From positions 3,535,527-3,599,526 of the forward strand of contig CP051244.1 in NCBI GenBank assembly GCA_017795045.1: a DNA stretch of 64,000 bases, read 5' to 3'. Positions 1 to 64,000 of this stretch are shown piece after piece (within the stretch, counting starts at the first letter, position 1; each line of letters begins with the position of its first letter). The notes beneath the pieces were generated by a model. The model ran no database searches. It was not told where the DNA came from and saw only the letters and a list, made by a program, of their open reading frames with translations. The translations under genes were made by a program, and so were the position numbers. This stretch comes from Allomuricauda sp. (GTDB lineage: Bacteria > Bacteroidota > Bacteroidia > Flavobacteriales > Flavobacteriaceae).

Positions 1-74
1 AGAAATTGATTCCATTTTACCATTTCTTAATCCAAATTATTTTTCTTGTAAAGCAATAATGCAAGAACGTTTCA

Positions 75-82
75 TACATTTG
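75..82 (+). promoter_or_regulatory. Bacteroidota -7 box for the PHP gene
   Basis: The sequence TACATTTG is a perfect match to the TAnnTTTG -7 element of Bacteroidota promoters and ends 16 bases before the ATG at 99. A TTG at 46-48 is the nearest -33 candidate, but its 26-base spacer is longer than usual, so only the -7 half is well supported. Confidence 0.5.
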
Positions 83-98
83 GAAAAAACCGACCACC

Positions 99-1220
99 AT
101 GAAACTCCAACCTCTCTTTTTGCTCCTCTTTGCCTCCGTTGTGATTTTTGCCCAAGAGCATTCGCACACCAGCTCAAAAGCGATGACCTTCCCAGATGTT
201 CCCAATTATAAAACCCTAAAAACAGATTTCCATCAGCACACGGTTTTCTCGGATGGAAATGTTTGGCCCACCATTAGGGTATCGGAAGCCCTACGGGAAA
301 ATTTGGACGTGATTTCCTTAACCGAGCATTTGGAGTATCAACCGCATAAGGAGGATATTCCCCATCCCGATAGAAACCGTTCTTTTGAGTTGGCCTTGGC
401 CGAAGCAAAGGACCATGACCTTTTGATCATCAATGGTTCTGAAATCACCCGCGGCGCCCCCATGGGTCACAACAATGCCATTTTTATCCAAGATGCCAAT
501 AAGTTGTTGCATGACAAGGCGGAAACTGTTTTTGGGGAAGCCAAAAAACAAGGGGCCTTTGTATTTTGGAACCACCCGGCATGGTATCCGCAATCTCCAA
601 AAGGAAATCCCATTTTAAGCGATTTCCAAAAAGAACGTATCAAAAACGGGGAATTGCAGGGTATAGAGGTCATCAATATGGGAGACTACGCGGAAGAATC
701 CTTGGCCTTGGCCCTAGAGAACAATCTTACCATTATGGGCACCAGTGACATCCATGGTTTAATTGATTGGGACTATACTGAAAAAGGCCATAATCGCCCC
801 ATTACTTTGGTTTTTGCAAAAGAAAAAACAGCGGAATCGGTTAGAGAAGCGTTGTTTGCAGGACGTACCGTTGCCGTATACAACTCCCTTTTGGTCGGGA
901 AGGAAGAGAACCTATTGCCCCTGCTCAAAGCATGCATTTCCATTGAGGAAGCCACATACATCAACAAAACCTCCATTTTAAAGGTTACCCTAAAGAATTT
1001 ATCAAGCAGTGATTTGATCTTTGAGAACCAGATGCCGTATACCTTTTACTCCAGTCCTGCAGTGTTCACCGTTCCAGCAGAGGGCACTAAAGTGATTCAA
1101 ATAAAAACCTTGGAAAAACTGGATTCCCTATCCTTAAACCTAAAGGCGTTGGGAGCCTATGTAGCACCCAAACAGCATCCTACCGTTCAGTGGGACATTA
1201 CCGTTGAAAACAAGGATTAA
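99..1220 (+). CDS. PHP-domain phosphodiesterase (Sb-PDE family)
   Basis: This is a 373-residue secreted metal-dependent phosphoesterase. A signal peptide covers about residues 1-19. The PHP metal ligands are visible in order: DFHQH at 43-47 with D52, EH at 76-77, SE at 114-115, H124, NHP around H159, and SDIHG with D217 and H219. Residues after about 260 form a small beta-rich tail. PHP enzymes hydrolyse phosphate esters with two or three metal ions, and this branch resembles the Sb-PDE phosphodiesterases. The physiological substrate is unknown. A promoter box lies 16 bases upstream, and the gene is convergent with the next one, their stop codons overlapping by four bases (TTAA). Confidence 0.85.
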   Translation: MKLQPLFLLLFASVVIFAQEHSHTSSKAMTFPDVPNYKTLKTDFHQHTVFSDGNVWPTIRVSEALRENLDVISLTEHLEYQPHKEDIPHPDRNRSFELALAEAKDHDLLIINGSEITRGAPMGHNNAIFIQDANKLLHDKAETVFGEAKKQGAFVFWNHPAWYPQSPKGNPILSDFQKERIKNGELQGIEVINMGDYAEESLALALENNLTIMGTSDIHGLIDWDYTEKGHNRPITLVFAKEKTAESVREALFAGRTVAVYNSLLVGKEENLLPLLKACISIEEATYINKTSILKVTLKNLSSSDLIFENQMPYTFYSSPAVFTVPAEGTKVIQIKTLEKLDSLSLNLKALGAYVAPKQHPTVQWDITVENKD

Positions 1221-1492
1221 GCCACGGAAAAGAGTTCGTGTCCGTTGATTTCCGTATCAAAATCGATACGGATTTTTTCAATGTGGTCCGCTGGGGTCTT
1301 GTCCGAAATCCACACCCATTGGTTTTTCATATCCACATCAAAATGAAAACAGGAAAAATCGGTACAGCAATCTCCATCGAACTTGGATAGCAGAAACTTG
1401 GTAATTCTGGGCCTAAGCCTATATTCCATGTCTATGCATGCCCGTTTAGCGGAGGAATCGGCATGGTCTGACAATATCCAATTGAACTTCAT
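1217..1492 (-). CDS. Small hypothetical protein, cysteine-containing
   Basis: This 91-residue soluble protein is not recognised. It has no signal peptide or membrane segment. It is rich in aromatic and acidic residues and has a central cluster of cysteines (DCCTDFSC) that could bind a metal or form disulfides, though this is only a guess. Its stop codon overlaps that of the PHP gene on the other strand. Upstream there are only 78 bases before the end of the next minus-strand gene, so co-transcription with that gene is possible. The charged, compact composition supports it being real rather than a chance reading frame. Confidence 0.6.
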   Translation of the reverse strand: MKFNWILSDHADSSAKRACIDMEYRLRPRITKFLLSKFDGDCCTDFSCFHFDVDMKNQWVWISDKTPADHIEKIRIDFDTEINGHELFSVA

Positions 1493-1570
1493 TTTCAGCA
1501 GAATAAGAGAATCAATATACTAAAAAATACACTATGTTCCACAACGTGTTCCGTATACCGATGAAATGGG

Positions 1571-2776
1571 CTATTCCACCCCTTCCACATATTTTTGGAG
1601 ATAGGCGAATCGGGGCGTCAATTTTCCATTTTGGGTCATCCGGGCCCGTTCCAAAATACCATCCTCATCCCCATTGAAAAAAGCTGGGATCACATATTTG
1701 GAGAACGCCTCCCCAAAACCATTACTGGCATCCCTTGGCAATTCGCAAGGAAGGTTGTCCACCGCCATGACCGCTATGGCTTTGGCATCCATAAAGTCAA
1801 TTTCCGTTTCCGAAATGGGGTCATAGCCATATATGGGATCGGCAATGGTTGATGGTCGTATAGTGGAAGCCACGGGACCATCTATATCACAACTGATATC
1901 GGCCACCACCTTAATCTTGAAATCAGGATGCCTTGCATCTTCCCTTGTATAGAGATATGGGGCGCCATCCCCATAAAAATGTCCTGCAATATAGAAGTCG
2001 GTCACTTTGGCAAAACGGAAGAAGTTGGATTGATATTCCTGAGGATTTTGAAAGAAATCGACCTTATTGCCACGCACCCCGTCCTTTCGTTTGTTGTATT
2101 CAGATGCATCAATCTGGCAGTATACGGGCTCTTGATAGGTTTTGTTCAGGTAATCGGAAACATTGACCCGCTTTATTTCCATGGCATCCAACATTTCCCG
2201 GGCACCATTACCTACCCTTCCCCTGCCGGTCAAAACAATTTTGATGGCAGGCAATTTAATTCCTTTCAATGCCTTGATCAATGCTTGTTGGTCCTCCAAG
2301 TTCTCAGCCTTGGGCAAGTTGAACAGACCAAGCTTTAGTCCATAGGCCCTTATACCATTATAGGCCCCCACGATACCCGCATACCGGCCGAAAGCCACCA
2401 AACGTTGCTCTTTGGCATTGGTGATCACTTCGTGATCGTAGAGTTCAATATTTTTTTCCAGAACGGCACGCAGCAAATCCCGATTATAGGGTTGCTTTTT
2501 TATGGTGTGCGAAAAGAAGAAATACTTTTTATGGGGAAGAAGGGCTTCAATGGGCACTTCCTTTACACCAAGCAATACATCGCAGTCTTGCATGGAATCG
2601 GTTACGGGAATGTTCCTTTCTTGATATTCTTCATCGGAAAAGACCCGTATGGGGGAGGTTTCCACCTCAATTTGGGCATCAGGAAAGCTATCCAGGACTT
2701 TTTGACATTCCGCAGGTGACAAGACTACCCTGCGATCTGGCGGGTTTTTCCGCTCACGTATAATTCCGAACTTCAT
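1571..2776 (-). CDS. NAD(P)-dependent oxidoreductase, lysine/alanine dehydrogenase-like
   Basis: This is a 401-residue cytoplasmic protein. The N-terminal part (about 1-130) matches the alanine dehydrogenase/pyridine nucleotide transhydrogenase N-terminal fold, with RRVVLSP near residue 15. A Rossmann motif of the form GRGRVGNG follows at about 184-191, and the C-terminal part continues the NAD-binding domain (VADISCDIDGPVAST). This layout is that of lysine-forming saccharopine dehydrogenases and their bacterial relatives, which couple NAD(H) to amination or deamination of an amino acid. The exact substrate cannot be read from sequence. The gene stands alone, and the region upstream contains the divergent structured RNA and tmRNA. 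Confidence 0.8.
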   Translation of the reverse strand: MKFGIIRERKNPPDRRVVLSPAECQKVLDSFPDAQIEVETSPIRVFSDEEYQERNIPVTDSMQDCDVLLGVKEVPIEALLPHKKYFFFSHTIKKQPYNRDLLRAVLEKNIELYDHEVITNAKEQRLVAFGRYAGIVGAYNGIRAYGLKLGLFNLPKAENLEDQQALIKALKGIKLPAIKIVLTGRGRVGNGAREMLDAMEIKRVNVSDYLNKTYQEPVYCQIDASEYNKRKDGVRGNKVDFFQNPQEYQSNFFRFAKVTDFYIAGHFYGDGAPYLYTREDARHPDFKIKVVADISCDIDGPVASTIRPSTIADPIYGYDPISETEIDFMDAKAIAVMAVDNLPCELPRDASNGFGEAFSKYVIPAFFNGDEDGILERARMTQNGKLTPRFAYLQKYVEGVE

Positions 2777-2857
2777 ACTACGCTTTGGTATAATTGTTGA
2801 CCAAAATAAGAGTATTGGACAGGGTAAGCAAACTTTTTATCTTTTGAAGATATAAGT

Positions 2858-2865
2858 TACCTTTG
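2858..2865 (+). promoter_or_regulatory. -7 box driving the structured RNA
   Basis: TACCTTTG matches the Bacteroidota TAnnTTTG element exactly. It ends six bases before the first base of the outer helix of the structured element at 2872, which is where transcription would be expected to start. No well-spaced -33 TTG was found; the nearest, at 2844-2846, is too close. Confidence 0.5.
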
Positions 2866-2871
2866 CCAACC

Positions 2872-2946
2872 GCGTTAGGGATAGAGGCAAATACCAAGTA
2901 TAGCCGATAGCCCGACCGCCTAGAGCGAAGCGAAAGGTGGAAACGC
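2872..2946 (+). ncRNA. Multi-stem structured RNA candidate upstream of tmRNA
   Basis: Four helices can be drawn. The outer helix is GCGTT (2872-2876) with AACGC (2942-2946). A second pairs GGG (2878-2880) with CCC (2911-2913). Inside it is a hairpin of GGC (2886-2888) and TAC (2892-2894) with GTA (2898-2900) and GCC (2903-2905). A side hairpin pairs CCGCC (2916-2920) with GGTGG (2936-2940). A perfect -7 box lies just upstream. The primary sequence (GCGTTAGGGAT ... GATAGCCCGACC) resembles a structured RNA that recurs in Flavobacteriia genomes, possibly the Rfam Flavo-1 motif; that name is from memory and unverified. It lies on the tmRNA strand and could be a separate short RNA or the leader of the tmRNA transcript. 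Confidence 0.55.
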
Positions 2947-2970
2947 TAGTATTAGTTCTTTGAAAAAAAA

Positions 2971-3007
2971 TGAGAAAGATTCCTGCCTACGCAGGAATGA
3001 AATCTCA
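2971..3007. repeat. Interspersed hairpin repeat (ATTCCTGC type)
   Basis: A perfect 8-bp stem, ATTCCTGC (2979-2986) with GCAGGAAT (2991-2998), encloses the loop CTAC. It is flanked by TGAGA (2971-2975) and TCTCA (3003-3007), which can also pair. It is the same type of element as the hairpin at 36875-36895 (ATTCCGCA/TGCGGAAT followed by GAC), so it is probably one copy of a dispersed flavobacterial repeat. It ends four bases before tmRNA. Confidence 0.6.
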
Positions 3008-3011
3008 TTAC

Positions 3012-3409
3012 GGGGCCGACTGGTTTTGACAGCGAGACCAATGGCTATGTAAGCATGTCGAGCTATGGGAATGATGCTCGTTAATTCAATGTCTCAACTT
3101 TTTTAAATGGCGAGTCTAACTACGCTTTAGCTGCTTAATTGACTGAATTATAGTAAGTCCAAGCCTAGTCCCGCAAGGCGGGAAAGCTGAATGTCCCTTG
3201 GTAGCCCTTGTTGATGGCGACCTTTTTTGGGGCACCATAAAAGTCAACACCGGATTTTTGTGGCTTCGGCAAGAATCCTAAACTAAAGAAGCTAAGTGTA
3301 CGATAGGCGGTCCTTGGTCGGTCGTGCATCGAAAATTGAACTTGGACTAAGCATGTAGAAAGCCTAGTTATTGCTTGTTTGGACGAGGGTTCGAATCCCT
3401 CCGGCTCCA
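3012..3409 (+). ncRNA. ssrA: tmRNA (transfer-messenger RNA)
   Basis: The 5' end GGGGCCGACTGG and the 3' T-arm GGTTCGAATCCC followed by CGGCTCC form the tRNA-like domain; GGGGCCG (3012-3018) pairs with CGGCTCC (3402-3408) in the acceptor stem. The tag reading frame is at 3109-3138 and encodes GESNYALAA followed by TAA, ending in the usual degradation signal. The 3' CCA is not encoded as such (CACAAA follows), so it must be added after transcription. tmRNA frees stalled ribosomes with SmpB and marks the incomplete protein for proteolysis. The 398-base length is normal for a Bacteroidota ssrA. A strong terminator follows. Confidence 0.97.
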
Positions 3410-3419
3410 CAAAACATTA

Positions 3420-3450
3420 AACCTGTAAATCGCTGATTTGCAGGTTTTTT
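3420..3450 (+). terminator. Intrinsic terminator of tmRNA
   Basis: A 12-bp stem pairs AACCTGTAAATC (3420-3431) with GATTTGCAGGTT (3435-3446), with a GCT loop and one G-T pair, followed by a T run. It overlaps the stop codon of the convergent epimerase-family gene by two bases. Confidence 0.85.
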
Positions 3451-4639
3451 ATTTTATTTGGTTTTCCAGTTTGGCCATCAATTCCCACAAATACAATACC
3501 CCTCTTGGCACATGGAAACACCCTTTCCATTTCCCTCCCTTCAGGTGATGTGTCACTTTACCTTCCCTGGACAAATAACCAAGCCATTCCCCTTGATCTT
3601 CATCCACAAAATGTGCCCATGTATATTCATGTAGTGTCATCAACCATTTCCAACAACGCACATCACCGGTCAAATAATACCCTTTTGCACAGGCTATCAT
3701 GGCCTCGATATGGGGCCACCAAAGTTTATGGTCCCATTCCAATTGCTCGGAAGGGTGGCCTTTGAGGTCCATAAAATAAAACAGCCCCCCGTATTCTGAA
3801 TCCCAACCGTACTCCAAGGTGGATATCACGGCATCCGTGCACTTTTGAATGAGTTCCCTATCATTTTGCCGCTCGGCAATGTCCATTAAAAACCATAGGG
3901 TTTCCAGTCCATGCCCCGGATTGACAAGTCTGCCTTGAAATGTATCGCTGAAACTACCGTCCCTACCCACATTCTCCATGATCAGGCCGTATTCCGGCTT
4001 ATAAAAATAGGATAGGATCTTATTTTTGACACTGTTAAGCTGATCGTCCACCACCTTGGCATCCAGAATATGGCTGAGTTCCAATACTAAATTACTCAGG
4101 ATCATGGGCAAGCTTAAACTTTGCAGCTCCCTGGTACCTGGATATGTCTTTTCGTATTTTCCTTTTGGATTATCCTGTGCATCAAGTATGTTATAAAAAG
4201 TTTGGGTTGCTATGGCAGTGTGTTCCGCTTTGCCAGTGATTTTCCCCAGCTGGCCAAATGCCATGGATGCAAAACAATCCGAAAAGATATTATAGGGCTG
4301 CACCAAAGGACTTCCTTTTTTATCCAGGGAAAAGTACCATCGTCCAGAATCGCTTCTACCGAATTTCTGCAAAAAGTCGGCACCATGGACCGCTATATCA
4401 AGCCAACTCCCCCTAGGTTCAACCTCATTGTAAAGTTTGGCAAACATCCACATCTGCCTACATTGAAGCCATACAAACTTATCCGTATCATACACACTCC
4501 CATCCACACCCAAACAGGTGTAAAATCCTCCATCCTCTTTGTCAATGGAATGTTTCTCCCAAAAAGGCAGGACATGCCCCAATAAATTTTCCTTGTAAAT
4601 CTCCTTGTACTTTCCAAAATCTTCTTTTCCTATACCCAA
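3449..4639 (-). CDS. AGE-family epimerase (N-acylglucosamine 2-epimerase type)
   Basis: This 396-residue cytoplasmic protein has the (alpha/alpha)6-barrel features of the N-acylglucosamine 2-epimerase family: GGFYTCL near residue 38, a central NPGHGLETLWF segment carrying a catalytic histidine, and KLWWPHIEAM, typical of the GlcNAc/ManNAc 2-epimerase branch rather than of cellobiose epimerases. The family interconverts C2 epimers of amino sugars or aldoses. Its divergent neighbour is a ROK regulator, and the wider region carries amino-sugar genes, so a role in N-acetylamino-sugar use is likely. Mannose isomerase-type activity is an alternative. The gene is convergent with tmRNA. Confidence 0.85.
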   Translation of the reverse strand: MGIGKEDFGKYKEIYKENLLGHVLPFWEKHSIDKEDGGFYTCLGVDGSVYDTDKFVWLQCRQMWMFAKLYNEVEPRGSWLDIAVHGADFLQKFGRSDSGRWYFSLDKKGSPLVQPYNIFSDCFASMAFGQLGKITGKAEHTAIATQTFYNILDAQDNPKGKYEKTYPGTRELQSLSLPMILSNLVLELSHILDAKVVDDQLNSVKNKILSYFYKPEYGLIMENVGRDGSFSDTFQGRLVNPGHGLETLWFLMDIAERQNDRELIQKCTDAVISTLEYGWDSEYGGLFYFMDLKGHPSEQLEWDHKLWWPHIEAMIACAKGYYLTGDVRCWKWLMTLHEYTWAHFVDEDQGEWLGYLSREGKVTHHLKGGKWKGCFHVPRGVLYLWELMAKLENQIK

Positions 4640-4926
4640 AACCTGTAGCCTTTAATTCTATTTTTCTTGTATTTCTTGAGCGACATCAAACAATATTAAA
4701 TTTTTAATCTTAATTATCCAATAGTTAATAAATTATTTTATTAATATAATTGTGTGAGATGAAATCAAATTCGTTTGACAATCCATTTAAAACACTACCC
4801 ACTAACATCTTAGCAACCACCCATGAAAACCCACCAACAAAACCGCCCTGTTTAGATAGTCCGTTTTTATTGTCATTATAGTTTTCTTACTATTTTTATC
4901 ATCGCTCCCGGTCCAAAAAAGAAAGA

Positions 4927-6168
4927 ATGAAACAAAACAAGCATAGTATTTTCAACGATATTCCGGACGAGCAAAAAAGCGGTGTCGTTTTTAAAAACCA
5001 TCAGCTTAAAAAAAAGATCATTCAACTGCTGGACAAAAAAGGAGCAGCCACGATCAACGACATCTCAAAAAAATTCAATTCCAGCTCCCCCAAGGTAAAC
5101 AAACTCATCCAAGAGCTCATAGATGAAGGGCTCATTGAAGATCTTGGCAAGGCAGAGACCGACGTAGGCAGACGCCCCCACCTTTATGGACTCATTGGTG
5201 ATTCCATGTATTTTTTGGGGGTTGATTTAGGACACAACTCCATAGAAATTGGACTAATGGACTTCAATGAGAATCCCATCCATTTTTCCAAGGACATTGA
5301 ATTCAACTTGGAAAACTCAGAAAAGTCCTTGCTTCAATTGTACGACATCATCAACCATTTTATAGACAAAAATGCCGATTGGAGGAACAAAATTGTACGC
5401 ATTGGCGTCAACCTTTCCGGCCGTGTAAACCATTTAAGCGGATATAGCCACAATTTTTTCAACTTCACAAAAACCCCATTAAGCAGCATCCTTGAAGAAA
5501 AAATTGGAATCCCCTGTTTTATTGAAAACGACACCCGGGCCAGGGCATTTTATGAATTTTACAGCCACAAATCCAAGGACAGCGGAAACATCCTTTACAT
5601 AAATGCAGATTATGGTCTGGGACTGGGCGTACTTGCCCAAGGAAAGCTTTTGTATGGAAAATCGGGCTATGCAGGAGAGTTTGGGCATATCCCTTTTTTC
5701 GATAACGAAATTATCTGCATATGCGGTAAAAAAGGCTGTCTGGAAACCGAAGTTTCAGGAAGGGCCCTTGAAAAACAGTTCAAGGACAAACTCAAGGAAG
5801 GGCAATCCTCATCCCTGCAGCATAGCTTTGAGGATCTTGATAATATCAGAATGGACGACATTATCAAAGCAGCCAACAATGATGACACCCTAAGCATTGA
5901 ACTTATTGGAATCATGGCCGAAAAACTCGGAAAGGGAATAACTACCCTGATACATTTATACAATCCGGAACTCATCATTTTTGGAGGTGCCTTGGCGAAA
6001 TCCAAAGACCATTTCTTTCTACCCCTCCAAATGACCGTCAACAAATACTCCCTAAGCATTGTTAGGGCCGACACGCAATTGGAGCTATCAAAAGGTGACG
6101 AGGGAGCCGGAGTACTGGGTGCCTGTTATTTGGCAAAACACAAGGTTTTGAATCCAAACCCCTCCTAA
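4927..6168 (+). CDS. ROK-family transcriptional regulator (NagC/Mlc type)
   Basis: The 413-residue protein has an N-terminal winged helix-turn-helix (about residues 28-80, with AATINDISKKFNSSSPKVNKLI) followed by a ROK sugar-binding domain. The sugar/nucleotide-binding start GVDLGHNSIEIG lies near residue 98. IENDTRARAF follows, and the zinc motif (GHIPFF ... CICGKKGCLE) is intact. NagC/Mlc-type proteins bind DNA and are released by a sugar or sugar phosphate. It is divergent from the epimerase-family gene across 287 AT-rich bases and convergent with the sugar porter, whose stop is only two bases away. It is a good candidate for control of the neighbouring sugar genes. Confidence 0.87.
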   Translation: MKQNKHSIFNDIPDEQKSGVVFKNHQLKKKIIQLLDKKGAATINDISKKFNSSSPKVNKLIQELIDEGLIEDLGKAETDVGRRPHLYGLIGDSMYFLGVDLGHNSIEIGLMDFNENPIHFSKDIEFNLENSEKSLLQLYDIINHFIDKNADWRNKIVRIGVNLSGRVNHLSGYSHNFFNFTKTPLSSILEEKIGIPCFIENDTRARAFYEFYSHKSKDSGNILYINADYGLGLGVLAQGKLLYGKSGYAGEFGHIPFFDNEIICICGKKGCLETEVSGRALEKQFKDKLKEGQSSSLQHSFEDLDNIRMDDIIKAANNDDTLSIELIGIMAEKLGKGITTLIHLYNPELIIFGGALAKSKDHFFLPLQMTVNKYSLSIVRADTQLELSKGDEGAGVLGACYLAKHKVLNPNPS

Positions 6169-6170
6169 CT

Positions 6171-7583
6171 TTATTGTTCCCAAAACCGCTCTATCTCCTC
6201 AAGGGTCTTGCCCGTTGTCTCAGGAACCAGTTTCCATATGATGTACATGTAAGGGAAACACATTACCGCAAATAACACAAAGGTTCCCTGGGGGCTCAAC
6301 ACCTCCAAAAGCCATGGTGTCAACTGCCCTACGATAAAGGTTCCCGTCCAAAGTGAAAATCCCGCAATGGACATGGCCATACCGCGAATCTTGGTTGGGT
6401 ACATCTCGGAAAGCAGCACAAAAATTACAGCGGATATGGAAATGGCCGTAAAGAAAACATATGCCAAGAACAAGATCAACAACACATAGGATGGGATATT
6501 CCATTCAGAAGCTTTAACAAAGTAGCCCGAGATCAGCAGTAACGTAAGTATCATCCCGGTCACACCAAAATACACCAGTTTCTTTCTCCCCACCTTGTCA
6601 ATGATGTACAACGCGAGAATAGTGGTAAGTACATTGACACCCCCAACGAATACCTGATAAAACAGAGCATCCCCACCAGACATTCCACTTTGTTCGAAAA
6701 TGGTGGGACCATAATACAGTACGGCATTCACTCCCATGAACTGTCCCAATATGGCCACTGCGGCACCAATGAGTATCGCCTTCAAGAAATTGGGCTTCAA
6801 CAACAGCCTCCAATTTCCTTTATCCGCCTCACCCAAAGAAACCTTCATCTCATGTACTTCTTCCTGAATTTTCGAAGGAGAACTGTAAATCTTACCCAGT
6901 ACCATTGTCGATTTATTTTCGTCACCCCTAAAGAACAACCATCTGGGACTTTCCGGTAAAAGGAACACCATCAACAAAAAGAGCAGCGCAGGAAACGCTT
7001 CCATGCCCAACATTCCCCTCCATACCTCCTCCACAAGCAATTTATTCCATTGAGCTCCCTCAAGTTGTCCAACGCTATCCGAAAAATCGAGCAACTCGAA
7101 ATTTACAAGATATGCCGCCAAAAAACCGACGGTAATCGCCAATTGGTACAAGGTGACCATTGCCCCCCTGTATTTTGCAAAAGCTATCTCCGAAATATAC
7201 ATTGGGGAAATGATCGATATCATCCCAATACCAATCCCACCACATATCCGAAACGAGACAAGCTGGAGCATATCCGTTGCCAACGCGCAACCCACGGCCG
7301 ATACGAAGAAGAAAACTGAGGAAATCAACATAGCCTTTTTTCTACCGATCAAATCACTGATGTAACCGGCTACCAACACACCCCCAATAGAACCTATCAA
7401 AGCTGAACTCACATACCATCCCTGTAAAACGGAATCCAGTTCAAATTGCGAAGCCACCATGGTTATGGTTCCCGAAATCACCGCAGTGTCGTAGCCAAAA
7501 AGGAAACCCCCAAGGGCCGCCACAGCCGAAATAAAAACCACATACCCCAGATTGCCTTCTTTGCCGATTTGATCAAGATTCAT
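6171..7583 (-). CDS. Sugar porter family MFS transporter
   Basis: This 470-residue inner-membrane protein has about 12 transmembrane segments. It carries sugar porter signatures: GYDTAVISG in helix 1, DLIGRKKAML after helix 2, PESPRWLFF in the central loop, DKVGRKK in the second half and PETTGKTLEEIE near the C-terminus. Relatives are proton-coupled symporters for xylose, arabinose, glucose or similar monosaccharides. The substrate here is unknown; context suggests an amino sugar or a product of the nearby enzymes. The DUF4434 gene lies 114 bases upstream on the same strand and may be in the same transcript. Confidence 0.88.
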   Translation of the reverse strand: MNLDQIGKEGNLGYVVFISAVAALGGFLFGYDTAVISGTITMVASQFELDSVLQGWYVSSALIGSIGGVLVAGYISDLIGRKKAMLISSVFFFVSAVGCALATDMLQLVSFRICGGIGIGMISIISPMYISEIAFAKYRGAMVTLYQLAITVGFLAAYLVNFELLDFSDSVGQLEGAQWNKLLVEEVWRGMLGMEAFPALLFLLMVFLLPESPRWLFFRGDENKSTMVLGKIYSSPSKIQEEVHEMKVSLGEADKGNWRLLLKPNFLKAILIGAAVAILGQFMGVNAVLYYGPTIFEQSGMSGGDALFYQVFVGGVNVLTTILALYIIDKVGRKKLVYFGVTGMILTLLLISGYFVKASEWNIPSYVLLILFLAYVFFTAISISAVIFVLLSEMYPTKIRGMAMSIAGFSLWTGTFIVGQLTPWLLEVLSPQGTFVLFAVMCFPYMYIIWKLVPETTGKTLEEIERFWEQ

Positions 7584-7697
7584 AATAAATGCTTAATGAG
7601 TCGCAACTTAATGATATTTATTTTTATAATAATCCTTATTAATAATTTTTTTTACAAATTCATATGCGCAAAACCGCAACACTCGTCTTCCCAAAGT

Positions 7698-8774
7698 TTA
7701 TATCCCAAAATACTCCCTATATCGGTTATATAGATGACCCGCTTGGAGATATGCCGATTGCGGGCTCATGAAATGCGAAAACTCGAAGGTAATGGCCTTA
7801 TGATAGTTTGCTCGTTGCGCCGCTTCGAGCTTCATTCTTAGTTTATCGAATTTTATGGGGAAAAATTTTATGGGCATATCCCTACTAAAGGATTCAGCGT
7901 TGGTCCAACACTCAATTCCATAACGATCGGCCAATTTTTTGTTCACTCCAAAAAACGCGTCCAATTCGTCATAATCAATATGCCCGTCTTGAAAGGCACA
8001 GGCATCCACGACTTCATGGATTCCGGAAAATATTTCGTCCCACTCTTTTTCATGCTCCACAACGGACACCGCTTCGGATTTGGTCAAGGTTCCCGAAGCC
8101 GCGGCCACGGCCTTTTTTCCATCAATCCAAGGGGAAATCAATGTGGGCAATCCCCCTGAGACCTCTTTACACTGTTTGCCCAACTTGTGAAAAGATGTAA
8201 TGGCGCCCTTGGTCCTTCTACTGATCTCACCACTTAAGTACCAGCCCTGAAAACTTTTGTACCGACTACCATAGTTCTTCCAAACCTCATCGATTACATA
8301 CAGATTGGAATCTATTTCCTTGGTCAGATCCCCAGTATCCCAATATTCTCCTGAGTCGTATAAACCGAAATAGAACTTCATTTTATACTTTTCCGCAAGC
8401 TGAAGAAATAACTCCAATAAGTCTACCGAAGGCCTATAACACCCTTTTGAAAGAAGATATTCCGAGGGATAGGTGATAAACTTCCTATAACCGGACCTGA
8501 TCATGATCACCGTATCTATCCCAATTGCCTTCATATGCTGAAAATCCTTTTCCCATTCCTTTTCACCCCAATTCTGATGGGGAATATCATGGGATATTTC
8601 ATCCAAGAAAGTGCCCGTTATCTGTAGCCCCTGTTGCTTCGCAACTATCAAATTTGATTCTTCATGGACAACCCCAGGCTCTGAGGCATTTAAATACGGT
8701 TCTGCAAATAAAGCCGTTCCACCGAGCACGGCATTCTTCATAAATTGTCTACGCTTTGAATCTTGTTTTCCCAT
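7698..8774 (-). CDS. Tat-exported DUF4434 protein
   Basis: The 358-residue protein starts with a twin-arginine signal (KRRQFMKNAVLGGTALF, about residues 7-23), so it is probably exported folded. The mature part matches the DUF4434 family, a TIM-barrel fold related to glycoside hydrolases: GTFLDE near residue 54, an acidic WYLSGEISR segment near the middle that could hold a catalytic glutamate, and TFEFSHFMSP near the end. Biochemical function is not established for the family. The gene lies just upstream of the sugar porter and opposite the DeoR regulator, which suggests a role in handling the sugar that is imported. Confidence 0.75.
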   Translation of the reverse strand: MGKQDSKRRQFMKNAVLGGTALFAEPYLNASEPGVVHEESNLIVAKQQGLQITGTFLDEISHDIPHQNWGEKEWEKDFQHMKAIGIDTVIMIRSGYRKFITYPSEYLLSKGCYRPSVDLLELFLQLAEKYKMKFYFGLYDSGEYWDTGDLTKEIDSNLYVIDEVWKNYGSRYKSFQGWYLSGEISRRTKGAITSFHKLGKQCKEVSGGLPTLISPWIDGKKAVAAASGTLTKSEAVSVVEHEKEWDEIFSGIHEVVDACAFQDGHIDYDELDAFFGVNKKLADRYGIECWTNAESFSRDMPIKFFPIKFDKLRMKLEAAQRANYHKAITFEFSHFMSPQSAYLQAGHLYNRYREYFGI

Positions 8775-9087
8775 AAAAAGTTTTTAGTATTCTTCAATCA
8801 AGTTTAAATGAGTTATTTATAAGGTCGGGAGAAATGTGGCATCAAGGCGACTCCAAATAATCCGAGTCACTAAAATATACAATTCACCCCACACATGGTC
8901 CGCCATAAAAGAATCCATTTAATAGATCTATTTGAATTGTTGACAATACCCAAAACCCGCATCATCTGCGCAATATTGATATCTTTTCCCTAAAATCATA
9001 TGCAATGACCATCAAAATCGCATCAAAATGCACGTATTCCATGTAAATAGTCCTGCAAATCCTTAGTTTAGCATTTTATTCCACACA
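8775..9087. other. Divergent intergenic region, DUF4434/DeoR
   Basis: These 313 bases separate two divergent starts and should hold promoters and operators for both. The only promoter-like match seen is TAGTTTAG near 9064-9071, one mismatch from TAnnTTTG and 16 bases before the DeoR ATG. No gene, strong hairpin or clear inverted repeat was found. Confidence 0.4.
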
Positions 9088-9834
9088 ATGAACAAGGACA
9101 AAAGACAAGACATCATTCTCAATCTGGTCAATTCCAAAAGAAAAGTGTATTCCAATGAATTGGCCATGGAGCTGAATGTTTCCGAAGACACCATACGAAG
9201 GGACTTGAACAGCCTTTCGGCCGAAGGTCTCATTAATAAGGTGCATGGCGGGGCCATCAGCAAGACCCAAAAATATTACAGCTACAATCACAACCTTATC
9301 ATCAACAACGACAAAAAGGAATCGATTGCCAAAAAGGCGGTGACCCTTATTGATGATGGTGCTTCCATGATCATAAGCGACGGCACAACCAACCTGACCA
9401 TGGCACGTTTTCTGCCCAACGATATCCGGGCCACCGTTTACACCTATTGTTTGCCCATTGCCATGGAATTGGCCAATCGCCCCAATATTGAACTTTTCTT
9501 TTTGGGCGGAAAAATCAACAAAAATTCCTTGGTCACCATTAGTTTGGACGTTATACAAAAAATCTCCAGACTCAAGGTCGATTACGCCTTTCTGGGAACA
9601 GGGAGTATCACCCCATCCGGCATTACCGAAGGTTCTTATGAGGTGGCCAGCATTAAACGGGAGTTTGTGGCCGCTTCGGACCAGACCATCTCCTTGGTCA
9701 CCTCGGACAAACTCGACCGAAAACAGAGTCATATTGTATGTGATATCGATGAAATCTCCACCCTGATCACCGATTTGGACCCTACGGACAAGAGGTTGGA
9801 CGAGTACCGGGCCACAGGCGTTACACTACTCTAG
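9088..9834 (+). CDS. DeoR/GlpR-family transcriptional regulator
   Basis: The 248-residue protein has the DeoR-type N-terminal helix-turn-helix (residues 1-57, with SNELAMELNVSEDTIRRDLNSL and the wing VHGGA). A DeoRC sensor domain follows, containing ISDGTTNLTMARFL, FLGGKINKNSL, FLGTGSITPSGIT and LVTSDKLDR. DeoR proteins are usually repressors relieved by a phosphorylated sugar. It is divergent from the DUF4434/porter pair and convergent with the GH9-deacetylase operon, so either or both may be its targets. The short hairpin just after the stop is too weak to call as a terminator. Confidence 0.88.
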   Translation: MNKDKRQDIILNLVNSKRKVYSNELAMELNVSEDTIRRDLNSLSAEGLINKVHGGAISKTQKYYSYNHNLIINNDKKESIAKKAVTLIDDGASMIISDGTTNLTMARFLPNDIRATVYTYCLPIAMELANRPNIELFFLGGKINKNSLVTISLDVIQKISRLKVDYAFLGTGSITPSGITEGSYEVASIKREFVAASDQTISLVTSDKLDRKQSHIVCDIDEISTLITDLDPTDKRLDEYRATGVTLL

Positions 9835-9857
9835 AACCATAAAAACACTTTCCGTCG

Positions 9858-12362
9858 TCACGGATTCTTTTTATCCAATACCTCGGCCAAGGACACAAAA
9901 TCGTAGCCCTTACCGTTCAAGGCAATTATAAGCCCATCCAGCTTGGCATACAGTTTATCCGTGCGCTTGGGGTCCGTGCCCACATGCGTCAAAAGCAAGA
10001 AACCATTCAACCCCTCCTTTGCTTCATAAGCTAAAATGGATTCCATAATCTCATCACTGCTCCGGTAGTTTTTCATATCGGGAGTGGTGTAATCCGCATG
10101 GGAAATGGTCCCGGGCGTGTAATTGATCAAACTCAGGTCCAACTGGTTGGTCCATTGCGTAATTTCGCTACTGTTCCATTCGTAAGGGGGCAAGAAAAAG
10201 GGAGCATCCTCTTTTTGCACCCCATGTTGCGCCATGATTTTATAATTGTCCAACAAATCTTGCTGAAATTCTTCCTGACTTACCAACAGCTTCTTTTGCC
10301 TAGACCAGTCATTGTACAGCAAGTGCTTATCCGAATGTGCACCCAAGTAATGCCCTCCGTCCTTTAGTTTCTTGATCAAGCCGGCATACTTTGGATTTCG
10401 ATAAAAATTCCCTGTAAAAAAGAACGATCCCTTGATTTGATGTTTGTCCAACACCGTCAATATAGTGGGCAACCCATCGGCATATTGATCTCCGGTAAAT
10501 GTTAGGTTGATTTTCTTTTCGGAAGTGTTCCCACGTATCAAAGCTCCGCTATCATCATAGGTGAAATTCGCTTTTTGATGCCCAGTTTTTTGGCTTTTGG
10601 ATTCCATGGAAGATAAATAATATACCAAAGAGGCTGTCCCATCCATGGTGGGCTCGTTGGTGGAATAATCCCCAACATCATCATGATAGACTACCAAATC
10701 GGACTGAAACTCTGCATAACTATCATCCTCTTCCAACTTGATACCGATAAGGCTATTGAAAATGGAACCATACACAGGTCCATCCACCAACCCTCCATAG
10801 GTAGCATATCCCTCCAGCACGGTCAAGGATGAATGGGGTTTTACAGGCGAATCGGCGTGCTCTGGCAACCCAACGATCATACTTGTTCCCCATGGATTAC
10901 ACCCGAACAACCAATCCCTGAGCGCTGTTTCCATTTCCAAATAAGTGTCATCCCCGGTAAGTTCATGGTACATATGCGATTGTGTTACCGCGGCGGTGAC
11001 AAAGTTATTGGAACACCACACAAAGGGCGTTCCTATGAGGAAAGCATTGTCTTTTCCCCGTTGCCGAATGGCCTCCAGACCTTTTTTGTAGAGTGCGGCC
11101 ATATCCTTGGCCTTTTCTTTTTTTCCTGAAACACCTAGCTCAAAATGTCCAGCATTCAAAAAAGGGTAATATTGGTAATGCCGAACGGTATCCCTCCCCA
11201 TCCATGGGGAAACCTGTTCTTGATTGGCAAAATCCATCCCTTCCCTTTTATACTCATCATCCCCTGTAAGATTGTACAGGGCCCCGGCAGCCAGTTCCAT
11301 ATCATCATACCAGTTTTCCTCTTCATAAAAATAAGGACCCTTGCACGGTGCCGTCTGACTGACCCCTGGATTCTTTTTGCCATATTGATATGCATCCTCA
11401 GCCCGGGAAAGAAGATCCTCGGTATAATCTGGGTAGAATTCTTTCAATACCATCCCCCCCATGGCAAAAGAAGAGGCAAACTTGCCTGCCGTGGAAGCCA
11501 CCCCAGTGGAGCGGTTTTGGTATTTTTTAAGTCCTTGCTTTTCAGCAGAGGCCAAATAGACTGGCCTACCCTTTCTGTTCTCGTCGTAAACCACAGTGTC
11601 CTTGTTGGGCAAACGGTACCCAGCATGGTCCCTATCATCCGCAATTTGGTTGTAGTACTCTTCTGGGGAAGGGTTCATTTTTTTGAGCCAATCCATTCCA
11701 AACTTGGCTTCATCAATCACATCTGGGATGCCATTCTTACCTGGGAGTCCGTTGGCTTGGAACCTATCCTCGAACGCTTCCGGGTTTTCCCGATAGGCCA
11801 ACAACAATTGGTATACCGCATTGGCCGAAGTGGCCGTGTATTGCAGATAATCCGTAGCATCATGCCATCCGCCGGTGACATCAATACGCTCCCCTTCCCT
11901 TTTGGGATTATAGATGATATACCCATCATCCAAATGACAGGAATCCGTTAAAAATGGATTGTATCCGCAGCGCTGTTGCCGCATATACTTTAAAAGAAAA
12001 TCCGCCGTGTTGTCATAAACATCGGCATTGATATCAAACTCTAGGGAGGTAATGCCATTGGCCTGAACAAAATACTTTCCAGTTCCCTCAAAGTCACTAA
12101 AATCCAATCGATAGGAAGACTCAAAAGGGCCGTAAGCACCCTTGGGCGTCACTTTTTTGGATGAATACACCTGTTTTCCCGTAACCGCATCCACCAAGGA
12201 AAATGATGTTACGTCCATATTTGCTTTGGACCCCAATACCGCCACTTTTACGGATTGGGGCAAATACCCCAAATTATTTATCCGTATCCAAGATTTTTCC
12301 TCTTGGGCACTACCCAAGGTCAAGCAAAAAAGAAAAAGAACCAACAGCAGCCTGTTTTTCAT
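9858..12362 (-). CDS. Secreted GH9 glycosidase fused to a NodB-type polysaccharide deacetylase
   Basis: From the chosen ATG the protein has 834 residues and a type I signal peptide (about 1-20, ending LGSAQ); an earlier in-frame ATG at 12407 would put 15 extra residues before the signal. It has a cellulase-type N-terminal Ig-like domain, then a GH9 (alpha/alpha)6 barrel with GGWHDATDY supplying the two aspartates and TNEPTMDG supplying the acid glutamate, then a C-terminal NodB domain (about 610-834). In the NodB part the usual TFDDG is replaced by TFTGDQYADG, the metal histidines are in AHSDKH, and FLLLTH is motif 5. GH9 includes exo-beta-glucosaminidases as well as cellulases. Fusion to a deacetylase favours an N-acetylated substrate such as chitooligosaccharides. 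It is the last gene of a five-gene operon. Confidence 0.87.
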   Translation of the reverse strand: MKNRLLLVLFLFCLTLGSAQEEKSWIRINNLGYLPQSVKVAVLGSKANMDVTSFSLVDAVTGKQVYSSKKVTPKGAYGPFESSYRLDFSDFEGTGKYFVQANGITSLEFDINADVYDNTADFLLKYMRQQRCGYNPFLTDSCHLDDGYIIYNPKREGERIDVTGGWHDATDYLQYTATSANAVYQLLLAYRENPEAFEDRFQANGLPGKNGIPDVIDEAKFGMDWLKKMNPSPEEYYNQIADDRDHAGYRLPNKDTVVYDENRKGRPVYLASAEKQGLKKYQNRSTGVASTAGKFASSFAMGGMVLKEFYPDYTEDLLSRAEDAYQYGKKNPGVSQTAPCKGPYFYEEENWYDDMELAAGALYNLTGDDEYKREGMDFANQEQVSPWMGRDTVRHYQYYPFLNAGHFELGVSGKKEKAKDMAALYKKGLEAIRQRGKDNAFLIGTPFVWCSNNFVTAAVTQSHMYHELTGDDTYLEMETALRDWLFGCNPWGTSMIVGLPEHADSPVKPHSSLTVLEGYATYGGLVDGPVYGSIFNSLIGIKLEEDDSYAEFQSDLVVYHDDVGDYSTNEPTMDGTASLVYYLSSMESKSQKTGHQKANFTYDDSGALIRGNTSEKKINLTFTGDQYADGLPTILTVLDKHQIKGSFFFTGNFYRNPKYAGLIKKLKDGGHYLGAHSDKHLLYNDWSRQKKLLVSQEEFQQDLLDNYKIMAQHGVQKEDAPFFLPPYEWNSSEITQWTNQLDLSLINYTPGTISHADYTTPDMKNYRSSDEIMESILAYEAKEGLNGFLLLTHVGTDPKRTDKLYAKLDGLIIALNGKGYDFVSLAEVLDKKNP

Positions 12363-12387
12363 ATCAAAAAGTAGTTTAACGATCCAA

Positions 12388-13029
12388 TCAATCCTTTTTA
12401 AGGTCATTGAAGTTGATCAAATCAAAATTATAATTCAAATAGTCCCTATGGATTCTCCCAATATGGTCAATATCCCATTGTCTATCCCTATTAAGACTGG
12501 AATAGCAACTGGGGTCATAGGTACCGGGGTGAAAGACCAACTCATAGGTCTTTCCCTTTTTCAGTCCCTTTAGCCAATCATCTATTTCCGAAAAATCCTC
12601 CACGGAACCATAAAAATATTTTTTGTCCGGCATCACCACTCCCCTAAAAGCCTTACCATGATTCCGGAACGGTAATCCTTTCTCGCGACAAAACTTTGCC
12701 ACAATGGAGTGGTACTTGGTGTGCAAATGCTCTTTGTGCACATCCAAATGGCTAGGAGCTATACCAAAAATATCGATGAATTTCTGGTATTGCCCCTCCA
12801 CTTGTTCCTTATGTTTGTCATACGTGAATTCAACATGCAGACCAACGCTGATATCACTGTATCCATTTAGATATTTTAGCTCCTTCACCGTTGCAGCCTG
12901 GCTATCCGAAATTCGGTTTACCATCACCGTTGTGGAAGTGATTTTCTTTTCCAACAGAAGTTGGATGATACTCCCATTGAAATGATCGCTCATTCCAAAA
13001 TCATCCGCGTTGATTATCAAGTACGCCAT
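12388..13029 (-). CDS. ChbG/YdjC-family carbohydrate deacetylase
   Basis: This 213-residue protein has no signal and is presumably cytoplasmic. Family motifs are clear: NADDFGMS at residues 7-14 with the metal aspartates, SVGLHVEF, LDVHKEHLHT with the metal histidines, and ELVFHPG toward the end. ChbG of E. coli removes one acetyl group from chitobiose or its phosphate. The length is slightly short for the family (about 240-290). It sits 25 bases before the GH9-NodB gene and nine bases after the SIS gene, so it is co-transcribed. A cytoplasmic deacetylase next to a periplasmic one suggests deacetylation at two stages of the same pathway. Confidence 0.85.
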   Translation of the reverse strand: MAYLIINADDFGMSDHFNGSIIQLLLEKKITSTTVMVNRISDSQAATVKELKYLNGYSDISVGLHVEFTYDKHKEQVEGQYQKFIDIFGIAPSHLDVHKEHLHTKYHSIVAKFCREKGLPFRNHGKAFRGVVMPDKKYFYGSVEDFSEIDDWLKGLKKGKTYELVFHPGTYDPSCYSSLNRDRQWDIDHIGRIHRDYLNYNFDLINFNDLKKD

Positions 13030-13038
13030 GTTTCAATC

Positions 13039-13800
13039 TTAAACCCCTGCAATCCTTCTCTTGTATTCACTCAACGCATCTGCCAACCGCTGCTTGGAGG
13101 TTGAATCCCCGGGGACATTGTGCGATGGATGGATATGGAGTTTGACCCCTCTGTCGGCCAATATTTCAGCCACTGTGGTAACGGTCATCCACACCGCCGT
13201 GATAAATGCCATAGTGGAAACGGGGCCCACTTTGTCCACATGGTTCTTCAACGGCACCGACGCATCTTCACCTGGCGCACAGGTATCTACCACCAAATCG
13301 GCAAGTTCAAACAATGTTTTTCCACAGGAATGTTTGGTGGTCTTGTCCTTGGCTTCGGCCGCGGAACCGAACACGATGACCTTCATGCCTTTTTCCCTGG
13401 CATCCAAAGCAATATCGATGTTTACGGCATTGACCCCGGTATGGGAGAACAGCCACATGGTATCTTCCTTGTCAAAGTTGTGCCCTTTCATGATCTCACG
13501 GCCATAGCCTTCCACCCGCTCCAAGAAGATGAATTGGTCCACCCCCATCTGCCCAACAATGTTGGTGAAAAAGGTAAGGGGTAGCTCCACAATGGGATGA
13601 AAGCCCACAAACCCACCAATTCTGGGATACATTTCCTCAATGGGCAGCGTGGCGTGGCCACACCCAAAGGTATGCACCCATTTCCCCTTTTCTATTGAAT
13701 CGGCCATGATCTCGGCCGCTTTTTGAATGTTCTCCATTTGGGTTTCCTCGATTTCGGACATTACATTCCTGGCATTGTTAAGCCACTGTTTTGCTAACAT
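13039..13800 (-). CDS. SIS-domain sugar isomerase-like protein (UPF0309 type)
   Basis: The 253-residue protein starts at the ATG 17 bases after the transporter stop; a reading frame 43 codons longer would overlap the transporter. It has one SIS fold: HTFGCGHATLPIEEMYPRIGG with the phosphosugar-binding glycine-rich turn, FSHTGVNAVNIDIALDAREKGMKVIVF, and a C-terminal helical part (HIHPSHNVPG). SIS domains bind phosphosugars in isomerases, deaminases and regulators. This branch resembles UPF0309 proteins of unproven activity. Between an ROK kinase/transporter and a deacetylase, it is a candidate for converting an amino-sugar phosphate, for example by deamination to fructose-6-phosphate, but this is inference. 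Confidence 0.8.
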   Translation of the reverse strand: MLAKQWLNNARNVMSEIEETQMENIQKAAEIMADSIEKGKWVHTFGCGHATLPIEEMYPRIGGFVGFHPIVELPLTFFTNIVGQMGVDQFIFLERVEGYGREIMKGHNFDKEDTMWLFSHTGVNAVNIDIALDAREKGMKVIVFGSAAEAKDKTTKHSCGKTLFELADLVVDTCAPGEDASVPLKNHVDKVGPVSTMAFITAVWMTVTTVAEILADRGVKLHIHPSHNVPGDSTSKQRLADALSEYKRRIAGV

Positions 13801-13817
13801 TACTGATATATTTAATA

Positions 13818-14987
13818 TTAAAATTGATTTAATTTTCTTCGCAATCCGAGTATAAGTCCACCCATGACCAATACCAGTAGCATCAGAAGCACCGGATAAA
13901 ACCCTATGCCGAAGTATTGGGAAACCCACCCCATAAGATGGTTGCTCAATACATTTCCGATCAACGCTATGGTAATGACCAGACTAAAGGCGGTACCCGT
14001 TAATTCTTTGTACATTTTTCCTACGTAGCCCAACACCACCGGAAAACCAGCTGCAAGACCAAATCCGAAGCCCACAAGGCCAATCAAGGAAAGTAAATGG
14101 GTTTGAAAAATCCAGATGACGGATGCACTTGCCATAAGAACGCAGACACTTAAAAGCAATACTGTATATGGGTTCATCACCCGTAATATTTTCCCCAACA
14201 GCAATCGGGCAACACAAAGTCCGGCCACAAAAAGGGACAGGGTAAACAAAGCATCCGTTGCCTCAAACTGTCTTTCGGATTCCAAAAATGTTGTGGTCCA
14301 ATTATTGGCTATCCCTTCCAGTCCACTTTGAAAAAACAAGACAAAGCCCAATAGCAACAGAATAGGATCCTTCAACATTCCAAAACCTTGGGCAATAGGA
14401 AACCCTTGGGCATTTTTTGGTTTAGGAAAAGCGGTTATGACAAAAAGAATCACGGGCAATAACATCCCCATACCCATCCAAAAAATGAGCACATCCAGTT
14501 CCAAATATTTTTGCAGAAAGCCCACCATGGCAGGAACACCCAAAGCACCCACACCGTAGAAGACGCCCAACAGGCTTAAATTTGCACTGTGCTTGTCCTT
14601 GCTGATATCGGAAACCAAGGCATTGGTGGCACCGTTCAAAATTCCACCTCCCAGTCCGATCACAACAATGGCCCAATTCAAATGATTAGACTGAGCCGCA
14701 ATACCAAGGCCTTCAAATCCAAAAAATGAAAGTAGCCCTCCAATAATCAATATAAACTTGTACCCAAACCGATCTACCAAGGGACCAAAGACCATGGACC
14801 CCAGCAATATACCAAAGGGCAACAAAGACAGGGTAGCCCCTGTTTCTAGCTTGCTGAGATAGATTCTTTTTGAAATGGAAGGCAACAATGACCCCAAGGA
14901 AATCATCACGACCCCAAACAGCAACATGCCCAGACATGCTGCCACAAAAACCACTTTGTAATTGTATTTTGAGCCTTCCATTACCAC
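13818..14987 (-). CDS. MFS transporter (probable sugar/amino-sugar uptake)
   Basis: This 389-residue inner-membrane protein has about 12 hydrophobic segments and the MFS loop motif GPLVDRFGYKFILIIGG after helix 2. The first half ends in a glycine-rich helix (GLGGGILNGATNALVSDI) reminiscent of FucP/NagP-like sugar permeases of Bacteroidota. The start ATG lies two bases after the ROK kinase stop, so the two genes are translationally adjacent. It is a different subfamily from the sugar porter at 6171-7583. The likely cargo is the monosaccharide or disaccharide released by the GH9-NodB enzyme. Confidence 0.83.
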   Translation of the reverse strand: MVMEGSKYNYKVVFVAACLGMLLFGVVMISLGSLLPSISKRIYLSKLETGATLSLLPFGILLGSMVFGPLVDRFGYKFILIIGGLLSFFGFEGLGIAAQSNHLNWAIVVIGLGGGILNGATNALVSDISKDKHSANLSLLGVFYGVGALGVPAMVGFLQKYLELDVLIFWMGMGMLLPVILFVITAFPKPKNAQGFPIAQGFGMLKDPILLLLGFVLFFQSGLEGIANNWTTTFLESERQFEATDALFTLSLFVAGLCVARLLLGKILRVMNPYTVLLLSVCVLMASASVIWIFQTHLLSLIGLVGFGFGLAAGFPVVLGYVGKMYKELTGTAFSLVITIALIGNVLSNHLMGWVSQYFGIGFYPVLLMLLVLVMGGLILGLRRKLNQF

Positions 14988-14989
14988 AA

Positions 14990-15970
14990 TTAAACTTTAT
15001 TCTTCAATGACTTAAGTGCCAAATAGCCCGCTCCCACCAGTCCTGCATCACCTTCCAAGGTAGAAGCCTCTATGGACACTTTGCCAAAACTGATGGGTTG
15101 GGCCCATTGTTCGGACACCGATACGATCTTATCCATAAATTGGGAAGCGGGACCAAAAACACCTCCTCCAAAAATGATTTTCTCCGGGTTGAATGTGCTT
15201 ATCAAATTGGCCGTAAAGACACCCCAATAGGCAATGGCCGTTTCCAAAGCAGAAACTGCAATCGGGTCATTTGCCTGATAAGCTTTGAATACATCTTCTG
15301 CGGAAAGGGCCTTTTTGGGGATTCTTCGCAGACTGCTCTCAACCCCAGGGGATTCTTCGAGAAGTTTGGCGGCATGACTCGAAATTCCACTTCCCGACGC
15401 ATATTGTTCCAAATTCCCTCTTTGACGGTCGGTGGAAGAGAGCGCTACGTCCATTCCCATCCATCCAATGGAACCAGCAATTCCATGGGCACCGTTCAAG
15501 ACCATACCATTGGCCCAGATACCAACGCCTATCCCCGTACCCACAGTAACAAACAACGCATGTCTACAACCTTTGGCCTTTCCTTTCCAAACTTCAGCAA
15601 GAATGGAACAGGAACGGTCATTGTCGATAGCCACCGGTATTCTGGCAGCACTCATACCTTGTTCAATGACTTCCTTCAATCTAAATTCTTCCCATCCGGG
15701 AATATTTGGAGCCCAAACCGTGTTGTCTATTTCGTTGTATATTCCGGGAACACAAATTCCAATAGCGGTCACCTGCAATCCTTCCTCCTTTGCAATTCGC
15801 AAAAGCCCATTTATCAAATCCACGATCAAGACCCCAACAGCCTCACCCGTTCTTCCCTCAAGCTTCTTTACTCTTTTGGTCAATAGAGCACCCTCAAGCC
15901 GGAAAAGCCCTCCAGCCGCTTTGGTCCCCCCTAGATCAATGCCGATCACCACCTTCTTATCGTCCTCCAT
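14990..15970 (-). CDS. ROK-family sugar kinase lacking the zinc motif
   Basis: The 326-residue protein begins MEDDKKVVIGIDLGGTK, giving the ATP-binding phosphate-1 motif at residues 9-15; a longer frame starting at 16018 adds 16 unlikely residues. IDNDRSCSILAEVWKG carries the catalytic aspartate, and VTVGTGIGVGIW and FNPEKIIFGGGVF are conserved. ROK kinases normally have a GHxxV histidine and a CxCGxxGCxE zinc cluster; here the segment reads GSIGWMGMD ... RQRGNLEQYASG, with no cysteines or zinc histidine. The catalytic core is intact, so it is probably active. It is the first gene of the five-gene operon and probably phosphorylates the imported (amino)sugar. Confidence 0.85.
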   Translation of the reverse strand: MEDDKKVVIGIDLGGTKAAGGLFRLEGALLTKRVKKLEGRTGEAVGVLIVDLINGLLRIAKEEGLQVTAIGICVPGIYNEIDNTVWAPNIPGWEEFRLKEVIEQGMSAARIPVAIDNDRSCSILAEVWKGKAKGCRHALFVTVGTGIGVGIWANGMVLNGAHGIAGSIGWMGMDVALSSTDRQRGNLEQYASGSGISSHAAKLLEESPGVESSLRRIPKKALSAEDVFKAYQANDPIAVSALETAIAYWGVFTANLISTFNPEKIIFGGGVFGPASQFMDKIVSVSEQWAQPISFGKVSIEASTLEGDAGLVGAGYLALKSLKNKV

Positions 15971-16221
15971 ACCTCTTGATTTCTTTAACAACGTGCACAA
16001 TTTAAGCAAAAAATACATTCAATGTACTTTTGTAATTCATTTTATGCTGTTTTTGTGCATTTTTATTTTCTTTTAAATTCAATAACTGCATTAAACGCGC
16101 ATATTTAGTCAATGGATTTATATAAAGTCCTTTGCACTAAAAATGTTCTTGTGGCCTATACCTCCCCGGCACCATCCTTTTTAGTTATCTTAGTTCGCAC
16201 GACCCATCTAAACAGACCTTT

Positions 16222-19200
16222 ATGAGAATCCTATTCCTGTTGTTATCCTATTTCTGTCTACAGACCACCACTTCGTGGTCCCAAGTAGATTCAACGCTTT
16301 TTGAAAATCTTACATTTCGGTTTATAGGGCCCGAAGGCAATAGGGCCATTGCCATAGCAGGGGTGCCGGGCGACCCCATGGTCAATTATATTGGTGCAGC
16401 ATCAGGTGGCCTTTGGAAAACCATGGATGGAGGCATCAACTGGAATCCTATTTTTGACGGTCAAGAGGTTTCCTCCATTGGATCGGTGGCTTTGGCTCCA
16501 TCAAACCCCAACATCGTATGGGTAGGAACGGGCGAGACTTTTGTCATCCGTCCAGCCCACGCCATGGGTGATGGCATCTACAAGTCTGAAGATGCAGGAA
16601 AAAACTGGAAAAGAATGGGTCTTGAAAAAACTGGACGTATCGGGAGGGTAATCGTTCACCCCACTAATCCGGACATTGTCTATGCCGCTGCACTGGGCCA
16701 TACTTATGGCCCCCAACAGGAACGTGGGGTTTACAAAACCACTGATGGCGGAAAAACTTGGAAACAGATTTTGTTCATCGATGAGCATACAGGAGCGGCA
16801 GAACTGGCCATCGACCCAAAAAATCCAGACCGACTGCTCGTAGGCATGTGGTCGATTCACATCAATACCTGGGGTCTGAACAGTGGTGGACCGGGAGGCG
16901 GTGTGTACCGCACCACCGATGGCGGCAATTCTTGGGAAGCGCTATCCAAATACGGCTTGCCCGGAGGAAAAGACCAACCCGTTGGGAAAACAGCCGTGGC
17001 CATTGCCCCTTCCCAACCTGATGTAGTCTATGCCCTTTTTGAAATTGACAGCCCGGCCCTATATCGTTCCGAGGACTTTGGTAATACATGGACCCTTCAA
17101 ACCCGAAACCATGATATTGCCGAAAGGGCACCGTACTACACCCGTATGGCCGTTTCCCCGGCAGACCCGGACGAAATCTATTTTGCCAGTGTAAAATTCA
17201 GCACCTCAACAGATGCCGGAAAAACCATATCCGGAGGATATGCCGCAGGCGGGGACAATCACGATATTTGGCTGGACCCCACCAATGCAGACCGTATGAT
17301 GGTCGCCCATGACGGTTGCGCGAGCATCACCCTAAACCACGGGGTAAGCTTTCAGCGAATCGTCCTGCCCATTGCCCAAATGTACCACGCCGCGGTTGAT
17401 GACAAAATCCCGTATAATGTATATGGAAACCGTCAGGATGGGTATTCGTACAAAGGGCCCAGCAACAGTCTTCAAGGTTATATTCCCCTAGGTCTCTGGG
17501 AAGGTGTGGGAGGTTGTGAAAGTGGATTTGCCCAACCTGACCCCTTTGACAATGATATAGTTTGGTCCGGTTGCTATGATGGTGGACTTCAACGCTACAA
17601 TGCCCGAACCGGCCATGCTCGTGATGTGCGCGTTTGGCCCGAAGCCGGATATGGATGGGAACCTGGCAAATTAAAGTACCGATGGCATTGGAACTTTCCG
17701 TTGGCTTTTTCGCCCCATACCCCACATCGGGTGTATGTAGGGAGCCAGTTTGTGCATAAAAGTGATGATGACGGACAAAGTTGGCAGGTCATTAGTCCCG
17801 ATTTGACCTTAAACGACAAGACACACCAACAAAATTCAGGCGGGGTGGCCATTGATAACCTAATGACTTTTGATGGCGCCACGCTCTTTAGTATTGCAGA
17901 ATCCAAATTGGAACCGGGACACATCTGGACCGGAAGCAATGACGGGCAGGTACATTTAACCCAAAACGGAGGGGAAACTTGGACCAATGTAACCCAAAAC
18001 ATTCCAGACCTTCCCCAATGGGGGACCATTGCCAATATAGAGCCTTCCCGATTCAAGAAGGGAACGGCGTACATTTCCGTGGACCTTCACCAAATGGGCG
18101 ATTTTGACCCTTATGTGTACAAAACTTCGGATTATGGCGAAAGCTGGAAGCTGGTCAGCGGCACAGTGCCTAAATCCGTCCATAGTTTCGCCCATGTCAT
18201 CAAGGAAGACCCCAAAAGGGAGGGCATGCTCTATTTGGGTGTGGACAATGGTATCTATGTGAGCACCAATGATGGGCAAAGTTGGATGCGCCTGCGAAAC
18301 AATCTCCCCCCAGCACCGGTATATTGGTTGGAAATCCAGGAGCGGTTTGATGATTTGGTCGTGGGAACCTACGGAAGAGGGTATTACATTCTGGACAATA
18401 TTTCGCCTCTACGCGAATACGACATGAATGCCCAAGGCAAGGATGCCCATCTGTTCAGCATACGTCCCTCCTATCGGTTTCAGGAAAAACAGAGCATAAA
18501 GACCGACGGACCCAGTCTTAACTCCGGTACCAATCCTGCCTATGGGGCAGACATCAACTACTTCTTAAAAGACAGTACCGACCAAAAAGTGGAAATCCAG
18601 ATTCTTACCTCCAATGATGAAATCGTGCGCACACTCCAAGGAAAGAATGACGCCGGCATCCATAGGGTGATGTGGGACCTTAGATACGAACCCACTTACA
18701 AACCCAAATTGCAATCCACTCCCCCTGGCCGACCTTGGGTACAACTGAACGGTGAGGGTTGGCGTCCCTTGGTCACCTGGGACTTGGATTTGATGCGGGG
18801 ACAATACGGTCCCAGAGTGGTGCCAGATACCTATAAAGTAAAACTGATTGTTGGGGAAACAGAATATGTCCGGGAAGTGGAAGTCCTGAAAGACCCTTCC
18901 ACCGAAGGGACCCTGGAAGACATCAAAAAACAAGTGGCCTTCTCCCTAGAGCTTCGCGATGCCATAAACTTGGCGGTGACCATGATCAATGATATTGAAT
19001 CCATTCGGGCCGAACTGAATGAGATCATTCCACAGTTGCGAAACAAAAACGATAAGAAAAAGGCAGAACAGCTCCAATCCATGGCCGAAGCCATTGCTGC
19101 TTCCCTGTACGACATCCATTTAACCGGTGCCCGGGAAGATGCATTTCGGTCCCCGATGAAACTATACGGTCGTTTAAGTGCCCTTGCCAGCGATATCACC

Positions 19201-19383
19201 GGAAACGGTGTGGACTTTAGACCCACCGACCAACAAGGGGAGGTCTACTCCATTTTCAACAAAAGACTCAAAGACGTTGATGACAAATTCAAAACCTTTA
19301 TGAACGTTGAAGTCAACAACTTCAACAGTCAATTGAAAAAAAGTGAGCTTCAGATACTATTGGACAAGAAAATCAAATCTTAA
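16222..19383 (+). CDS. Large exported BNR/sortilin-like beta-propeller protein
   Basis: This 1053-residue protein has a signal peptide (about 1-20). Two propeller regions contain repeated Asp-box motifs of the S/T-x-D-x-G-x-x-W type: TMDGGINW, SEDAGKNW, TTDGGKTW, TTDGGNSW, SEDFGNTW, NGGETW, TSDYGESW and TNDGQSW. The last third (about 780-1053) is a separate helical part with charged coils. Such proteins are annotated as VPS10/sortilin-like or BNR-repeat glycosyl hydrolases, but no catalytic residues of a sialidase could be assigned. It is common in Bacteroidota without known function. It stands alone and is convergent with the hydroxyproline genes, 15 bases apart. Confidence 0.82.
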   Translation: MRILFLLLSYFCLQTTTSWSQVDSTLFENLTFRFIGPEGNRAIAIAGVPGDPMVNYIGAASGGLWKTMDGGINWNPIFDGQEVSSIGSVALAPSNPNIVWVGTGETFVIRPAHAMGDGIYKSEDAGKNWKRMGLEKTGRIGRVIVHPTNPDIVYAAALGHTYGPQQERGVYKTTDGGKTWKQILFIDEHTGAAELAIDPKNPDRLLVGMWSIHINTWGLNSGGPGGGVYRTTDGGNSWEALSKYGLPGGKDQPVGKTAVAIAPSQPDVVYALFEIDSPALYRSEDFGNTWTLQTRNHDIAERAPYYTRMAVSPADPDEIYFASVKFSTSTDAGKTISGGYAAGGDNHDIWLDPTNADRMMVAHDGCASITLNHGVSFQRIVLPIAQMYHAAVDDKIPYNVYGNRQDGYSYKGPSNSLQGYIPLGLWEGVGGCESGFAQPDPFDNDIVWSGCYDGGLQRYNARTGHARDVRVWPEAGYGWEPGKLKYRWHWNFPLAFSPHTPHRVYVGSQFVHKSDDDGQSWQVISPDLTLNDKTHQQNSGGVAIDNLMTFDGATLFSIAESKLEPGHIWTGSNDGQVHLTQNGGETWTNVTQNIPDLPQWGTIANIEPSRFKKGTAYISVDLHQMGDFDPYVYKTSDYGESWKLVSGTVPKSVHSFAHVIKEDPKREGMLYLGVDNGIYVSTNDGQSWMRLRNNLPPAPVYWLEIQERFDDLVVGTYGRGYYILDNISPLREYDMNAQGKDAHLFSIRPSYRFQEKQSIKTDGPSLNSGTNPAYGADINYFLKDSTDQKVEIQILTSNDEIVRTLQGKNDAGIHRVMWDLRYEPTYKPKLQSTPPGRPWVQLNGEGWRPLVTWDLDLMRGQYGPRVVPDTYKVKLIVGETEYVREVEVLKDPSTEGTLEDIKKQVAFSLELRDAINLAVTMINDIESIRAELNEIIPQLRNKNDKKKAEQLQSMAEAIAASLYDIHLTGAREDAFRSPMKLYGRLSALASDITGNGVDFRPTDQQGEVYSIFNKRLKDVDDKFKTFMNVEVNNFNSQLKKSELQILLDKKIKS

Positions 19384-19398
19384 TCAACGTAACAGACC

Positions 19399-20406
19399 CT
19401 ACAAAACCTGAAATCCATGGGCATAGGGATCGTCATCATCTATAATGATGGTGTTATACCCTGTTATTTGTGCCCATCCTTGGATGCTGGGCACAATGGC
19501 ATGGGTATTGGCCAAAGTAGTCTCTTTTTCAACCCTCCCAATAAACTTACTCCCAATAAAACTTTCATGGATAAAGTCTTCCCCTACCTTCAACTTGCCC
19601 TTGGCGTACAACTGCGCCAAACGGGCCGATGTTCCCGTGCCGCAAGGCGAACGATCAATGGCCTTGTCTCCATAAAACACGGCATTTCTCCCTGACGAGG
19701 TTGGATCTAAAGGGTTTCCTGTCCACATCATGTGACTGACATCCCGAATCGTCGTATTCTCAGGATGGATGAATCTATCGGGATATTTTGCATTGATTCG
19801 TTCCCGGACCACCTTGGAATACTGAATGATCTTGGATGCTGAAAAATCATGTACTCCGCTAAAATTATCCTGCGGGTCCACAATGGCGTAGTAGTTCCCG
19901 CCATAGGCCACATCAAAGGTAATCTCTCCCAACTCCGGGCATTCCACGGTCAGGTTTTCGGCCGCCAAATAGGATTTCACATTTACCAATTTCACCCAAT
20001 CCACTTTCATGCCCGTCTGTTGGTATTCGATCTCGACCAAACCTGCAGGGGCTTCCATTCTAACTTTTCCAGGGATTTTAGGCTGAATTAATCCTTCCTC
20101 CAAAGCAATGGTGATGGTCCCAATAGTCCCATGACCGCACATGGGCAAACAGCCTGAGGTTTCAATAAAAAGAATCGCGATGTCATTTTCGGGCTCGTGT
20201 GGCGGAAAGAGGATACTGCCACTCATCATATCATGGCCCCTTGGCTCAAACATAAGCCCTTTTCGAATCCAGTCAAATTCCTTGAGGAAATGCTGTCGTT
20301 TTTCACTCATATTCCGTCCCAAAAGGATGGGACCTCCTCCTGCTACCAAACGCACAGGGTTTCCACAGGTGTGGGCATCCACACAAAAAAACGTCTTTCT
20401 TGCCAC
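19399..20406 (-). CDS. 4-hydroxyproline epimerase (proline racemase family)
   Basis: The 335-residue cytoplasmic enzyme has both catalytic cysteines of the racemase fold: C90 in MCGHGTIGT and C255 in DRSPCGTGTSARLA. Two cysteines indicate an epimerase; trans-3-hydroxyproline dehydratases have a threonine in place of one of them. It would invert trans-4-hydroxy-L-proline to cis-4-hydroxy-D-proline. Downstream steps are encoded immediately upstream on the same strand (semialdehyde dehydrogenase and DapA-like deaminase), which supports hydroxyproline rather than proline as substrate. It is the last gene of the cluster, with a 44-base gap to the dehydrogenase. Confidence 0.88.
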   Translation of the reverse strand: MARKTFFCVDAHTCGNPVRLVAGGGPILLGRNMSEKRQHFLKEFDWIRKGLMFEPRGHDMMSGSILFPPHEPENDIAILFIETSGCLPMCGHGTIGTITIALEEGLIQPKIPGKVRMEAPAGLVEIEYQQTGMKVDWVKLVNVKSYLAAENLTVECPELGEITFDVAYGGNYYAIVDPQDNFSGVHDFSASKIIQYSKVVRERINAKYPDRFIHPENTTIRDVSHMMWTGNPLDPTSSGRNAVFYGDKAIDRSPCGTGTSARLAQLYAKGKLKVGEDFIHESFIGSKFIGRVEKETTLANTHAIVPSIQGWAQITGYNTIIIDDDDPYAHGFQVL

Positions 20407-20450
20407 GGCTAGCGCTTCAACTAAATTATATCGTGCTTAAAAATACAACC

Positions 20451-21971
20451 TTACTTCAAGTAAGTGGGCAACAATTCTTCTGGAAAGGATTGGTAACTGA
20501 TCGGCCTTGCCCATCTTTTGATGGAATGGATGCCCACCGCAGTGAACCTCGAATCCGTAGATGCCGGATAAGGTCCGCCATGCTGCATGGACGGGCACAC
20601 CTCAACCCCAGTGGGAACACCGTTGTAAATGATACGCCCTACCCTGTTTTGGAGCACATCCACCAAGGTTTCCAAATCCAAATCATCATCTTTTTCAGCA
20701 ATCAAGGTTCCGGTCAACTGGCCTTCCAAGTTTTCAATGACCTGAAAGAGTTCTTCTTCATCCTTGCACTGTACCACCAAAGAAAAAGGCCCAAAAACCT
20801 CTTTGTGCATTTTGGGGTTGTTCAAAAAATCGGCCCCTGAAACCGTGGCAACTTCAGCTGGGGCATCATTGACCTGCACATCTTTACTTCTTTTGGCTAT
20901 ACTTTCCACACCTTTTTGCGATGTCACCTCCTCACCATTTCTCTCATAACCCCTTTTTATATTGGGGTGTAACATGCACTGTGGTGCAATGGCCACAGTT
21001 TTTTCGGCCAACACTTCGACAAAATTTTTCGTATTGGCATCCTTGATAGTCAACAGCAATCCCGGATTGGTACAAAACTGCCCTGTTCCCAATGTTATGG
21101 AATCTGCATAGGTTTGCGCGATTTCATCGGCCCTTCTGGAAATGGCCTTGGGCGTGATAATCACTGGATTGATACTCCCCATTTCCGCAAATACCGGGAT
21201 GGGTTCCTCCCGTTGTGAGGCCAAATCGAACAGGGCCCGACCGCCCGTGATACTTCCGGTAAATCCTACTGCCTTTATCTTGGGATGTTTCACCAAGTTC
21301 ACTCCCACGTCCACACCTCCGTTGACACAAGAAAATACCCCATTGGGCATTCCTGTCTCTTGGGCCGCCTTGACAATGGCCGAAGCCACCAATTCCGAGG
21401 TACCCGCATGCATGGGATGCGACTTCACAATCACAGGGCACCCTGCTGCCAAAGCACTTGCCGTATCCCCGCCTGCCGTGGAATAGGCCAACGGAAAGTT
21501 GCTCGCCCCAAATACCGCCACAGGTCCCATGGGAATCAAGGTTTTTCTTAAATCCACTTTGGGAATGGGCTTTCGGTCCGGTTCGGCCGCATCAAATGTA
21601 TTTTCCCGCCAATCTTCCTTGGCAACCAATTCGGCAAAAGACCGCAATTGAAAAACGGTCCGTCCGCGCTCGCCTTTGGCTCTTCCTTCGGGAAGTCCGG
21701 TTTCTGAAGTATATCTGTCTACCAGCTCTTCATCCAACTCCAAAATATGATCCGCTATGGCATTCAAGAACGCCGCTCGTTGTTTTCCGGGAATTTTTCT
21801 GTAGGTCTTGAAAGCGTTCCAAGCCAATTCAGCGGCCCTATCCACTTCCTCTGGGATGGCTTCCACAAAAGTGGAAGGATTCTCCGTATTCAATTTTGGG
21901 TTCAAGGTGGTGAATTTCACATCCCCTTTCCCACTCAAGTTGTTTCCAATGTAGTTTTTACCTGTAATCAT
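20451..21971 (-). CDS. Alpha-ketoglutaric semialdehyde dehydrogenase
   Basis: The 506-residue aldehyde dehydrogenase has the expected motifs: PMGPVAVFGASNFPLAYS, the NAD(P)-binding FTGSITGGRALFDLA, the general-base glutamate in VFAEMGSINPV and the catalytic cysteine in LGTGQFCTNPG. The features match the NADP-type ketoglutarate-semialdehyde dehydrogenases of hydroxyproline, glucarate or pentose breakdown, which give 2-oxoglutarate. Lying between the hydroxyproline epimerase and the DapA-like deaminase, it is the last step of D-hydroxyproline breakdown. Its start codon shares one base with the stop region of the deaminase gene, so translation is probably coupled. Confidence 0.88.
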   Translation of the reverse strand: MITGKNYIGNNLSGKGDVKFTTLNPKLNTENPSTFVEAIPEEVDRAAELAWNAFKTYRKIPGKQRAAFLNAIADHILELDEELVDRYTSETGLPEGRAKGERGRTVFQLRSFAELVAKEDWRENTFDAAEPDRKPIPKVDLRKTLIPMGPVAVFGASNFPLAYSTAGGDTASALAAGCPVIVKSHPMHAGTSELVASAIVKAAQETGMPNGVFSCVNGGVDVGVNLVKHPKIKAVGFTGSITGGRALFDLASQREEPIPVFAEMGSINPVIITPKAISRRADEIAQTYADSITLGTGQFCTNPGLLLTIKDANTKNFVEVLAEKTVAIAPQCMLHPNIKRGYERNGEEVTSQKGVESIAKRSKDVQVNDAPAEVATVSGADFLNNPKMHKEVFGPFSLVVQCKDEEELFQVIENLEGQLTGTLIAEKDDDLDLETLVDVLQNRVGRIIYNGVPTGVEVCPSMQHGGPYPASTDSRFTAVGIHSIKRWARPISYQSFPEELLPTYLK

Positions 21972-22894
21972 TATGCGTTGCTACTGAGTTTTTTATAATC
22001 GGGTAATGTGGGTCTATTCTTTAGGCCTGTTTCGATGATTTTCAATACCCTTTGTCTTTCTCCACCCTGCAAGGGCAATCTAGGTGGCCTCACATTTTCC
22101 GTACCTATGCCCGTGGCCACTTCGGCCAATTTAATGTTCTGCACCAATTGTGGGCTGATGTCCAGTTCCAATAAGGGCATGAACCATCTATAAATTTCAA
22201 GCGCCTCGTTGATTCTTCCCGCCTTTACCAATTCATAAATGGCCACCGTTTCGGCTGGAAAGGCACAGACCAGGCCGGCTACCCAGCCATCGGCCCCTAT
22301 GGCCAAACTTTCCAGACCCAAGGTATCCACACCTGTGAACACTTTTACACGGTCCCCAAAACGGTTCTGCAATCGGATGATATTGGTAATATCCCTTGTT
22401 GATTCCTTTATCGCTTGAATGTTGTTGCATTCCAGCAAATCTTCCAACATATCCAAAGTTACCTCAATTTTATAATCCACAGGGTTATTGTAGAGCATTA
22501 TGGGCAGTGAAGTATTGTTGGCAATGGCCTTGAAGTAGGTCACGGTTTCAAAATCGGTGGCCCTGTACCTCATGGGAGGTAATACCATGAGTCCGTCTGC
22601 ACCGGCTTTTTCTGCTTGTTGCGCCATGGCAATGGCATCCTTGGTGCTTTGCTCCGCAACATTCATGACCACAGGTATTTTTCCATCCGCTATGGCCAAT
22701 GAGGTTTTGACCAGGGTTTCTTTCTCATCCGGTTCAAGGGTACTGGCTTCCCCTAGGGTACCTCCCAGGATAATTCCATGGACCCCTGCCTCCATCTGCG
22801 CCTTGATGTTTTTTTCAAACATGGCAAGATCCAACTGATCATTGGTGGTGAACTTTGTGGTAACTGCTGGCATTACGCCTTTCCATTGTAGCAT
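21971..22894 (-). CDS. DapA-family deaminase, likely 1-pyrroline-4-hydroxy-2-carboxylate deaminase
   Basis: This 307-residue protein has the dihydrodipicolinate synthase/N-acetylneuraminate lyase fold. GGTLGEASTL is the GxxGE phosphate-like loop near residue 41. The tyrosine is in MLYNNPVDY, and the Schiff-base lysine is in AIKESTRDI. In bacterial hydroxyproline catabolism a DapA-family enzyme deaminates 1-pyrroline-4-hydroxy-2-carboxylate to ketoglutarate semialdehyde, the substrate of the next gene. The FAD-dependent D-hydroxyproline dehydrogenase that should make the substrate is not in this window. It is first in the operon and divergent from an AraC regulator, with a -7 box at 22913-22920. 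Confidence 0.83.
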   Translation of the reverse strand: MLQWKGVMPAVTTKFTTNDQLDLAMFEKNIKAQMEAGVHGIILGGTLGEASTLEPDEKETLVKTSLAIADGKIPVVMNVAEQSTKDAIAMAQQAEKAGADGLMVLPPMRYRATDFETVTYFKAIANNTSLPIMLYNNPVDYKIEVTLDMLEDLLECNNIQAIKESTRDITNIIRLQNRFGDRVKVFTGVDTLGLESLAIGADGWVAGLVCAFPAETVAIYELVKAGRINEALEIYRWFMPLLELDISPQLVQNIKLAEVATGIGTENVRPPRLPLQGGERQRVLKIIETGLKNRPTLPDYKKLSSNA

Positions 22895-22912
22895 AACGAT
22901 ATGTTTTAATCA

Positions 22913-22920
22913 CAAAATTA
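22913..22920 (-). promoter_or_regulatory. -7 box for the hydroxyproline operon
   Basis: Read on the minus strand, TAATTTTG matches TAnnTTTG exactly and ends 18 bases before the deaminase ATG. TTG triplets upstream are too close to be a normal -33 element, which fits a promoter that needs an activator such as the divergent AraC protein. Confidence 0.45.
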
Positions 22921-23026
22921 GAAGAGACAAGCCCAATCTTCGGTCTGAAAATTACCCAGTTCCAATATTATATTATCCTATAAACATATTTTTTATGTAT
23001 TTTATGATGATTTTTGTATCATTCTT

Positions 23027-23872
23027 ATGAAAATACTACCCTTTAAAATACCCAAACCCAAAGATGAAGCCTTGGTGTACCAAGAGGACCGGGAAAAGGT
23101 TTTCTATGATCAACTCCATCAACATGCCGAAATCCAGATAAGCTACATTGAAAAGGGAGCAGGCACCCTTATTGTTGGGGATTCCTTCAATGAATATAAG
23201 ACCAACGACATTTTAGTGATTGGGAGTTATGTCCCCCATGTTTTCCGGAGTGATACCAACACCACGAATAAATCCGTCATGCGCACATTGTTTTTTGACC
23301 AGGATTCCTTTGGAAAAGATTTTTTCGCTCTTCCCGACCTCGCGGCCACCCACCCCTTCTTTCAACAATCGGTATACGGGATGAAAGTGGTTTCCCATAA
23401 GGAAAATACCATCGCTCTTTTTAAGCAGTTACGGCAACAGAACAAATTGGAACAGATTGCCTCCCTACTTTTAATCATCAACCAAATAACGAAATCCGAA
23501 ACCCAACCTCTTTCTTCATTTGTATACAACAAGGCTTTTTCGGACGATGAGGGAAAACGCTTGAATAAGGTATTCGATCACGTCATGGATCACTACCACG
23601 AGCAAATTACCTTGCAAGAGGTTTCGGAAATAGCCCATATGAGCAAAAATGCCTTTTGTAGGTATTTTAAAAAGCGTACCAACAAGACCTTCTTTCAGTT
23701 TTTGATTGAAATACGGATAGAGAATGCCGGAAAACGAATCATCTACCAACCCGAACTTCCCATTTCCTTGGTTTCTGAACTGTGTGGTTTTAGCAACTTG
23801 GCCAATTTCAATAGAAAATTCAAGGAACTGAAAGGGTGCACTCCCACCCGATACAGGGGGCAATTTCAATAG
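23027..23872 (+). CDS. AraC-family transcriptional regulator
   Basis: The 281-residue protein has an N-terminal cupin sensor domain (about 1-140, with QLHQHAEIQISYIEKGAG) and a C-terminal double helix-turn-helix (about 180-281). The latter contains ITLQEVSEIAHMSKNAFCRYFKKRTNKTFFQFL and the AraC signature ISLVSELCGFSNLANFNRKFKELKGCTPTRYR. It is divergent from the hydroxyproline-type genes across 132 bases and is the obvious candidate for their activator, with hydroxyproline or an intermediate as ligand. A bidirectional terminator follows. Confidence 0.88.
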   Translation: MKILPFKIPKPKDEALVYQEDREKVFYDQLHQHAEIQISYIEKGAGTLIVGDSFNEYKTNDILVIGSYVPHVFRSDTNTTNKSVMRTLFFDQDSFGKDFFALPDLAATHPFFQQSVYGMKVVSHKENTIALFKQLRQQNKLEQIASLLLIINQITKSETQPLSSFVYNKAFSDDEGKRLNKVFDHVMDHYHEQITLQEVSEIAHMSKNAFCRYFKKRTNKTFFQFLIEIRIENAGKRIIYQPELPISLVSELCGFSNLANFNRKFKELKGCTPTRYRGQFQ

Positions 23873-23907
23873 GAAAGGACCCAAACCAAAATGACCGGGC
23901 CCTTTCC
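23872..23907. terminator. Bidirectional terminator between AraC and M13 genes
   Basis: GGAAAGGACCC (23872-23882) pairs with GGGCCCTTTCC (23897-23907) with one mismatch in 11 and a 14-base loop. It lies in the gap between two convergent genes. There is no long T run on either side, so its strength is uncertain. Confidence 0.5.
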
Positions 23908-23926
23908 ATGAACATAAATAACAACC

Positions 23927-25912
23927 CTACCAAATAGTTATGATTTCCTCACGCCGCATTTTGCTGCCTTTGGGAATATCAAAAGCTTTGATGAATTCCT
24001 CAAAATTGGACAGTGCTCCATTGGCCCGATAAAAACTAGGGGAATGCGTATCTGTTTTCACAAGGTTTTCCAAGGACTTATCCCGATACTTACCTCGCCA
24101 CATTTTGGCATAAGCGAGAAAAAATCGCTGCTCATCCGTTAGTCCGTTGATGACTTGGGCACCTTTTTCAGCCTGATTGATTTTCATGGCTTCAAAGGCA
24201 ATGGCCAAGCCTCCCAAGTCGCCAATATTTTCTCCCAAAGTGAGCTTGCCGTTCACATGAATGGAATCCAGTACCACGTAGGCATCAAACTGTTCCTCTA
24301 TCTTTTTGGCCCTTGCCTCAAACCGTTCCCTATCCTCCGGGGTCCACCAGGACTTCAGGTTTCCATCGGCGTCGTACAGACTGCCATTGTCATCAAATCC
24401 ATGGGTGATCTCATGCCCAATGATAACCCCTGCAGAACCATAATTGGTGGCATCATCGGCATCATAATCAAAAAATGGGGGGTTAAGAATGCCTGCGGGG
24501 AAGACAATTTCATTCCGATAGGCAGAAAAATACGCATTGACCGTGGGCGGGGTCATGCCCCACGCATTGGGGTCAATTGAGTCTCCCAAACGGTTCAATT
24601 GCCGCAAATAGTCATGCTCCCTTAACCTGATTACGTTGCCAAAGTAATCATTGGCCTTGATGTCCACCGCAGTATAATCCAACCATTTATCGGGGTACCC
24701 TACTTTTACTCCCATTTTATCCAGTTTATGGCGGGCCTGGATTTTGGTCTCTTCGGTCATCCATGTATACCGATTTATCCGTTGATGGAACGCTTGCTTT
24801 AAATTATCGATGAGGCCAATCATTTTGTCCTTGTTCCGCTTGGGAAAGTATTTTTCCACGAAGAGCTTGCCCAAAGGTTGACCCAAATTTATGTCTGTAG
24901 AGTTTTGTGCCAATTGCCAACGCGGAAACTCCTCTTCCACCCCATTCAATGTGGTTTGGTAAAAAGCAAAGCTTCGATCTCGGATGGCATTGTTCAACAT
25001 GGGGGTTGTTCCCCGAATCACCTTCCATTGCATATAGGTCTTCCAATCGGCAATGGAGAAATCATCCAACATTCGGTCGAACATGGCCAAAAACTCGGGT
25101 TGGTTCACGATAACATAGTCCACTTCCTTGTTCAACCCCAAATCCTTAAAATACTTGGGCCAATCCACATTGAATGTGAGTTGGTTGAGCTCGGCCATGG
25201 TCTTTTTGTTATAGTTTCTTTCAGAATCCCGAAGTTGGACCGGACTTCTATGGATTTGAGCCATCCGGGTTTCCATTTCGAAGATTTTTTGGGCCGCTTC
25301 CCGCTCCTTGCCTTGGTGCAATTGGAGCATTTTGAAGATATCCGTCATCAATTCCAGGTATTTGTCCCGAAACTCTTGATACTGTGGGTTGTCTTCCAAG
25401 TAGTAGGCCCTGTTGCCCAGACTCAAGCCAGACTGACTTAGATAGAGGGCATACACGGAACTGTTCTTGGCATCCAGAACGGTGTAGGTTCCAATGGGCG
25501 CCTGAATACCTTTGGTATATAGCTGTGCGGTCAGTGCTAAATAATCCTCTTTGGTGGTGATTTGTTCCACTTTGTCCAAGTACGCTTTAAGGGGTTTCAA
25601 CCCCAGATTCTCCAATCGTACCGTATCCATACAACTGGCATAGAAATCGGTCACCATTTGCTCCGTTGAACCCTTTTCGTAGGTTGTATTGCTCTCCGTA
25701 AGCTCCTTAAAAATGCCCTTGATTCGGTCCTGATTTGCAAAATAGACCTCATGAAAGCTACCCCAAGAGCCATAGGCCGCTGGAATTTCCGTGCTGTCCA
25801 ACCATTGGTGGTTCACATAGGTATAAAAATCGTCCTGGAGCTGTTGTTTCCCCTGTGCAAAGGCCATGGTTGTGGCCGTTAGGGCCAAAACTGCCATCAT
25901 CCTGTTTTTCAT
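23927..25912 (-). CDS. M13-family (neprilysin-like) zinc endopeptidase
   Basis: From the ATG at 25912 the protein has 661 residues with a signal peptide (about 1-20, ending AFAQ); the longer frame would overlap the upstream gene. The C-terminal catalytic domain has the zinc motif HEITHGFD within IIGHEITHGFDDNG, followed by the third ligand in ENIGDLGGLAIAFEA and the substrate-binding NAYFSAYRNEIVFPAGIL. It is a normal-length M13 enzyme, expected in the periplasm or extracellular, that cleaves short peptides on the N-terminal side of hydrophobic residues. It is the last gene of a four-gene minus-strand operon. Confidence 0.92.
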   Translation of the reverse strand: MKNRMMAVLALTATTMAFAQGKQQLQDDFYTYVNHQWLDSTEIPAAYGSWGSFHEVYFANQDRIKGIFKELTESNTTYEKGSTEQMVTDFYASCMDTVRLENLGLKPLKAYLDKVEQITTKEDYLALTAQLYTKGIQAPIGTYTVLDAKNSSVYALYLSQSGLSLGNRAYYLEDNPQYQEFRDKYLELMTDIFKMLQLHQGKEREAAQKIFEMETRMAQIHRSPVQLRDSERNYNKKTMAELNQLTFNVDWPKYFKDLGLNKEVDYVIVNQPEFLAMFDRMLDDFSIADWKTYMQWKVIRGTTPMLNNAIRDRSFAFYQTTLNGVEEEFPRWQLAQNSTDINLGQPLGKLFVEKYFPKRNKDKMIGLIDNLKQAFHQRINRYTWMTEETKIQARHKLDKMGVKVGYPDKWLDYTAVDIKANDYFGNVIRLREHDYLRQLNRLGDSIDPNAWGMTPPTVNAYFSAYRNEIVFPAGILNPPFFDYDADDATNYGSAGVIIGHEITHGFDDNGSLYDADGNLKSWWTPEDRERFEARAKKIEEQFDAYVVLDSIHVNGKLTLGENIGDLGGLAIAFEAMKINQAEKGAQVINGLTDEQRFFLAYAKMWRGKYRDKSLENLVKTDTHSPSFYRANGALSNFEEFIKAFDIPKGSKMRREEIITIW

Positions 25913-25953
25913 ATGTTCGTTTTTTGAGTTGTTGCTGTGTTTTCTTTCCAATG

Positions 25954-26400
25954 TCAATCCCAGACAAATTTCCATGAACCATCCTCTTGGCGCTTCCAAA
26001 CGGTATGGAACACGCCTTTGGCCTCTGCTGGATTGCCTTCGGCATCTTCATAGGAAAATGTATAGTACCCATAGGTGTAGCCCAGGTCCCCGGATTTGGA
26101 GACTTCGATAAATTCCGGTTTCCAAGCCAATCCTTTTGAGGTTTGGTTCTGCATAAAATCGGCAATACCCTGCTTGCCCTCAATGAGTTGATTGTTCCTC
26201 ATGAGAACGGCATCTTCGGCGGCGTAGGCCAGAAAGGCCTTGTTCATCCCTTCTTCCTTGGCCATTTGTGCAAAAGCGGTCTCGGAATCGGCAATTTGTT
26301 GTTTCCACGTCTCCAAAACTTGGGGAAGTGGTTCTTGGGTCTGGCCACATGCCATGAGCAGTACCATGACCAATACACTACATACATTGACTATTTTCAT
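25954..26400 (-). CDS. NTF2-like (DUF4440/SnoaL-type) lipoprotein
   Basis: The 148-residue protein starts with a lipoprotein signal ending LLMAC, with the lipidated cysteine at residue 18. The rest is an NTF2-like fold of the DUF4440 type: an N-terminal helix (TWKQQIADSETAFAQMAKEEG), AYAAEDAVLMRNNQLIEGKQGIADFM and the sheet ending VWKRQEDGSWKFVWD. Proteins of this fold bind small ligands or act as simple enzymes, and no catalytic residue can be assigned. The ATG at 26400 is preferred to one 10 codons upstream because it starts the signal peptide. It lies 11 bases after the YD-like repeat gene and 41 bases before the M13 gene. Confidence 0.8.
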   Translation of the reverse strand: MKIVNVCSVLVMVLLMACGQTQEPLPQVLETWKQQIADSETAFAQMAKEEGMNKAFLAYAAEDAVLMRNNQLIEGKQGIADFMQNQTSKGLAWKPEFIEVSKSGDLGYTYGYYTFSYEDAEGNPAEAKGVFHTVWKRQEDGSWKFVWD

Positions 26401-26411
26401 GACTTCAATTT

Positions 26412-27755
26412 TTAGTGGTTGGGGTTCCAATTGGGCTGGGTCCTTTTCCCATTTACGGAAAACGTATTGACCGCCTCCAAATCGGTTCCATTTTTATATT
26501 GATATTCAAATCTATGAACCCCTATTTGGGTATTGTTGACCGGGTTTTCATCAGCATCCAAATAGCTACGCTCCGCCAACCTTCCTCTTTCATCATAATG
26601 GTTTTCTTCTATGGCATAACCTCCCGACCCATTGACAAGCTTTCCTTCCAGATCATGGTAAAACCCGCGGATAGGTCGCCCCTCTGCGTCAAATTGGGTC
26701 TTATATTCGTGAATCTTGTTCGCACCCAATCCAATAGGGTTTCCATCCTTATCAAAAAAGGACCTTGTAGCCAAAAACCTTCCATCAGAACTATACGTGG
26801 CTCTGATGATTCCAATACCACTATTGGAATTGGTGGGCCTGTCTTCCGTATCCAAAAAAGCCCGTCCTACTTCATTGCCGTGTTCATCAAAACGATACAC
26901 TACTTTATGAACTCCCCAATTGGTGAGTTGTGGCCCATTGTTTTCATCAATGAAAGCAGCTTCCTGTTCCGAAAAAAAATCGGAAGGGATATAGGCTATT
27001 TTGGCAATGTTGGTCATACCCCGAGTCAATCTGCCCTCCCCATCATAGTTGGACCATTCCGTAAACTGTCCGTGAGCGTTGTATCCAACTTTGGTAGTGA
27101 CCACATTTGCCTCATCGGGCGTGGGGGTCTTGCCTTCTTTTCCAAAATTGGTCATTTGGGCCAGTAGACCATGTGTATTGTAGGAGAACAGGGTTACGAA
27201 GTATTGAAATTCCGGCCGATTTCGGACAAGCTCATCTTTGGTATTGTAACGCCATTCCATAACATCGCCATTGGGCAAAGTCTCCCAAACGTATTTGGCG
27301 ATGCCAAAATCATTATCAATGATGTCCCCTGCAATATTGTGGAAGGTCAGACCTGTTCTCTCTTCTTTCTCATTAATAACAAACCGTGCTTCATACACAT
27401 CCCCGGAGACCAAGGTTCGATGACCAAACTCGTTGTAAAATGTGCGTATTTCTTTATTTTCCTGATAGCTGACCTTAATTTTGGGCGCTCGTACAAATCG
27501 GTCCGAAAACGAAACCAGTTGATCATTGAGTACATAGCGGCACTCCACCAACCTTCCCTTTTCATCATAATCCAATTCAAAATGTTTTTTGTTGCCCGCA
27601 TCCTCCCTGGCCACCATCTTGGCTCCTCTGATATCGGCAAAAGGGGTTTCCCGGAACACAATACCCATGGCATATTGGGTGTGCTGTGCCTTTACTTTCA
27701 ATCCACAACTTAGCAGCATCAGTACTGCCCAGATTATGTTTATTGTCTTTCTCAT
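26412..27755 (-). CDS. Exported YD-like repeat protein, function unknown
   Basis: This 447-residue protein has a signal peptide (about 1-24, ending KVKAQ). The mature protein is made of degenerate beta-rich repeats of about 40-55 residues, each with a core like YDEKGRLVE, YNEFGHR, YNAHGQFTE, FDEHGNEVGRAFLD, SSDGRFLATRSFFD, FDAEGRPIRGFYH and YDERGRLAERSYLD. They recall RHS/YD or toxin_RhsA-type repeats, but there is no C-terminal toxin domain. It is probably a periplasmic or surface binding protein. It lies 28 bases after the DUF5916 gene within the operon. Confidence 0.72.
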   Translation of the reverse strand: MRKTINIIWAVLMLLSCGLKVKAQHTQYAMGIVFRETPFADIRGAKMVAREDAGNKKHFELDYDEKGRLVECRYVLNDQLVSFSDRFVRAPKIKVSYQENKEIRTFYNEFGHRTLVSGDVYEARFVINEKEERTGLTFHNIAGDIIDNDFGIAKYVWETLPNGDVMEWRYNTKDELVRNRPEFQYFVTLFSYNTHGLLAQMTNFGKEGKTPTPDEANVVTTKVGYNAHGQFTEWSNYDGEGRLTRGMTNIAKIAYIPSDFFSEQEAAFIDENNGPQLTNWGVHKVVYRFDEHGNEVGRAFLDTEDRPTNSNSGIGIIRATYSSDGRFLATRSFFDKDGNPIGLGANKIHEYKTQFDAEGRPIRGFYHDLEGKLVNGSGGYAIEENHYDERGRLAERSYLDADENPVNNTQIGVHRFEYQYKNGTDLEAVNTFSVNGKRTQPNWNPNH

Positions 27756-27783
27756 TCAGCTCTTTTTTTCTGGTTTGATATGA

Positions 27784-30405
27784 TCATAAAGTCAATCGAT
27801 AGGTGAGTTTCATCAAGAAAATATTCTCCGGTTTTTGCCCAAAAATGCCCGACTCCAATCCGCGGGTCAAACTGGCTGATGGGTCCATGAAGTTGGATAT
27901 CCCCTGCGACCAGACCAAAAACAGCTCCGACCCCGGGATGTATTCCCAACGTACCACCAAATTGGACCGAAACTCCACCAAGGAAAAATCTGGATCATCG
28001 AAACTGTAATCCACAGTGCCGTCCAAATTTTCATCCACCACATACATTTCCGTATCGGACTGCCTAACTATCTGCCCTTCTTCCAACAATTCATAGCGAT
28101 CAAAAAGATTTTCCGCCACTGGATTGGTGATGTAGTTGAAATGGGAATACCGCCCCCGAGCAATAAAAGGCTGCCCATAGTATTGAATGGTGAGGTTGGG
28201 ATTTATAGTGTAGTTCACCCGAATGGCCGCGCTCAATGTTTTATTGTCTATTTCCGAAGTAATGTATCTGGGCATCCCATTGAATTGGGTCTCCGTGACA
28301 TATTGGGTTCTATGGGGGTATCTGGCATACTGTGGACTAAAGGATACGCTCAACGCATTGGAGGGCTGATAGGTAATCCCGCCTGTAAATTCAAAAATGG
28401 TGAAGTGGCCTTGCTTGGCTTCCGAATAGAGCAGATCGGCACTAAACCGTAGTTTTTTCCGCAAATCGGTATTGGCAATGAACCAGACAAAATTTTCCCG
28501 TGAGAGCTTGAATCGTGGACCTCCCTGCAAGTGCGCCGTACGATAATTTATGGGGATATGCCCCCCGCCCACATCAAAGCCCCAATTGTTCAAAAAAGTG
28601 CCATCGGCCCCAAATTGGTATTGCATGCGGTTGCGGTTCCCTTCAAAATCAAAACTGTTGAAGTAATTAAAATTGGCCCCTACTCTCCTAAATTTTCCCA
28701 TTTGGCGGGTAGATTCGTAGGCCACCGTATTGTATTGGCGAAACTCATCGGTCTGCCTCAAAAATCCAATATCGTTGACCTCGAGCTCCGGGGATTTCCA
28801 AAAAGCGCCAATGGTATATCGCAAATTACCACCGCCCACTTTTCCATACTCCAATTTCCCTCCGGTTCCCGCCAAGGAGGTTCGGGTGGAATCCACCTCC
28901 ACATGACCCGCATCCGTACGTTGGAACAAATGGGTCAAGGTATTTTGGGTCGCCGCAATGGCCTCCCTACTTCCCTTTACCTTGCTAAAAATGGAATAGC
29001 CCATGAGGTAGTAGTTCCGGTTGCTCCATTGGTGTTTAAAGTCCAACCCACCCGAATAGGCATCGGTATGCAAAAAATTGAGTTGGTCGGGTACATCAAA
29101 CCGATTGGTGGCCGTTACGATACCCCCTACGTATGAATTGTTGTTATTAAAGTCTTTCTGTAATCGCCCCACAAAATAATTGGTAAGCGGTTCCACCAAT
29201 TCCTCGCTTCGCTCCCCATTGGTGTCGATTTCGGCATACTCCTTGGCCGTTAAACTCTCCATAACCCCTATGGACCACCCATTCTTGGTCTTTCCCGAAA
29301 ATTTGGCCGCACCAAGAATAGTAGTGTTTCCCGGTCGGTCCACATATTGGTCACCAGACACACTGGGGTATCCTTGCGGGGTCCTTCCTATGCGCCTCGA
29401 ATAAAATAGATTGTCCGAGGCATGCGAAAATCTGTAATCAAAAATGTTCTTGTTCTCTACAAAAAAGGGACGCCGTTCCTGAAAAAATATCTGGAAGCCA
29501 TCCAAGGCAATGGCCGAAGGGTCGGCCTCCACCTGTCCAAAATCGGGGTTCACGGTGAGATCCAACGTAAGGTCATTGGTCACCCCAATCTTGGCATCCA
29601 CTCCCCCGTTCAACTTAAAATCATTGCCATCCCTAAAGGGATTTCCCTCCTCTTTTTCATAGGTTTTTAGCTGCGTTACCGTAAAAGGCTGTATTTCCAA
29701 CTGATTTTGAGGGGTAAGGTTTTTTAATCCATGGAGTTCCCCAAACTCACTGACCCAGCCCGGAGCATCTTGGGGAATGCGCTGCCAAACGGAGCGCTCC
29801 TCATTTCTAAAATAACGCCGTAGCACCTGAAGCCCCCACACCTGTTCCTTATCAGCATTAAACCTCAGTTGGCTCAATGGAATTCTTATTTCGGCGATCC
29901 AACCCTCATCATCAATCTGGGTTTTGGTTACCCAAATGGGGTTCCAACTACTGTCCCAATCATCTCCGTTGTTAGAGATAAATTCATCCCCCCGCACCCC
30001 AGCCACCGTTGCCGTAAAGGAAAATGCAGTTCGTAGGTCGTGGTAGCTGTCAATTTCCACTTCCACCCAATCGCCATCAAAGGTATCCCTACGGCCCATG
30101 CGCCGAACAATACTGTCCGGCGCCGCATCAAAGGCCCGTATGCCAAAATAGATGTATTTGGCATCGTAAATGATCTTGAACTTGGTCTGAAAGCTAGGTG
30201 GGGTATTTTCATCTGGTCGGACCTCGATAAAATCACCGCCCCACTCCACGATATCCCATACTGGATCGTCCATGGCCCCATCAATGATTGGTGTTCGTCC
30301 ATCTTCAATGGCCATGGTGGTATACTTCTTTTTTTCAATGATCTGGGCATCCAAGACCTGGATAGAAGCCAGCAAAACAGCTGGCCACAAAAAAATCTTT
30401 CCCAT
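27784..30405 (-). CDS. DUF5916 outer-membrane protein with CBM9-like domain
   Basis: The 873-residue protein has a signal peptide (about 1-20). The N-terminal domain (about 35-215) is a carbohydrate-binding family 9-like fold, with IIDGAMDDPVW, YIYFGIRAFD and WIAEIRIPLSQLRF. The rest, from about 240 to the terminal aromatic-ended MKLTYRLTL, is rich in alternating beta strands and is expected to form an outer-membrane barrel; VNPDFGQVEADP and FFQERRPFFVE are DUF5916 hallmarks. Function is unknown. It is the first gene of an operon with a YD-like repeat protein, an NTF2-like lipoprotein and an M13 peptidase, so a cell-surface role connected with peptides or proteins is possible. Confidence 0.85.
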   Translation of the reverse strand: MGKIFLWPAVLLASIQVLDAQIIEKKKYTTMAIEDGRTPIIDGAMDDPVWDIVEWGGDFIEVRPDENTPPSFQTKFKIIYDAKYIYFGIRAFDAAPDSIVRRMGRRDTFDGDWVEVEIDSYHDLRTAFSFTATVAGVRGDEFISNNGDDWDSSWNPIWVTKTQIDDEGWIAEIRIPLSQLRFNADKEQVWGLQVLRRYFRNEERSVWQRIPQDAPGWVSEFGELHGLKNLTPQNQLEIQPFTVTQLKTYEKEEGNPFRDGNDFKLNGGVDAKIGVTNDLTLDLTVNPDFGQVEADPSAIALDGFQIFFQERRPFFVENKNIFDYRFSHASDNLFYSRRIGRTPQGYPSVSGDQYVDRPGNTTILGAAKFSGKTKNGWSIGVMESLTAKEYAEIDTNGERSEELVEPLTNYFVGRLQKDFNNNNSYVGGIVTATNRFDVPDQLNFLHTDAYSGGLDFKHQWSNRNYYLMGYSIFSKVKGSREAIAATQNTLTHLFQRTDAGHVEVDSTRTSLAGTGGKLEYGKVGGGNLRYTIGAFWKSPELEVNDIGFLRQTDEFRQYNTVAYESTRQMGKFRRVGANFNYFNSFDFEGNRNRMQYQFGADGTFLNNWGFDVGGGHIPINYRTAHLQGGPRFKLSRENFVWFIANTDLRKKLRFSADLLYSEAKQGHFTIFEFTGGITYQPSNALSVSFSPQYARYPHRTQYVTETQFNGMPRYITSEIDNKTLSAAIRVNYTINPNLTIQYYGQPFIARGRYSHFNYITNPVAENLFDRYELLEEGQIVRQSDTEMYVVDENLDGTVDYSFDDPDFSLVEFRSNLVVRWEYIPGSELFLVWSQGISNFMDPSASLTRGLESGIFGQKPENIFLMKLTYRLTL

Positions 30406-30633
30406 GTGATTGTTTTACGCACCAGCCTGCATTGACTTCAATCCGGATGGATTGTTTTTGATATAGGTGATGACTGTCGTTTTTTGATTGATTTGATTGA
30501 CATTTCCGGCTAAATTTAACCGATGCCCCCTTCCAACTTTCCAAAAAGAATTGGATGCCTATTATTTTGATATGAGCGCACAAGTATCTGATTTGAAATG
30601 CCCTTATCCTGAAATGGAAAAATCAATTTTCAG

Positions 30634-30663
30634 TTTGCGTACCCCAATTGTTTCCTATTTTCG
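30634..30663 (+). promoter_or_regulatory. Promoter for the LytTR/LytS pair
   Basis: TTTG at 30634-30637 and TATTTTCG at 30656-30663 are separated by 18 bases. They match the Bacteroidota -33/-7 arrangement with one mismatch in the -7 box. The box ends 14 bases before the response regulator ATG. Confidence 0.4.
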
Positions 30664-30677
30664 CCTAAATTGCATCG

Positions 30678-31451
30678 ATGGCATATAGGGTAATCATTGT
30701 AGATGACGAATTGTTGGCCCGTAAACGGATTACCGAACTGTTGGGCACAAGAAAGGAGTTCCTGATTGAGGCAGAATGCGCCAATGGGGAGGAAGCCATT
30801 GAACAGATCAACACCTTGGCCCCTGATGTGCTTTTTTTGGATGTGGAACTGAAAGACCTCACCGGTTTTGATGTGCTCCAAAGCCTATCCCTCCAAAGCA
30901 TCCCACTCATTGTTTTCATTACCGCTTATGATAGTTATGCCATCCAGGCTTTTAACAACTATGCGCTGGATTTTCTGCTAAAGCCCTTTAAGAACCACCG
31001 CTTTTTTGAAACCTTGGACCGTATAGAGGAACGAATGAAACTCAATAACTACGGGACCGATATGAGGCAATTTTTGTTGGATATCCAAGGAAATCTTGGA
31101 AATCCTCCAAACACCATGGCTTCCCGGTTTCCCATTAGAGAGAACAACCGAACGGTTTTTTTGAACAAGGACCGCATCAAATATATCTGTGCTTCCAGCT
31201 ATTATTCGGATATCCACAGTATTGAGAAGAAATATACGGTAAGGGATTCGCTCAAGAACTTAATGGTACAGTTGAATACCTCCAATTTTGTACGGATCCA
31301 CCGATCCACGATCATCAATGTGGACCATATGTTGGAGTTGGTGCATTCGGATTACAACGAAATGGATGTTCGGATGCAAGATCAGGAACTGTTCCGGATC
31401 AGTAAATCATACAAAAAGGATTTTCTTAAAAAATTGGGGTTGGCACCATGA
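30678..31451 (+). CDS. LytTR-type response regulator
   Basis: The 257-residue protein has a receiver domain (1-120): acidic pair D9-D10 in IIVDDE, phosphoacceptor D55 in VLFLDVEL, ITAYD and the LLKPF lysine. A C-terminal LytTR DNA-binding domain (about 145-250) follows, with NRTVFLNKDRIKYICASSYYSDIH and FVRIHRSTIINVDHM. It is a LytR/AlgR-type regulator partnered with the next gene, whose start overlaps its stop (ATGA). The TonB receptor immediately downstream is a likely target, though this is inferred from position only. Confidence 0.92.
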   Translation: MAYRVIIVDDELLARKRITELLGTRKEFLIEAECANGEEAIEQINTLAPDVLFLDVELKDLTGFDVLQSLSLQSIPLIVFITAYDSYAIQAFNNYALDFLLKPFKNHRFFETLDRIEERMKLNNYGTDMRQFLLDIQGNLGNPPNTMASRFPIRENNRTVFLNKDRIKYICASSYYSDIHSIEKKYTVRDSLKNLMVQLNTSNFVRIHRSTIINVDHMLELVHSDYNEMDVRMQDQELFRISKSYKKDFLKKLGLAP

Positions 31452-32533
31452 AGAAGCTTTTGAAGAAATACGGGGAAAGACCTTTGATCATCTATTTGGT
31501 GGTCTTTTACACCTTTATTGCCTTTGTGGATTTTCTGCGGAACTTTTACTTTTTGTACAGTGGCCCAAGACGGGTCACCAACGATTTTACCGGGCTGGTT
31601 TTGGTAAGTGTTGTTGATTGGGCATTTGTAATCCTTTTTATGTGCTCCGTTTCCTTGCTGACCAAATACCTTCTGATAAAAAGGGTATCCTGGACAAAGA
31701 TCATCCCATTGCATATTGTGCTGAGCATTTTGCAGAGCTACCTTGTTGGGTTTATCTCACCTTTGTTGCTCACTTACGAACTGATAACCATTGAACTTGG
31801 CTTTTTTGAAAAGGTCACCCATACCTTTTTGTTCAATGTCACCACCAATATCTTGCTCTACAGCTCCATGATCTTGATTATCTATGCCTATTTCTATCTG
31901 CAACAGGTAAAAAATCAGGAGATACGGAACAAGGTCCTTGAGAACAGCCTGATCAAGTTCAAGCTCAAAACCTTGGAAAGCCAGCTCAACCCCCACTTTC
32001 TGTTCAATACCTTGAACAGTATTTCCAGCCTAATCCCCAAAAATCCGGATACCGCCCAGGATATGGTGGCCGATATCAGTTTTCTATTGCGAAAGTTCCT
32101 GAGTATCGATGACAAGAATTTCATCACCATTCGCGAAGAACTGGAAATCTTGGAGTATTACACCAATATTTTAAAGCAGCGTTTTCAAGAAGACCTGGTC
32201 ATCACACAGGAAGTAGAGGAGTCCATTCTGCATAAACAGATTCCCCGACTGTTGATACAGCCCATCATTGAAAATTCCATCAAGCATGGATTCTCTCAGG
32301 AAAACAAAAAATTGAACATACATCTGTCCATTCAGGAAAAGGAAGGCTCCATTTTACTGTCCGTGGAAAACAACGGCAAAAAAATCCCCAAATACCCCAT
32401 TTACTCCAACAGTGGTATTGGCATCATCAACATCAAGGAACGGTTACAGGCACTATATCATGGAAAATCCAATTTTCATTTTGAAAATATGCCCCATGGG
32501 GTAAAGACAGTGATCACCATTCCCATGGCCTAG
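31448..32533 (+). CDS. LytS-type sensor histidine kinase
   Basis: The 361-residue membrane protein has four hydrophobic segments in residues 10-150. A short coil leads to the His_kinase domain: ESQLNPHFLFNTLNSI with H183 as the phosphorylated residue, and a HATPase with IIENSIKHGFSQ (N box) and SNSGIGIINIKERL (G box). It has no large periplasmic sensor, so the signal is probably sensed within the membrane. It overlaps the response regulator by four bases and forms a two-component system with it. Confidence 0.92.
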   Translation: MKKLLKKYGERPLIIYLVVFYTFIAFVDFLRNFYFLYSGPRRVTNDFTGLVLVSVVDWAFVILFMCSVSLLTKYLLIKRVSWTKIIPLHIVLSILQSYLVGFISPLLLTYELITIELGFFEKVTHTFLFNVTTNILLYSSMILIIYAYFYLQQVKNQEIRNKVLENSLIKFKLKTLESQLNPHFLFNTLNSISSLIPKNPDTAQDMVADISFLLRKFLSIDDKNFITIREELEILEYYTNILKQRFQEDLVITQEVEESILHKQIPRLLIQPIIENSIKHGFSQENKKLNIHLSIQEKEGSILLSVENNGKKIPKYPIYSNSGIGIINIKERLQALYHGKSNFHFENMPHGVKTVITIPMA

Positions 32534-32664
32534 AACATTCAATGCACCTTAAAAGTCATTCACATCAAATACATGGTCAACAGATTCTATTTTATCCAAT
32601 TACGTTTAGAAAATCCGAGTTTAGCAACAGTTTTCAAAACAATGGTTTTGTTTGATGATTTATG

Positions 32665-32693
32665 CTAAAGCCAACTATTTAAGTTGGCTTTAG
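32665..32693 (+). terminator. Hairpin between the kinase gene and the TonB receptor gene
   Basis: A perfect 12-bp inverted repeat, CTAAAGCCAACT (32665-32676) and AGTTGGCTTTAG (32682-32693), encloses the loop ATTTA. TTCTTAT follows, a weak T tract. It could terminate the two-component transcript. Because it ends only 19 bases before the receptor ATG, it could also control translation or expression of the receptor. Confidence 0.6.
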
Positions 32694-32712
32694 TTCTTAT
32701 AGCTACACAGGT

Positions 32713-35124
32713 ATGGTTAAAAAAATAGGGGTACTGCTATTTCTTGCAGTCGTAGGTCAAGCGTTTGCACAAACTTCGTTCAAGGGAAAAATAGTGGATT
32801 CCAATAATGCCGCCATCGCCTTTGCCAATGTGGTGGCCATGAGCAAGTCCGATTCGACCTTATTAAAAGGTGCCATCACCGATATGGACGGGTTGTTCAA
32901 CATTGATGTAAAACAACCACAAAACAGCTATTTATCCATTTCCTATGTAGGTTTTCAGACCAAAACCGTGACCGACCTATCCAACACAAGCTTGGGCAAC
33001 ATTACTTTGGAAGACCAGACCCAAGCGCTTGAAGAAGTTGCCGTGGTAGGTCAAAAACCCTTTATCCAAAAAGAACAGGACAAGCTGGTACTCAATGTAG
33101 AGAACAGTATCGTGAACACGGGAAACTCCACCATGGAGTTGTTGGAAAAAGCCCCAGGGGTCATCATAGATCAAGATGATGTTATATCCCTCAGTGGTCG
33201 CACCGGGGTACGAATCTATATGGATGGCAAGGACACCCGATTACAAGGGGAACAATTGGCCAATTTACTGCGTAGCCTGCCTTCTTCCAATATCGAGAAA
33301 ATAGAGATCATTACCAATCCCTCAGTTCGTTATGAGGCACAGGGCAATGCGGGTATCATCAATATTGTCACCAAAAAAGGGAAACTGTATGGTACCAATG
33401 GAAGTATTACCCTGAGCCCGGGATACGGGCGTTATTTCAGATGGAACAGCGCCATGGACTTTAACCACAGAACCGAAAAATTGAATCTCTACGGTCAGTA
33501 TTCCTATACCGACCGCAATCAATACCAAGAAATTGTCATTGATAGGATATTCTTGAATGGAGACGAGCCCCAAGGCTATTACGACCTTCAAAATGATTTT
33601 GAATTGCCTTTAAAAACCCATACCGGAAGGTTAGGGTTGGACTATACGGTAAGCGAGAAGACCACACTCGGGGTTCTGTTCACCGGACTCAACAACAACA
33701 CCAAAAATATTTCCACCAGCAACGTATTAGGGTACAACACGGACTGGGATCTAATTTCGGAGGAGAACACCTCTACGGACATCGCCTCCGAATGGAACCA
33801 GTTTACAGCCAACCTTAACGCCAGACACAACTTTGTGAACAAAAGTGCCCTGAACTTCAATTTTGACCATGCCCGTTACAGCAATTGGTCCGACCAAAGG
33901 TTTGTTTCCAATTTCGACTTTTTTGAAAGCAATACCACTGCCCAAGACATTCTTTTGGGGGATGTGGACGGTTTCCTGAACCTCACCGGAATCACTGTGG
34001 ATTATGAACTGCCCTTTAAAAATGGAGATCGTTTTGAGGCCGGTTGGAAAAACACTTGGGTGAAATCGGATAACGACTTGGCCTATGTGAATGAGAACAA
34101 CGGGGTCACCACCCCAAACACCAACCTCAGCAACCATTTCATCTATGATGAAGATATATATGCGGGCTATGTGAGCTATAACATCAACCGTGAAAAATGG
34201 AATGCGCAAGTGGGGCTACGGGCCGAAAACACTTCTGTTATTGGCAACCAGATTACCACCAACACGGTCAATACAATGGATTATTTGAACCTGTTTCCCA
34301 CAGCTTCCTACAACTATACGTTTAACGAAAAGCATACCTTGGGTGTATCGGCGGGCAGGCGTATTGACCGTCCCGGTTATGGCCAGCTCAATCCCTTTCG
34401 CACCTTTGTGAACACCAATACCTACCGTGAGGGAAATCCCTATCTGCAACCCCAGTTCACGTGGGTAAGTGAGGTCAATTACACCTTCAAACAGCGTTAC
34501 TATTTTGCATTTAATTTAGGGATTACAGAAGACCATTTGACCATGGCCATCATTCGTGACGGGGATGAAGAGGTGGTCATCGTGCGTCCCATCAACATCG
34601 ACAGACTGAAAAGCTATTCCTTTGTGGCCAGTCTTCCCATACAGTTCAGCAATTGGTGGCAGAGCAATTGGAACCTCAACGCATCCATCAATGATTTTGA
34701 TGGAGAGATCAATGGGTTCAATTTTGACCGCAGCAATCCTGTGGTAAGTCTCAACACCAACCACAGTTTTGGATTGGGGAACGGTTACCGATTACAGGCC
34801 GGGGCGTTTTATCTCTTCCCCCACTATGGAAGCATTACCCGGGCCGAGACCATTTCGTCCTTTTCCGTGGGACTCCAGAAAAACTTGTTCAAGGATGCCA
34901 TGACGCTACGGTTCAATATCAATGACATTTTCTGGAACCAATACCCCACTGGAAGAACCGCTTTTGGCAATCTGGACGATTCCTTCACCAGCTACCGGGA
35001 CACCCGTTACGCCACCCTTTCCATTTCTTGGCGATTTGGAAAACAGTCGGTACAGCCGGTTCGTAGAAGGCAGTCCGAAATCCAACAGGAAATGGACCGG
35101 GCACGACAACAAAACGAAGGGTAA
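32713..35124 (+). CDS. TonB-dependent receptor (outer membrane beta-barrel family)
   Basis: The 803-residue outer-membrane protein has a signal peptide (about 1-19, ending AFAQ). It then has a carboxypeptidase-like regulatory domain (about 20-105, with GKIVDSNNAAIAFANVVAM and LSISYVGFQT), a plug domain (about 115-225, with LNVENSIVNTGNSTMELLEKAPGV and IEKIEIITNPSVRYEAQGNAGIINIVTKKG) and an OMP_b-brl_3-type barrel ending in SISWRFGKQ. It has no SusD partner. It follows the LytTR/LytS genes by 180 bases. Receptors of this subfamily are poorly characterised; metal chelates or peptides are possible substrates. Confidence 0.88.
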   Translation: MVKKIGVLLFLAVVGQAFAQTSFKGKIVDSNNAAIAFANVVAMSKSDSTLLKGAITDMDGLFNIDVKQPQNSYLSISYVGFQTKTVTDLSNTSLGNITLEDQTQALEEVAVVGQKPFIQKEQDKLVLNVENSIVNTGNSTMELLEKAPGVIIDQDDVISLSGRTGVRIYMDGKDTRLQGEQLANLLRSLPSSNIEKIEIITNPSVRYEAQGNAGIINIVTKKGKLYGTNGSITLSPGYGRYFRWNSAMDFNHRTEKLNLYGQYSYTDRNQYQEIVIDRIFLNGDEPQGYYDLQNDFELPLKTHTGRLGLDYTVSEKTTLGVLFTGLNNNTKNISTSNVLGYNTDWDLISEENTSTDIASEWNQFTANLNARHNFVNKSALNFNFDHARYSNWSDQRFVSNFDFFESNTTAQDILLGDVDGFLNLTGITVDYELPFKNGDRFEAGWKNTWVKSDNDLAYVNENNGVTTPNTNLSNHFIYDEDIYAGYVSYNINREKWNAQVGLRAENTSVIGNQITTNTVNTMDYLNLFPTASYNYTFNEKHTLGVSAGRRIDRPGYGQLNPFRTFVNTNTYREGNPYLQPQFTWVSEVNYTFKQRYYFAFNLGITEDHLTMAIIRDGDEEVVIVRPINIDRLKSYSFVASLPIQFSNWWQSNWNLNASINDFDGEINGFNFDRSNPVVSLNTNHSFGLGNGYRLQAGAFYLFPHYGSITRAETISSFSVGLQKNLFKDAMTLRFNINDIFWNQYPTGRTAFGNLDDSFTSYRDTRYATLSISWRFGKQSVQPVRRRQSEIQQEMDRARQQNEG

Positions 35125-35190
35125 CCATAAATTTCTGCTTGGGGTTTACTTTAAAAAAGTTCTAACTTTAATGCTCGAACTTTTGCGAAG

Positions 35191-36552
35191 TTGTATACCA
35201 TCATCGACATAGAGACCACTGGGAACGGAATCAAGGGGAACAAAATCACCGAAATTGCCATTTTTAAGTTTGATGGTACCCAGATTGTGGAGGAATTCAC
35301 TTCCTTGGTGAACCCGCAATGTCCCATTCCGTATTTTATTACCGGACTTACGGGAATTGATGACCAGATGGTGCAAAATGCCCCCACTTTCCCTGAAATT
35401 GCAGAAAAGGTTCTGGCCCTAACGCAAGACTGCATCTTTGTCGCCCATGCCGTGAATTTTGATTACGGGGTAATCAAAGAGGAGTTTCGGAGCATAGGGA
35501 TGGACTTTACCCGAAAAAAACTGTGCACGGTTCGCTTGTCCCGAAAACTCATTCCCGGATTGCGATCTTATAGCTTGGGAAAGCTCTGCTCTGCGGTTCA
35601 AATTCCGTTAACAGACCGACACCGGGCCCGGGGCGATGCCCATGCCACTACCCTGCTGTTCCAAAAATTGTTGAACACCCCCAATTCGGAACCGGTGTTC
35701 CAAAAATTCCTCAATGCCCGAAGCCAAGAAGCCACTTTGCCGCCTCACTTGCCCAAATCGGTTTTCAATAAAATCCCGGCCCAACCGGGCATCTACTATT
35801 TTAAGAACCAAAATGGGGAAATCATTTATGTGGGAAAGGCCATTAACCTGAAAAAAAGGGTGCTTGGCCATTTTTACGACAAGAGCGCCAAGGAAATCCA
35901 GCTCTGTAGCGAAACGGCCGATATCGATTTTAAACTGTCGGGCAGTGAATTGGTGGCGCTGCTCATGGAATCGGCGGAAATTAAACGTTTATTTCCCTTA
36001 TACAACCGGGCCCAAAAGCGAACGGTACGGCAATACGCTATTTTTCAGTATGAGGATAGAAATGGAATCACCCATTTGGCCTATAATTCCATGAAAGGGG
36101 CTCCCAACCCCATAAAGATTTTTTACAACCAAACCGATTGTAGGGCCTACTTGCATGAAATGTGCAAAAATTTTGCGCTATGCCCCAAGTATTGCCATCT
36201 GCAACAAACGCAATCTGCCTGTTCCCATCATGAGATTACCAGTTGCGAGGGGATATGCCGGGGTGAGGAATCCATCGATGATTACAACCAAAAAGTGAAA
36301 AACGCCATTCTAGAAACCAAATCCTTGGAAACAGAGGTCAGGGTCATCAAGGAGAAAGGTAGAAACCCAGAGGAAAGTGCCGTAGTCCTCATTGCTGAAG
36401 GGGTGTACAAAGGGTATGGTTTTATTGATCAAGAGCTGGAGGTGTCTTCTTTGAAGGATATTGAGGCGCACATCATTCCACAGAAACACACTTTGGAAAC
36501 GCAACGTATTGTGGAGGCCTTGTTACCCAAGTTGGAGTCTTTTGTGTTGTAA
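35191..36552 (+). CDS. DnaQ-like 3'-5' exonuclease fused to a GIY-YIG nuclease
   Basis: The 453-residue protein starts at a TTG codon giving MYTIIDIETTG; no in-frame ATG lies upstream before the exonuclease motif, so TTG is required. Residues 1-165 are a DEDDh exonuclease (DIETTG, HAVNFDYGVI, HRARGDAHAT). Residues about 195-275 are a GIY-YIG domain (QPGIYYFKNQNGEIIYVGKAINLKKRV), as in UvrC and Cho. The remainder is helical with cysteines (CPKYCHL, CEGICRG). This fusion is known in many bacteria and is linked to DNA repair; it is similar to the polC/uvrC-type composite proteins. It has no UvrC C-terminal nuclease. Confidence 0.88.
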   Translation: MYTIIDIETTGNGIKGNKITEIAIFKFDGTQIVEEFTSLVNPQCPIPYFITGLTGIDDQMVQNAPTFPEIAEKVLALTQDCIFVAHAVNFDYGVIKEEFRSIGMDFTRKKLCTVRLSRKLIPGLRSYSLGKLCSAVQIPLTDRHRARGDAHATTLLFQKLLNTPNSEPVFQKFLNARSQEATLPPHLPKSVFNKIPAQPGIYYFKNQNGEIIYVGKAINLKKRVLGHFYDKSAKEIQLCSETADIDFKLSGSELVALLMESAEIKRLFPLYNRAQKRTVRQYAIFQYEDRNGITHLAYNSMKGAPNPIKIFYNQTDCRAYLHEMCKNFALCPKYCHLQQTQSACSHHEITSCEGICRGEESIDDYNQKVKNAILETKSLETEVRVIKEKGRNPEESAVVLIAEGVYKGYGFIDQELEVSSLKDIEAHIIPQKHTLETQRIVEALLPKLESFVL

Positions 36553-36672
36553 GTGATTGACACGAATTGCACGAATTCCACAAATATTCATGACACTTTT
36601 ACTGTCATTCTGAGCAGAGGGAAGAATCTCTTCACAGACACGAATCACACAGATTGACACGAATATGCCCTT

Positions 36673-36774
36673 GGTCATTTCGAACGGTCATCCTGAGCGC
36701 AGTCGAAGGGTAAAGTGAGAAATCCAAAATGGGAAAGAGATTTCTCGGTCGCTACGCTCATTTCGAAATGACAG
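36673..36774. repeat. Interspersed repeat copy 1 with terminal inverted ends
   Basis: This 102-base element starts GGTCATTTCGAA and ends TTCGAAATGACAG, so its ends are inverted repeats. It is about 94 percent identical to 36913-37014 (about six differences by eye). No open reading frame is inside, so it is MITE-like in form. Confidence 0.7.
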
Positions 36775-36786
36775 CTTGTTTTCCTT

Positions 36787-36860
36787 GGTCATTTCGACCG
36801 CATGGGAGAAATCTATGAAGGAAAAGGGACTTCTCGGTAGCAAGCTCCCTCGAGATGACA
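36787..36860. repeat. Shorter related repeat
   Basis: This 74-base relative starts GGTCATTTCGACC and ends CTCGAGATGACA. It shares the GAGAAATCT core seen in the two 102-base copies but is diverged inside. Confidence 0.5.
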
Positions 36861-36874
36861 AGGCACTACGGTGG

Positions 36875-36895
36875 ATTCCGCATCAAGTGCGGAAT
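36875..36895. repeat. Hairpin repeat (ATTCCGCA type)
   Basis: ATTCCGCA (36875-36882) pairs with TGCGGAAT (36888-36895) around TCAAG and is followed by GACAG. It is the same type as the hairpin at 2979-2998. Confidence 0.55.
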
Positions 36896-36912
36896 GACAG
36901 CTCGTTTTTCTG

Positions 36913-37014
36913 GGTCATTTAGAACGGTCATCCTGAGCGCAGTCGAAGGGTGACGTGAGAAATCTAAAATGGGAAAGAGATTTCTCAATCGCTACGCTCA
37001 TTTCGAAATGACAG
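36913..37014. repeat. Interspersed repeat copy 2
   Basis: This second 102-base copy lies exactly 240 bases after copy 1, with about six substitutions and no gaps seen. Both copies are in the same orientation, with the 5' end GGTCATTT and the 3' end TTTCGAAATGACAG. Confidence 0.7.
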
Positions 37015-37090
37015 TACCAGTAAGCACATCTTGATTGCACCTTCGTACGCTCTGGATATCAACTCGATGTGGCATGAAACCGATGTGTAT

Positions 37091-37117
37091 AAAAAAAGGG
37101 AGACTGTAAAGCCTCCC
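37091..37117 (-). terminator. Intrinsic terminator of the BspA-type lipoprotein gene
   Basis: Read on the minus strand, GGGAGGCTTTACAGTCTCCC forms a stem with one mismatch and is followed by seven T residues. It lies about 36 bases after the stop codon at 37154. Confidence 0.8.
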
Positions 37118-37153
37118 ACTTAACCTACTTAAATGAACAAAAATGAATCATGA

Positions 37154-39541
37154 TCAATTGCAGTTTACAGGGGTATCACCCACTATCTCCCAGCCATTGC
37201 TTTCCAATGTTGTTCTTGCGGTCATAACCGCAGCGGTATTGCAATATGCTATGTTCAAGGCACCTATATTGTTTCCACCAAATGCATTATTTTGTGTTGA
37301 CCAGCCCACCAAGGTGTCGCTATAGTTCTCCTTGGACATCCCTGAATTGTCAAAAATATAGTTCATGGTACTCACCTTTTCAATATTCCATCCCCCCAAG
37401 TCCTGATCAAAGCTGGTAGCTCCCTCGAACATTCTATACATTTGAACCTCTAACCCGAATTCTGTCAAATTCCATCCACTAACATCCCCATTAAAGCTTG
37501 TGGCCCCTTTGAACATACGCCCCATGTTGTTCACCTTGCCTACATCCCATCCTGTTAAGTCTTGATCAAAGCTGGTGGCCCCTTCGAACATCCTTCGCAT
37601 ATCACTTACATTACTTACATCCCATTCTCCCATAGGACTATTAAAGCTGCTCGCCCCTTCGAACATACCTACCATATTTTCAACTTTTGGGGTTTCCCAA
37701 CCACTGACATCGCCATTAAAGCTACTGGCCCCATGGAACATATCTCCCATATCAGCTGCTTGGATTGGTTTCCAATCACTTACATCCCCATTAAAAGCCG
37801 TTGCATTTTCAAACATATTCCCCATTAGATACACTCCGGACACATCCCAACCCTTAAGACTTTGGTTAAAGGAAGTTGCCCCTTGAAACATGTTTTCCAT
37901 ATCATCAACATTACTGACATCCCATTCATCGATTTTTCCATTGAAACTGGTGGCTCCTCTAAAAACCCGATTCATGTTCGTTACATTACTTACATCCCAA
38001 CCATTAAGATCACGGTTAAAGTAGGTGGCATCCTCAAACATACTGCTGATAAACTCCACAACCGTAACATTCCATCCGCTAATATCTCCATTAAAGTTGG
38101 TGGCCCCAGCAAACATGAGATCCATGCTCTCTATAGTGCTAACATCCCAATCTTCAAAATTTTCGCCTGTAAAAGAACTGGCATCCCTGAACATACTGGT
38201 CATGGAGGTAACATTGGACAAAATGGGGTCATCCTTGGCATTGTACATCATGAAAGTACAACCCGAAAAGGAGTGGGAAAATGATTTCCATACAATACTG
38301 CCCCATTGCTCTATGGACATTAATTTAGGAGCACTTGAATTTAATGACATACTGATTTTTGGGAACTCCCCCTGTATGGCCACGGTATAGGTGCCAGCAG
38401 TGGCATATATATGCTCTGCATCTTCTGATGAGGTAATGTGCTCCACTGCAGTGCCATCGCCCCAATCTATAGTATAATCATAGGTATAAGCAGCGTTTGT
38501 GCCAATGGAGATGGTCTCTGCATTGTTCATGGTTTTCCATGTGGTGACAAAAGAAGTGTCTTCTTCCTGCATGCTCTCGATTACGTTGAGCACATTCACG
38601 GTCACATCTACTTGTATGGTATGAATGCCATCGTCCACCCCAACGGTAATGGTATGTTCGGTAGCCGTCTCATAATCCAACTGTTGGCCTTCCGCTAAAT
38701 GGAGCTCCCCGGAAGTACTCATCACAAACAGACCGGATTCATCCTCAACTATGGAGAACTCCAAGTCGTCCCCTTCCTCATCCAATGCAGTCACCACTCC
38801 AATTTCATTTGCATCCGTGATATCTTCCGAAGCTTCAAATATTTGGGCTTCCGCAACCGGGGGCTGATTTCCTTGCGTAACCTTGATGGTGATGATGGCA
38901 CTTGCCATACTATTCCCATCAAACACACTAACGGTGATGACATGTTCCGTAGCTAAATCGTAATCCAACTTTTTATCTTGCAATAACGTAAGTCCACCTT
39001 CCGGTGTAATTCCAAAGAGACCCAATAGATCTTCCGTAATGAAGAACTCCAAATCGTCCCCTTCCTCATCCAATGCGGTCACCACTCCAATTTCATCTGC
39101 ATCCGTGATGTCCTCAGACACCTCAAATACCTGCGCAGTTATGGTAGGAGGTTGATTAGTGCCACCTACTTCCATCACATTGATGGTCATATTGGCACTG
39201 GAAGTAGCTTTTCCATCACTGACATTGACTTCCAAAATGTGTTGATTTTTAAGGTCAAAATCCAGGCTCTTGCCATTTCTTAGGCTCAAAACCCCGGATA
39301 CGTTTCCGATTTCGAACAGCTCATGTGCCGTACTGAAGACCAAGTCGTCGCCATCGTCATCCGAGGCATCGACAATACCGATTGCGTATTCTGGCCCAAT
39401 AGCTTCACTGACACTAAAAATTTTGGCATTGACCATTGGAGGCGTATTCTCTTCCTCCGGGGCTCCCGAATCGTCATTCTTGCCACACGACCACACAAGG
39501 GCCATCATCAAAATCATCGTGAAAAAACTTTTCAAGTCCAT
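37154..39541 (-). CDS. BspA-type surface lipoprotein with cadherin-like and DUF285 repeats
   Basis: The 795-residue protein has a lipoprotein signal with C19 in LVWSCGKNDDS; acidic residues just after the cysteine fit the Bacteroidota surface-export signal. Residues about 30-320 hold three cadherin-like repeats, two of them with the nearly identical core ITDA(D/N)EIGVVTALDEEGDDLEF. A PKD-like stretch follows (YTIDWGDGTAVEHI). The second half has about ten DUF285/BspA repeats of the form MFxGATSFNGDVSGWDVSNV. Such proteins mediate adhesion or gliding-related surface contacts. No known partner is adjacent. A strong terminator follows, and the upstream gap carries another interspersed repeat. 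Confidence 0.88.
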   Translation of the reverse strand: MDLKSFFTMILMMALVWSCGKNDDSGAPEEENTPPMVNAKIFSVSEAIGPEYAIGIVDASDDDGDDLVFSTAHELFEIGNVSGVLSLRNGKSLDFDLKNQHILEVNVSDGKATSSANMTINVMEVGGTNQPPTITAQVFEVSEDITDADEIGVVTALDEEGDDLEFFITEDLLGLFGITPEGGLTLLQDKKLDYDLATEHVITVSVFDGNSMASAIITIKVTQGNQPPVAEAQIFEASEDITDANEIGVVTALDEEGDDLEFSIVEDESGLFVMSTSGELHLAEGQQLDYETATEHTITVGVDDGIHTIQVDVTVNVLNVIESMQEEDTSFVTTWKTMNNAETISIGTNAAYTYDYTIDWGDGTAVEHITSSEDAEHIYATAGTYTVAIQGEFPKISMSLNSSAPKLMSIEQWGSIVWKSFSHSFSGCTFMMYNAKDDPILSNVTSMTSMFRDASSFTGENFEDWDVSTIESMDLMFAGATNFNGDISGWNVTVVEFISSMFEDATYFNRDLNGWDVSNVTNMNRVFRGATSFNGKIDEWDVSNVDDMENMFQGATSFNQSLKGWDVSGVYLMGNMFENATAFNGDVSDWKPIQAADMGDMFHGASSFNGDVSGWETPKVENMVGMFEGASSFNSPMGEWDVSNVSDMRRMFEGATSFDQDLTGWDVGKVNNMGRMFKGATSFNGDVSGWNLTEFGLEVQMYRMFEGATSFDQDLGGWNIEKVSTMNYIFDNSGMSKENYSDTLVGWSTQNNAFGGNNIGALNIAYCNTAAVMTARTTLESNGWEIVGDTPVNCN

Positions 39542-39866
39542 AAATGCTCTTTTTTAATTACTATTGTACGGCAAGTAGGTACTTATTTTTAGGAATACTG
39601 GTCCTGATCTGACGGATGCCCTGTTTGGATTGACGGATGGGGGTTTCAATGTTCAATGGACAATCAACAATGACCAATATCTTCCTATTAGGACCAAATC
39701 ATTGAACTTGTTCTTTAGGCTTTTATGGTTTTGAAACGGCTTGCACAAATTAGCCTGAATGCTCTTACCGTCATTTCGAACCTCTCGATGTATCGGGGGT
39801 GAGAAATCTGAAATTAAAGAGAGATTTCTCAGTCGAAGCTCCCTCGAAATGACAACGTAGGTAACC
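39542..39866. other. Repeat-containing gap upstream of the BspA-type gene
   Basis: No gene was found in these 325 bases. They hold a CAATG/ACAAT-rich stretch around 39652-39690 that resembles 59637-59680, and one copy of the GTCATTTCGAA ... TTCGAAATGAC-type repeat. No convincing TAnnTTTG box was seen for the minus-strand gene. Confidence 0.4.
39770..39853. repeat. Interspersed repeat, third locus
   Basis: This 84-base element starts GTCATTTCGAACC and ends CTCGAAATGAC, with inverted ends and an internal GAGAAATCTG ... GAGATTTCTC palindrome. It is related to the elements at 36673-37014 but shorter inside. Confidence 0.6.
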
Positions 39867-40640
39867 TCAAGCTGTTATGCGGACCTTAAAAACAGTGTCT
39901 GTATCTTTTAAGTATTGAAATCCCAAATACAGTTCCCGTTGATCTACCGAATACGGGTAAAACGAGATGGGCTCAATACAGAGCATGTTGCGTACCTCGG
40001 TCCAGCACATGAACTGACCAAAGCCTTCTGTTTCAATAGTGATTTCCTTTTCATCTTTGAGCATGATTTTGCTACAATCTTCCACATGAAAGGCTCGGTT
40101 CCCTACCTCTAATACATCATCCAATGAAATTTCCTTGCCATTGGCGAGAATGACAGGGGAATTTGTATGAAGTTTAAAAGCGGGATGGTAACCCAGCATA
40201 AAGGGCATATCCCTTTCCCCGGAAACTGTGAAGGTAATTTCCAAAGTATCTCCCTTCAACAAAAAAGATTTTTTAAACCCAAAACTATAGGGCCATACCT
40301 GTTGCGGTTCGGGGGACTTTTCTGGGTATTTGGAATTTTTTACAGGAGTGTCCGCCTTATATTCCTTTATAAAAACCGCCGAGTCTTCGGTCAGGGAAAG
40401 CAACTGGTATTCCAATTCCCGAAGCAATCCATGCTGATCCTGAACGGCATTTCCTTTTGGTACTTGAACACGATAACCTGCTTCGTTCATGGGACCAATG
40501 ATGGGAAACATTTCGGTATCCGAACTTCGCCATCCCGGACTTCCTTTTTGATGGATGAACTCATGGCCGTCCACTACAAAACTCACCAATTCACCGGCAT
40601 CTATGCCTACGGCGGCACTTTTACTTTTTAACTGGACCAT
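39867..40640 (-). CDS. Aldose 1-epimerase family protein
   Basis: This 257-residue cytoplasmic protein has the galactose mutarotase-like beta-sandwich fold. FPIIGPMNEAGYRV and DQHGLLRELEYQLL carry the conserved histidine, MLGYHPAFKL the second histidine, and MLCIEPISFYP the catalytic glutamate region. It is of the shorter LacX/YeaD-like type. It would interconvert anomers of hexoses or hexose phosphates. Its start lies three bases after the stop codon of the M20 peptidase gene, so the two genes are probably co-transcribed, though they have no obvious functional link. Confidence 0.82.
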   Translation of the reverse strand: MVQLKSKSAAVGIDAGELVSFVVDGHEFIHQKGSPGWRSSDTEMFPIIGPMNEAGYRVQVPKGNAVQDQHGLLRELEYQLLSLTEDSAVFIKEYKADTPVKNSKYPEKSPEPQQVWPYSFGFKKSFLLKGDTLEITFTVSGERDMPFMLGYHPAFKLHTNSPVILANGKEISLDDVLEVGNRAFHVEDCSKIMLKDEKEITIETEGFGQFMCWTEVRNMLCIEPISFYPYSVDQRELYLGFQYLKDTDTVFKVRITA

Positions 40641-40643
40641 GGA

Positions 40644-41939
40644 TTATTGGTTTATCAATCGGTAAATAAGAATGGCCATACGTTTGGTCAAGGCCTCAAT
40701 GGTATTCAAATTGACGGTTTCCTCGGGGGTGTGCGCCCCTGTACCCATGGTACCCAGACCATCCAAGCAATCCACATATTGGGCCACGAAGGAAACATCG
40801 GCCGCGCCTCGTTTTCCCGGGTCATAGGCCAATACTTCACCTTGCTTTAGATCCAAGCTAACTTGGTTCAGGGTATTCAGCAATTGAAGATTGCCCTCGG
40901 TGGGCTTCATGGCGGGGTAACTATCTGTAAAACTGATGGTGGCCGAAGTATGTGGCAGGTTCTGCCCCACAATTTCGCGCATTTTGTTCCGGGCGCGTTC
41001 TTTCTGTTCTTCCGAAATAAAGCGAAGTCCACCCCTCACCATGGCCTTTTGTGCCACTACATTGGTCTTTCCAAACACATCACCTTTACTTGTAGACGCA
41101 TCAAAATTGACAAAGGTTCCACCCAAAAGGGTTCCGGGGTTGAAGGTCAACAGGTCCTCTCCTTTGACCTCGGTATAAAATTGATGCAGAATACGTGAGA
41201 TTTCAAAAATGGCCCCAGCCCCCACATCCTCATTGAAAATCCCGGAGGAATGGGCCCGTTTCCCCTCTACTTCCAATGCCCATCCCGAGGCGCCCCTTCG
41301 GGCCACGGTGGCATTGTTGAATCCTGTTGAAGTCTCAAATCCAAGGGCAATATCACTTCGTTGGGCCGCTTCAATCAAATCCTTTCTGCTAATGGACAGC
41401 GGTTTTCCGGTACTTTCCTCATCCCCTGTGAAGGCTGCAATGATTTGGGCATCTTTCAACAGTCCGTTTTCCTGCAAGGCTTTGAGGGCATATAGCATAA
41501 TCACATCGCCTCCTTTCATATCGTTTCCGCCCGGTGCATGGGCAATGCTATCGTTCACCATTTCAAAGGTCTGAAAAGGACTATCTTCCTCAAAAACGGT
41601 GTCCAAATGCCCAATAAGGAGCAGTTTTTTGCCCTTTTGGCCCGAGGTTTCGGCAAATAGATGACCGCCCCTGTCCATGTCATCGGGCATTTCTATCCAT
41701 TGGGTATTAAAATCGATGGCATCGAAGGCATCCTTGAAAACCATACCCACTTCCCTGACCCCTTCGGCATTCAGGGTACCACTATTGATATTCACCACTT
41801 TCTCCAAAAACTGAATGGCTTCCGTATTGTTCTTTTCTATGGAAGCGATGATCTTCTTTTCGGTCCGGGAAAGTTTTTGTGCAGTGATGGAACATGTTGC
41901 GATAAGGGCAATGAAGGTTGCCAAGTGCTTGAGGCTCAT
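40644..41939 (-). CDS. M20-family metallopeptidase (glutamate carboxypeptidase-like)
   Basis: From the ATG at 41939 the protein has 431 residues and a signal peptide (about 1-21, ending SITAQ); a frame starting at 42002 would overlap the cysteine synthase gene. Zinc ligands are visible: LIGHLDTVFEE (H and D), GGNDMKGGD (bridging D), FTGDEESTG (catalytic E and ligand E) and the C-terminal TGAHTPEETVNL histidine. It resembles secreted carboxypeptidases of the CPG2 group that release C-terminal amino acids. It lies 32 bases after the cysteine synthase gene and is translated just before the aldose epimerase-like gene. Confidence 0.88.
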   Translation of the reverse strand: MSLKHLATFIALIATCSITAQKLSRTEKKIIASIEKNNTEAIQFLEKVVNINSGTLNAEGVREVGMVFKDAFDAIDFNTQWIEMPDDMDRGGHLFAETSGQKGKKLLLIGHLDTVFEEDSPFQTFEMVNDSIAHAPGGNDMKGGDVIMLYALKALQENGLLKDAQIIAAFTGDEESTGKPLSISRKDLIEAAQRSDIALGFETSTGFNNATVARRGASGWALEVEGKRAHSSGIFNEDVGAGAIFEISRILHQFYTEVKGEDLLTFNPGTLLGGTFVNFDASTSKGDVFGKTNVVAQKAMVRGGLRFISEEQKERARNKMREIVGQNLPHTSATISFTDSYPAMKPTEGNLQLLNTLNQVSLDLKQGEVLAYDPGKRGAADVSFVAQYVDCLDGLGTMGTGAHTPEETVNLNTIEALTKRMAILIYRLINQ

Positions 41940-41971
41940 AATACGATGTTTTGCCCCGAATTTATCAAATT

Positions 41972-42952
41972 TTACTCGATAAACCCTTTTTCGCGCATCC
42001 AATCGTCATTGAACATTTTACCCACATACCTACTGCCATGATCATGGAAGAGTACCACGACCACATCGTCCTTGGTGAAGTGCTCCCTTAACTGCAGTAC
42101 CCCTTTAATGGCCGCTCCGGCAGAATTGCCCAAGAACATCCCTTCTTCTCTTGCCAAGCGGCGGGTGTAAATGGCGGCATCCTTGTCCGTTACCTTGGTG
42201 AAACCGTCAATAATGTCAAAATCCACATTCTTGGGAAGGATATCCTCCCCTATCCCTTCTGTGATGTATGGATAGATTTCGTTCTGGTCAAAAATGCCAG
42301 TTTCATGATATTTTTTGAAGACCGAGCCATAGGTATCCACTCCCCAAACCTTGATATCTGGGTTTTGTTCCTTGAGGTATTTCCCCACTCCTGAAATGGT
42401 GCCCCCTGTTCCCACACCCACCACAAAATGGGTGATCTTGCCATCGGTCTGTTTCCAGATTTCAGGTCCGGTGGTCAAATAATGTGCCTTAGTATTGCCT
42501 GGGTTATCGTATTGATTCACATACCACGAATTGGGAATTTCAGTGGACAGGCGTTTTGCTGTGGAATAATAGCTTCGGGGGTCGTCTGGGGCCACATCGG
42601 TAGGACAAACATACACCTTGCTCCCCATGGCTTTGAGGATATCTATCTTTTCCTTGGATTGCTTGTCACTGATCACACAGATCATTTGATACCCTTTTAC
42701 CACTGCAGCTAGGGCCAACCCCATCCCCGTATTCCCGGAAGTTCCTTCGATGATGGTCCCGCCAGGCTTTAGGATTCCAGCAGCTTCGGCATCCTCCACC
42801 ATTTGAAGGGCCATACGGTCCTTGACCGAGTTTCCGGGGTTAAAGGTCTCGTATTTGGCCAGAACCAGACAGGGTAGTTCGGACACTAATGTGTTGATTT
42901 TCACCATTGGAGTGTTTCCGATGGTCTCGAGAATGTTGTTTGCATAATCCAT
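41972..42952 (-). CDS. Cysteine synthase/cystathionine beta-synthase family enzyme
   Basis: This 326-residue PLP enzyme has the Schiff-base lysine in NPGNSVKDRMA, the phosphate-binding loops GTSGNTGMGLA and GVGTGGTISGVG, and TSGNT-type serine binding. O-acetylserine sulfhydrylases and cystathionine beta-synthases share these motifs, so cysteine formation from O-acetylserine or cystathionine from serine and homocysteine are both possible; there is no CBS regulatory domain. It is first of three minus-strand genes. A TAnnTTTG box lies only eight bases before the ATG. Confidence 0.86.
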   Translation of the reverse strand: MDYANNILETIGNTPMVKINTLVSELPCLVLAKYETFNPGNSVKDRMALQMVEDAEAAGILKPGGTIIEGTSGNTGMGLALAAVVKGYQMICVISDKQSKEKIDILKAMGSKVYVCPTDVAPDDPRSYYSTAKRLSTEIPNSWYVNQYDNPGNTKAHYLTTGPEIWKQTDGKITHFVVGVGTGGTISGVGKYLKEQNPDIKVWGVDTYGSVFKKYHETGIFDQNEIYPYITEGIGEDILPKNVDFDIIDGFTKVTDKDAAIYTRRLAREEGMFLGNSAGAAIKGVLQLREHFTKDDVVVVLFHDHGSRYVGKMFNDDWMREKGFIE

Positions 42953-42960
42953 AGTCCTTA

Positions 42961-42968
42961 CAAAGATA
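42961..42968 (-). promoter_or_regulatory. -7 box of the cysteine synthase gene
   Basis: Read on the minus strand, TATCTTTG matches TAnnTTTG exactly and leaves only eight bases before the ATG. This predicts a leader of a few bases at most. Confidence 0.5.
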
Positions 42969-43025
42969 GTTTTTTGGATAATCCGCTATACTTTGCGCTA
43001 TTTAGTTGTAAAAAAGAGGATTGCC

Positions 43026-44267
43026 TTACTCGAACTTGATGGCTTTTACCGGGGTAATTTTAGTGATGATGTACGAGGGAACCAACAGCATCAATAGGCA
43101 TAATGCCATAACGCCCAGATTCAATAGCAGGACCATGGGTGCGTCCAAATACACGGGAATGTAGTCGATGTAGTACTCTTCCGGATTGGGGAACTTGAAC
43201 ATGCGGTATTTGTTCTGAAGGAACAAAACACCGAGTCCGATGACATTGCCCCACAACAATCCAATGGTGATCAAATAGGCGGCATTGTACAAGAACACTT
43301 TACGAATGCTCCAGTTGGCGGACCCCAATGCCTTTAGGATCCCGATCATTTGGGTACGTTCCAAAATCAACACCAAAAGGGCCGTGATCATGTTTATTCC
43401 ACCCACTATGATCATGATACCAATGATCAGGGCGATGTTAAAATCGAACAGACCAATCCATTCAAAAATGCGGTAGTATTTGGACTTGATGTTCTGGGTG
43501 TCCAAATTGGAAATGGTTTTGCCATAAATCTCATTGCTTTTGTCCTCCAACTGGTCAAAATCGTCCAGAAAAACCTCAAAATTGCCCACTTGGTCCCCAT
43601 CCCATTTGTTCATGCGCTGGATATGCCGGATATCCACAAAAACGTAGGTAGCATCGAACTCTTCAAAACCACTATCGTAAATTCCAACGACTTCAAACTT
43701 TCGGTTATTGGGTACTTGATTGGCATCCCCATCCTTTAAGAAAAAGGAAAAGAAGGAGTCGCCCACTTTCAATTGCAAGCGATTGGCCATAGTTCTTGAA
43801 ACCAGCGCTTCTTCATTGAGTTTTCCGGTAAAATCCGGTAATTTGCCATCAACGATGTATTCGGCAAAGACCGACCAATCGTAATCCTTGCCCACACCCT
43901 TGGCCAACATCCCCTCAAAGGTGTCCTCGGTACGGATAATGCCCCCTTTGGTGGCCACGGCCTGCACATGCCTTACGCCTTCCACATTCTTGAACTCGGG
44001 ATAAAAATCCTGCTGGAGCGGTATGGGCGATAGGGAAACCTCGGAAATGTTATTGTCGTAATTGGAAATTTGGATATGACCGTTGAATGCCGCCACCTTT
44101 TCCCGTATCTTGCGTTTCAGTCCAATGCCGGTAGCCAAAGCAATGAGCATCATGACCACGCCAATGGCAATTGCGGCAATGGCAATTTTTATTATAGGGG
44201 CAGAAATGCTAATTTTATCTTCTTTCCCTGTGATCAGGCGCTTAGTAATAAACAATTCTAAATTCAA
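43026..44267 (-). CDS. LolC/E-type ABC transporter permease
   Basis: The 413-residue inner-membrane protein starts at TTG, giving MNLELFITKRL, which matches the N-terminal pattern of lipoprotein-releasing permeases. It has a first membrane helix at about 25-48, a large periplasmic MacB-type domain (about 50-265) and three C-terminal helices with the FtsX core (TALLVLILERTQMIGILKALGSANWSIRKVFL). It would work with a LolD-type ATPase, not in this window, to pass lipoproteins from the inner membrane. The start codon is three bases from that of the divergent muramidase gene, so their promoters must lie inside the opposite coding sequences. Confidence 0.87.
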   Translation of the reverse strand: MNLELFITKRLITGKEDKISISAPIIKIAIAAIAIGVVMMLIALATGIGLKRKIREKVAAFNGHIQISNYDNNISEVSLSPIPLQQDFYPEFKNVEGVRHVQAVATKGGIIRTEDTFEGMLAKGVGKDYDWSVFAEYIVDGKLPDFTGKLNEEALVSRTMANRLQLKVGDSFFSFFLKDGDANQVPNNRKFEVVGIYDSGFEEFDATYVFVDIRHIQRMNKWDGDQVGNFEVFLDDFDQLEDKSNEIYGKTISNLDTQNIKSKYYRIFEWIGLFDFNIALIIGIMIIVGGINMITALLVLILERTQMIGILKALGSANWSIRKVFLYNAAYLITIGLLWGNVIGLGVLFLQNKYRMFKFPNPEEYYIDYIPVYLDAPMVLLLNLGVMALCLLMLLVPSYIITKITPVKAIKFE

Positions 44268-44270
44268 CGA

Positions 44271-45497
44271 ATGCCCATTTTATCTATTTTCAAAAGTACA
44301 GTTTTATTGTTGGTTTTGGTGCTTTCCTCCTGTAGGGAACAGCAAAAAAAGGAGAATCCAGAAGTTGCAACGGTTCAAACGGAGCCTGTTCCCGAAATCA
44401 AGGTGGCTGCCAATAGAACGGAAGTTTACCTCCCTTTGCTCCAAGGCAAAAAGGTAGGGGTCGTGGCCAACCAAACCAGTGTGGTCTTCAATGATAAAGG
44501 GCATACCCATTTGGTGGATTCCTTACTTTCACTTGGGGTTGATGTAAAACAGGCCTTTGCCCCCGAACACGGATTTAGAGGTGAAGCCGATGCCGGTGAA
44601 CACGTCACGGACGGGGTTGATGCCAAGACCGGGCTTCCCATAATTTCCCTCTACGGAAAAAACAGAAAGCCTTCCAAAGAACAGTTGGACCAATTGGATG
44701 TAATGATTTTTGACATCCAGGATGTTGGGGTTAGGTTCTACACCTATATTGCCACCCTACAACTGGTGATGGAAGCCTGTGCCGAACACAATACTCCTAT
44801 TATTGTACTGGACAGGCCCAATCCCAACGGACATTATGTGGATGGACCTACGATGATGGAGGAGCACAAAAGCTATCTGGGCCTTAATCCCATTCCGCTG
44901 GTCTATGGGATGACCATTGGTGAATATGCCCAAATGTTGAATGGGGAAAATTGGTTGGAAGATGGAAGAAAGGCCGATTTAACCGTTATCACCCTTGAAA
45001 ACTACACCCACGAGTCCGATTACCACCTTCCTATACGGCCTTCCCCCAATCTACCCAGTGATGTGGCCATTACCCTATACCCCAGTTTAGGGCTTTTTGA
45101 GGGCACCCACGTCAATGCCGGTAGGGGAACGGAGTTTCAGTTTCAACGGTATGGGGCTTCTTTTATGGACAGTACCCAATATGATTTCAGCTATGTTCCA
45201 GCTCCCAACTTTGGGTCCAAAACCCCTAAGGAAGACGGGAAAACCTGTTATGGAAAAGACCTATCCAAAATGGAACGGATGAACGAGGTTTCCGTGAAAT
45301 GGGTCATGGATGCGTACAACAATACCTTGGACAAGTCCAAGTTTTTCCGCACCAGTGGCTTCACCAAACATGCCGGCACACCTTTGCTTCAGCAGCAAAT
45401 AGAGCAAGGGCTCTCCGAATCTGAGATCAAGGCCACATGGCAAGATGACCTTACCGCTTTCAAAAAAATCCGGGAAAAATATCTGATTTACGACTAA
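44271..45497 (+). CDS. DUF1343/NamZ-type exo-N-acetylmuramidase lipoprotein
   Basis: The 408-residue protein has a lipoprotein signal with the cysteine at residue 21 (VLVLSSCREQQ). The mature part is a full DUF1343 (GH171) domain: VGVVANQTSVV, APEHGFRGEADAGEHV with the conserved glutamate-histidine pair, DVMIFDIQDVGVRFYTYI, VLDRPNPNG and GLFEGTHVNAGRGTEFQFQ. NamZ enzymes remove N-acetylmuramic acid from non-reducing ends of peptidoglycan fragments. It is probably periplasmic-facing in the outer membrane and involved in wall recycling. It is convergent with the sterol desaturase gene, their stops overlapping as CTAA. Confidence 0.87.
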   Translation: MPILSIFKSTVLLLVLVLSSCREQQKKENPEVATVQTEPVPEIKVAANRTEVYLPLLQGKKVGVVANQTSVVFNDKGHTHLVDSLLSLGVDVKQAFAPEHGFRGEADAGEHVTDGVDAKTGLPIISLYGKNRKPSKEQLDQLDVMIFDIQDVGVRFYTYIATLQLVMEACAEHNTPIIVLDRPNPNGHYVDGPTMMEEHKSYLGLNPIPLVYGMTIGEYAQMLNGENWLEDGRKADLTVITLENYTHESDYHLPIRPSPNLPSDVAITLYPSLGLFEGTHVNAGRGTEFQFQRYGASFMDSTQYDFSYVPAPNFGSKTPKEDGKTCYGKDLSKMERMNEVSVKWVMDAYNNTLDKSKFFRTSGFTKHAGTPLLQQQIEQGLSESEIKATWQDDLTAFKKIREKYLIYD

Positions 45498-46324
45498 TCC
45501 TCAGTGGTCGGTCGTCTGTATTTATGAAAGGGTTGCTTTAGCAATCCTTTAATGCTACTGTTCTCCTTTTCATCCGGAAAGGTATCCACGCCATACACAA
45601 TTTGGTCAGTGTCCATGGTCATATAGGTGCCGAACAGACGGTCCCAAATGGAGAAAATATTGCCGTAGTTGGAATCGGTATAGGGCAATTGGTAGTGATG
45701 GTGCACTTTGTGCATATCCGGGCTTACAATGACCCAACTTATGGCCATATCCATTTTTTTGGGCAGTCTAATATTGGCATGGTTGAACTGCGAAAGCACC
45801 ACCGACAAGCTTTGGTACAACATGATGATGCCAATGGGAGCGCCAACCACGAAAACTCCAATCAAGGTAAACGTATACCGAATCAAACTTTCCAAAGGAT
45901 GGTGTCTGTTGGCCGTAGTGGTATCTACATTATGGTCCGAATGGTGCACCAAATGAACCATCCACAATGGTTTTACCTTATGCTCCACCCAATGGGCGGT
46001 ATAGGCACCGATTAAATCCAAAAACATGACCCCAAGGACTACATAGAGCCATAAGGGCATTTCCGGGAGCCAATTGATGATCCCAAAATCATTGGTCACG
46101 GCCCAATCCGAAGTTTTCAACAGTAAAAAGGCCAAAGGAAAGTTCACCAAAATGGTGGTCATGGTAAAGAAAAAATTGGGAACGGAGTGCCTCCATTTTT
46201 TATACGGTACGCTAAAAAGAGGCATGATGCCTTCCAAAATCCAGAAAAAAGTAATTCCACCCACCAAAATAAGGCTTCGATGCCAAGAGGGAATGGTTTC
46301 AAAATAGGCCATTAGCTGTTCCAT
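45494..46324 (-). CDS. Sterol desaturase/fatty acid hydroxylase family membrane protein
   Basis: The 276-residue protein has four to five membrane helices and the di-iron histidine clusters in order: AHWVEH, HLVHHSDHNVDTTTANRHHPLE and DMHKVHHH ... NYGNIFSIWDRLFGTY. The family inserts hydroxyl groups or double bonds into lipids at the membrane. In flavobacteria the substrate could be carotenoids, hydroxy fatty acids or sterol-like lipids, which cannot be decided here. It is convergent with the NamZ-type gene, and the next minus-strand gene ends 23 bases upstream of its start. Confidence 0.85.
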   Translation of the reverse strand: MEQLMAYFETIPSWHRSLILVGGITFFWILEGIMPLFSVPYKKWRHSVPNFFFTMTTILVNFPLAFLLLKTSDWAVTNDFGIINWLPEMPLWLYVVLGVMFLDLIGAYTAHWVEHKVKPLWMVHLVHHSDHNVDTTTANRHHPLESLIRYTFTLIGVFVVGAPIGIIMLYQSLSVVLSQFNHANIRLPKKMDMAISWVIVSPDMHKVHHHYQLPYTDSNYGNIFSIWDRLFGTYMTMDTDQIVYGVDTFPDEKENSSIKGLLKQPFHKYRRPTTED

Positions 46325-46346
46325 ATTCCCAAGATATGAAAAATCA

Positions 46347-46841
46347 TCAAAGCTTGATACGCCTTTTCATTTCTTCCACAATATGAAAAGCTGCTGGGCA
46401 AATGGCCACATTCTTTAAGGTAAGGTTACTGATCTGCTGAAACTTCTTCCGGTCCGTATGTGGAAATTCGCGGCATGCCTTGGGCCGGACATCATAGATC
46501 GAACAATAATTGTCCGCTCCCAAAAAAGCACAGGGCACTTCCTGCAAAACATAGTCGTTCTCCTCATCTACCCTAAGATATTGGTCAATGAACTGCGACG
46601 GTCGCAATCTAAAATGTTTGGCAATGCGTTCAACATCGGCATTGGTAAAAAGTGGTCCTGTGGTCTTGCAACAATTGGCACAAGTAAGACAGTCCATTCG
46701 CTCAAACTCCTCAGCATGCAGTTGTTGCATAGTGTAGTCCAAATCCTTGGGAGGTCGTTTTTTTAGTTTGGCGAAGAATTTCTTGTTTTCGGCATGTTTT
46801 TCCTTGGCCCGCTTGGGCAGTTCTTCAAGATTTTCATCCAT
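46347..46841 (-). CDS. YkgJ-family cysteine cluster protein
   Basis: From the ATG at 46841 the protein has 164 residues; an upstream TTG three codons earlier is less likely. It carries the family cysteine pattern CLTCANCCKTTGP, then CAFLGADNYCSIYDVRPKACREFPH, expected to bind zinc or an iron-sulfur cluster. Function is unproven. The TAnnTTTG box at 46848-46855 is only six bases from the ATG. The gene is divergent from the methyltransferase. Confidence 0.85.
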   Translation of the reverse strand: MDENLEELPKRAKEKHAENKKFFAKLKKRPPKDLDYTMQQLHAEEFERMDCLTCANCCKTTGPLFTNADVERIAKHFRLRPSQFIDQYLRVDEENDYVLQEVPCAFLGADNYCSIYDVRPKACREFPHTDRKKFQQISNLTLKNVAICPAAFHIVEEMKRRIKL

Positions 46842-46847
46842 AACAAA

Positions 46848-46855
46848 CAAACTTA
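46848..46855 (-). promoter_or_regulatory. -7 box of the YkgJ-family gene
   Basis: Read on the minus strand, TAAGTTTG is an exact TAnnTTTG match six bases before the ATG at 46841. It implies a very short or absent leader. Confidence 0.5.
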
Positions 46856-46915
46856 TCCATTTTAAACCTTACTCTGCAATTAAAGTCACACCTTTGTAAC
46901 AGATAAATCCCAACC

Positions 46916-47623
46916 ATGGCAGATGTTTTTGGAATGGCCTTGATGGATTACCATCAAGGAAACTACACAGAGGACATTATCACCCATTCTTCCTTGGATG
47001 AGGAAGACACCATTCCCCTTCCCTATTTGTTCCGGGATTATAGAGAAATGCCCCCATTGGAAAAAAAAGCACTTGCCTTGGCCAAAGGAAAAGTGCTCGA
47101 TATTGGTTGTGGAGCGGGCAGTCATTCCTTATACCTTCAAAAAAAGGGCTTGGAGGTCACTGCCTTGGATTACTCTGCCGGGGCGATTACGGTTTGTGAA
47201 GAGCGTGGGGTAAAATCAACAGTGAACAGTACCATCCTCGATTATGCAGATGAAAGGTTCGATACCTTGCTCTTACTCATGAACGGCATAGGTTTGACGG
47301 GAAAACTGAACCATTTGGACAAGTTTTTACAACATTTGGCTTCATTATTGCTGCCCAATGGACAGATATTGTTGGATTCCAGCGACATCATTTATATGTT
47401 CGACCAAGATGAGGATGGGGGATATTGGATTCCCAATACTGGTCAATATTATGGGGAGGTTGAATTTACCATGACCTACAAAGGACACAAAAGTGATTCT
47501 TTTACATGGCTTTATTTGGATTATAATACCTTGTCCAATGCATGCCTGTCCAACAATCTCAATTGCGAGCTGGTGAGTTCAGGAAAGCACTATGATTATC
47601 TGGCCCGAATCACCAAAAAATGA
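46916..47623 (+). CDS. Class I SAM-dependent methyltransferase
   Basis: This 235-residue cytoplasmic protein has the SAM-binding motif I VLDIGCGAGSHSLYL (about residues 61-75), motif II VTALDYS and the motif IV region FDTLLLLMNGIGLTG. The acceptor cannot be deduced. It is divergent from the YkgJ-family gene, with 74 bases between the two starts. CACCTTTG upstream (46890-46897) is one base from the TAnnTTTG consensus and 18 bases before the ATG. Confidence 0.87.
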   Translation: MADVFGMALMDYHQGNYTEDIITHSSLDEEDTIPLPYLFRDYREMPPLEKKALALAKGKVLDIGCGAGSHSLYLQKKGLEVTALDYSAGAITVCEERGVKSTVNSTILDYADERFDTLLLLMNGIGLTGKLNHLDKFLQHLASLLLPNGQILLDSSDIIYMFDQDEDGGYWIPNTGQYYGEVEFTMTYKGHKSDSFTWLYLDYNTLSNACLSNNLNCELVSSGKHYDYLARITKK

Positions 47624-47666
47624 TACTAGATTCTGTAATGCAGCGTTTTATCTTATATTCACCGTT

Positions 47667-48494
47667 ATGAAAAAGAAAATCACTCTTTATTTTTTTTGGG
47701 CTTTGACCTTATTTTTGGGCTGCTCAAAAGATGCAGAAAACAACGACCCTAGTTCCAACGGGGTGAACAAATCGGCCAACCTATTGGCCACGGGAGCATC
47801 GGCCAATGACTTGTTGGCCAATACCAACTACAGCAATTTATTGATTGAGATAGGCTATGTGTCCGGGTTTAGACCAACCGCGGAGGCCATTGCCACCTTT
47901 GAAACGTTTCTGAGGGCCAGAACCTTTAAGGAATCCGTTGAGTTTACGTACAAGGAACTTTCCTCCCCCAACCAAGAGTCGCTGACCAACGAGGAAATCG
48001 CTGAAATGGAAAGCGAAAACAGGACCGCCTACAATACAGGCAATACTATGGCCCTATATATTTACTTTGCAGACGCACCCTCTGAAAACGATGACAAAAG
48101 TGAAGGTCTGGTGACCCTTGGCGCGGTTTACCGAAATACCTCCATGGTCATCTATGAAGCCACTATACGCGAATTGGTCGGAAACAGTGTAACCATCAGT
48201 GTCGCCGATGTTGAGGCCGCTACCCTAAATCACGAATTTGGCCATTTATTGGGGCTTGTTAATCTGGGTAGCGATCCAGTAAATCCTGACCACGAAGATA
48301 CTGAGGTGGATGAAACCCAAGGTGAAATTGGAAACAACCATTGCAATGTGGAGGGATGCCTTATGCGCGCCGAACTACAATTTGGCGGTTCCTTGGCAAA
48401 AATGATGCGTAGCAATGTTTCCAAAGGCTTGGCCGCAATACCGGAACTGGACGCGGAATGCATCTTGGACCTTCAATCCAACGGGGGACGCTGA
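47667..48494 (+). CDS. Metzincin-like lipoprotein metalloprotease
   Basis: Taking the ATG at 47667, the protein has 275 residues and a lipoprotein signal with C19 (LFLGCSKDAEN). The zinc motif HEFGHLLGLVN appears near residue 190, followed at CLM by a candidate Met-turn, so it looks like a metzincin-type peptidase. The region between motif and Met-turn is acidic (HEDTEVDETQGE). The longer frame starting at 47592 overlaps the methyltransferase gene and has no signal, so the shorter start is preferred. It is probably outer-membrane or surface bound. Confidence 0.82.
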   Translation: MKKKITLYFFWALTLFLGCSKDAENNDPSSNGVNKSANLLATGASANDLLANTNYSNLLIEIGYVSGFRPTAEAIATFETFLRARTFKESVEFTYKELSSPNQESLTNEEIAEMESENRTAYNTGNTMALYIYFADAPSENDDKSEGLVTLGAVYRNTSMVIYEATIRELVGNSVTISVADVEAATLNHEFGHLLGLVNLGSDPVNPDHEDTEVDETQGEIGNNHCNVEGCLMRAELQFGGSLAKMMRSNVSKGLAAIPELDAECILDLQSNGGR

Positions 48495-48504
48495 CAACCA
48501 ATAA

Positions 48505-49137
48505 TTAAGGGATATTCAAATACTTGTGGGTCTGCAAGGAAACTTTCCATTTGGGGTGTTGCATTACATACTCCACGATCATGGGGACTATTTTTTCGCG
48601 AACACTCCATTCTGGCTGTAAATAAAGGATACAATCCTCTTTGACCTTCGCAGCCTGTTCCTCGGCAAAAATAAAATCATGTTTATTGTAGACAATGACC
48701 TTTAGCTCATCTGCCTTTGCGTAGATTTCACCTTCAGGTAATTTGTTCTTTTTTGGGGAAAGACAAATCCAGTCCCAAATCCCGGTCAAGGGATAGGCCC
48801 CAGAAGTTTCAATATGGGTTTGAAGGTTCTTTGCTTTCAATCCCTCGGTCAAGGGACCCATATCCCAAGTCAAAGGTTCGCCTCCCGTGACCACTATGGT
48901 ATTGGAATATTTTGCGGCATGGTCCACAATATGGTCCACGGCCGTTGGAGGATGGGTCTCGGCGTTCCAGCTTTCCTTCACATCGCACCAATGGCATCCC
49001 ACATCGCAACCACCTACCCTTATAAAATATGCTGCGGTTCCTTTATGAAAGCCTTCACCCTGAATGGTATAAAACTCTTCCATCAAGGGAAGCATCAAGC
49101 CCTTGTCCACCAAATCCATAACATTGTCTTCAACCAT
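48505..49137 (-). CDS. queE: 7-carboxy-7-deazaguanine synthase
   Basis: The 210-residue radical SAM enzyme has YTIQGEG at the N-terminus and the iron-sulfur cluster cysteines C44, C48 and C51 in CDVGCHWC (C-x3-C-x2-C, as in QueE), followed by VTGGEPL. It converts 6-carboxytetrahydropterin into 7-carboxy-7-deazaguanine in the queuosine/preQ0 pathway. No other queuosine genes are nearby. A TAnnTTTG box ends four bases before the ATG, so the mRNA may be leaderless. Confidence 0.92.
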   Translation of the reverse strand: MVEDNVMDLVDKGLMLPLMEEFYTIQGEGFHKGTAAYFIRVGGCDVGCHWCDVKESWNAETHPPTAVDHIVDHAAKYSNTIVVTGGEPLTWDMGPLTEGLKAKNLQTHIETSGAYPLTGIWDWICLSPKKNKLPEGEIYAKADELKVIVYNKHDFIFAEEQAAKVKEDCILYLQPEWSVREKIVPMIVEYVMQHPKWKVSLQTHKYLNIP

Positions 49138-49141
49138 AGTG

Positions 49142-49149
49142 CAAAGATA
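49142..49149 (-). promoter_or_regulatory. -7 box of queE
   Basis: Read on the minus strand, TATCTTTG is an exact match to TAnnTTTG and lies four bases before the queE ATG. Confidence 0.5.
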
Positions 49150-49220
49150 GGCATAGTCTTGTTCACCGCATCTTTTCTCTTTCCCATAAATTCCCCTATT
49201 TTTATCGCAAATTCATCGCA

Positions 49221-50729
49221 ATGGACAACAGAGAAAAATTCTTTGAACAAATAGAGCAGGGCTATACCACAAAGGGTGACTATATTACTGTTGGAGCGGG
49301 TATGTTGGAGGGGGAAACCATTACCAACGCTTTTATAAAGATTCCCTTGAAAACCCTTAACCGTCATGGCCTTATTGCAGGTGCCACGGGTACAGGAAAG
49401 ACAAAAACGCTACAGGTACTTGCTGAAAATCTATCCGATAAGGGCATCCCAGTACTGCTGATGGACCTCAAAGGAGATCTTAGTGGAATTGCCCAACCCA
49501 GTCCCGGACATCCCAAAATTGATGAACGACATGAAAAAATTGGGCTCCCTTTTGAGGCCAAGGGGTTTCCTGTTGAAATCCTGTCCCTTTCCGAACAGGA
49601 TGGGGTACGTCTACGGGCCACGGTCTCCGAGTTTGGACCCGTGCTACTGTCCCGGATTTTGGACCTTTCGGTAACCCAGGAAGGTATTGTGGCCGTAGTC
49701 TTCAAATATTGTGATGACAACAAGCTTCCGCTGTTGGACCTAAAGGATTTTAAGAAAGTACTCCAATATGCCACCGGAGAGGGCAAAGAGGAATTCCAGA
49801 AAGCCTATGGCCGTATCTCCACTAGCTCTACGGGCACCATTCTGCGGAAAATCATTGAATTGGAACAACAAGGGGCCGATATTTTCTTTGGGGAAAAATC
49901 CTTTGATGTGGAAGATTTGGTGCGTATCGATGAAAATGGAAGGGGCTATGTGAACATTATTCGATTGACCGATATCCAAGACCGACCCAAATTGTTCTCA
50001 ACATTCATGTTGAGCCTATTGGCCGAGATCTATTCCACTTTTCCGGAACAGGGCGATAGTGAACGCCCCGAATTGGTCCTCTTTATCGATGAGGCCCATT
50101 TAATTTTCGACAATGCCTCCAAAGCACTGTTGGACCAGATAGAAAGTATTGTAAAGTTGATTCGCTCCAAGGGGATTGGACTCTATTTTGTCACCCAAAA
50201 TCCCACCGATGTACCGGACGATGTGCTGGCTCAATTGGGCCTCAAGGTACAGCATGCGCTCCGCGCCTTTACCGCCAAGGATCGAAAAGCCATAAAGCTC
50301 ACCGCACAAAACTACCCCATTTCAGAGTTTTACGATACTGCGGAAGTGCTCACCTCATTGGGAACCGGGGAAGCCTTGGTTTCTGCATTGGACGAAAAGG
50401 GACGACCCACCCCTTTGGCGGCCACCATGATGCGGGCACCCATGAGCCGAATGGATATTTTAACGGATGCCGAGCTCAAAGAAGCTTTGGGCCAATCCAA
50501 ATTGATCAAAAAATACAATGAGGAAATCGATAGGGAAAGTGCCTACGAAATCCTCAATGAAAAAATTGAAAAAGCCGAAAAAGAGGCCGAAAAGGAAAAA
50601 GAACAAAGAACTACCTCCAGTAGATCCTCTACCCGAAGGAGCACACGGATGAACCCCGTGGTCAAAGTATTGACCAGTGCCACCTTTATTAGGGGGGTCA
50701 TGGGCGTATTGAAAAAAGTAATCCGATAA
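49221..50729 (+). CDS. HerA-like helicase/ATPase (DUF853 family)
   Basis: The 502-residue cytoplasmic P-loop protein has Walker A GATGTGKTKTL (about residues 54-64), Walker B LVLFIDEAHLIF and a sensor arginine region near FRVTQNP-like FVTQNPTDVP. Residues after about 430 are a charged coil ending in a hydrophobic C-terminus (VLTSATFIRGVMGVLKKVIR) that could bind membrane. DUF853 proteins are HerA/FtsK-type ATPases of unknown role. The next gene starts six bases downstream and is likely co-transcribed. Confidence 0.86.
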   Translation: MDNREKFFEQIEQGYTTKGDYITVGAGMLEGETITNAFIKIPLKTLNRHGLIAGATGTGKTKTLQVLAENLSDKGIPVLLMDLKGDLSGIAQPSPGHPKIDERHEKIGLPFEAKGFPVEILSLSEQDGVRLRATVSEFGPVLLSRILDLSVTQEGIVAVVFKYCDDNKLPLLDLKDFKKVLQYATGEGKEEFQKAYGRISTSSTGTILRKIIELEQQGADIFFGEKSFDVEDLVRIDENGRGYVNIIRLTDIQDRPKLFSTFMLSLLAEIYSTFPEQGDSERPELVLFIDEAHLIFDNASKALLDQIESIVKLIRSKGIGLYFVTQNPTDVPDDVLAQLGLKVQHALRAFTAKDRKAIKLTAQNYPISEFYDTAEVLTSLGTGEALVSALDEKGRPTPLAATMMRAPMSRMDILTDAELKEALGQSKLIKKYNEEIDRESAYEILNEKIEKAEKEAEKEKEQRTTSSRSSTRRSTRMNPVVKVLTSATFIRGVMGVLKKVIR

Positions 50730-50735
50730 CAACTT

Positions 50736-51281
50736 ATGAAAAGAACATTACAGGCCCTGACCATTTTGGGCACCTTGTTGATATTATCCTGTGAAAAAAA
50801 CACCACATTCCTTATCACGGAAAACAGTGTGGGGCCACTGGAGAAAAGCTCCCCCGTTTCTGAACTGGAAACCCTATTTGCCGGGGATTCCATTGTAAGG
50901 GACACTGCATTGGCACAGCTGGGTTCCAGTAACAAAAAGATAGAGGTCTTTGAAAAAGGGGGACAGCATTTGCTGACACTCACCCCAAATACCGATAGCA
51001 TTCCCACCATTTCCAATGTAAGGATCATGGATCCCAGATACCTTTCGGACAAGGGCATTGGCTTGCAGAGTACGTTTGGGGAGATTCAGAAGAAATATCC
51101 TATTAAAAAGATCGTGACCACGTTGAACAGTATCGTGATCTTTCCAAAGCAAAGCAACCTGTATTTCACCCTTGGGAAAGAAGAGTTGCCATCCGACTTA
51201 CGCTTTACCACAACAGATATCGAGGCCGTTCAAATACCCAACGAGGCCAAAATAAAATATTTGATGCTCGGTTGGGAATAG
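50736..51281 (+). CDS. Small lipoprotein, possible DUF1131 relative
   Basis: The 181-residue protein has a lipoprotein signal with C19 (LILSCEKNT). The mature region contains a repeat-like beta core with DKGIGLQSTFGEIQKKYP, which recalls DUF1131/YfeY-like lipoproteins; the match is by eye and moderate. It is predicted to be periplasmic-facing. It follows the HerA-like gene by six bases, which suggests one transcript, but no functional tie is evident. Confidence 0.68.
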   Translation: MKRTLQALTILGTLLILSCEKNTTFLITENSVGPLEKSSPVSELETLFAGDSIVRDTALAQLGSSNKKIEVFEKGGQHLLTLTPNTDSIPTISNVRIMDPRYLSDKGIGLQSTFGEIQKKYPIKKIVTTLNSIVIFPKQSNLYFTLGKEELPSDLRFTTTDIEAVQIPNEAKIKYLMLGWE

Positions 51282-51290
51282 CCTTATGCG

Positions 51291-51782
51291 TCAAATCAAT
51301 CCATAGCGTTCGCGGTTGGCCAATACTTTTGGACTGTTGGCCTGCATCCATTCGGTAAGTTCCAGTAATTTTTCCACGTAGGATTGTCCAAATTCTGTGA
51401 GTCTGTACTCTACCCTGATGGGTACTTCGGCATAGGCCTTTCGGGAAATATAACCATCGGCCTCCAGCACCTTCAAGCGTTGGCTCAAGACTTTATTGGA
51501 AATCCCGTATACATATTTTTTGAGCTTATTGAAACGCAGTTCCGGAAAATAGCCCAGCCATAGAATGATCAATGTACTCCATTGGTCTGAGGCCACGGAC
51601 ATCACATCCCGCACCGGGCATAGCTCGGGCGGATTCTTATAATCGATGTGCCCGAACATTTTTTCCAACTTTTTTGACATCCTAACTTTCTGATTTTCAG
51701 CAATAGTTTCTGTTTCCATACTTAGTTGGGGTTGAGTGACTTCTTTTTTCTTTGGAAATGAATCTGTAATTTTAGTTTCCAT
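51291..51782 (-). CDS. HxlR-family transcriptional regulator
   Basis: The 163-residue protein has the HxlR winged helix (about 50-155): CPVRDVMSVASDQWSTLIILWL, FPELRFNKLKKYVYGISNKVLSQRLKVLEADGYISRKAYAEVPIRVEYRLTEFG. The first 35 residues are poorly conserved, and internal ATGs at residues 22 and 35 are possible starts. HxlR proteins respond to redox or electrophilic stress. It is divergent from the hydrolase gene across 29 bases that include a perfect inverted repeat (51793-51807), the likely operator. Confidence 0.86.
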   Translation of the reverse strand: METKITDSFPKKKEVTQPQLSMETETIAENQKVRMSKKLEKMFGHIDYKNPPELCPVRDVMSVASDQWSTLIILWLGYFPELRFNKLKKYVYGISNKVLSQRLKVLEADGYISRKAYAEVPIRVEYRLTEFGQSYVEKLLELTEWMQANSPKVLANRERYGLI

Positions 51783-51792
51783 TAAAGAGTAA

Positions 51793-51807
51793 GTTACAAA
51801 AAGTAAC
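51793..51807. promoter_or_regulatory. Inverted repeat, candidate HxlR operator
   Basis: GTTAC (51793-51797) and GTAAC (51803-51807) are separated by AAAAA, forming a perfect palindrome between two divergent start codons that are 29 bases apart. Binding here would control both the regulator and the hydrolase genes. Confidence 0.5.
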
Positions 51808-51811
51808 CAGA

Positions 51812-52651
51812 ATGAAAAAACTGCTGAACAAAATAGTTCCCTTGGCCTACGGACAATATTTCAATGTCTATACCCTTGTAGCCCCTAAAAAAGCAGCACA
51901 TAAGGCCTTTTGCTTGTTCTGTACGGTTCGAAAAGGACGCGTACAGCCCCAACAGGCCCAATATCTGGAAGAGGCCAAGCATACGGTCGAAGAAGTGGCA
52001 GGACATCAAATACAGTCCTATCACTGGCCCGGTGAAAAGGAAACGGTATTATTGGTCCATGGATGGGAGAGCAATACGTTTCGCTGGCGAAACCTCATCA
52101 AGAAACTCCGGGAGGCCAATTTTAATATCATTGCCTTTGATGCTCCTTCGCACGGTCACTCCACCGGCAACCTTCTTTATGTACCCCTTTATGAACAAGC
52201 TGTGCACCATATGGTCAAAAAACACGACCCCAAACACCTTATCGGACATTCGGTTGGGGGTATGACCTTGATGTACAATGAATACAAAAACCCCAATCCA
52301 AAAGTTGAAAAGATCATCACCATTGGATCGCCTTCCGAATTCCATGAAATCATGGATCACTTTCAAAATATATTGAAGTTCAACGACCGTGTCATGAAAT
52401 CCTTGGATAGCTATATCCTAGACCGGTTTGGGTTCCGTATAGAGGAATTCTCCACATCCAAATTTGCCCAATCCAACCAAAAAAAAGGGTTGCTCTTCCA
52501 TGATGTGCTGGATGCCGTTGCCCCGTACCATGCCTCGGCAGCGGTACATGAGCAATGGACCGGAAGCACTTTGGTAAGTACCGAAGGACTGGGCCATTCC
52601 ATGCACCAAGATGATGTGAACAATCAAATCATAGAATTTTTGCAAGCCTAG
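51812..52651 (+). CDS. Alpha/beta hydrolase
   Basis: The 279-residue cytoplasmic protein has the alpha/beta-hydrolase fold: oxyanion region LLVHGWES, nucleophile serine in IGHSVGGMTL and a C-terminal histidine in GLGHSMHQDD. Substrate is unknown. It is the first of three plus-strand genes (followed by the VOC protein and the DUF1080 lipoprotein) and is probably under control of the divergent HxlR regulator through the operator 5 bases before its ATG. Confidence 0.85.
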   Translation: MKKLLNKIVPLAYGQYFNVYTLVAPKKAAHKAFCLFCTVRKGRVQPQQAQYLEEAKHTVEEVAGHQIQSYHWPGEKETVLLVHGWESNTFRWRNLIKKLREANFNIIAFDAPSHGHSTGNLLYVPLYEQAVHHMVKKHDPKHLIGHSVGGMTLMYNEYKNPNPKVEKIITIGSPSEFHEIMDHFQNILKFNDRVMKSLDSYILDRFGFRIEEFSTSKFAQSNQKKGLLFHDVLDAVAPYHASAAVHEQWTGSTLVSTEGLGHSMHQDDVNNQIIEFLQA

Positions 52652-52683
52652 GGAAGAAATCCTAATTTTCAGAAAAAATCACC

Positions 52684-53106
52684 ATGCAGCAAATTACCCC
52701 TTTCCATGTTGCCATTCCCGTCCACAATCTGGATGATTGCCGGACTTTTTATAGGGATGTTCTAGAGTGTGAAGAAGGCCGCAGCAGTGACCATTGGGTA
52801 GATTTTAATCTTTTTGGTCATCAGTTGGTCATCCATTACAAGCCCAAATCGGAAGAAGACCTCCATACCAATCCGGTAGACGGCAAAAATGTTCCCGTGC
52901 CCCATTATGGAGTGGTATTGCCTTGGGAAACCTTTGAATCCTTTTCTGAAAAATTAAAGAACAAAGGGATTGAATTCATCATTGAGCCCTATATCCGTTT
53001 TAAGGGAGAGGTTGGGGAACAAGCCACCATGTTCTTTTTGGATCCTGCAGGAAATGCCCTAGAGTTCAAGGCTTTTAAAGATATGGGACAATTGTTCGCC
53101 AAATAG
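52684..53106 (+). CDS. VOC-superfamily protein (glyoxalase-like)
   Basis: The 140-residue protein is a VOC/glyoxalase fold with an N-terminal metal-binding histidine (TPFHVAIPV) and paired beta-alpha-beta-beta-beta units ([29 protein letters not shown]). The glutamate in LEFK completes a possible metal site. It could act in methylglyoxal or electrophile detoxification, or bind antibiotics. It follows the hydrolase by 32 bases, and the HxlR regulator and VOC protein form a plausible stress operon. Confidence 0.85.
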
Positions 53107-53115
53107 AAGCCAACC

Positions 53116-53931
53116 ATGAAAAACGTAAAGCCCATTTTTCTGCTAGCTTCAACACTGGCAATAACAGTATTCACCCTCGGCTGCAAGCAAAAAAACAAGG
53201 AAACTGGAAAAGACCAAAGTGAATGGATTCAACTATTCAATGGGGCAAATTTGGACAATTGGACTGCAAAAATTCACCACTATGAGGTTGGGGATAATTT
53301 TGGGGATACCTTTAGGGTAAAAGATAGTATTCTTCAGGTGAGGTATGATAACTATAAAGGCCATTTCAATGAACGCTATGGTCATTTGTATTACGACCAG
53401 CCTTTTTCCAACTATCATTTGGTTGTGGAATATCGGTTTGTGAAGGGATGGTACGGGACAGCACCAGATTATACATTGCTAAACAGTGGGGTCATGTTCC
53501 ACTCCCAAGACCCCAGAACCATGCCCAAGGAGCAAGATTGGCCCATTTCCGTGGAGATGCAGTTTCTTGCGGAAGTAAACAAAGGAGAATCCAGACCAAC
53601 CGGAAACATGTGTTCCCCGGGCACAGATGTGGTTTATGAAGGACAGATTGATCCGAGGCACTGCATTAGTTCTTCCAGCGACACCTATCCCGTTGGGGAA
53701 TGGGTACGTGCAGAGCTGATTGTACATGCCGATTCTTTGATTACCCACACCATCAATGGCAAAAAGGTGCTGGAATATAGCAAACCCCAGATTGGCGGTG
53801 GTGTGGCCAATCGCTATGACGAATCCATTAAAATTGATGGGACCCCTCTAAAAGAAGGATTCATTGCGCTTCAAAGTGAAGGCCAAGCCATAGATTTTAG
53901 GAAAGTGGAGTTAAAGATTCTTGAGGAGTAA
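53116..53931 (+). CDS. DUF1080 (3-keto-disaccharide hydrolase-like) lipoprotein
   Basis: The 271-residue protein has a lipoprotein signal with C23 (FTLGCKQKN). The mature domain is a concanavalin-like DUF1080 fold: WIQLFNGANLDNWTAKI, GHLYYDQPFSNYHLVVEYRF and IALQSEGQAIDFRKVEL. Members act on 3-keto-glycosides or bind sugars. It is the last gene of the hydrolase-VOC-DUF1080 group with a nine-base gap, and it may be surface exposed. No oxidoreductase that would make 3-keto sugars is adjacent. Confidence 0.85.
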   Translation: MKNVKPIFLLASTLAITVFTLGCKQKNKETGKDQSEWIQLFNGANLDNWTAKIHHYEVGDNFGDTFRVKDSILQVRYDNYKGHFNERYGHLYYDQPFSNYHLVVEYRFVKGWYGTAPDYTLLNSGVMFHSQDPRTMPKEQDWPISVEMQFLAEVNKGESRPTGNMCSPGTDVVYEGQIDPRHCISSSSDTYPVGEWVRAELIVHADSLITHTINGKKVLEYSKPQIGGGVANRYDESIKIDGTPLKEGFIALQSEGQAIDFRKVELKILEE

Positions 53932-53935
53932 GAAC

Positions 53936-54562
53936 TCATTCCAAAGTGAGCCCTTTTCTCCTTACCCACAAATGGGCAAATACCATATTGGGCACCCAGC
54001 AAAGCCAGGCCACAATCTTGTAGGCAATCAAGAACTCACCAAAAATCAATGTCAGTATCGGCAGCCAAATTCGAAGGGTTACTGCTGCAAAACAGGCCGC
54101 GTAACTGTATATCATCATTCCCTGGTGCAAGGACAGGTCTTTTTTTCTAATGGCCACGTATGCCCGTCCCGTGGTGTACAACCATATCAATCCCAGCCCT
54201 ATAAATCCAAGTGCTGGAACAATACCTCCTGTTGCGAAAAAGCCCAGATATACTCCGCAGGTTCCGCTAATGAAGGCTGAACCCACATAAATCTTTCCCA
54301 AGGTTCGATGAAGCTTCAGGTGTTTGGATCGCAAGCTTTTGCTAAACTGCGACCAACCCATCAAAAGGGCCAACCCACCAAAGGAAATATGCCCGTAGAA
54401 GGCGGTACGCCATATTTGATTGGCCAAAAGTTCCTTGGTTTTCCCTGCCAATAGACCAAAATCCCCAGATGAGAACACATAGGCCAAAGGGTATAGTCCA
54501 ATACCGATGGCCAATAAAGCGAATACTATCCAAGCTACCCTGTTTCTAACCATAGCGGCCAT
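53936..54562 (-). CDS. DUF2306 membrane protein
   Basis: This 208-residue inner-membrane protein has about five hydrophobic segments. It shows the DUF2306 pattern RNRVAWIVFALLAIGIG at the N-terminus and HRTLGKIYVGSAFISG plus histidine-containing motif HQGMMIYSYA in the core. The family is uncharacterised. It converges with the DUF1080 gene, separated by four bases. A second ATG nine bases downstream is an alternative start. Confidence 0.78.
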   Translation of the reverse strand: MAAMVRNRVAWIVFALLAIGIGLYPLAYVFSSGDFGLLAGKTKELLANQIWRTAFYGHISFGGLALLMGWSQFSKSLRSKHLKLHRTLGKIYVGSAFISGTCGVYLGFFATGGIVPALGFIGLGLIWLYTTGRAYVAIRKKDLSLHQGMMIYSYAACFAAVTLRIWLPILTLIFGEFLIAYKIVAWLCWVPNMVFAHLWVRRKGLTLE

Positions 54563-54680
54563 ACCTTTTGATTTTCAGACAGGTAAGTTATCGAATATTT
54601 GGTTGAAAAAACAAGAATCAAAAACCTAAATCGTTATATACAGTGATGAACCGGCCATTGTGCCTCCCAAATCTATCATC

Positions 54681-54836
54681 ATGAAAATAATATTACTCTT
54701 GATCACCGTCCTTTTTTCATCTATGGCGGTAACCAGTTGCACCAATGAAGAGGGCGAAACCGAATTTGATCGTATCACTCCTGATGAGGAGCAACAGACC
54801 TTACTGAAAAGTATGGAGGCCGAAAATGTGAATTAG
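54681..54836 (+). CDS. Tiny lipoprotein, 51 residues
   Basis: ATG at 54681 and TAG at 54834-54836 give 51 residues. The N-terminus MKIILLLITVLFSSMAVTSC is a lipoprotein signal with C20. The mature 31 residues are acidic (TNEEGETEFDRIT, EEQQTLLKSMEAENVN) and may form a short amphipathic helix. It is too small for a catalytic domain. Its stop overlaps the convergent folD stop (TTAG). The typical lipoprotein signal and clean spacing support it being a true gene. Confidence 0.65.
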   Translation: MKIILLLITVLFSSMAVTSCTNEEGETEFDRITPDEEQQTLLKSMEAENVN

Positions 54837-55720
54837 GCTTCTTTGGTCTTGTGCCTTTCCCTGGCCAAAAGGGTGTTTTTCAACAACATGGCAATGGTCA
54901 TGGGGCCCACTCCTCCGGGAACCGGGGTAATGTACGATGCTTTTTTGCTTACATTTTCAAAATCGACATCACCGGTGATGTAATACCCTTTTTCCTTGGT
55001 TTCATCAGGAACACGGGTAATGCCCACATCAATGACCACTACGCCGTCCTTCACCATATCGGCCTTAAGGAAATTGGGGACTCCCAACGCCGAGACCACA
55101 ATATCGGCCTGTAAGGTAATCGATTTAAGGTCCTTGGTCCTACTATGGGTCAAGGTGACCGTGGCATCGGCCGCTTTTCCTTTCTGACTCATCAAAATAC
55201 TGATGGGCCTTCCCACAATATGGCTCCTCCCGATCACTACGGCATGTTTTCCAGAGGTATCCACATCGTATCGGCGCAGCAGCTCCATAATACCAAAGGG
55301 AGTAGCGGGAATAAACGACTCCATATCAAGCGCCATTCTACCAAAATTGGTGGGATGAAAACCGTCCACATCCTTGTTGGGGTCAACGGCCAACAATACC
55401 TTTTCCTCATCAATATGTTTGGGCAGGGGCAGCTGTACAATATATCCGTCAATATCAGGATTGGCATTAAGTTCCGCTACCTGCTTTAATAGGGCATCTT
55501 CCGTGGTGTCTTCGGGAAGGTGGACCAAGGTGGATTCGAAACCTATTTTTTTACAGGAACGTACTTTACTGCCCACATAGGTTAGGCTAGCACCATCGTT
55601 CCCTACCAAAACAGCGGCCAAATGGGGCACTTTTTCCCCTCTTTCTTTCATTTGGGCCACCTCAACGGCGATCTCTTCTTTGATTTGGTTTGATATTTTC
55701 TTTCCGTCAAGGATTTCCAT
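54833..55720 (-). CDS. folD: Bifunctional methylenetetrahydrofolate dehydrogenase/cyclohydrolase
   Basis: The 295-residue cytoplasmic enzyme has the catalytic YVGSKVRSCKKIGFES lysine region, IVQLPLPKHID, the NADP-binding VIGRSHIVGRP and the C-terminal TPVPGGVGPMTIAMLL. It interconverts methylene-, methenyl- and formyl-tetrahydrofolate in one-carbon metabolism. It is expected in every Bacteroidota genome. It is followed on the same strand upstream by ffh with a heptamer tandem repeat in the gap. Confidence 0.96.
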   Translation of the reverse strand: MEILDGKKISNQIKEEIAVEVAQMKERGEKVPHLAAVLVGNDGASLTYVGSKVRSCKKIGFESTLVHLPEDTTEDALLKQVAELNANPDIDGYIVQLPLPKHIDEEKVLLAVDPNKDVDGFHPTNFGRMALDMESFIPATPFGIMELLRRYDVDTSGKHAVVIGRSHIVGRPISILMSQKGKAADATVTLTHSRTKDLKSITLQADIVVSALGVPNFLKADMVKDGVVVIDVGITRVPDETKEKGYYITGDVDFENVSKKASYITPVPGGVGPMTIAMLLKNTLLARERHKTKEA

Positions 55721-55765
55721 GGTCTGGTTTTGGTTTTGTTGGGTAATTAAATAATGGCTCTTTTA

Positions 55766-55820
55766 TCTGATGTCTGATGTCTGATGTCTGATGTCTGATG
55801 TCTGATGTCTGATGTCTGAT
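55766..55820. repeat. Tandem repeat of TCTGATG (about 7.9 copies)
   Basis: Fifty-five bases consist of consecutive perfect copies of the heptamer TCTGATG. They lie between the folD start and the ffh stop, four bases after the latter (minus strand), so they sit in the 3' region of ffh and the upstream region of folD. Confidence 0.9.
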
Positions 55821-55824
55821 AAAA

Positions 55825-57153
55825 TTATCGCATGTTCTGCATCATCTGCATCATCTTTTTGCCGCCTCCGCCTTGCATCATCTTCATCATTTTGCTCATT
55901 TGGTCGAACTGTTTCAGCAATTGATTCACTTCTTGGATGGAAGTACCACTACCTGCAGCAATACGCTTTTTACGACTGGCATTGAGTTTGGATGGTGTAG
56001 AGCGTTCATCTGGGGTCATGGAATGGATAATGGCCTCAATATGCTTAAAGGCATCATCATCGATATCCAAACCTTTCAGGGCCTTTCCTGCACCGGGAAT
56101 CATCCCCATAAGGTCTTTCATGTTCCCCATCCGCTTGATCTGCTGAATCTGACTTAGGAAATCGTCAAAACCAAACTTGTTCTTGGCAATTTTCTTTTGG
56201 ATCTTGCGGGCCTGTTCCTCATCGAACTGCTCTTGGGCACGTTCCACCAAGGAAACCACATCTCCCATCCCCAAAATACGATCGGCCATCCTTGAAGGGT
56301 GGAAAACGTCTATGGCCTCCATTTTTTCACCGGTACCGATGAACTTGATGGGCTTGTCCACCACAGATTTAATGGAAATGGCTGCACCCCCACGGGTATC
56401 ACCATCCAATTTGGTCAAGATAACCCCATCAAAGTTGAGCACATCGTTAAAGGCCTTGGCGGTATTCACCGCATCCTGACCGGTCATGGAATCCACCACA
56501 AAAAGGGTTTCCTGAGGCTCAATGGCTTTATGGATGTTGGCAATCTCGGTCATCATCTGTTCATCCACGGCCAATCGACCTGCAGTATCCACGATCACCA
56601 CATTGCAACCTAAACTTTTGGCGTGTTTTATACCGGCCTTGGCAATGGCCACGGGATCATTGTTCTCCCGATCGGAATATACCTCTACCCCTATTTGCTC
56701 CCCGACCACATGCAACTGGTCAATCGCAGCGGGACGGTACACATCACAGGCCACCAACAATGGCTTTTTGGTCTTCTTATTTTTGAGGTAATTGGCCAAT
56801 TTTCCAGAAAACGTGGTCTTACCGGAACCTTGCAGACCGGACATTAAAATCACCGATGGATTTCCTGACAGGTCTATATCCTCGGCATCGCCACCCATTA
56901 GCTGGGTAAGTTCGTCCTTGACAATCTTTACCATAAGCTGGCCAGGCTGCAGGGTGGTCAGTACATTCTGACCCAATGCCTTTTCTTTTACGGTATTGGT
57001 AAATTCCTTGGCTATCTTAAAGTTGACATCGGCATCCAAAAGGGCCCTACGAACTTCCTTAAGGGTCTCCGCCACATTGATCTCCGTAATCTGTCCATGT
57101 CCTTTGAGGACGTGGAGCGCCTTATCCAGTTTATCGCTTAAATTGTCGAACAT
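55825..57153 (-). CDS. ffh: Signal recognition particle protein
   Basis: The 442-residue protein has an N-terminal four-helix N domain, a GTPase G domain (G1 GLQGSGKTTFSGKLA, DTAGRL, TKLDGDTRGGA) and a methionine-rich M domain from about residue 300 ending with MMKMMQ, GGGG and MMQMMQNMR. It binds SRP RNA and the signal sequences of membrane proteins and works with FtsY. It has normal length. A -7 box lies at 57180-57187. Confidence 0.97.
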   Translation of the reverse strand: MFDNLSDKLDKALHVLKGHGQITEINVAETLKEVRRALLDADVNFKIAKEFTNTVKEKALGQNVLTTLQPGQLMVKIVKDELTQLMGGDAEDIDLSGNPSVILMSGLQGSGKTTFSGKLANYLKNKKTKKPLLVACDVYRPAAIDQLHVVGEQIGVEVYSDRENNDPVAIAKAGIKHAKSLGCNVVIVDTAGRLAVDEQMMTEIANIHKAIEPQETLFVVDSMTGQDAVNTAKAFNDVLNFDGVILTKLDGDTRGGAAISIKSVVDKPIKFIGTGEKMEAIDVFHPSRMADRILGMGDVVSLVERAQEQFDEEQARKIQKKIAKNKFGFDDFLSQIQQIKRMGNMKDLMGMIPGAGKALKGLDIDDDAFKHIEAIIHSMTPDERSTPSKLNASRKKRIAAGSGTSIQEVNQLLKQFDQMSKMMKMMQGGGGKKMMQMMQNMR

Positions 57154-57179
57154 GTTCTTACTTCAGTTTAAAAGAGGGA

Positions 57180-57187
57180 CAAATTTA
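57180..57187 (-). promoter_or_regulatory. -7 box of ffh
   Basis: Read on the minus strand, TAAATTTG matches TAnnTTTG exactly and lies 26 bases before the ffh ATG. Confidence 0.5.
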
Positions 57188-57202
57188 AGAATAATTAAAA
57201 AG

Positions 57203-57234
57203 AAAAGGACGGCTTTGGGGAGAGCCGTCCTTTT
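57203..57234 (-). terminator. Intrinsic terminator after the repeat lipoprotein gene
   Basis: AAAAGGACGGCT (57203-57214) and AGCCGTCCTTTT (57223-57234) form a perfect 12-bp stem with an eight-base loop. On the minus strand it is followed by CTTTTTAATT. It separates the lipoprotein transcript from the ffh promoter immediately downstream. Confidence 0.85.
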
Positions 57235-57257
57235 CAAACTAACAGATTGGGGTAATT

Positions 57258-59021
57258 TTATGGTTTTTCGAAGACCAATATCTCCGTTGAGTTCTCTTGT
57301 TCGTGTACCAATTCAATTCTGTTGGCCTCAACCATGTTGATGTACCAGTCCTCGGTAAGCTCTCCCAAAGAGCCTTCTGCGCCCAGATTTAGGTAGAATT
57401 TGAGTACCCCGTCATGGTTTCTCAATACTCTCCAAAGTCCTTCGGCAATTGGATCATCATTTATGGATACCCCTACTTGGTGCATGGTATCGAAATTGAA
57501 TTCCATAGTAGCGTATTCACTGGTAAGGTCTTCATTGTTTTCTTTATACTGCGCAACCATCCATGGTCCACCCATCATGATGTTTCTGATTTCGGCCACG
57601 TCCTCATCATCGGCATTATCATTACAGACCCGTTGTAGGATCAATTCATATCCGATATCCTCTACATCGAACTTAAGCCTATCATTGGCAAGGTCCCTCA
57701 AAGGCCATTCAAAGCTTACTCCAGGTTCATCACCCATAGTGATCATAAGCGACAACACCAACTGGCTGTTAAGGCCTATTTCCCAAGTACCTTCAGAAGT
57801 TGATACGCCATTGCTCAAGGTAACCACACCTTCTGCCATAAACTTGAATTCATAGCCCAACAATCTTTCAATCTCTTCCCCTTGGTTTTTCACCTTTTTA
57901 ATGATCCACTCGCACTCACTTAGGATAGCTCTCAACGTATCAGGGTCTGGTTCTTCCCCAGAATTGATGTCACATCGTTGTTTTAGGACAATTCTATTGC
58001 CGCCTTCAGCATAAAGCTTGATCTTGCCTTCACCAATTTCATAGACCACCCATTCCAAATTAAAATCAACAAGGGTATCAAATTCCAAGGTCAACAAGGG
58101 CCCATGATCGGACTGGCTAGTACTCCATGTACCATTAATGGTATTTCCGCTGGCCACTTTTACTGCTACGGTACCATCTTCGGCAAACGTCATCAAATAT
58201 TCAAAATATTGACCGGTTTGGTCCACATCATCACGAATCACTTCACGTACTTCCCAAGGACATTCCACCAAATAGGCATCCAATCGCTCTTCGGTAAAAT
58301 CGTCATCGTTGTAGTCATCGTCATCGTCCTCGTCACAATCGTCCTTGGCATTGCTCAAGGCAGCGGCCAGTGACGTATTGTTCTCGACAACAATTTCGGT
58401 ACCGTCATATTTTTTTAGGGTAATGGGAAAATCTATGCTCACCAAGGCATTATCCTCAAGTTCGGCAAAAAACTTTCTCATTTGCTCATCGCTTTCAATC
58501 TGGACCTCACCGGACAATTGGTTGTTCACATCAAAAGTGAAGAGCGTGATGGGGTAGACAAAATCGATACATTCAATGTCGTCATCGTCACCTCCTTCAA
58601 GGCAATCCCTGGCCATTTCTTCCAGTTGATCCTTGCTTTGGATTACAATTTCACTAAAATCGGAAAGGGTAATGGTAATGGGAAAAATGATATCCAAAAT
58701 ATCGTCATCATCTTCCAACTCATCAAAGATTTCTTCAATGGTATGCAGATCTTCCTTGGAATCAATGGTGATTTGAATACCATTTACTTCAACGGTATAG
58801 GGGAAGTTAACGGCGAAACAACTGGCGCGATCAACGATATTGTCATACGAGCCATCTTTCGCTGATGTTTTTTGGATCAATTGGGCCGTATTGGAATTGG
58901 CGATGATAGTTTCTTGTTCTTGGGGGCCTCCAACTTCTTCGAACTCATCTTGGCAGGCGGTAAAATTAAGGGCCAAAAGAAAAAGGCCGGTGTAAAAGAA
59001 GTTGCTTATCAACTTTTTCAT
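57258..59021 (-). CDS. Unrecognised repeat-containing surface lipoprotein
   Basis: Using the ATG at 59021 the protein has 587 residues; longer frames add 16 residues before the signal. The lipoprotein signal ends with C23 in ALNFTACQDEFEE, and acidic residues after the cysteine suit surface export. The first half has four related segments (FPYTVEVNG, FPITITLSD, YPITLFTFD, FPITLKKYD) separated by very acidic stretches (DDDDD). The second half has three repeats of about 100 residues starting with CPWEV, CEWII and GPWMV, each with an edge-to-edge beta pattern (lipocalin-like in style). No known family was identified. It is divergent from the ECF sigma gene and has a motif shared with fecR. Confidence 0.78.
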   Translation of the reverse strand: MKKLISNFFYTGLFLLALNFTACQDEFEEVGGPQEQETIIANSNTAQLIQKTSAKDGSYDNIVDRASCFAVNFPYTVEVNGIQITIDSKEDLHTIEEIFDELEDDDDILDIIFPITITLSDFSEIVIQSKDQLEEMARDCLEGGDDDDIECIDFVYPITLFTFDVNNQLSGEVQIESDEQMRKFFAELEDNALVSIDFPITLKKYDGTEIVVENNTSLAAALSNAKDDCDEDDDDDYNDDDFTEERLDAYLVECPWEVREVIRDDVDQTGQYFEYLMTFAEDGTVAVKVASGNTINGTWSTSQSDHGPLLTLEFDTLVDFNLEWVVYEIGEGKIKLYAEGGNRIVLKQRCDINSGEEPDPDTLRAILSECEWIIKKVKNQGEEIERLLGYEFKFMAEGVVTLSNGVSTSEGTWEIGLNSQLVLSLMITMGDEPGVSFEWPLRDLANDRLKFDVEDIGYELILQRVCNDNADDEDVAEIRNIMMGGPWMVAQYKENNEDLTSEYATMEFNFDTMHQVGVSINDDPIAEGLWRVLRNHDGVLKFYLNLGAEGSLGELTEDWYINMVEANRIELVHEQENSTEILVFEKP

Positions 59022-59054
59022 AACAATTTGAATTTTGGGGTTAGAATTCATTCC

Positions 59055-59083
59055 TAAAACAACTCTCAAAAAAAAAACCCTAC
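59055..59083 (-). promoter_or_regulatory. Bipartite motif upstream of the repeat lipoprotein gene
   Basis: Read on the minus strand, GTAGGGTTTTTT is followed by eight bases and then GTTGTTTTA. The same layout occurs at 59722-59750 before fecR, with 23 of 29 positions identical and equal spacing. It ends about 33 bases before the ATG at 59021, where a promoter is expected. Confidence 0.55.
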
Positions 59084-59104
59084 CCTTTCTTAAATTTTTT
59101 AAAA

Positions 59105-59112
59105 TATCTTTG
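59105..59112 (+). promoter_or_regulatory. -7 box of the ECF sigma gene
   Basis: TATCTTTG matches TAnnTTTG exactly, 22 bases before the sigma ATG. The sigma factor gene thus appears to use the housekeeping promoter rather than the bipartite motif. Confidence 0.5.
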
Positions 59113-59134
59113 AGAAGGAAACAAACTCCTTCCT

Positions 59135-59635
59135 ATGAGCAATGTTTGCGAAGATCAGATCTTCAGTTCCATATTCAAGGCCCATTCCAAAACGGTATTC
59201 AATTACATCTATTATAAGTTTGGCAATGCCGAAAAAGCAAATGATGCCGTGCAGGAAGCTTTTGTAAAGCTTTGGGAGAATTGCGCCAAGGTAAGCCCGG
59301 AAAAGGCGAAATCCTACGTCTATACAGTGGCCAACAATCTATATTTAAATGTAATCAAGGCCGAAAAAGTGCGGTTGAAGTATGCGAACTCCGTGGATGA
59401 CCATTCCTCTAATCTCTCCCCGGAATTTTTGATGGAGGAAAAGCAATACAGGGAAAAACTGGAAAATGCGCTGAACGAACTTCCCGAAAACCAACGCACC
59501 ACTTTTTTATTGAATAGGATCGATGGGAAAAAATATGCAGAAATTGCCGAAATGGAAGGCGTAAGTATAAAAGCTATTGAAAAACGAATGCATTTGGCCC
59601 TAAAAAGTCTGAGGGAACAGATTGATGGGATATGA
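59135..59635 (+). CDS. ECF RNA polymerase sigma factor (FecI-like)
   Basis: The 166-residue protein has sigma region 2 (about 8-80, with IFKAHSKTVFNYIYYKFGNAEKANDAVQEAFVKLW, which includes the -10-binding helices) and region 4 (about 105-160, with LPENQRTTFLLNRIDGKKYAEIAEMEGVSIKAIEKRMHLAL). It is of the Bacteroidota FecI-like type. It lies 136 bases before fecR, which encodes its likely anti-sigma factor, and the TonB receptor follows. Confidence 0.92.
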   Translation: MSNVCEDQIFSSIFKAHSKTVFNYIYYKFGNAEKANDAVQEAFVKLWENCAKVSPEKAKSYVYTVANNLYLNVIKAEKVRLKYANSVDDHSSNLSPEFLMEEKQYREKLENALNELPENQRTTFLLNRIDGKKYAEIAEMEGVSIKAIEKRMHLALKSLREQIDGI

Positions 59636-59721
59636 TACAATGGACAATTCACAATTAGCAATAATCAATTGCGGTTAACTATTATTGAACATTGCTCATT
59701 GCAAGATTGTAAATTGAAAAA

Positions 59722-59750
59722 GTAGGGTTTTTTAGAAGAGTGTTGTTATA
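59722..59750 (+). promoter_or_regulatory. Bipartite motif upstream of fecR
   Basis: GTAGGGTTTTTT (59722-59733), eight bases, then GTTGTTATA (59742-59750), ending 21 bases before the fecR ATG. It matches 59055-59083 on the other strand at 23 of 29 positions with no gap. It is a candidate target promoter of the adjacent sigma factor. Confidence 0.55.
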
Positions 59751-59771
59751 ATAAGGTAAAGCATAGAAACC

Positions 59772-60686
59772 ATGCAAGAAAATTACTTGGCAAAATGGCT
59801 CAACGGAGAGCTTTCCGAGGAAGAACTCGCGGAATTTAAAAAGTCCGACGAGTATGCTTCCTATCAGAAACTCAAGGAGGTTTCAAGCACATTGAAAGCT
59901 CCTGATTTTGATATGGACCAAGCTTTTGAGCGCATCAACGAGGAGCGTATGGGCCAAACCCCGAAGGTCATTACCCTTAACCCGTTCAAGAAATTCCTTA
60001 AGGTGGCTGCCGTCATTGCCATTATGCTTGCCGGTTCCTATTTCTACCTCAACACCTTGGATGAATCCATCAGTACGCAATTTGCAGAACGCACAGAGGT
60101 GACTCTTCCCGACAACTCCGAGATTTTCCTCAATGCCGATTCCCAGATTTCCTACAGTAAAAAGAATTGGGACAAGGAACGAAACGTCTCCTTGAATGGA
60201 GAAGCCTTCTTTAAGGTGGCCAAAGGAAAAAAATTCACTGTGGCAACAGACCATGGAACCGTAGCTGTATTGGGCACCCAGTTCAATGTGGAAAACCGCA
60301 AGAGTTTTTTTGAGGTCACCTGTTATGAAGGATTGGTAAGTGTTGCGTTCAACAACCAAGAGACCAAACTGCCCGCCGGTTCTTCGTTTTTGGTTATCAA
60401 TGGAAAATTGGTGGACACATCCCAACCCAAGGAAGCCCAACCTTCTTGGATGAACAATGAAAGTAGCTTTGAGGGCATTCCCCTGGAATATGTATTCGCC
60501 GAGCTGGAAAGACAGTTCAATGTCCATGTAAAAACTGAGAATATAAACACAGCATTACTTTTTACAGGCACTTTCAACAACACAGACCTCAATATGGCGT
60601 TAAAAAGTATAAGTACCCCCTCCCAAATCCATTACAAACTTGAGGGTGATAATGTACTTTTCTATGCTGGGAACACTCCGCAATAG
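59772..60686 (+). CDS. FecR-family anti-sigma factor
   Basis: The 304-residue protein has a short cytoplasmic N-terminal part with a sigma-binding helix (about 1-70), one membrane helix (about 75-92, VAAVIAIMLAGSYFYL) and a periplasmic FecR domain (about 105-215, with RTEVTLPDNSEIFLNADSQISYS and FKVAKGKKFTVATDHGTVAVLGTQFNV). A DUF4974 STN-like tail (about 225-300, with LEYVFAELERQFNVHVKTEN) completes it. It would hold the sigma factor inactive until the TonB receptor reports ligand. Its gene overlaps the receptor gene, so they are translated together. Confidence 0.9.
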   Translation: MQENYLAKWLNGELSEEELAEFKKSDEYASYQKLKEVSSTLKAPDFDMDQAFERINEERMGQTPKVITLNPFKKFLKVAAVIAIMLAGSYFYLNTLDESISTQFAERTEVTLPDNSEIFLNADSQISYSKKNWDKERNVSLNGEAFFKVAKGKKFTVATDHGTVAVLGTQFNVENRKSFFEVTCYEGLVSVAFNNQETKLPAGSSFLVINGKLVDTSQPKEAQPSWMNNESSFEGIPLEYVFAELERQFNVHVKTENINTALLFTGTFNNTDLNMALKSISTPSQIHYKLEGDNVLFYAGNTPQ

Positions 60687-63228
60687 CCAGTTCTGCCTTT
60701 TGTTGGGCTTTTTACTGTTCTTCCTCACCCTACCCGCCCAGGAAAAACAGCAAACCCCTGTTGACCTTATTTCTTATATAAAAACCTTGGAAGATCGGTT
60801 CAATATCAAATTTTCATATCTCAATGAGGATTTGGACGATTTCAAGCTCTCCGTTCCGGAGAACAGAGTCAGTTTGGAGGACATTCTAAACTATATCGAG
60901 TCCAAATTTCAGATACGGGCAGAAAAACTTGATGAACGCTACTATACCCTGACCAAGAGTTCCCATGTATCCCTTTGCGGAACGGTACTGGACAACTTTG
61001 CCGAAAATACCATTCCCGGTGCTTCCTTGGAGGTTTTAGGAACCAAGATTGCCCAGACCACGGATACCAATGGCAGTTTTTCCATGAACAACATACCTAG
61101 GGATGCCTCTCTTAAAATTCGATATTTGGGCTATCTCACCAAGTACATTCCCATTGAAGATTTGATCCGCCAAGGGCCTTGTACAAAAATCCTGATGGCC
61201 CCGCACTACGAACAATTGGATGAGGTCATTGTATACAAGTATTTGACCACGGGAATCCTCAAAGAACAAGATGGGAGTATTACCTTGAACACCGCTGAAT
61301 TTGGAATCCTGCCAGGACTTATAGAACCCGATGTGTTACAGACCGTTCAGGCGCTGCCCGGAATAAAAAGTATTGATGAGACCGTATCCGACATCAATGT
61401 GAGGGGTGGCACCAACGACCAGAACCTCGTACTGTGGAACGGCATAAAAATGTATCAGTTTGGGCATTTTTTTGGGTTGATATCTGCCTTTAACCCTTAT
61501 CTGACCGATAAGGTCTCCGTTATAAAAAATGGGACGCCCGCTGCCTTTGGTGATGGGGTGAGCAGCGTCATTCAAATGGAGACCAACAACCACATCACCG
61601 ACGGTTTTGAAGGTGGTGCAGGTTTCAACTTTATCAGTGGGGATATTTTTGGCCAATTTCCGTTGAACGATAAAATCGGGCTTCAGTTTTCCGCGAGACG
61701 CTCCACTACAGATTTTCTGAATACCCCCACTTACAGCAAATTCTTTGACAGGGCCTTTCAGGACAGTAAAGTCATCGACGAGAATAATGTTACGGTGGAC
61801 GACAACATTTCCCGGAACGAGAATTTCTTTTTCTATGATTTCACCGGAAAATTGCTCTATGACATCAATGATTATCACAAAGTAAGGTTCAGTGCCATCC
61901 ACATCAACAACAATCTGGAATATGTGGAAACTGATGAAACCAATGACGAAACCACCCAGAGTATTTTGGAACAGACCAATATTTCCGTTGGTGGGCAATT
62001 GCTAAGTCAGTGGTCCGATAGGTTTTCCACTCACCTCAACCTGTATTATTCCAGGTACAATTTGGATGCCCAAAGCATCTATGCCAACCAGATACAACAA
62101 TTGGAACAAAAAAACATTGTGGACGAAAGGGCCATTAAGCTTAACACGGAATATCAGTTCTCGGACCAGCTAGAATGGACCAACGGCTTTCAATATATTG
62201 AAACAGGGGTTATCAATCGGGCTTTTGTGACCCAACCCAGTTTTGACACCAATATCAAGGGGGTCATCCGTATTCATTCGCCCTATTCAGAAATTGGATA
62301 CCGCTCTTATGAAAACAAATTCATTGGAAAATTTGGTGCCCGTATCAATCTTATTGAAAACTTGTATACGTTCAATAAACTCTTGGTGGAACCCCGCATC
62401 AACCTTAACTTCAAATTGGCCAATTATCTGCGTGCCCAAGTACTGGGGGAATTTAAAAGTCAGACCACCAACCAGATCATCGATTTGGAACAAAACTTTT
62501 TGGGGATTGAAAAACGCCGATGGACCTTATCCAACGATGACACCCTTCCTGTGACACAGAGTATGCAAGGTTCGGTGGGCATCAATTACGAAAAGAACAA
62601 TTTTTATCTGGGCCTTGAAGGGTTTTATAAGAATGTGGATGGGATCAGCACCCGCACCCAAGGTTTCCAGAACCAAAATCAATTCAGTGGGGAAATAGGT
62701 AGCTATGATGTAAAGGGGATTGAGTTCCTCATCAACAAAAGAGGCGACCATTATAGCACATGGCTGAGCTATACCTACAACAAAAATGATTACACTTTTG
62801 ACTCCATTGTGCCCCATAGCTTCCCCAACAATCTGGACATCCGGCATACCGTCTCCTTTGCGGGAACCTACAACTACCAAAACCTAAAATTGAGTCTGGG
62901 GATCAATTACCGGACCGGAAAACCCTATACCGAACCCTTGGATGGGGATGAGGCATTGGACAACTCTTTTTTCCCGGCCAGAATCAATTATAGATCCCCC
63001 AACAGCAGTCGTCTTCCCGAATATTTCAGGGCCGATGCCTCTGCCATCTACAGTTTTGATCTCTCCCGAAGGATACGTGCCAATGCAGGGGTATCCCTCT
63101 TAAATATGACCAACCGAAAAAATAGCCTGAACCGGTATTACCGTGTCAATGATGAAAACCAGATTGAAGCTGTGGAAAGCGTTTCTCTAGGTATTACCCC
63201 CAATGTAAGTTTCAGGGTGAATTTCTAG
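60664..63228 (+). CDS. TonB-dependent receptor with N-terminal STN signalling domain
   Basis: From the ATG at 60664 (23-base overlap with fecR; ATG at 60652 is an alternative) the protein has 854 residues. It has a signal peptide ending TLPAQ, an STN-type signalling domain (about 30-95, with LEDRFNIKFSYL and LEDILNYIESKFQIRAEKL), a carboxypeptidase-like domain (about 105-190, with GTVLDNFAENTIPGASLEVLGT), a plug domain with VRGGTNDQNLVLWNGIKMYQ and a barrel ending in VSFRVNF. It has no SusD partner, and 854 residues is shorter than SusC. STN domains contact FecR, so this receptor probably signals ligand binding to the sigma factor. The ligand is unknown. Confidence 0.9.
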   Translation: MLGTLRNSQFCLLLGFLLFFLTLPAQEKQQTPVDLISYIKTLEDRFNIKFSYLNEDLDDFKLSVPENRVSLEDILNYIESKFQIRAEKLDERYYTLTKSSHVSLCGTVLDNFAENTIPGASLEVLGTKIAQTTDTNGSFSMNNIPRDASLKIRYLGYLTKYIPIEDLIRQGPCTKILMAPHYEQLDEVIVYKYLTTGILKEQDGSITLNTAEFGILPGLIEPDVLQTVQALPGIKSIDETVSDINVRGGTNDQNLVLWNGIKMYQFGHFFGLISAFNPYLTDKVSVIKNGTPAAFGDGVSSVIQMETNNHITDGFEGGAGFNFISGDIFGQFPLNDKIGLQFSARRSTTDFLNTPTYSKFFDRAFQDSKVIDENNVTVDDNISRNENFFFYDFTGKLLYDINDYHKVRFSAIHINNNLEYVETDETNDETTQSILEQTNISVGGQLLSQWSDRFSTHLNLYYSRYNLDAQSIYANQIQQLEQKNIVDERAIKLNTEYQFSDQLEWTNGFQYIETGVINRAFVTQPSFDTNIKGVIRIHSPYSEIGYRSYENKFIGKFGARINLIENLYTFNKLLVEPRINLNFKLANYLRAQVLGEFKSQTTNQIIDLEQNFLGIEKRRWTLSNDDTLPVTQSMQGSVGINYEKNNFYLGLEGFYKNVDGISTRTQGFQNQNQFSGEIGSYDVKGIEFLINKRGDHYSTWLSYTYNKNDYTFDSIVPHSFPNNLDIRHTVSFAGTYNYQNLKLSLGINYRTGKPYTEPLDGDEALDNSFFPARINYRSPNSSRLPEYFRADASAIYSFDLSRRIRANAGVSLLNMTNRKNSLNRYYRVNDENQIEAVESVSLGITPNVSFRVNF

Positions 63229-64000
63229 GCCAGATGGTCCAAATCAAGGTTGAACATCTTCTTGAATGTTTCAAATAGTGTTGGAAAATCCTTTTTGAAA
63301 AGTTCCGGGGTTTCTATAAAATTTTCACAGGCCACCGCAAAAAACTCCAGTATGTTCACCTTGGCATAGTCCCTAAAATAATCTGTGGACTCCATCCGTG
63401 ATATAAAACTTTCATCCGAGAACATCCTTTGCATCCTTCGAAATCCAGCTTGAAATTTCAAAGACTCCCATGAATTCCTGCCTTTTGTTTCATGGTACAA
63501 GGCATGTGAAAACTCATGAATTGCAAGATTAACATTGTCATCCGATCGCTCAAAACCTTTTTGTAAGTTATCCGCAGCAAAAACAACAGTTTTAAGACCA
63601 ACGTTATACTCCCCTAGATGATGCTTTCTATTGATCAAGGAATAATATTCCGAGGGATAGATCACTATACGGTGCACGGACCTTCGAAATTTATAATTTC
63701 TCATCCCCAGTGTCAATAAACATGCAGCAGCACTGACCAAAAGTTTTAATTCCTGTTTATGAGCAACAGGACCTCTAAAAGTAAAATGTTTTCTTGTCCT
63801 GAACCAAGAAACCCTTGTGAATAAATTTTCACGCTGTTCCAAATCCAACCTATTGATCGAGGGGATTTTGGACTGAATGATAAAAATTTCCTTTGGGGTA
63901 AGTGGCTTTGGTCTATTAAAAGGATTTAGCTCATAGAGGTCAATGGCATAATTGACGATATAAACCAAATAGGAAAGTATAAAGAGAATACAGGCTATGG
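63225..64000 (-). CDS. MtfA/M90-type zinc peptidase (5' end cut by window)
   Basis: Only the C-terminal part lies in the window. The reading frame stays open to base 64000 and beyond the annotated-looking TTG at 63968; the upstream codons give a hydrophobic stretch (ACILFILSYLVYIVNY), so the true start lies outside and the protein likely has an N-terminal membrane helix. The zinc motif HEFSHALYHE (in NLAIHEFSHAL) and ILEFFAVACENFIETPE match the MtfA-type/M90 peptidases that in E. coli act with Mlc. The stop overlaps that of the receptor gene (CTAG). Confidence 0.83.
   Translation of the reverse strand, partial: IACILFILSYLVYIVNYAIDLYELNPFNRPKPLTPKEIFIIQSKIPSINRLDLEQRENLFTRVSWFRTRKHFTFRGPVAHKQELKLLVSAAACLLTLGMRNYKFRRSVHRIVIYPSEYYSLINRKHHLGEYNVGLKTVVFAADNLQKGFERSDDNVNLAIHEFSHALYHETKGRNSWESLKFQAGFRRMQRMFSDESFISRMESTDYFRDYAKVNILEFFAVACENFIETPELFKKDFPTLFETFKKMFNLDLDHLA

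Follow-up and report, generated by a model that had tools for sequence, protein, structure and literature searches.

The FecI-FecR-FecA system is the model for cell-surface signalling in which a signal passes from a receptor to FecR and on to an ECF sigma factor. Small RNAs belong to the sigmaE regulons of enterobacteria, where RybB and MicA are examples, and FoxJ is reportedly the small RNA of a sigmaE-type regulon in Fusobacterium. TonB-dependent receptors (TBDTs) can also have partner lipoproteins, as in SusC-SusD, and BtuB is said to pair with the surface lipoprotein BtuG. Among flavobacteria, the accessible text of PMC9723704 describes an ECF motif of F. psychrophilum, SM6, with a CGT box and T9SS genes among its targets.

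The locus studied here resembles each of these systems in part. It holds an ECF sigma factor, a FecR-type anti-sigma factor and a TBDT with a putative N-terminal signalling-type domain in the same order as FecI-FecR-FecA, and as parts of FecI/FecR surface signalling they belong to a known kind. Unlike in that system, a divergently encoded lipoprotein is regularly present as a fourth component, the sigma gene is not under its own motif, and the proposed regulon, with boxes GTAGGGT and RTTGTT, reaches an RNA and tiny membrane proteins. As with the sigmaE small RNAs, an ECF-type promoter-like site precedes a putative terminated RNA with an invariant central stretch. Here, however, the sigma factor is FecI-like and accompanied by FecR and a TBDT, and none of the five RNA loci scanned matched an Rfam family at gathering score, the best matches lying far below threshold. 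The combination of a TBDT and a partner lipoprotein is shared with BtuB-BtuG and SusC-SusD, but this lipoprotein is modelled as lipocalin-like barrels plus alpha/beta elements and has no SusD family match. Like SM6, the motif would fall into the flavobacterial ECF promoter class, yet we found no mention of the GTAGGGT/RTTGTT boxes in the accessible text of PMC9723704. Nor did we find a description of the motif or the RNA in the open-access literature or Rfam (subscription papers and supplements lay outside this search). As far as these searches show, the standing lipoprotein partner, the two-clade promoter code and the regulon of an RNA and tiny proteins are undescribed in open-access literature.

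The window, a stretch of 64,000 nucleotides (C1:3535527-3599526), lies in an Allomuricauda genome of 3,755,467 bases and contains the FecIRA-type layout of an ECF sigma gene beside fecR and a TBDT gene. The sigma gene (59135..59635, plus strand) encodes a FecI-like protein of 166 aa with Sigma70_r2 and Sigma70_r4_2, which scored 120.2 bits against the Bacteroidetes sigma-70 family TIGR02985 of NCBIfam, just below the cut-off of 126.4. On the same strand are the genes for a FecR-like anti-sigma factor of 304 aa with FecR and FecR_C (59772..60686) and for the TBDT of 854 aa (60664..63228). The lipoprotein gene (57258..59021, minus strand), an ORF of 587 aa which we characterised with Pfam, NCBIfam, AF2 and structure comparison, points the other way, and ffh directly adjoins its far side. 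A second, small lipoprotein-like frame of about 150 aa was observed on that far side in other genera (L181, L184, L187, L191, L193, L196). Convergent to the receptor gene, a gene with an HEFSH (HExxH) signature lies at 63225-63968 on the minus strand of the window, and look-alike frames stand at the same position in other genera (L179, L187, L191, L195).

The original prediction had claimed two copies of a bipartite element with equal spacing and 23 of 29 bases alike, and both are present as described. The copy before the lipoprotein gene (59055..59083, minus strand) has the form GTAGGGTTTTTT-N8-GTTGTTTTA and reads GTAGGGTTTTTTTTTTGAGAGTTGTTTTA from 59083 to 59055, while the copy before fecR-TBDT (59722..59750, plus strand) has the form GTAGGGTTTTTT-N8-GTTGTTATA and reads GTAGGGTTTTTTAGAAGAGTGTTGTTATA. 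Both promoter-like elements were identified from sequence, genome search and conservation. The ordinary box that had been claimed for the sigma gene was likewise found in the sequence, as TATCTTTG at 59105-59112 on the plus strand, and the gene has no copy of the motif of its own. This box is of the type TAnnTTTG, which is given as the primary-sigma consensus in the accessible text of PMC9723704 and PMC7366714.

Exactly two zero-mismatch matches to GTAGGGTTTTTT-N8-GTTGTT exist genome-wide, both at the window locus. Allowing up to three mismatches, the whole-genome search gave 13 matches against 42 for the reversed-pattern control; this control is inflated by T-tracts and was dropped as a yardstick, and for that reason we relied on stricter patterns. 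GTAGGGT-N13-RTTGTT occurred at five sites in this genome against one for the reversed control, and at 61 sites against two over ten sigma-bearing genomes, where some of the viewed sites (L397, L406, L409) were without an evident product. Of 60 same-genus genomes, 54 contained the pattern GTAGGGTWTTTT-N8-RTTGTT-NT, and its control was absent from all 60. The five strict sites of this genome precede the lipoprotein gene, fecR-TBDT, a 27-aa protein, a 55-aa protein and an RNA of about 105 nt with a terminator, and every one of these products recurs in relatives. The last three lie beyond the window and had no place in the original prediction. All but two (L095, L103) of the 62 loci viewed in the same-genus strict search were lipoprotein, fecR, 27-aa protein or short transcript; L113, at a contig end, was classed by its leader alone, and same-genus matches beyond the viewed loci were classed by coordinate, if at all. 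We excluded from the regulon a site before a glycosyltransferase, which turned up in two genomes (L018, with three mismatches; L095). None of the five strict sites belongs to the six other FecR loci of this genome, which have no site at up to three mismatches; the nearest, at locus L023, has four. The search of genome and relatives that had been proposed as a check thus tied the motif to FecI/FecR loci across the family, rather than finding it scattered at random.

We then examined conservation at the sigma locus itself. The lipoprotein was detected in all 36 same-genus genomes, counting this one; 23 genomes from other families gave no match. Within the genus, 30 of 30 loci (including our own) have the lipoprotein-side site with no more than one mismatch over its 18 fixed bases, and 27 of 30 have the fecR-side site with no more than four mismatches. 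Of the remaining three, L042 has a site by the 13-base rule, and the sequences of L031 and L036 end too early. Among 199 family genomes, one per genus, sigma orthologues with 71-84% identity were found in 30 other genera, separated by a gap from the next matches at 60% and less. In 29 orthologue loci (L120-L148), a site with no more than one mismatch over 13 positions preceded fecR in 25 of 25 and the lipoprotein gene in 27 of 27 loci whose start was found, the rule having missed four fecR and two lipoprotein starts. The distance from motif end to ATG was 22-24 nt in all 25 fecR loci and 25-38 nt in 26 of the 27 lipoprotein loci, with one at 71 nt. We also compared 25 fecR, 27 lipoprotein and 80 RNA sites, each selected by a limit of one mismatch over 13 positions: GTAGGGT and the TGTT at the end were 100% invariant, and the spacer had diverged.

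Lipoprotein, sigma factor, fecR and receptor occurred together in 18 of 20 longer loci from other genera, and ffh was seen beyond the lipoprotein gene in 13. At L198 (G132), fecR and the receptor were not found beside the sigma gene. At L188 (G273), other genes separate the sigma gene from fecR; the motif still stands directly before fecR, and each target has its own site. We regard this arrangement as a natural experiment that favours the motif as a promoter of the target genes.

A close sigma orthologue is present in 21 of the 28 family genomes with the stricter motif. Among the seven others, the site is at a more distantly related FecI gene (49-60% identity) in five and elsewhere in two (G145, G172). 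Region 4.2 reads KA(I/V)EKR in all 14 aligned motif-linked sigmas (five distant ones, eight orthologues and that of the window); the same position is EAN, EAH, ENH, ENQ or EYH in the five alignable other FecR-linked sigmas of this genome. Five divergent modules were read. Three of them (L457, L458, L460) have GTAGGAA...CTGTT before both the lipoprotein gene and fecR, a fourth (L459) has GTAGGAA...CTGTT before the lipoprotein gene and GTAGGAA...TTGTT before fecR, and the fifth (L454) has GTAGGGT...CTGTT at both sites. The pattern GGGTAGGAA-N14-CTGTT-NTA gave 44 sites in 29 genomes and none in the control, and the GTAGGAA form is absent from all 28 genomes with the GTAGGGT motif. Judged by eye from coordinates, 37 of the 44 sites have a FecI-like match within about 1 kb. 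We viewed six of the seven distal sites. One stands before a 28-aa membrane protein (MTLLIIISALIILNFILLILSVNKKRRV) with size and tail like the 27-aa protein, another before a DUF4382 protein, as in the first clade, and four before unrelated or no evident genes.

The motif, its positions, its conservation, its co-occurrence with the sigma factor and its co-variation are thus established. Some targets have been retained through a change of motif that affects all of them alike, and we consider this the best comparative evidence for a single trans-acting reader, in the simplest case the sigma factor. The comparison supports the original prediction of a FecI-like sigma that targets the motif and has the lipoprotein in its regulon: the six other FecR loci lack a close site, and in other clades the motif differs in step at both sites.

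The lipoprotein starts with a signal peptide and a lipobox at Cys23, followed by QDEFEE. Since this is close to SDDFE, the surface-export consensus derived for F. johnsoniae in the accessible text of PMC5080379, the protein is likely surface-exposed. It had been called unrecognised, and indeed no Pfam or NCBIfam family matched it at threshold. Among 41 relatives, Pfam gave weak matches only (META in three, PB1 in three, DUF3301 in one) and no SusD model, and NCBIfam gave no match. The AF2 model had a pLDDT of 78 and a pTM of 0.43, which leaves the arrangement of domains unsure. It contains alpha/beta elements at about residues 65-230, a part that the structure comparison barely covered, and three predicted helix-led lipocalin-like barrels at about 243-355, 357-466 and 473-587. 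The first barrel matched lipocalin-like proteins overall at Z of about 10-11.5, including 4nw4 (VIA Z 11.5, rmsd 3.6 over 109, model 243-355) and 4qrl (VIA Z 11.0, rmsd 2.4 over 91, model 249-349). The third matched 7kv7 (Z 8.7, rmsd 3.3 over 103), and its best matches were surface glycan-binding protein B; the second was less clear (Z 8.4 to 4boe, in an alignment that spans 357-543). The model thus points to an eight-stranded lipocalin-like barrel as a fold only, with no sequence family match. The top Foldseek matches of the lipoprotein (RseB and others) had TM below 0.2 and were rejected as relatives. In a profile search, relatives were found in 140 of 198 family genera, one genome each. The best 30 matches without a close orthologue were all divergent beside a FecI-like match, as judged by eye from coordinates, and some lower ones were not beside one.

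By Pfam and model, the receptor consists of an N-terminal FecR_C/STN-like domain, CarbopepD_reg_2 and a plug. The original prediction of an STN receptor has to be qualified: the N-terminal 80-residue piece matches PF16344 FecR_C (E 3.1e-6) rather than the STN model, while in the AF2 model (pLDDT 70) its helix/strand order is compatible with STN and the closest structures by Foldseek are FoxA and FpvA. The further suggestion that the lipoprotein stands in place of SusD found no support in the family models. NCBIfam gave no match for the receptor, and there is therefore no sign of a SusC-like receptor or a replaced SusD; the lipoprotein has no NCBIfam match either, and its 41 relatives have no SusD model.

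The RNA site at C1:1877850 precedes a predicted short transcript of about 105 nt that ends in a hairpin and a T-run. We aligned 24 same-genus sequences that lie downstream of the motif and contain TTAGGTTGG, dropping the masked L059. The central stretch CATATGTTTAGGTTGGTTTTGATTTTA is followed by the terminator hairpin and is invariant in 24 of 24 sequences, which were chosen partly by a nine-base piece of this stretch. In the four sequences tested, the predicted fold of the RNA was better than that of shuffled sequence (z -2.5 to -4.6), and RNAalifold covariation within the genus is weak, with a double change in two of 16 pairs. Support for the structure comes from the terminator arms, which vary across genera and stay complementary. 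By a simple rule, a perfect G+C-rich arm was found in 58 of 76 loci and was lacking in 18; the 58 comprise 26 distinct strings, several of which are one arm trimmed to different lengths.

A covariance model of the RNA matched 34 of 198 family genomes, namely 29 of 31 with a sigma orthologue and five of 167 without (Fisher p about 2e-27). The match in G138 is a bare terminator without motif or core, and the model missed G273, where the motif, the core and an insertion between them were seen by eye. The corrected count is still 29 of 31, the exceptions being G138, with a diverged candidate only (L392), and G217, where none was found. At L392, the site at 1501 is followed by a non-coding-looking stretch with AGTTAGGTTAGTTTT that resembles the RNA core and is possibly a diverged copy of the small RNA. 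In the sigma-bearing genera, each of the other 27 model matches is accompanied by the motif, with no more than one mismatch over 13 positions. Among the five matches without an orthologue, the three viewed (L170, L175, L177) all lack the motif; the others are in G145 and G247.

A scan of named genomes with the core alone (CATRTGTTTAGGTTGGTTTT), which selects loci independently of the motif, found at least 80 loci. Among the 80 matches listed, GTAGGGT-N13-RTTGTT occurred within 220 nt upstream of the core in 72 and GTAGGGT-N13-R(T/G)TGTT in 79, and the last locus is one more base off; either pattern was present in 0 of 2655 background windows. The listed loci were named Flagellimonas/Allomuricauda/Muricauda, Maribacter, Zobellia, Robiginitalea, Eudoraea, Muriicola, Croceivirga and others, all genera that we take to be Flavobacteriaceae, and the remaining ones were unassigned Flavobacteriaceae, Flavobacteriales or Bacteroidia. 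A 14-mer complement search in eight genomes found near-perfect complements of the RNA to be no commoner than in the control. No gene recurred among the 30 complement loci viewed; the matches include the locus of the RNA itself as well as scattered genes. Lipoprotein leaders of the other motif clade (L457, L458, L460) begin TATANTCAAAANGCTATG, much like the conserved 5' end of the RNA, and a duplication of the lipoprotein promoter and leader may have given rise to the RNA gene.

Two of the strict sites precede small membrane proteins. At C1:3406319, the motif stands before a 27-aa single-span protein (MGTFFTVLLLLLILNFCLLLVSVNRVK). Just upstream of the 27-aa gene in this genome (6050 in L013), a second tiny membrane-protein frame, without the motif, MNTFFGILLLLLVINALLLVLSVNGSKKNFSGGIFNKH, was seen at 5856-5972 and is likely a paralogue. 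At C1:2579457 (minus strand), the motif precedes the 55-aa membrane protein, which is present in 25 of 40 same-genus genomes. The motif was counted at 20 of the 25 loci, with a start found by rule in 17: 13 of these 17 have the strict motif 90-97 nt upstream, three are one base off, and in one (L414) the boxes are one base further apart. The 55-aa protein and the motif also occur in three other genera (G190, G138, G114). In the first clade, a DUF4382 protein (Pfam) follows the motif at L103 and L387. Small exported proteins of the LSYYEQR type (L230, L393) and the VNGT...DFNGDV type (L410, L411) were also observed behind the motif, each in two genera.

We consider it highly probable, on comparative grounds, that RNA polymerase with the FecI-like sigma reads both window sites as core promoters and that the four genes make up a surface-signalling unit. 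Long T-tracts are common, and the three-mismatch control returned more matches than the pattern, so that a chance likeness of two T-rich stretches might be suspected; conservation in 30 of 30 same-genus lipoprotein leaders and in 29 other genera refutes this, as do the zero control matches in 60 genomes, and we give chance a negligible probability. The motif could instead be the operator of a DNA-binding regulator, with the sigma factor merely a neighbour. Sites do exist at genes far from the sigma gene, and a transcription factor co-inherited with it could in principle read them. Against this, the motif consists of two short invariant boxes with fixed spacing and a free spacer at core-promoter distance from the starts, it co-varies with the sigma clades and follows sigma presence, and no further regulator gene recurred as a fixed part of the 20 longer loci. 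An operator is thus very unlikely. Scarcely more credit is due to the conserved transcript being a leader with a tiny ORF or a small-protein mRNA, rather than a trans-acting small RNA. Most sequences have an ATG in the conserved 5' element (AAATTGCTATGAAAAAG), in many cases with a short frame behind it, but the ATG is lost in some genera (CTCTGA in L150, CTAGGA in L152, CTGCGA in L164) while the adjoining bases are kept, so the element does not look like a coding start codon, and a leader peptide was judged unlikely. Moreover, the frames vary in length and end, the strongest conservation is in the central stretch (24 of 24 same-genus sequences), and the terminator arms differ between genera with complementarity kept.

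As for its purpose, the unit might mainly serve nutrient uptake, the receptor and lipoprotein binding and importing a substrate and the regulon acting as feed-forward for uptake. Pairs of a TBDT and a surface lipoprotein exist (BtuB-BtuG), the receptor model resembles FoxA and FpvA, and the best matches of the third barrel are surface glycan-binding protein B (Z 8.7); we hold uptake to be a serious candidate, if a little short of an even chance. Beyond the receptor itself, however, the five sites of this genome hold no transport or uptake enzyme gene, because of which the purpose leans to envelope adjustment, with which the RNA, the tiny membrane proteins and the lipoprotein fit at least as well.

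With the FecI-like sigma as the reader, the circuit would work as follows. At rest, FecR would hold the sigma factor. By analogy with FecIRA, the receptor, probably together with the surface lipoprotein, would meet a signal, its N-terminal domain would act on FecR, and the sigma factor would be freed to read GTAGGGT-N13-RTTGTT-NTA. The T-run at the motif fits the effect reported in the accessible text of PMC6056542, where a T-tract beside the -35 box helps several B. subtilis ECF sigmas. Transcription of fecR and the receptor gene would reset the switch and make more sensor. The sigma gene has a primary-sigma type box, and feedback would therefore run through the anti-sigma factor. The freed sigma would also transcribe the lipoprotein gene, the RNA of about 105 nt, the 27-aa and 55-aa membrane proteins and, in relatives, DUF4382 proteins, and the RNA would in turn act on mRNAs. 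We infer the role of the sites as promoters, that of the sigma factor as their reader, and the production of the RNA and its action on mRNAs.

For a FecI-type sigma of Bacteroidota, a concrete candidate promoter is now at hand, along with a small regulon that can be tested and that includes an apparently undescribed small RNA under a sigma factor of this type. The lipoproteins, with relatives in 140 of 198 sampled genera, form a family that Pfam and NCBIfam do not recognise, and the two motif clades offer a natural system for studying the co-evolution of sigma factor and promoter. Tentatively, and as something possible rather than probable, we propose that Flavobacteriaceae may have an envelope-sensing system of their own, in which a FecI-type sigma, driven by a TBDT and a triple-lipocalin surface lipoprotein, would take the part of enterobacterial sigmaE, with a post-transcriptional arm of a dedicated, lineage-conserved small RNA and tiny membrane proteins, and in which sigma factor and promoter would have been re-tuned together at least once while the core targets were kept.
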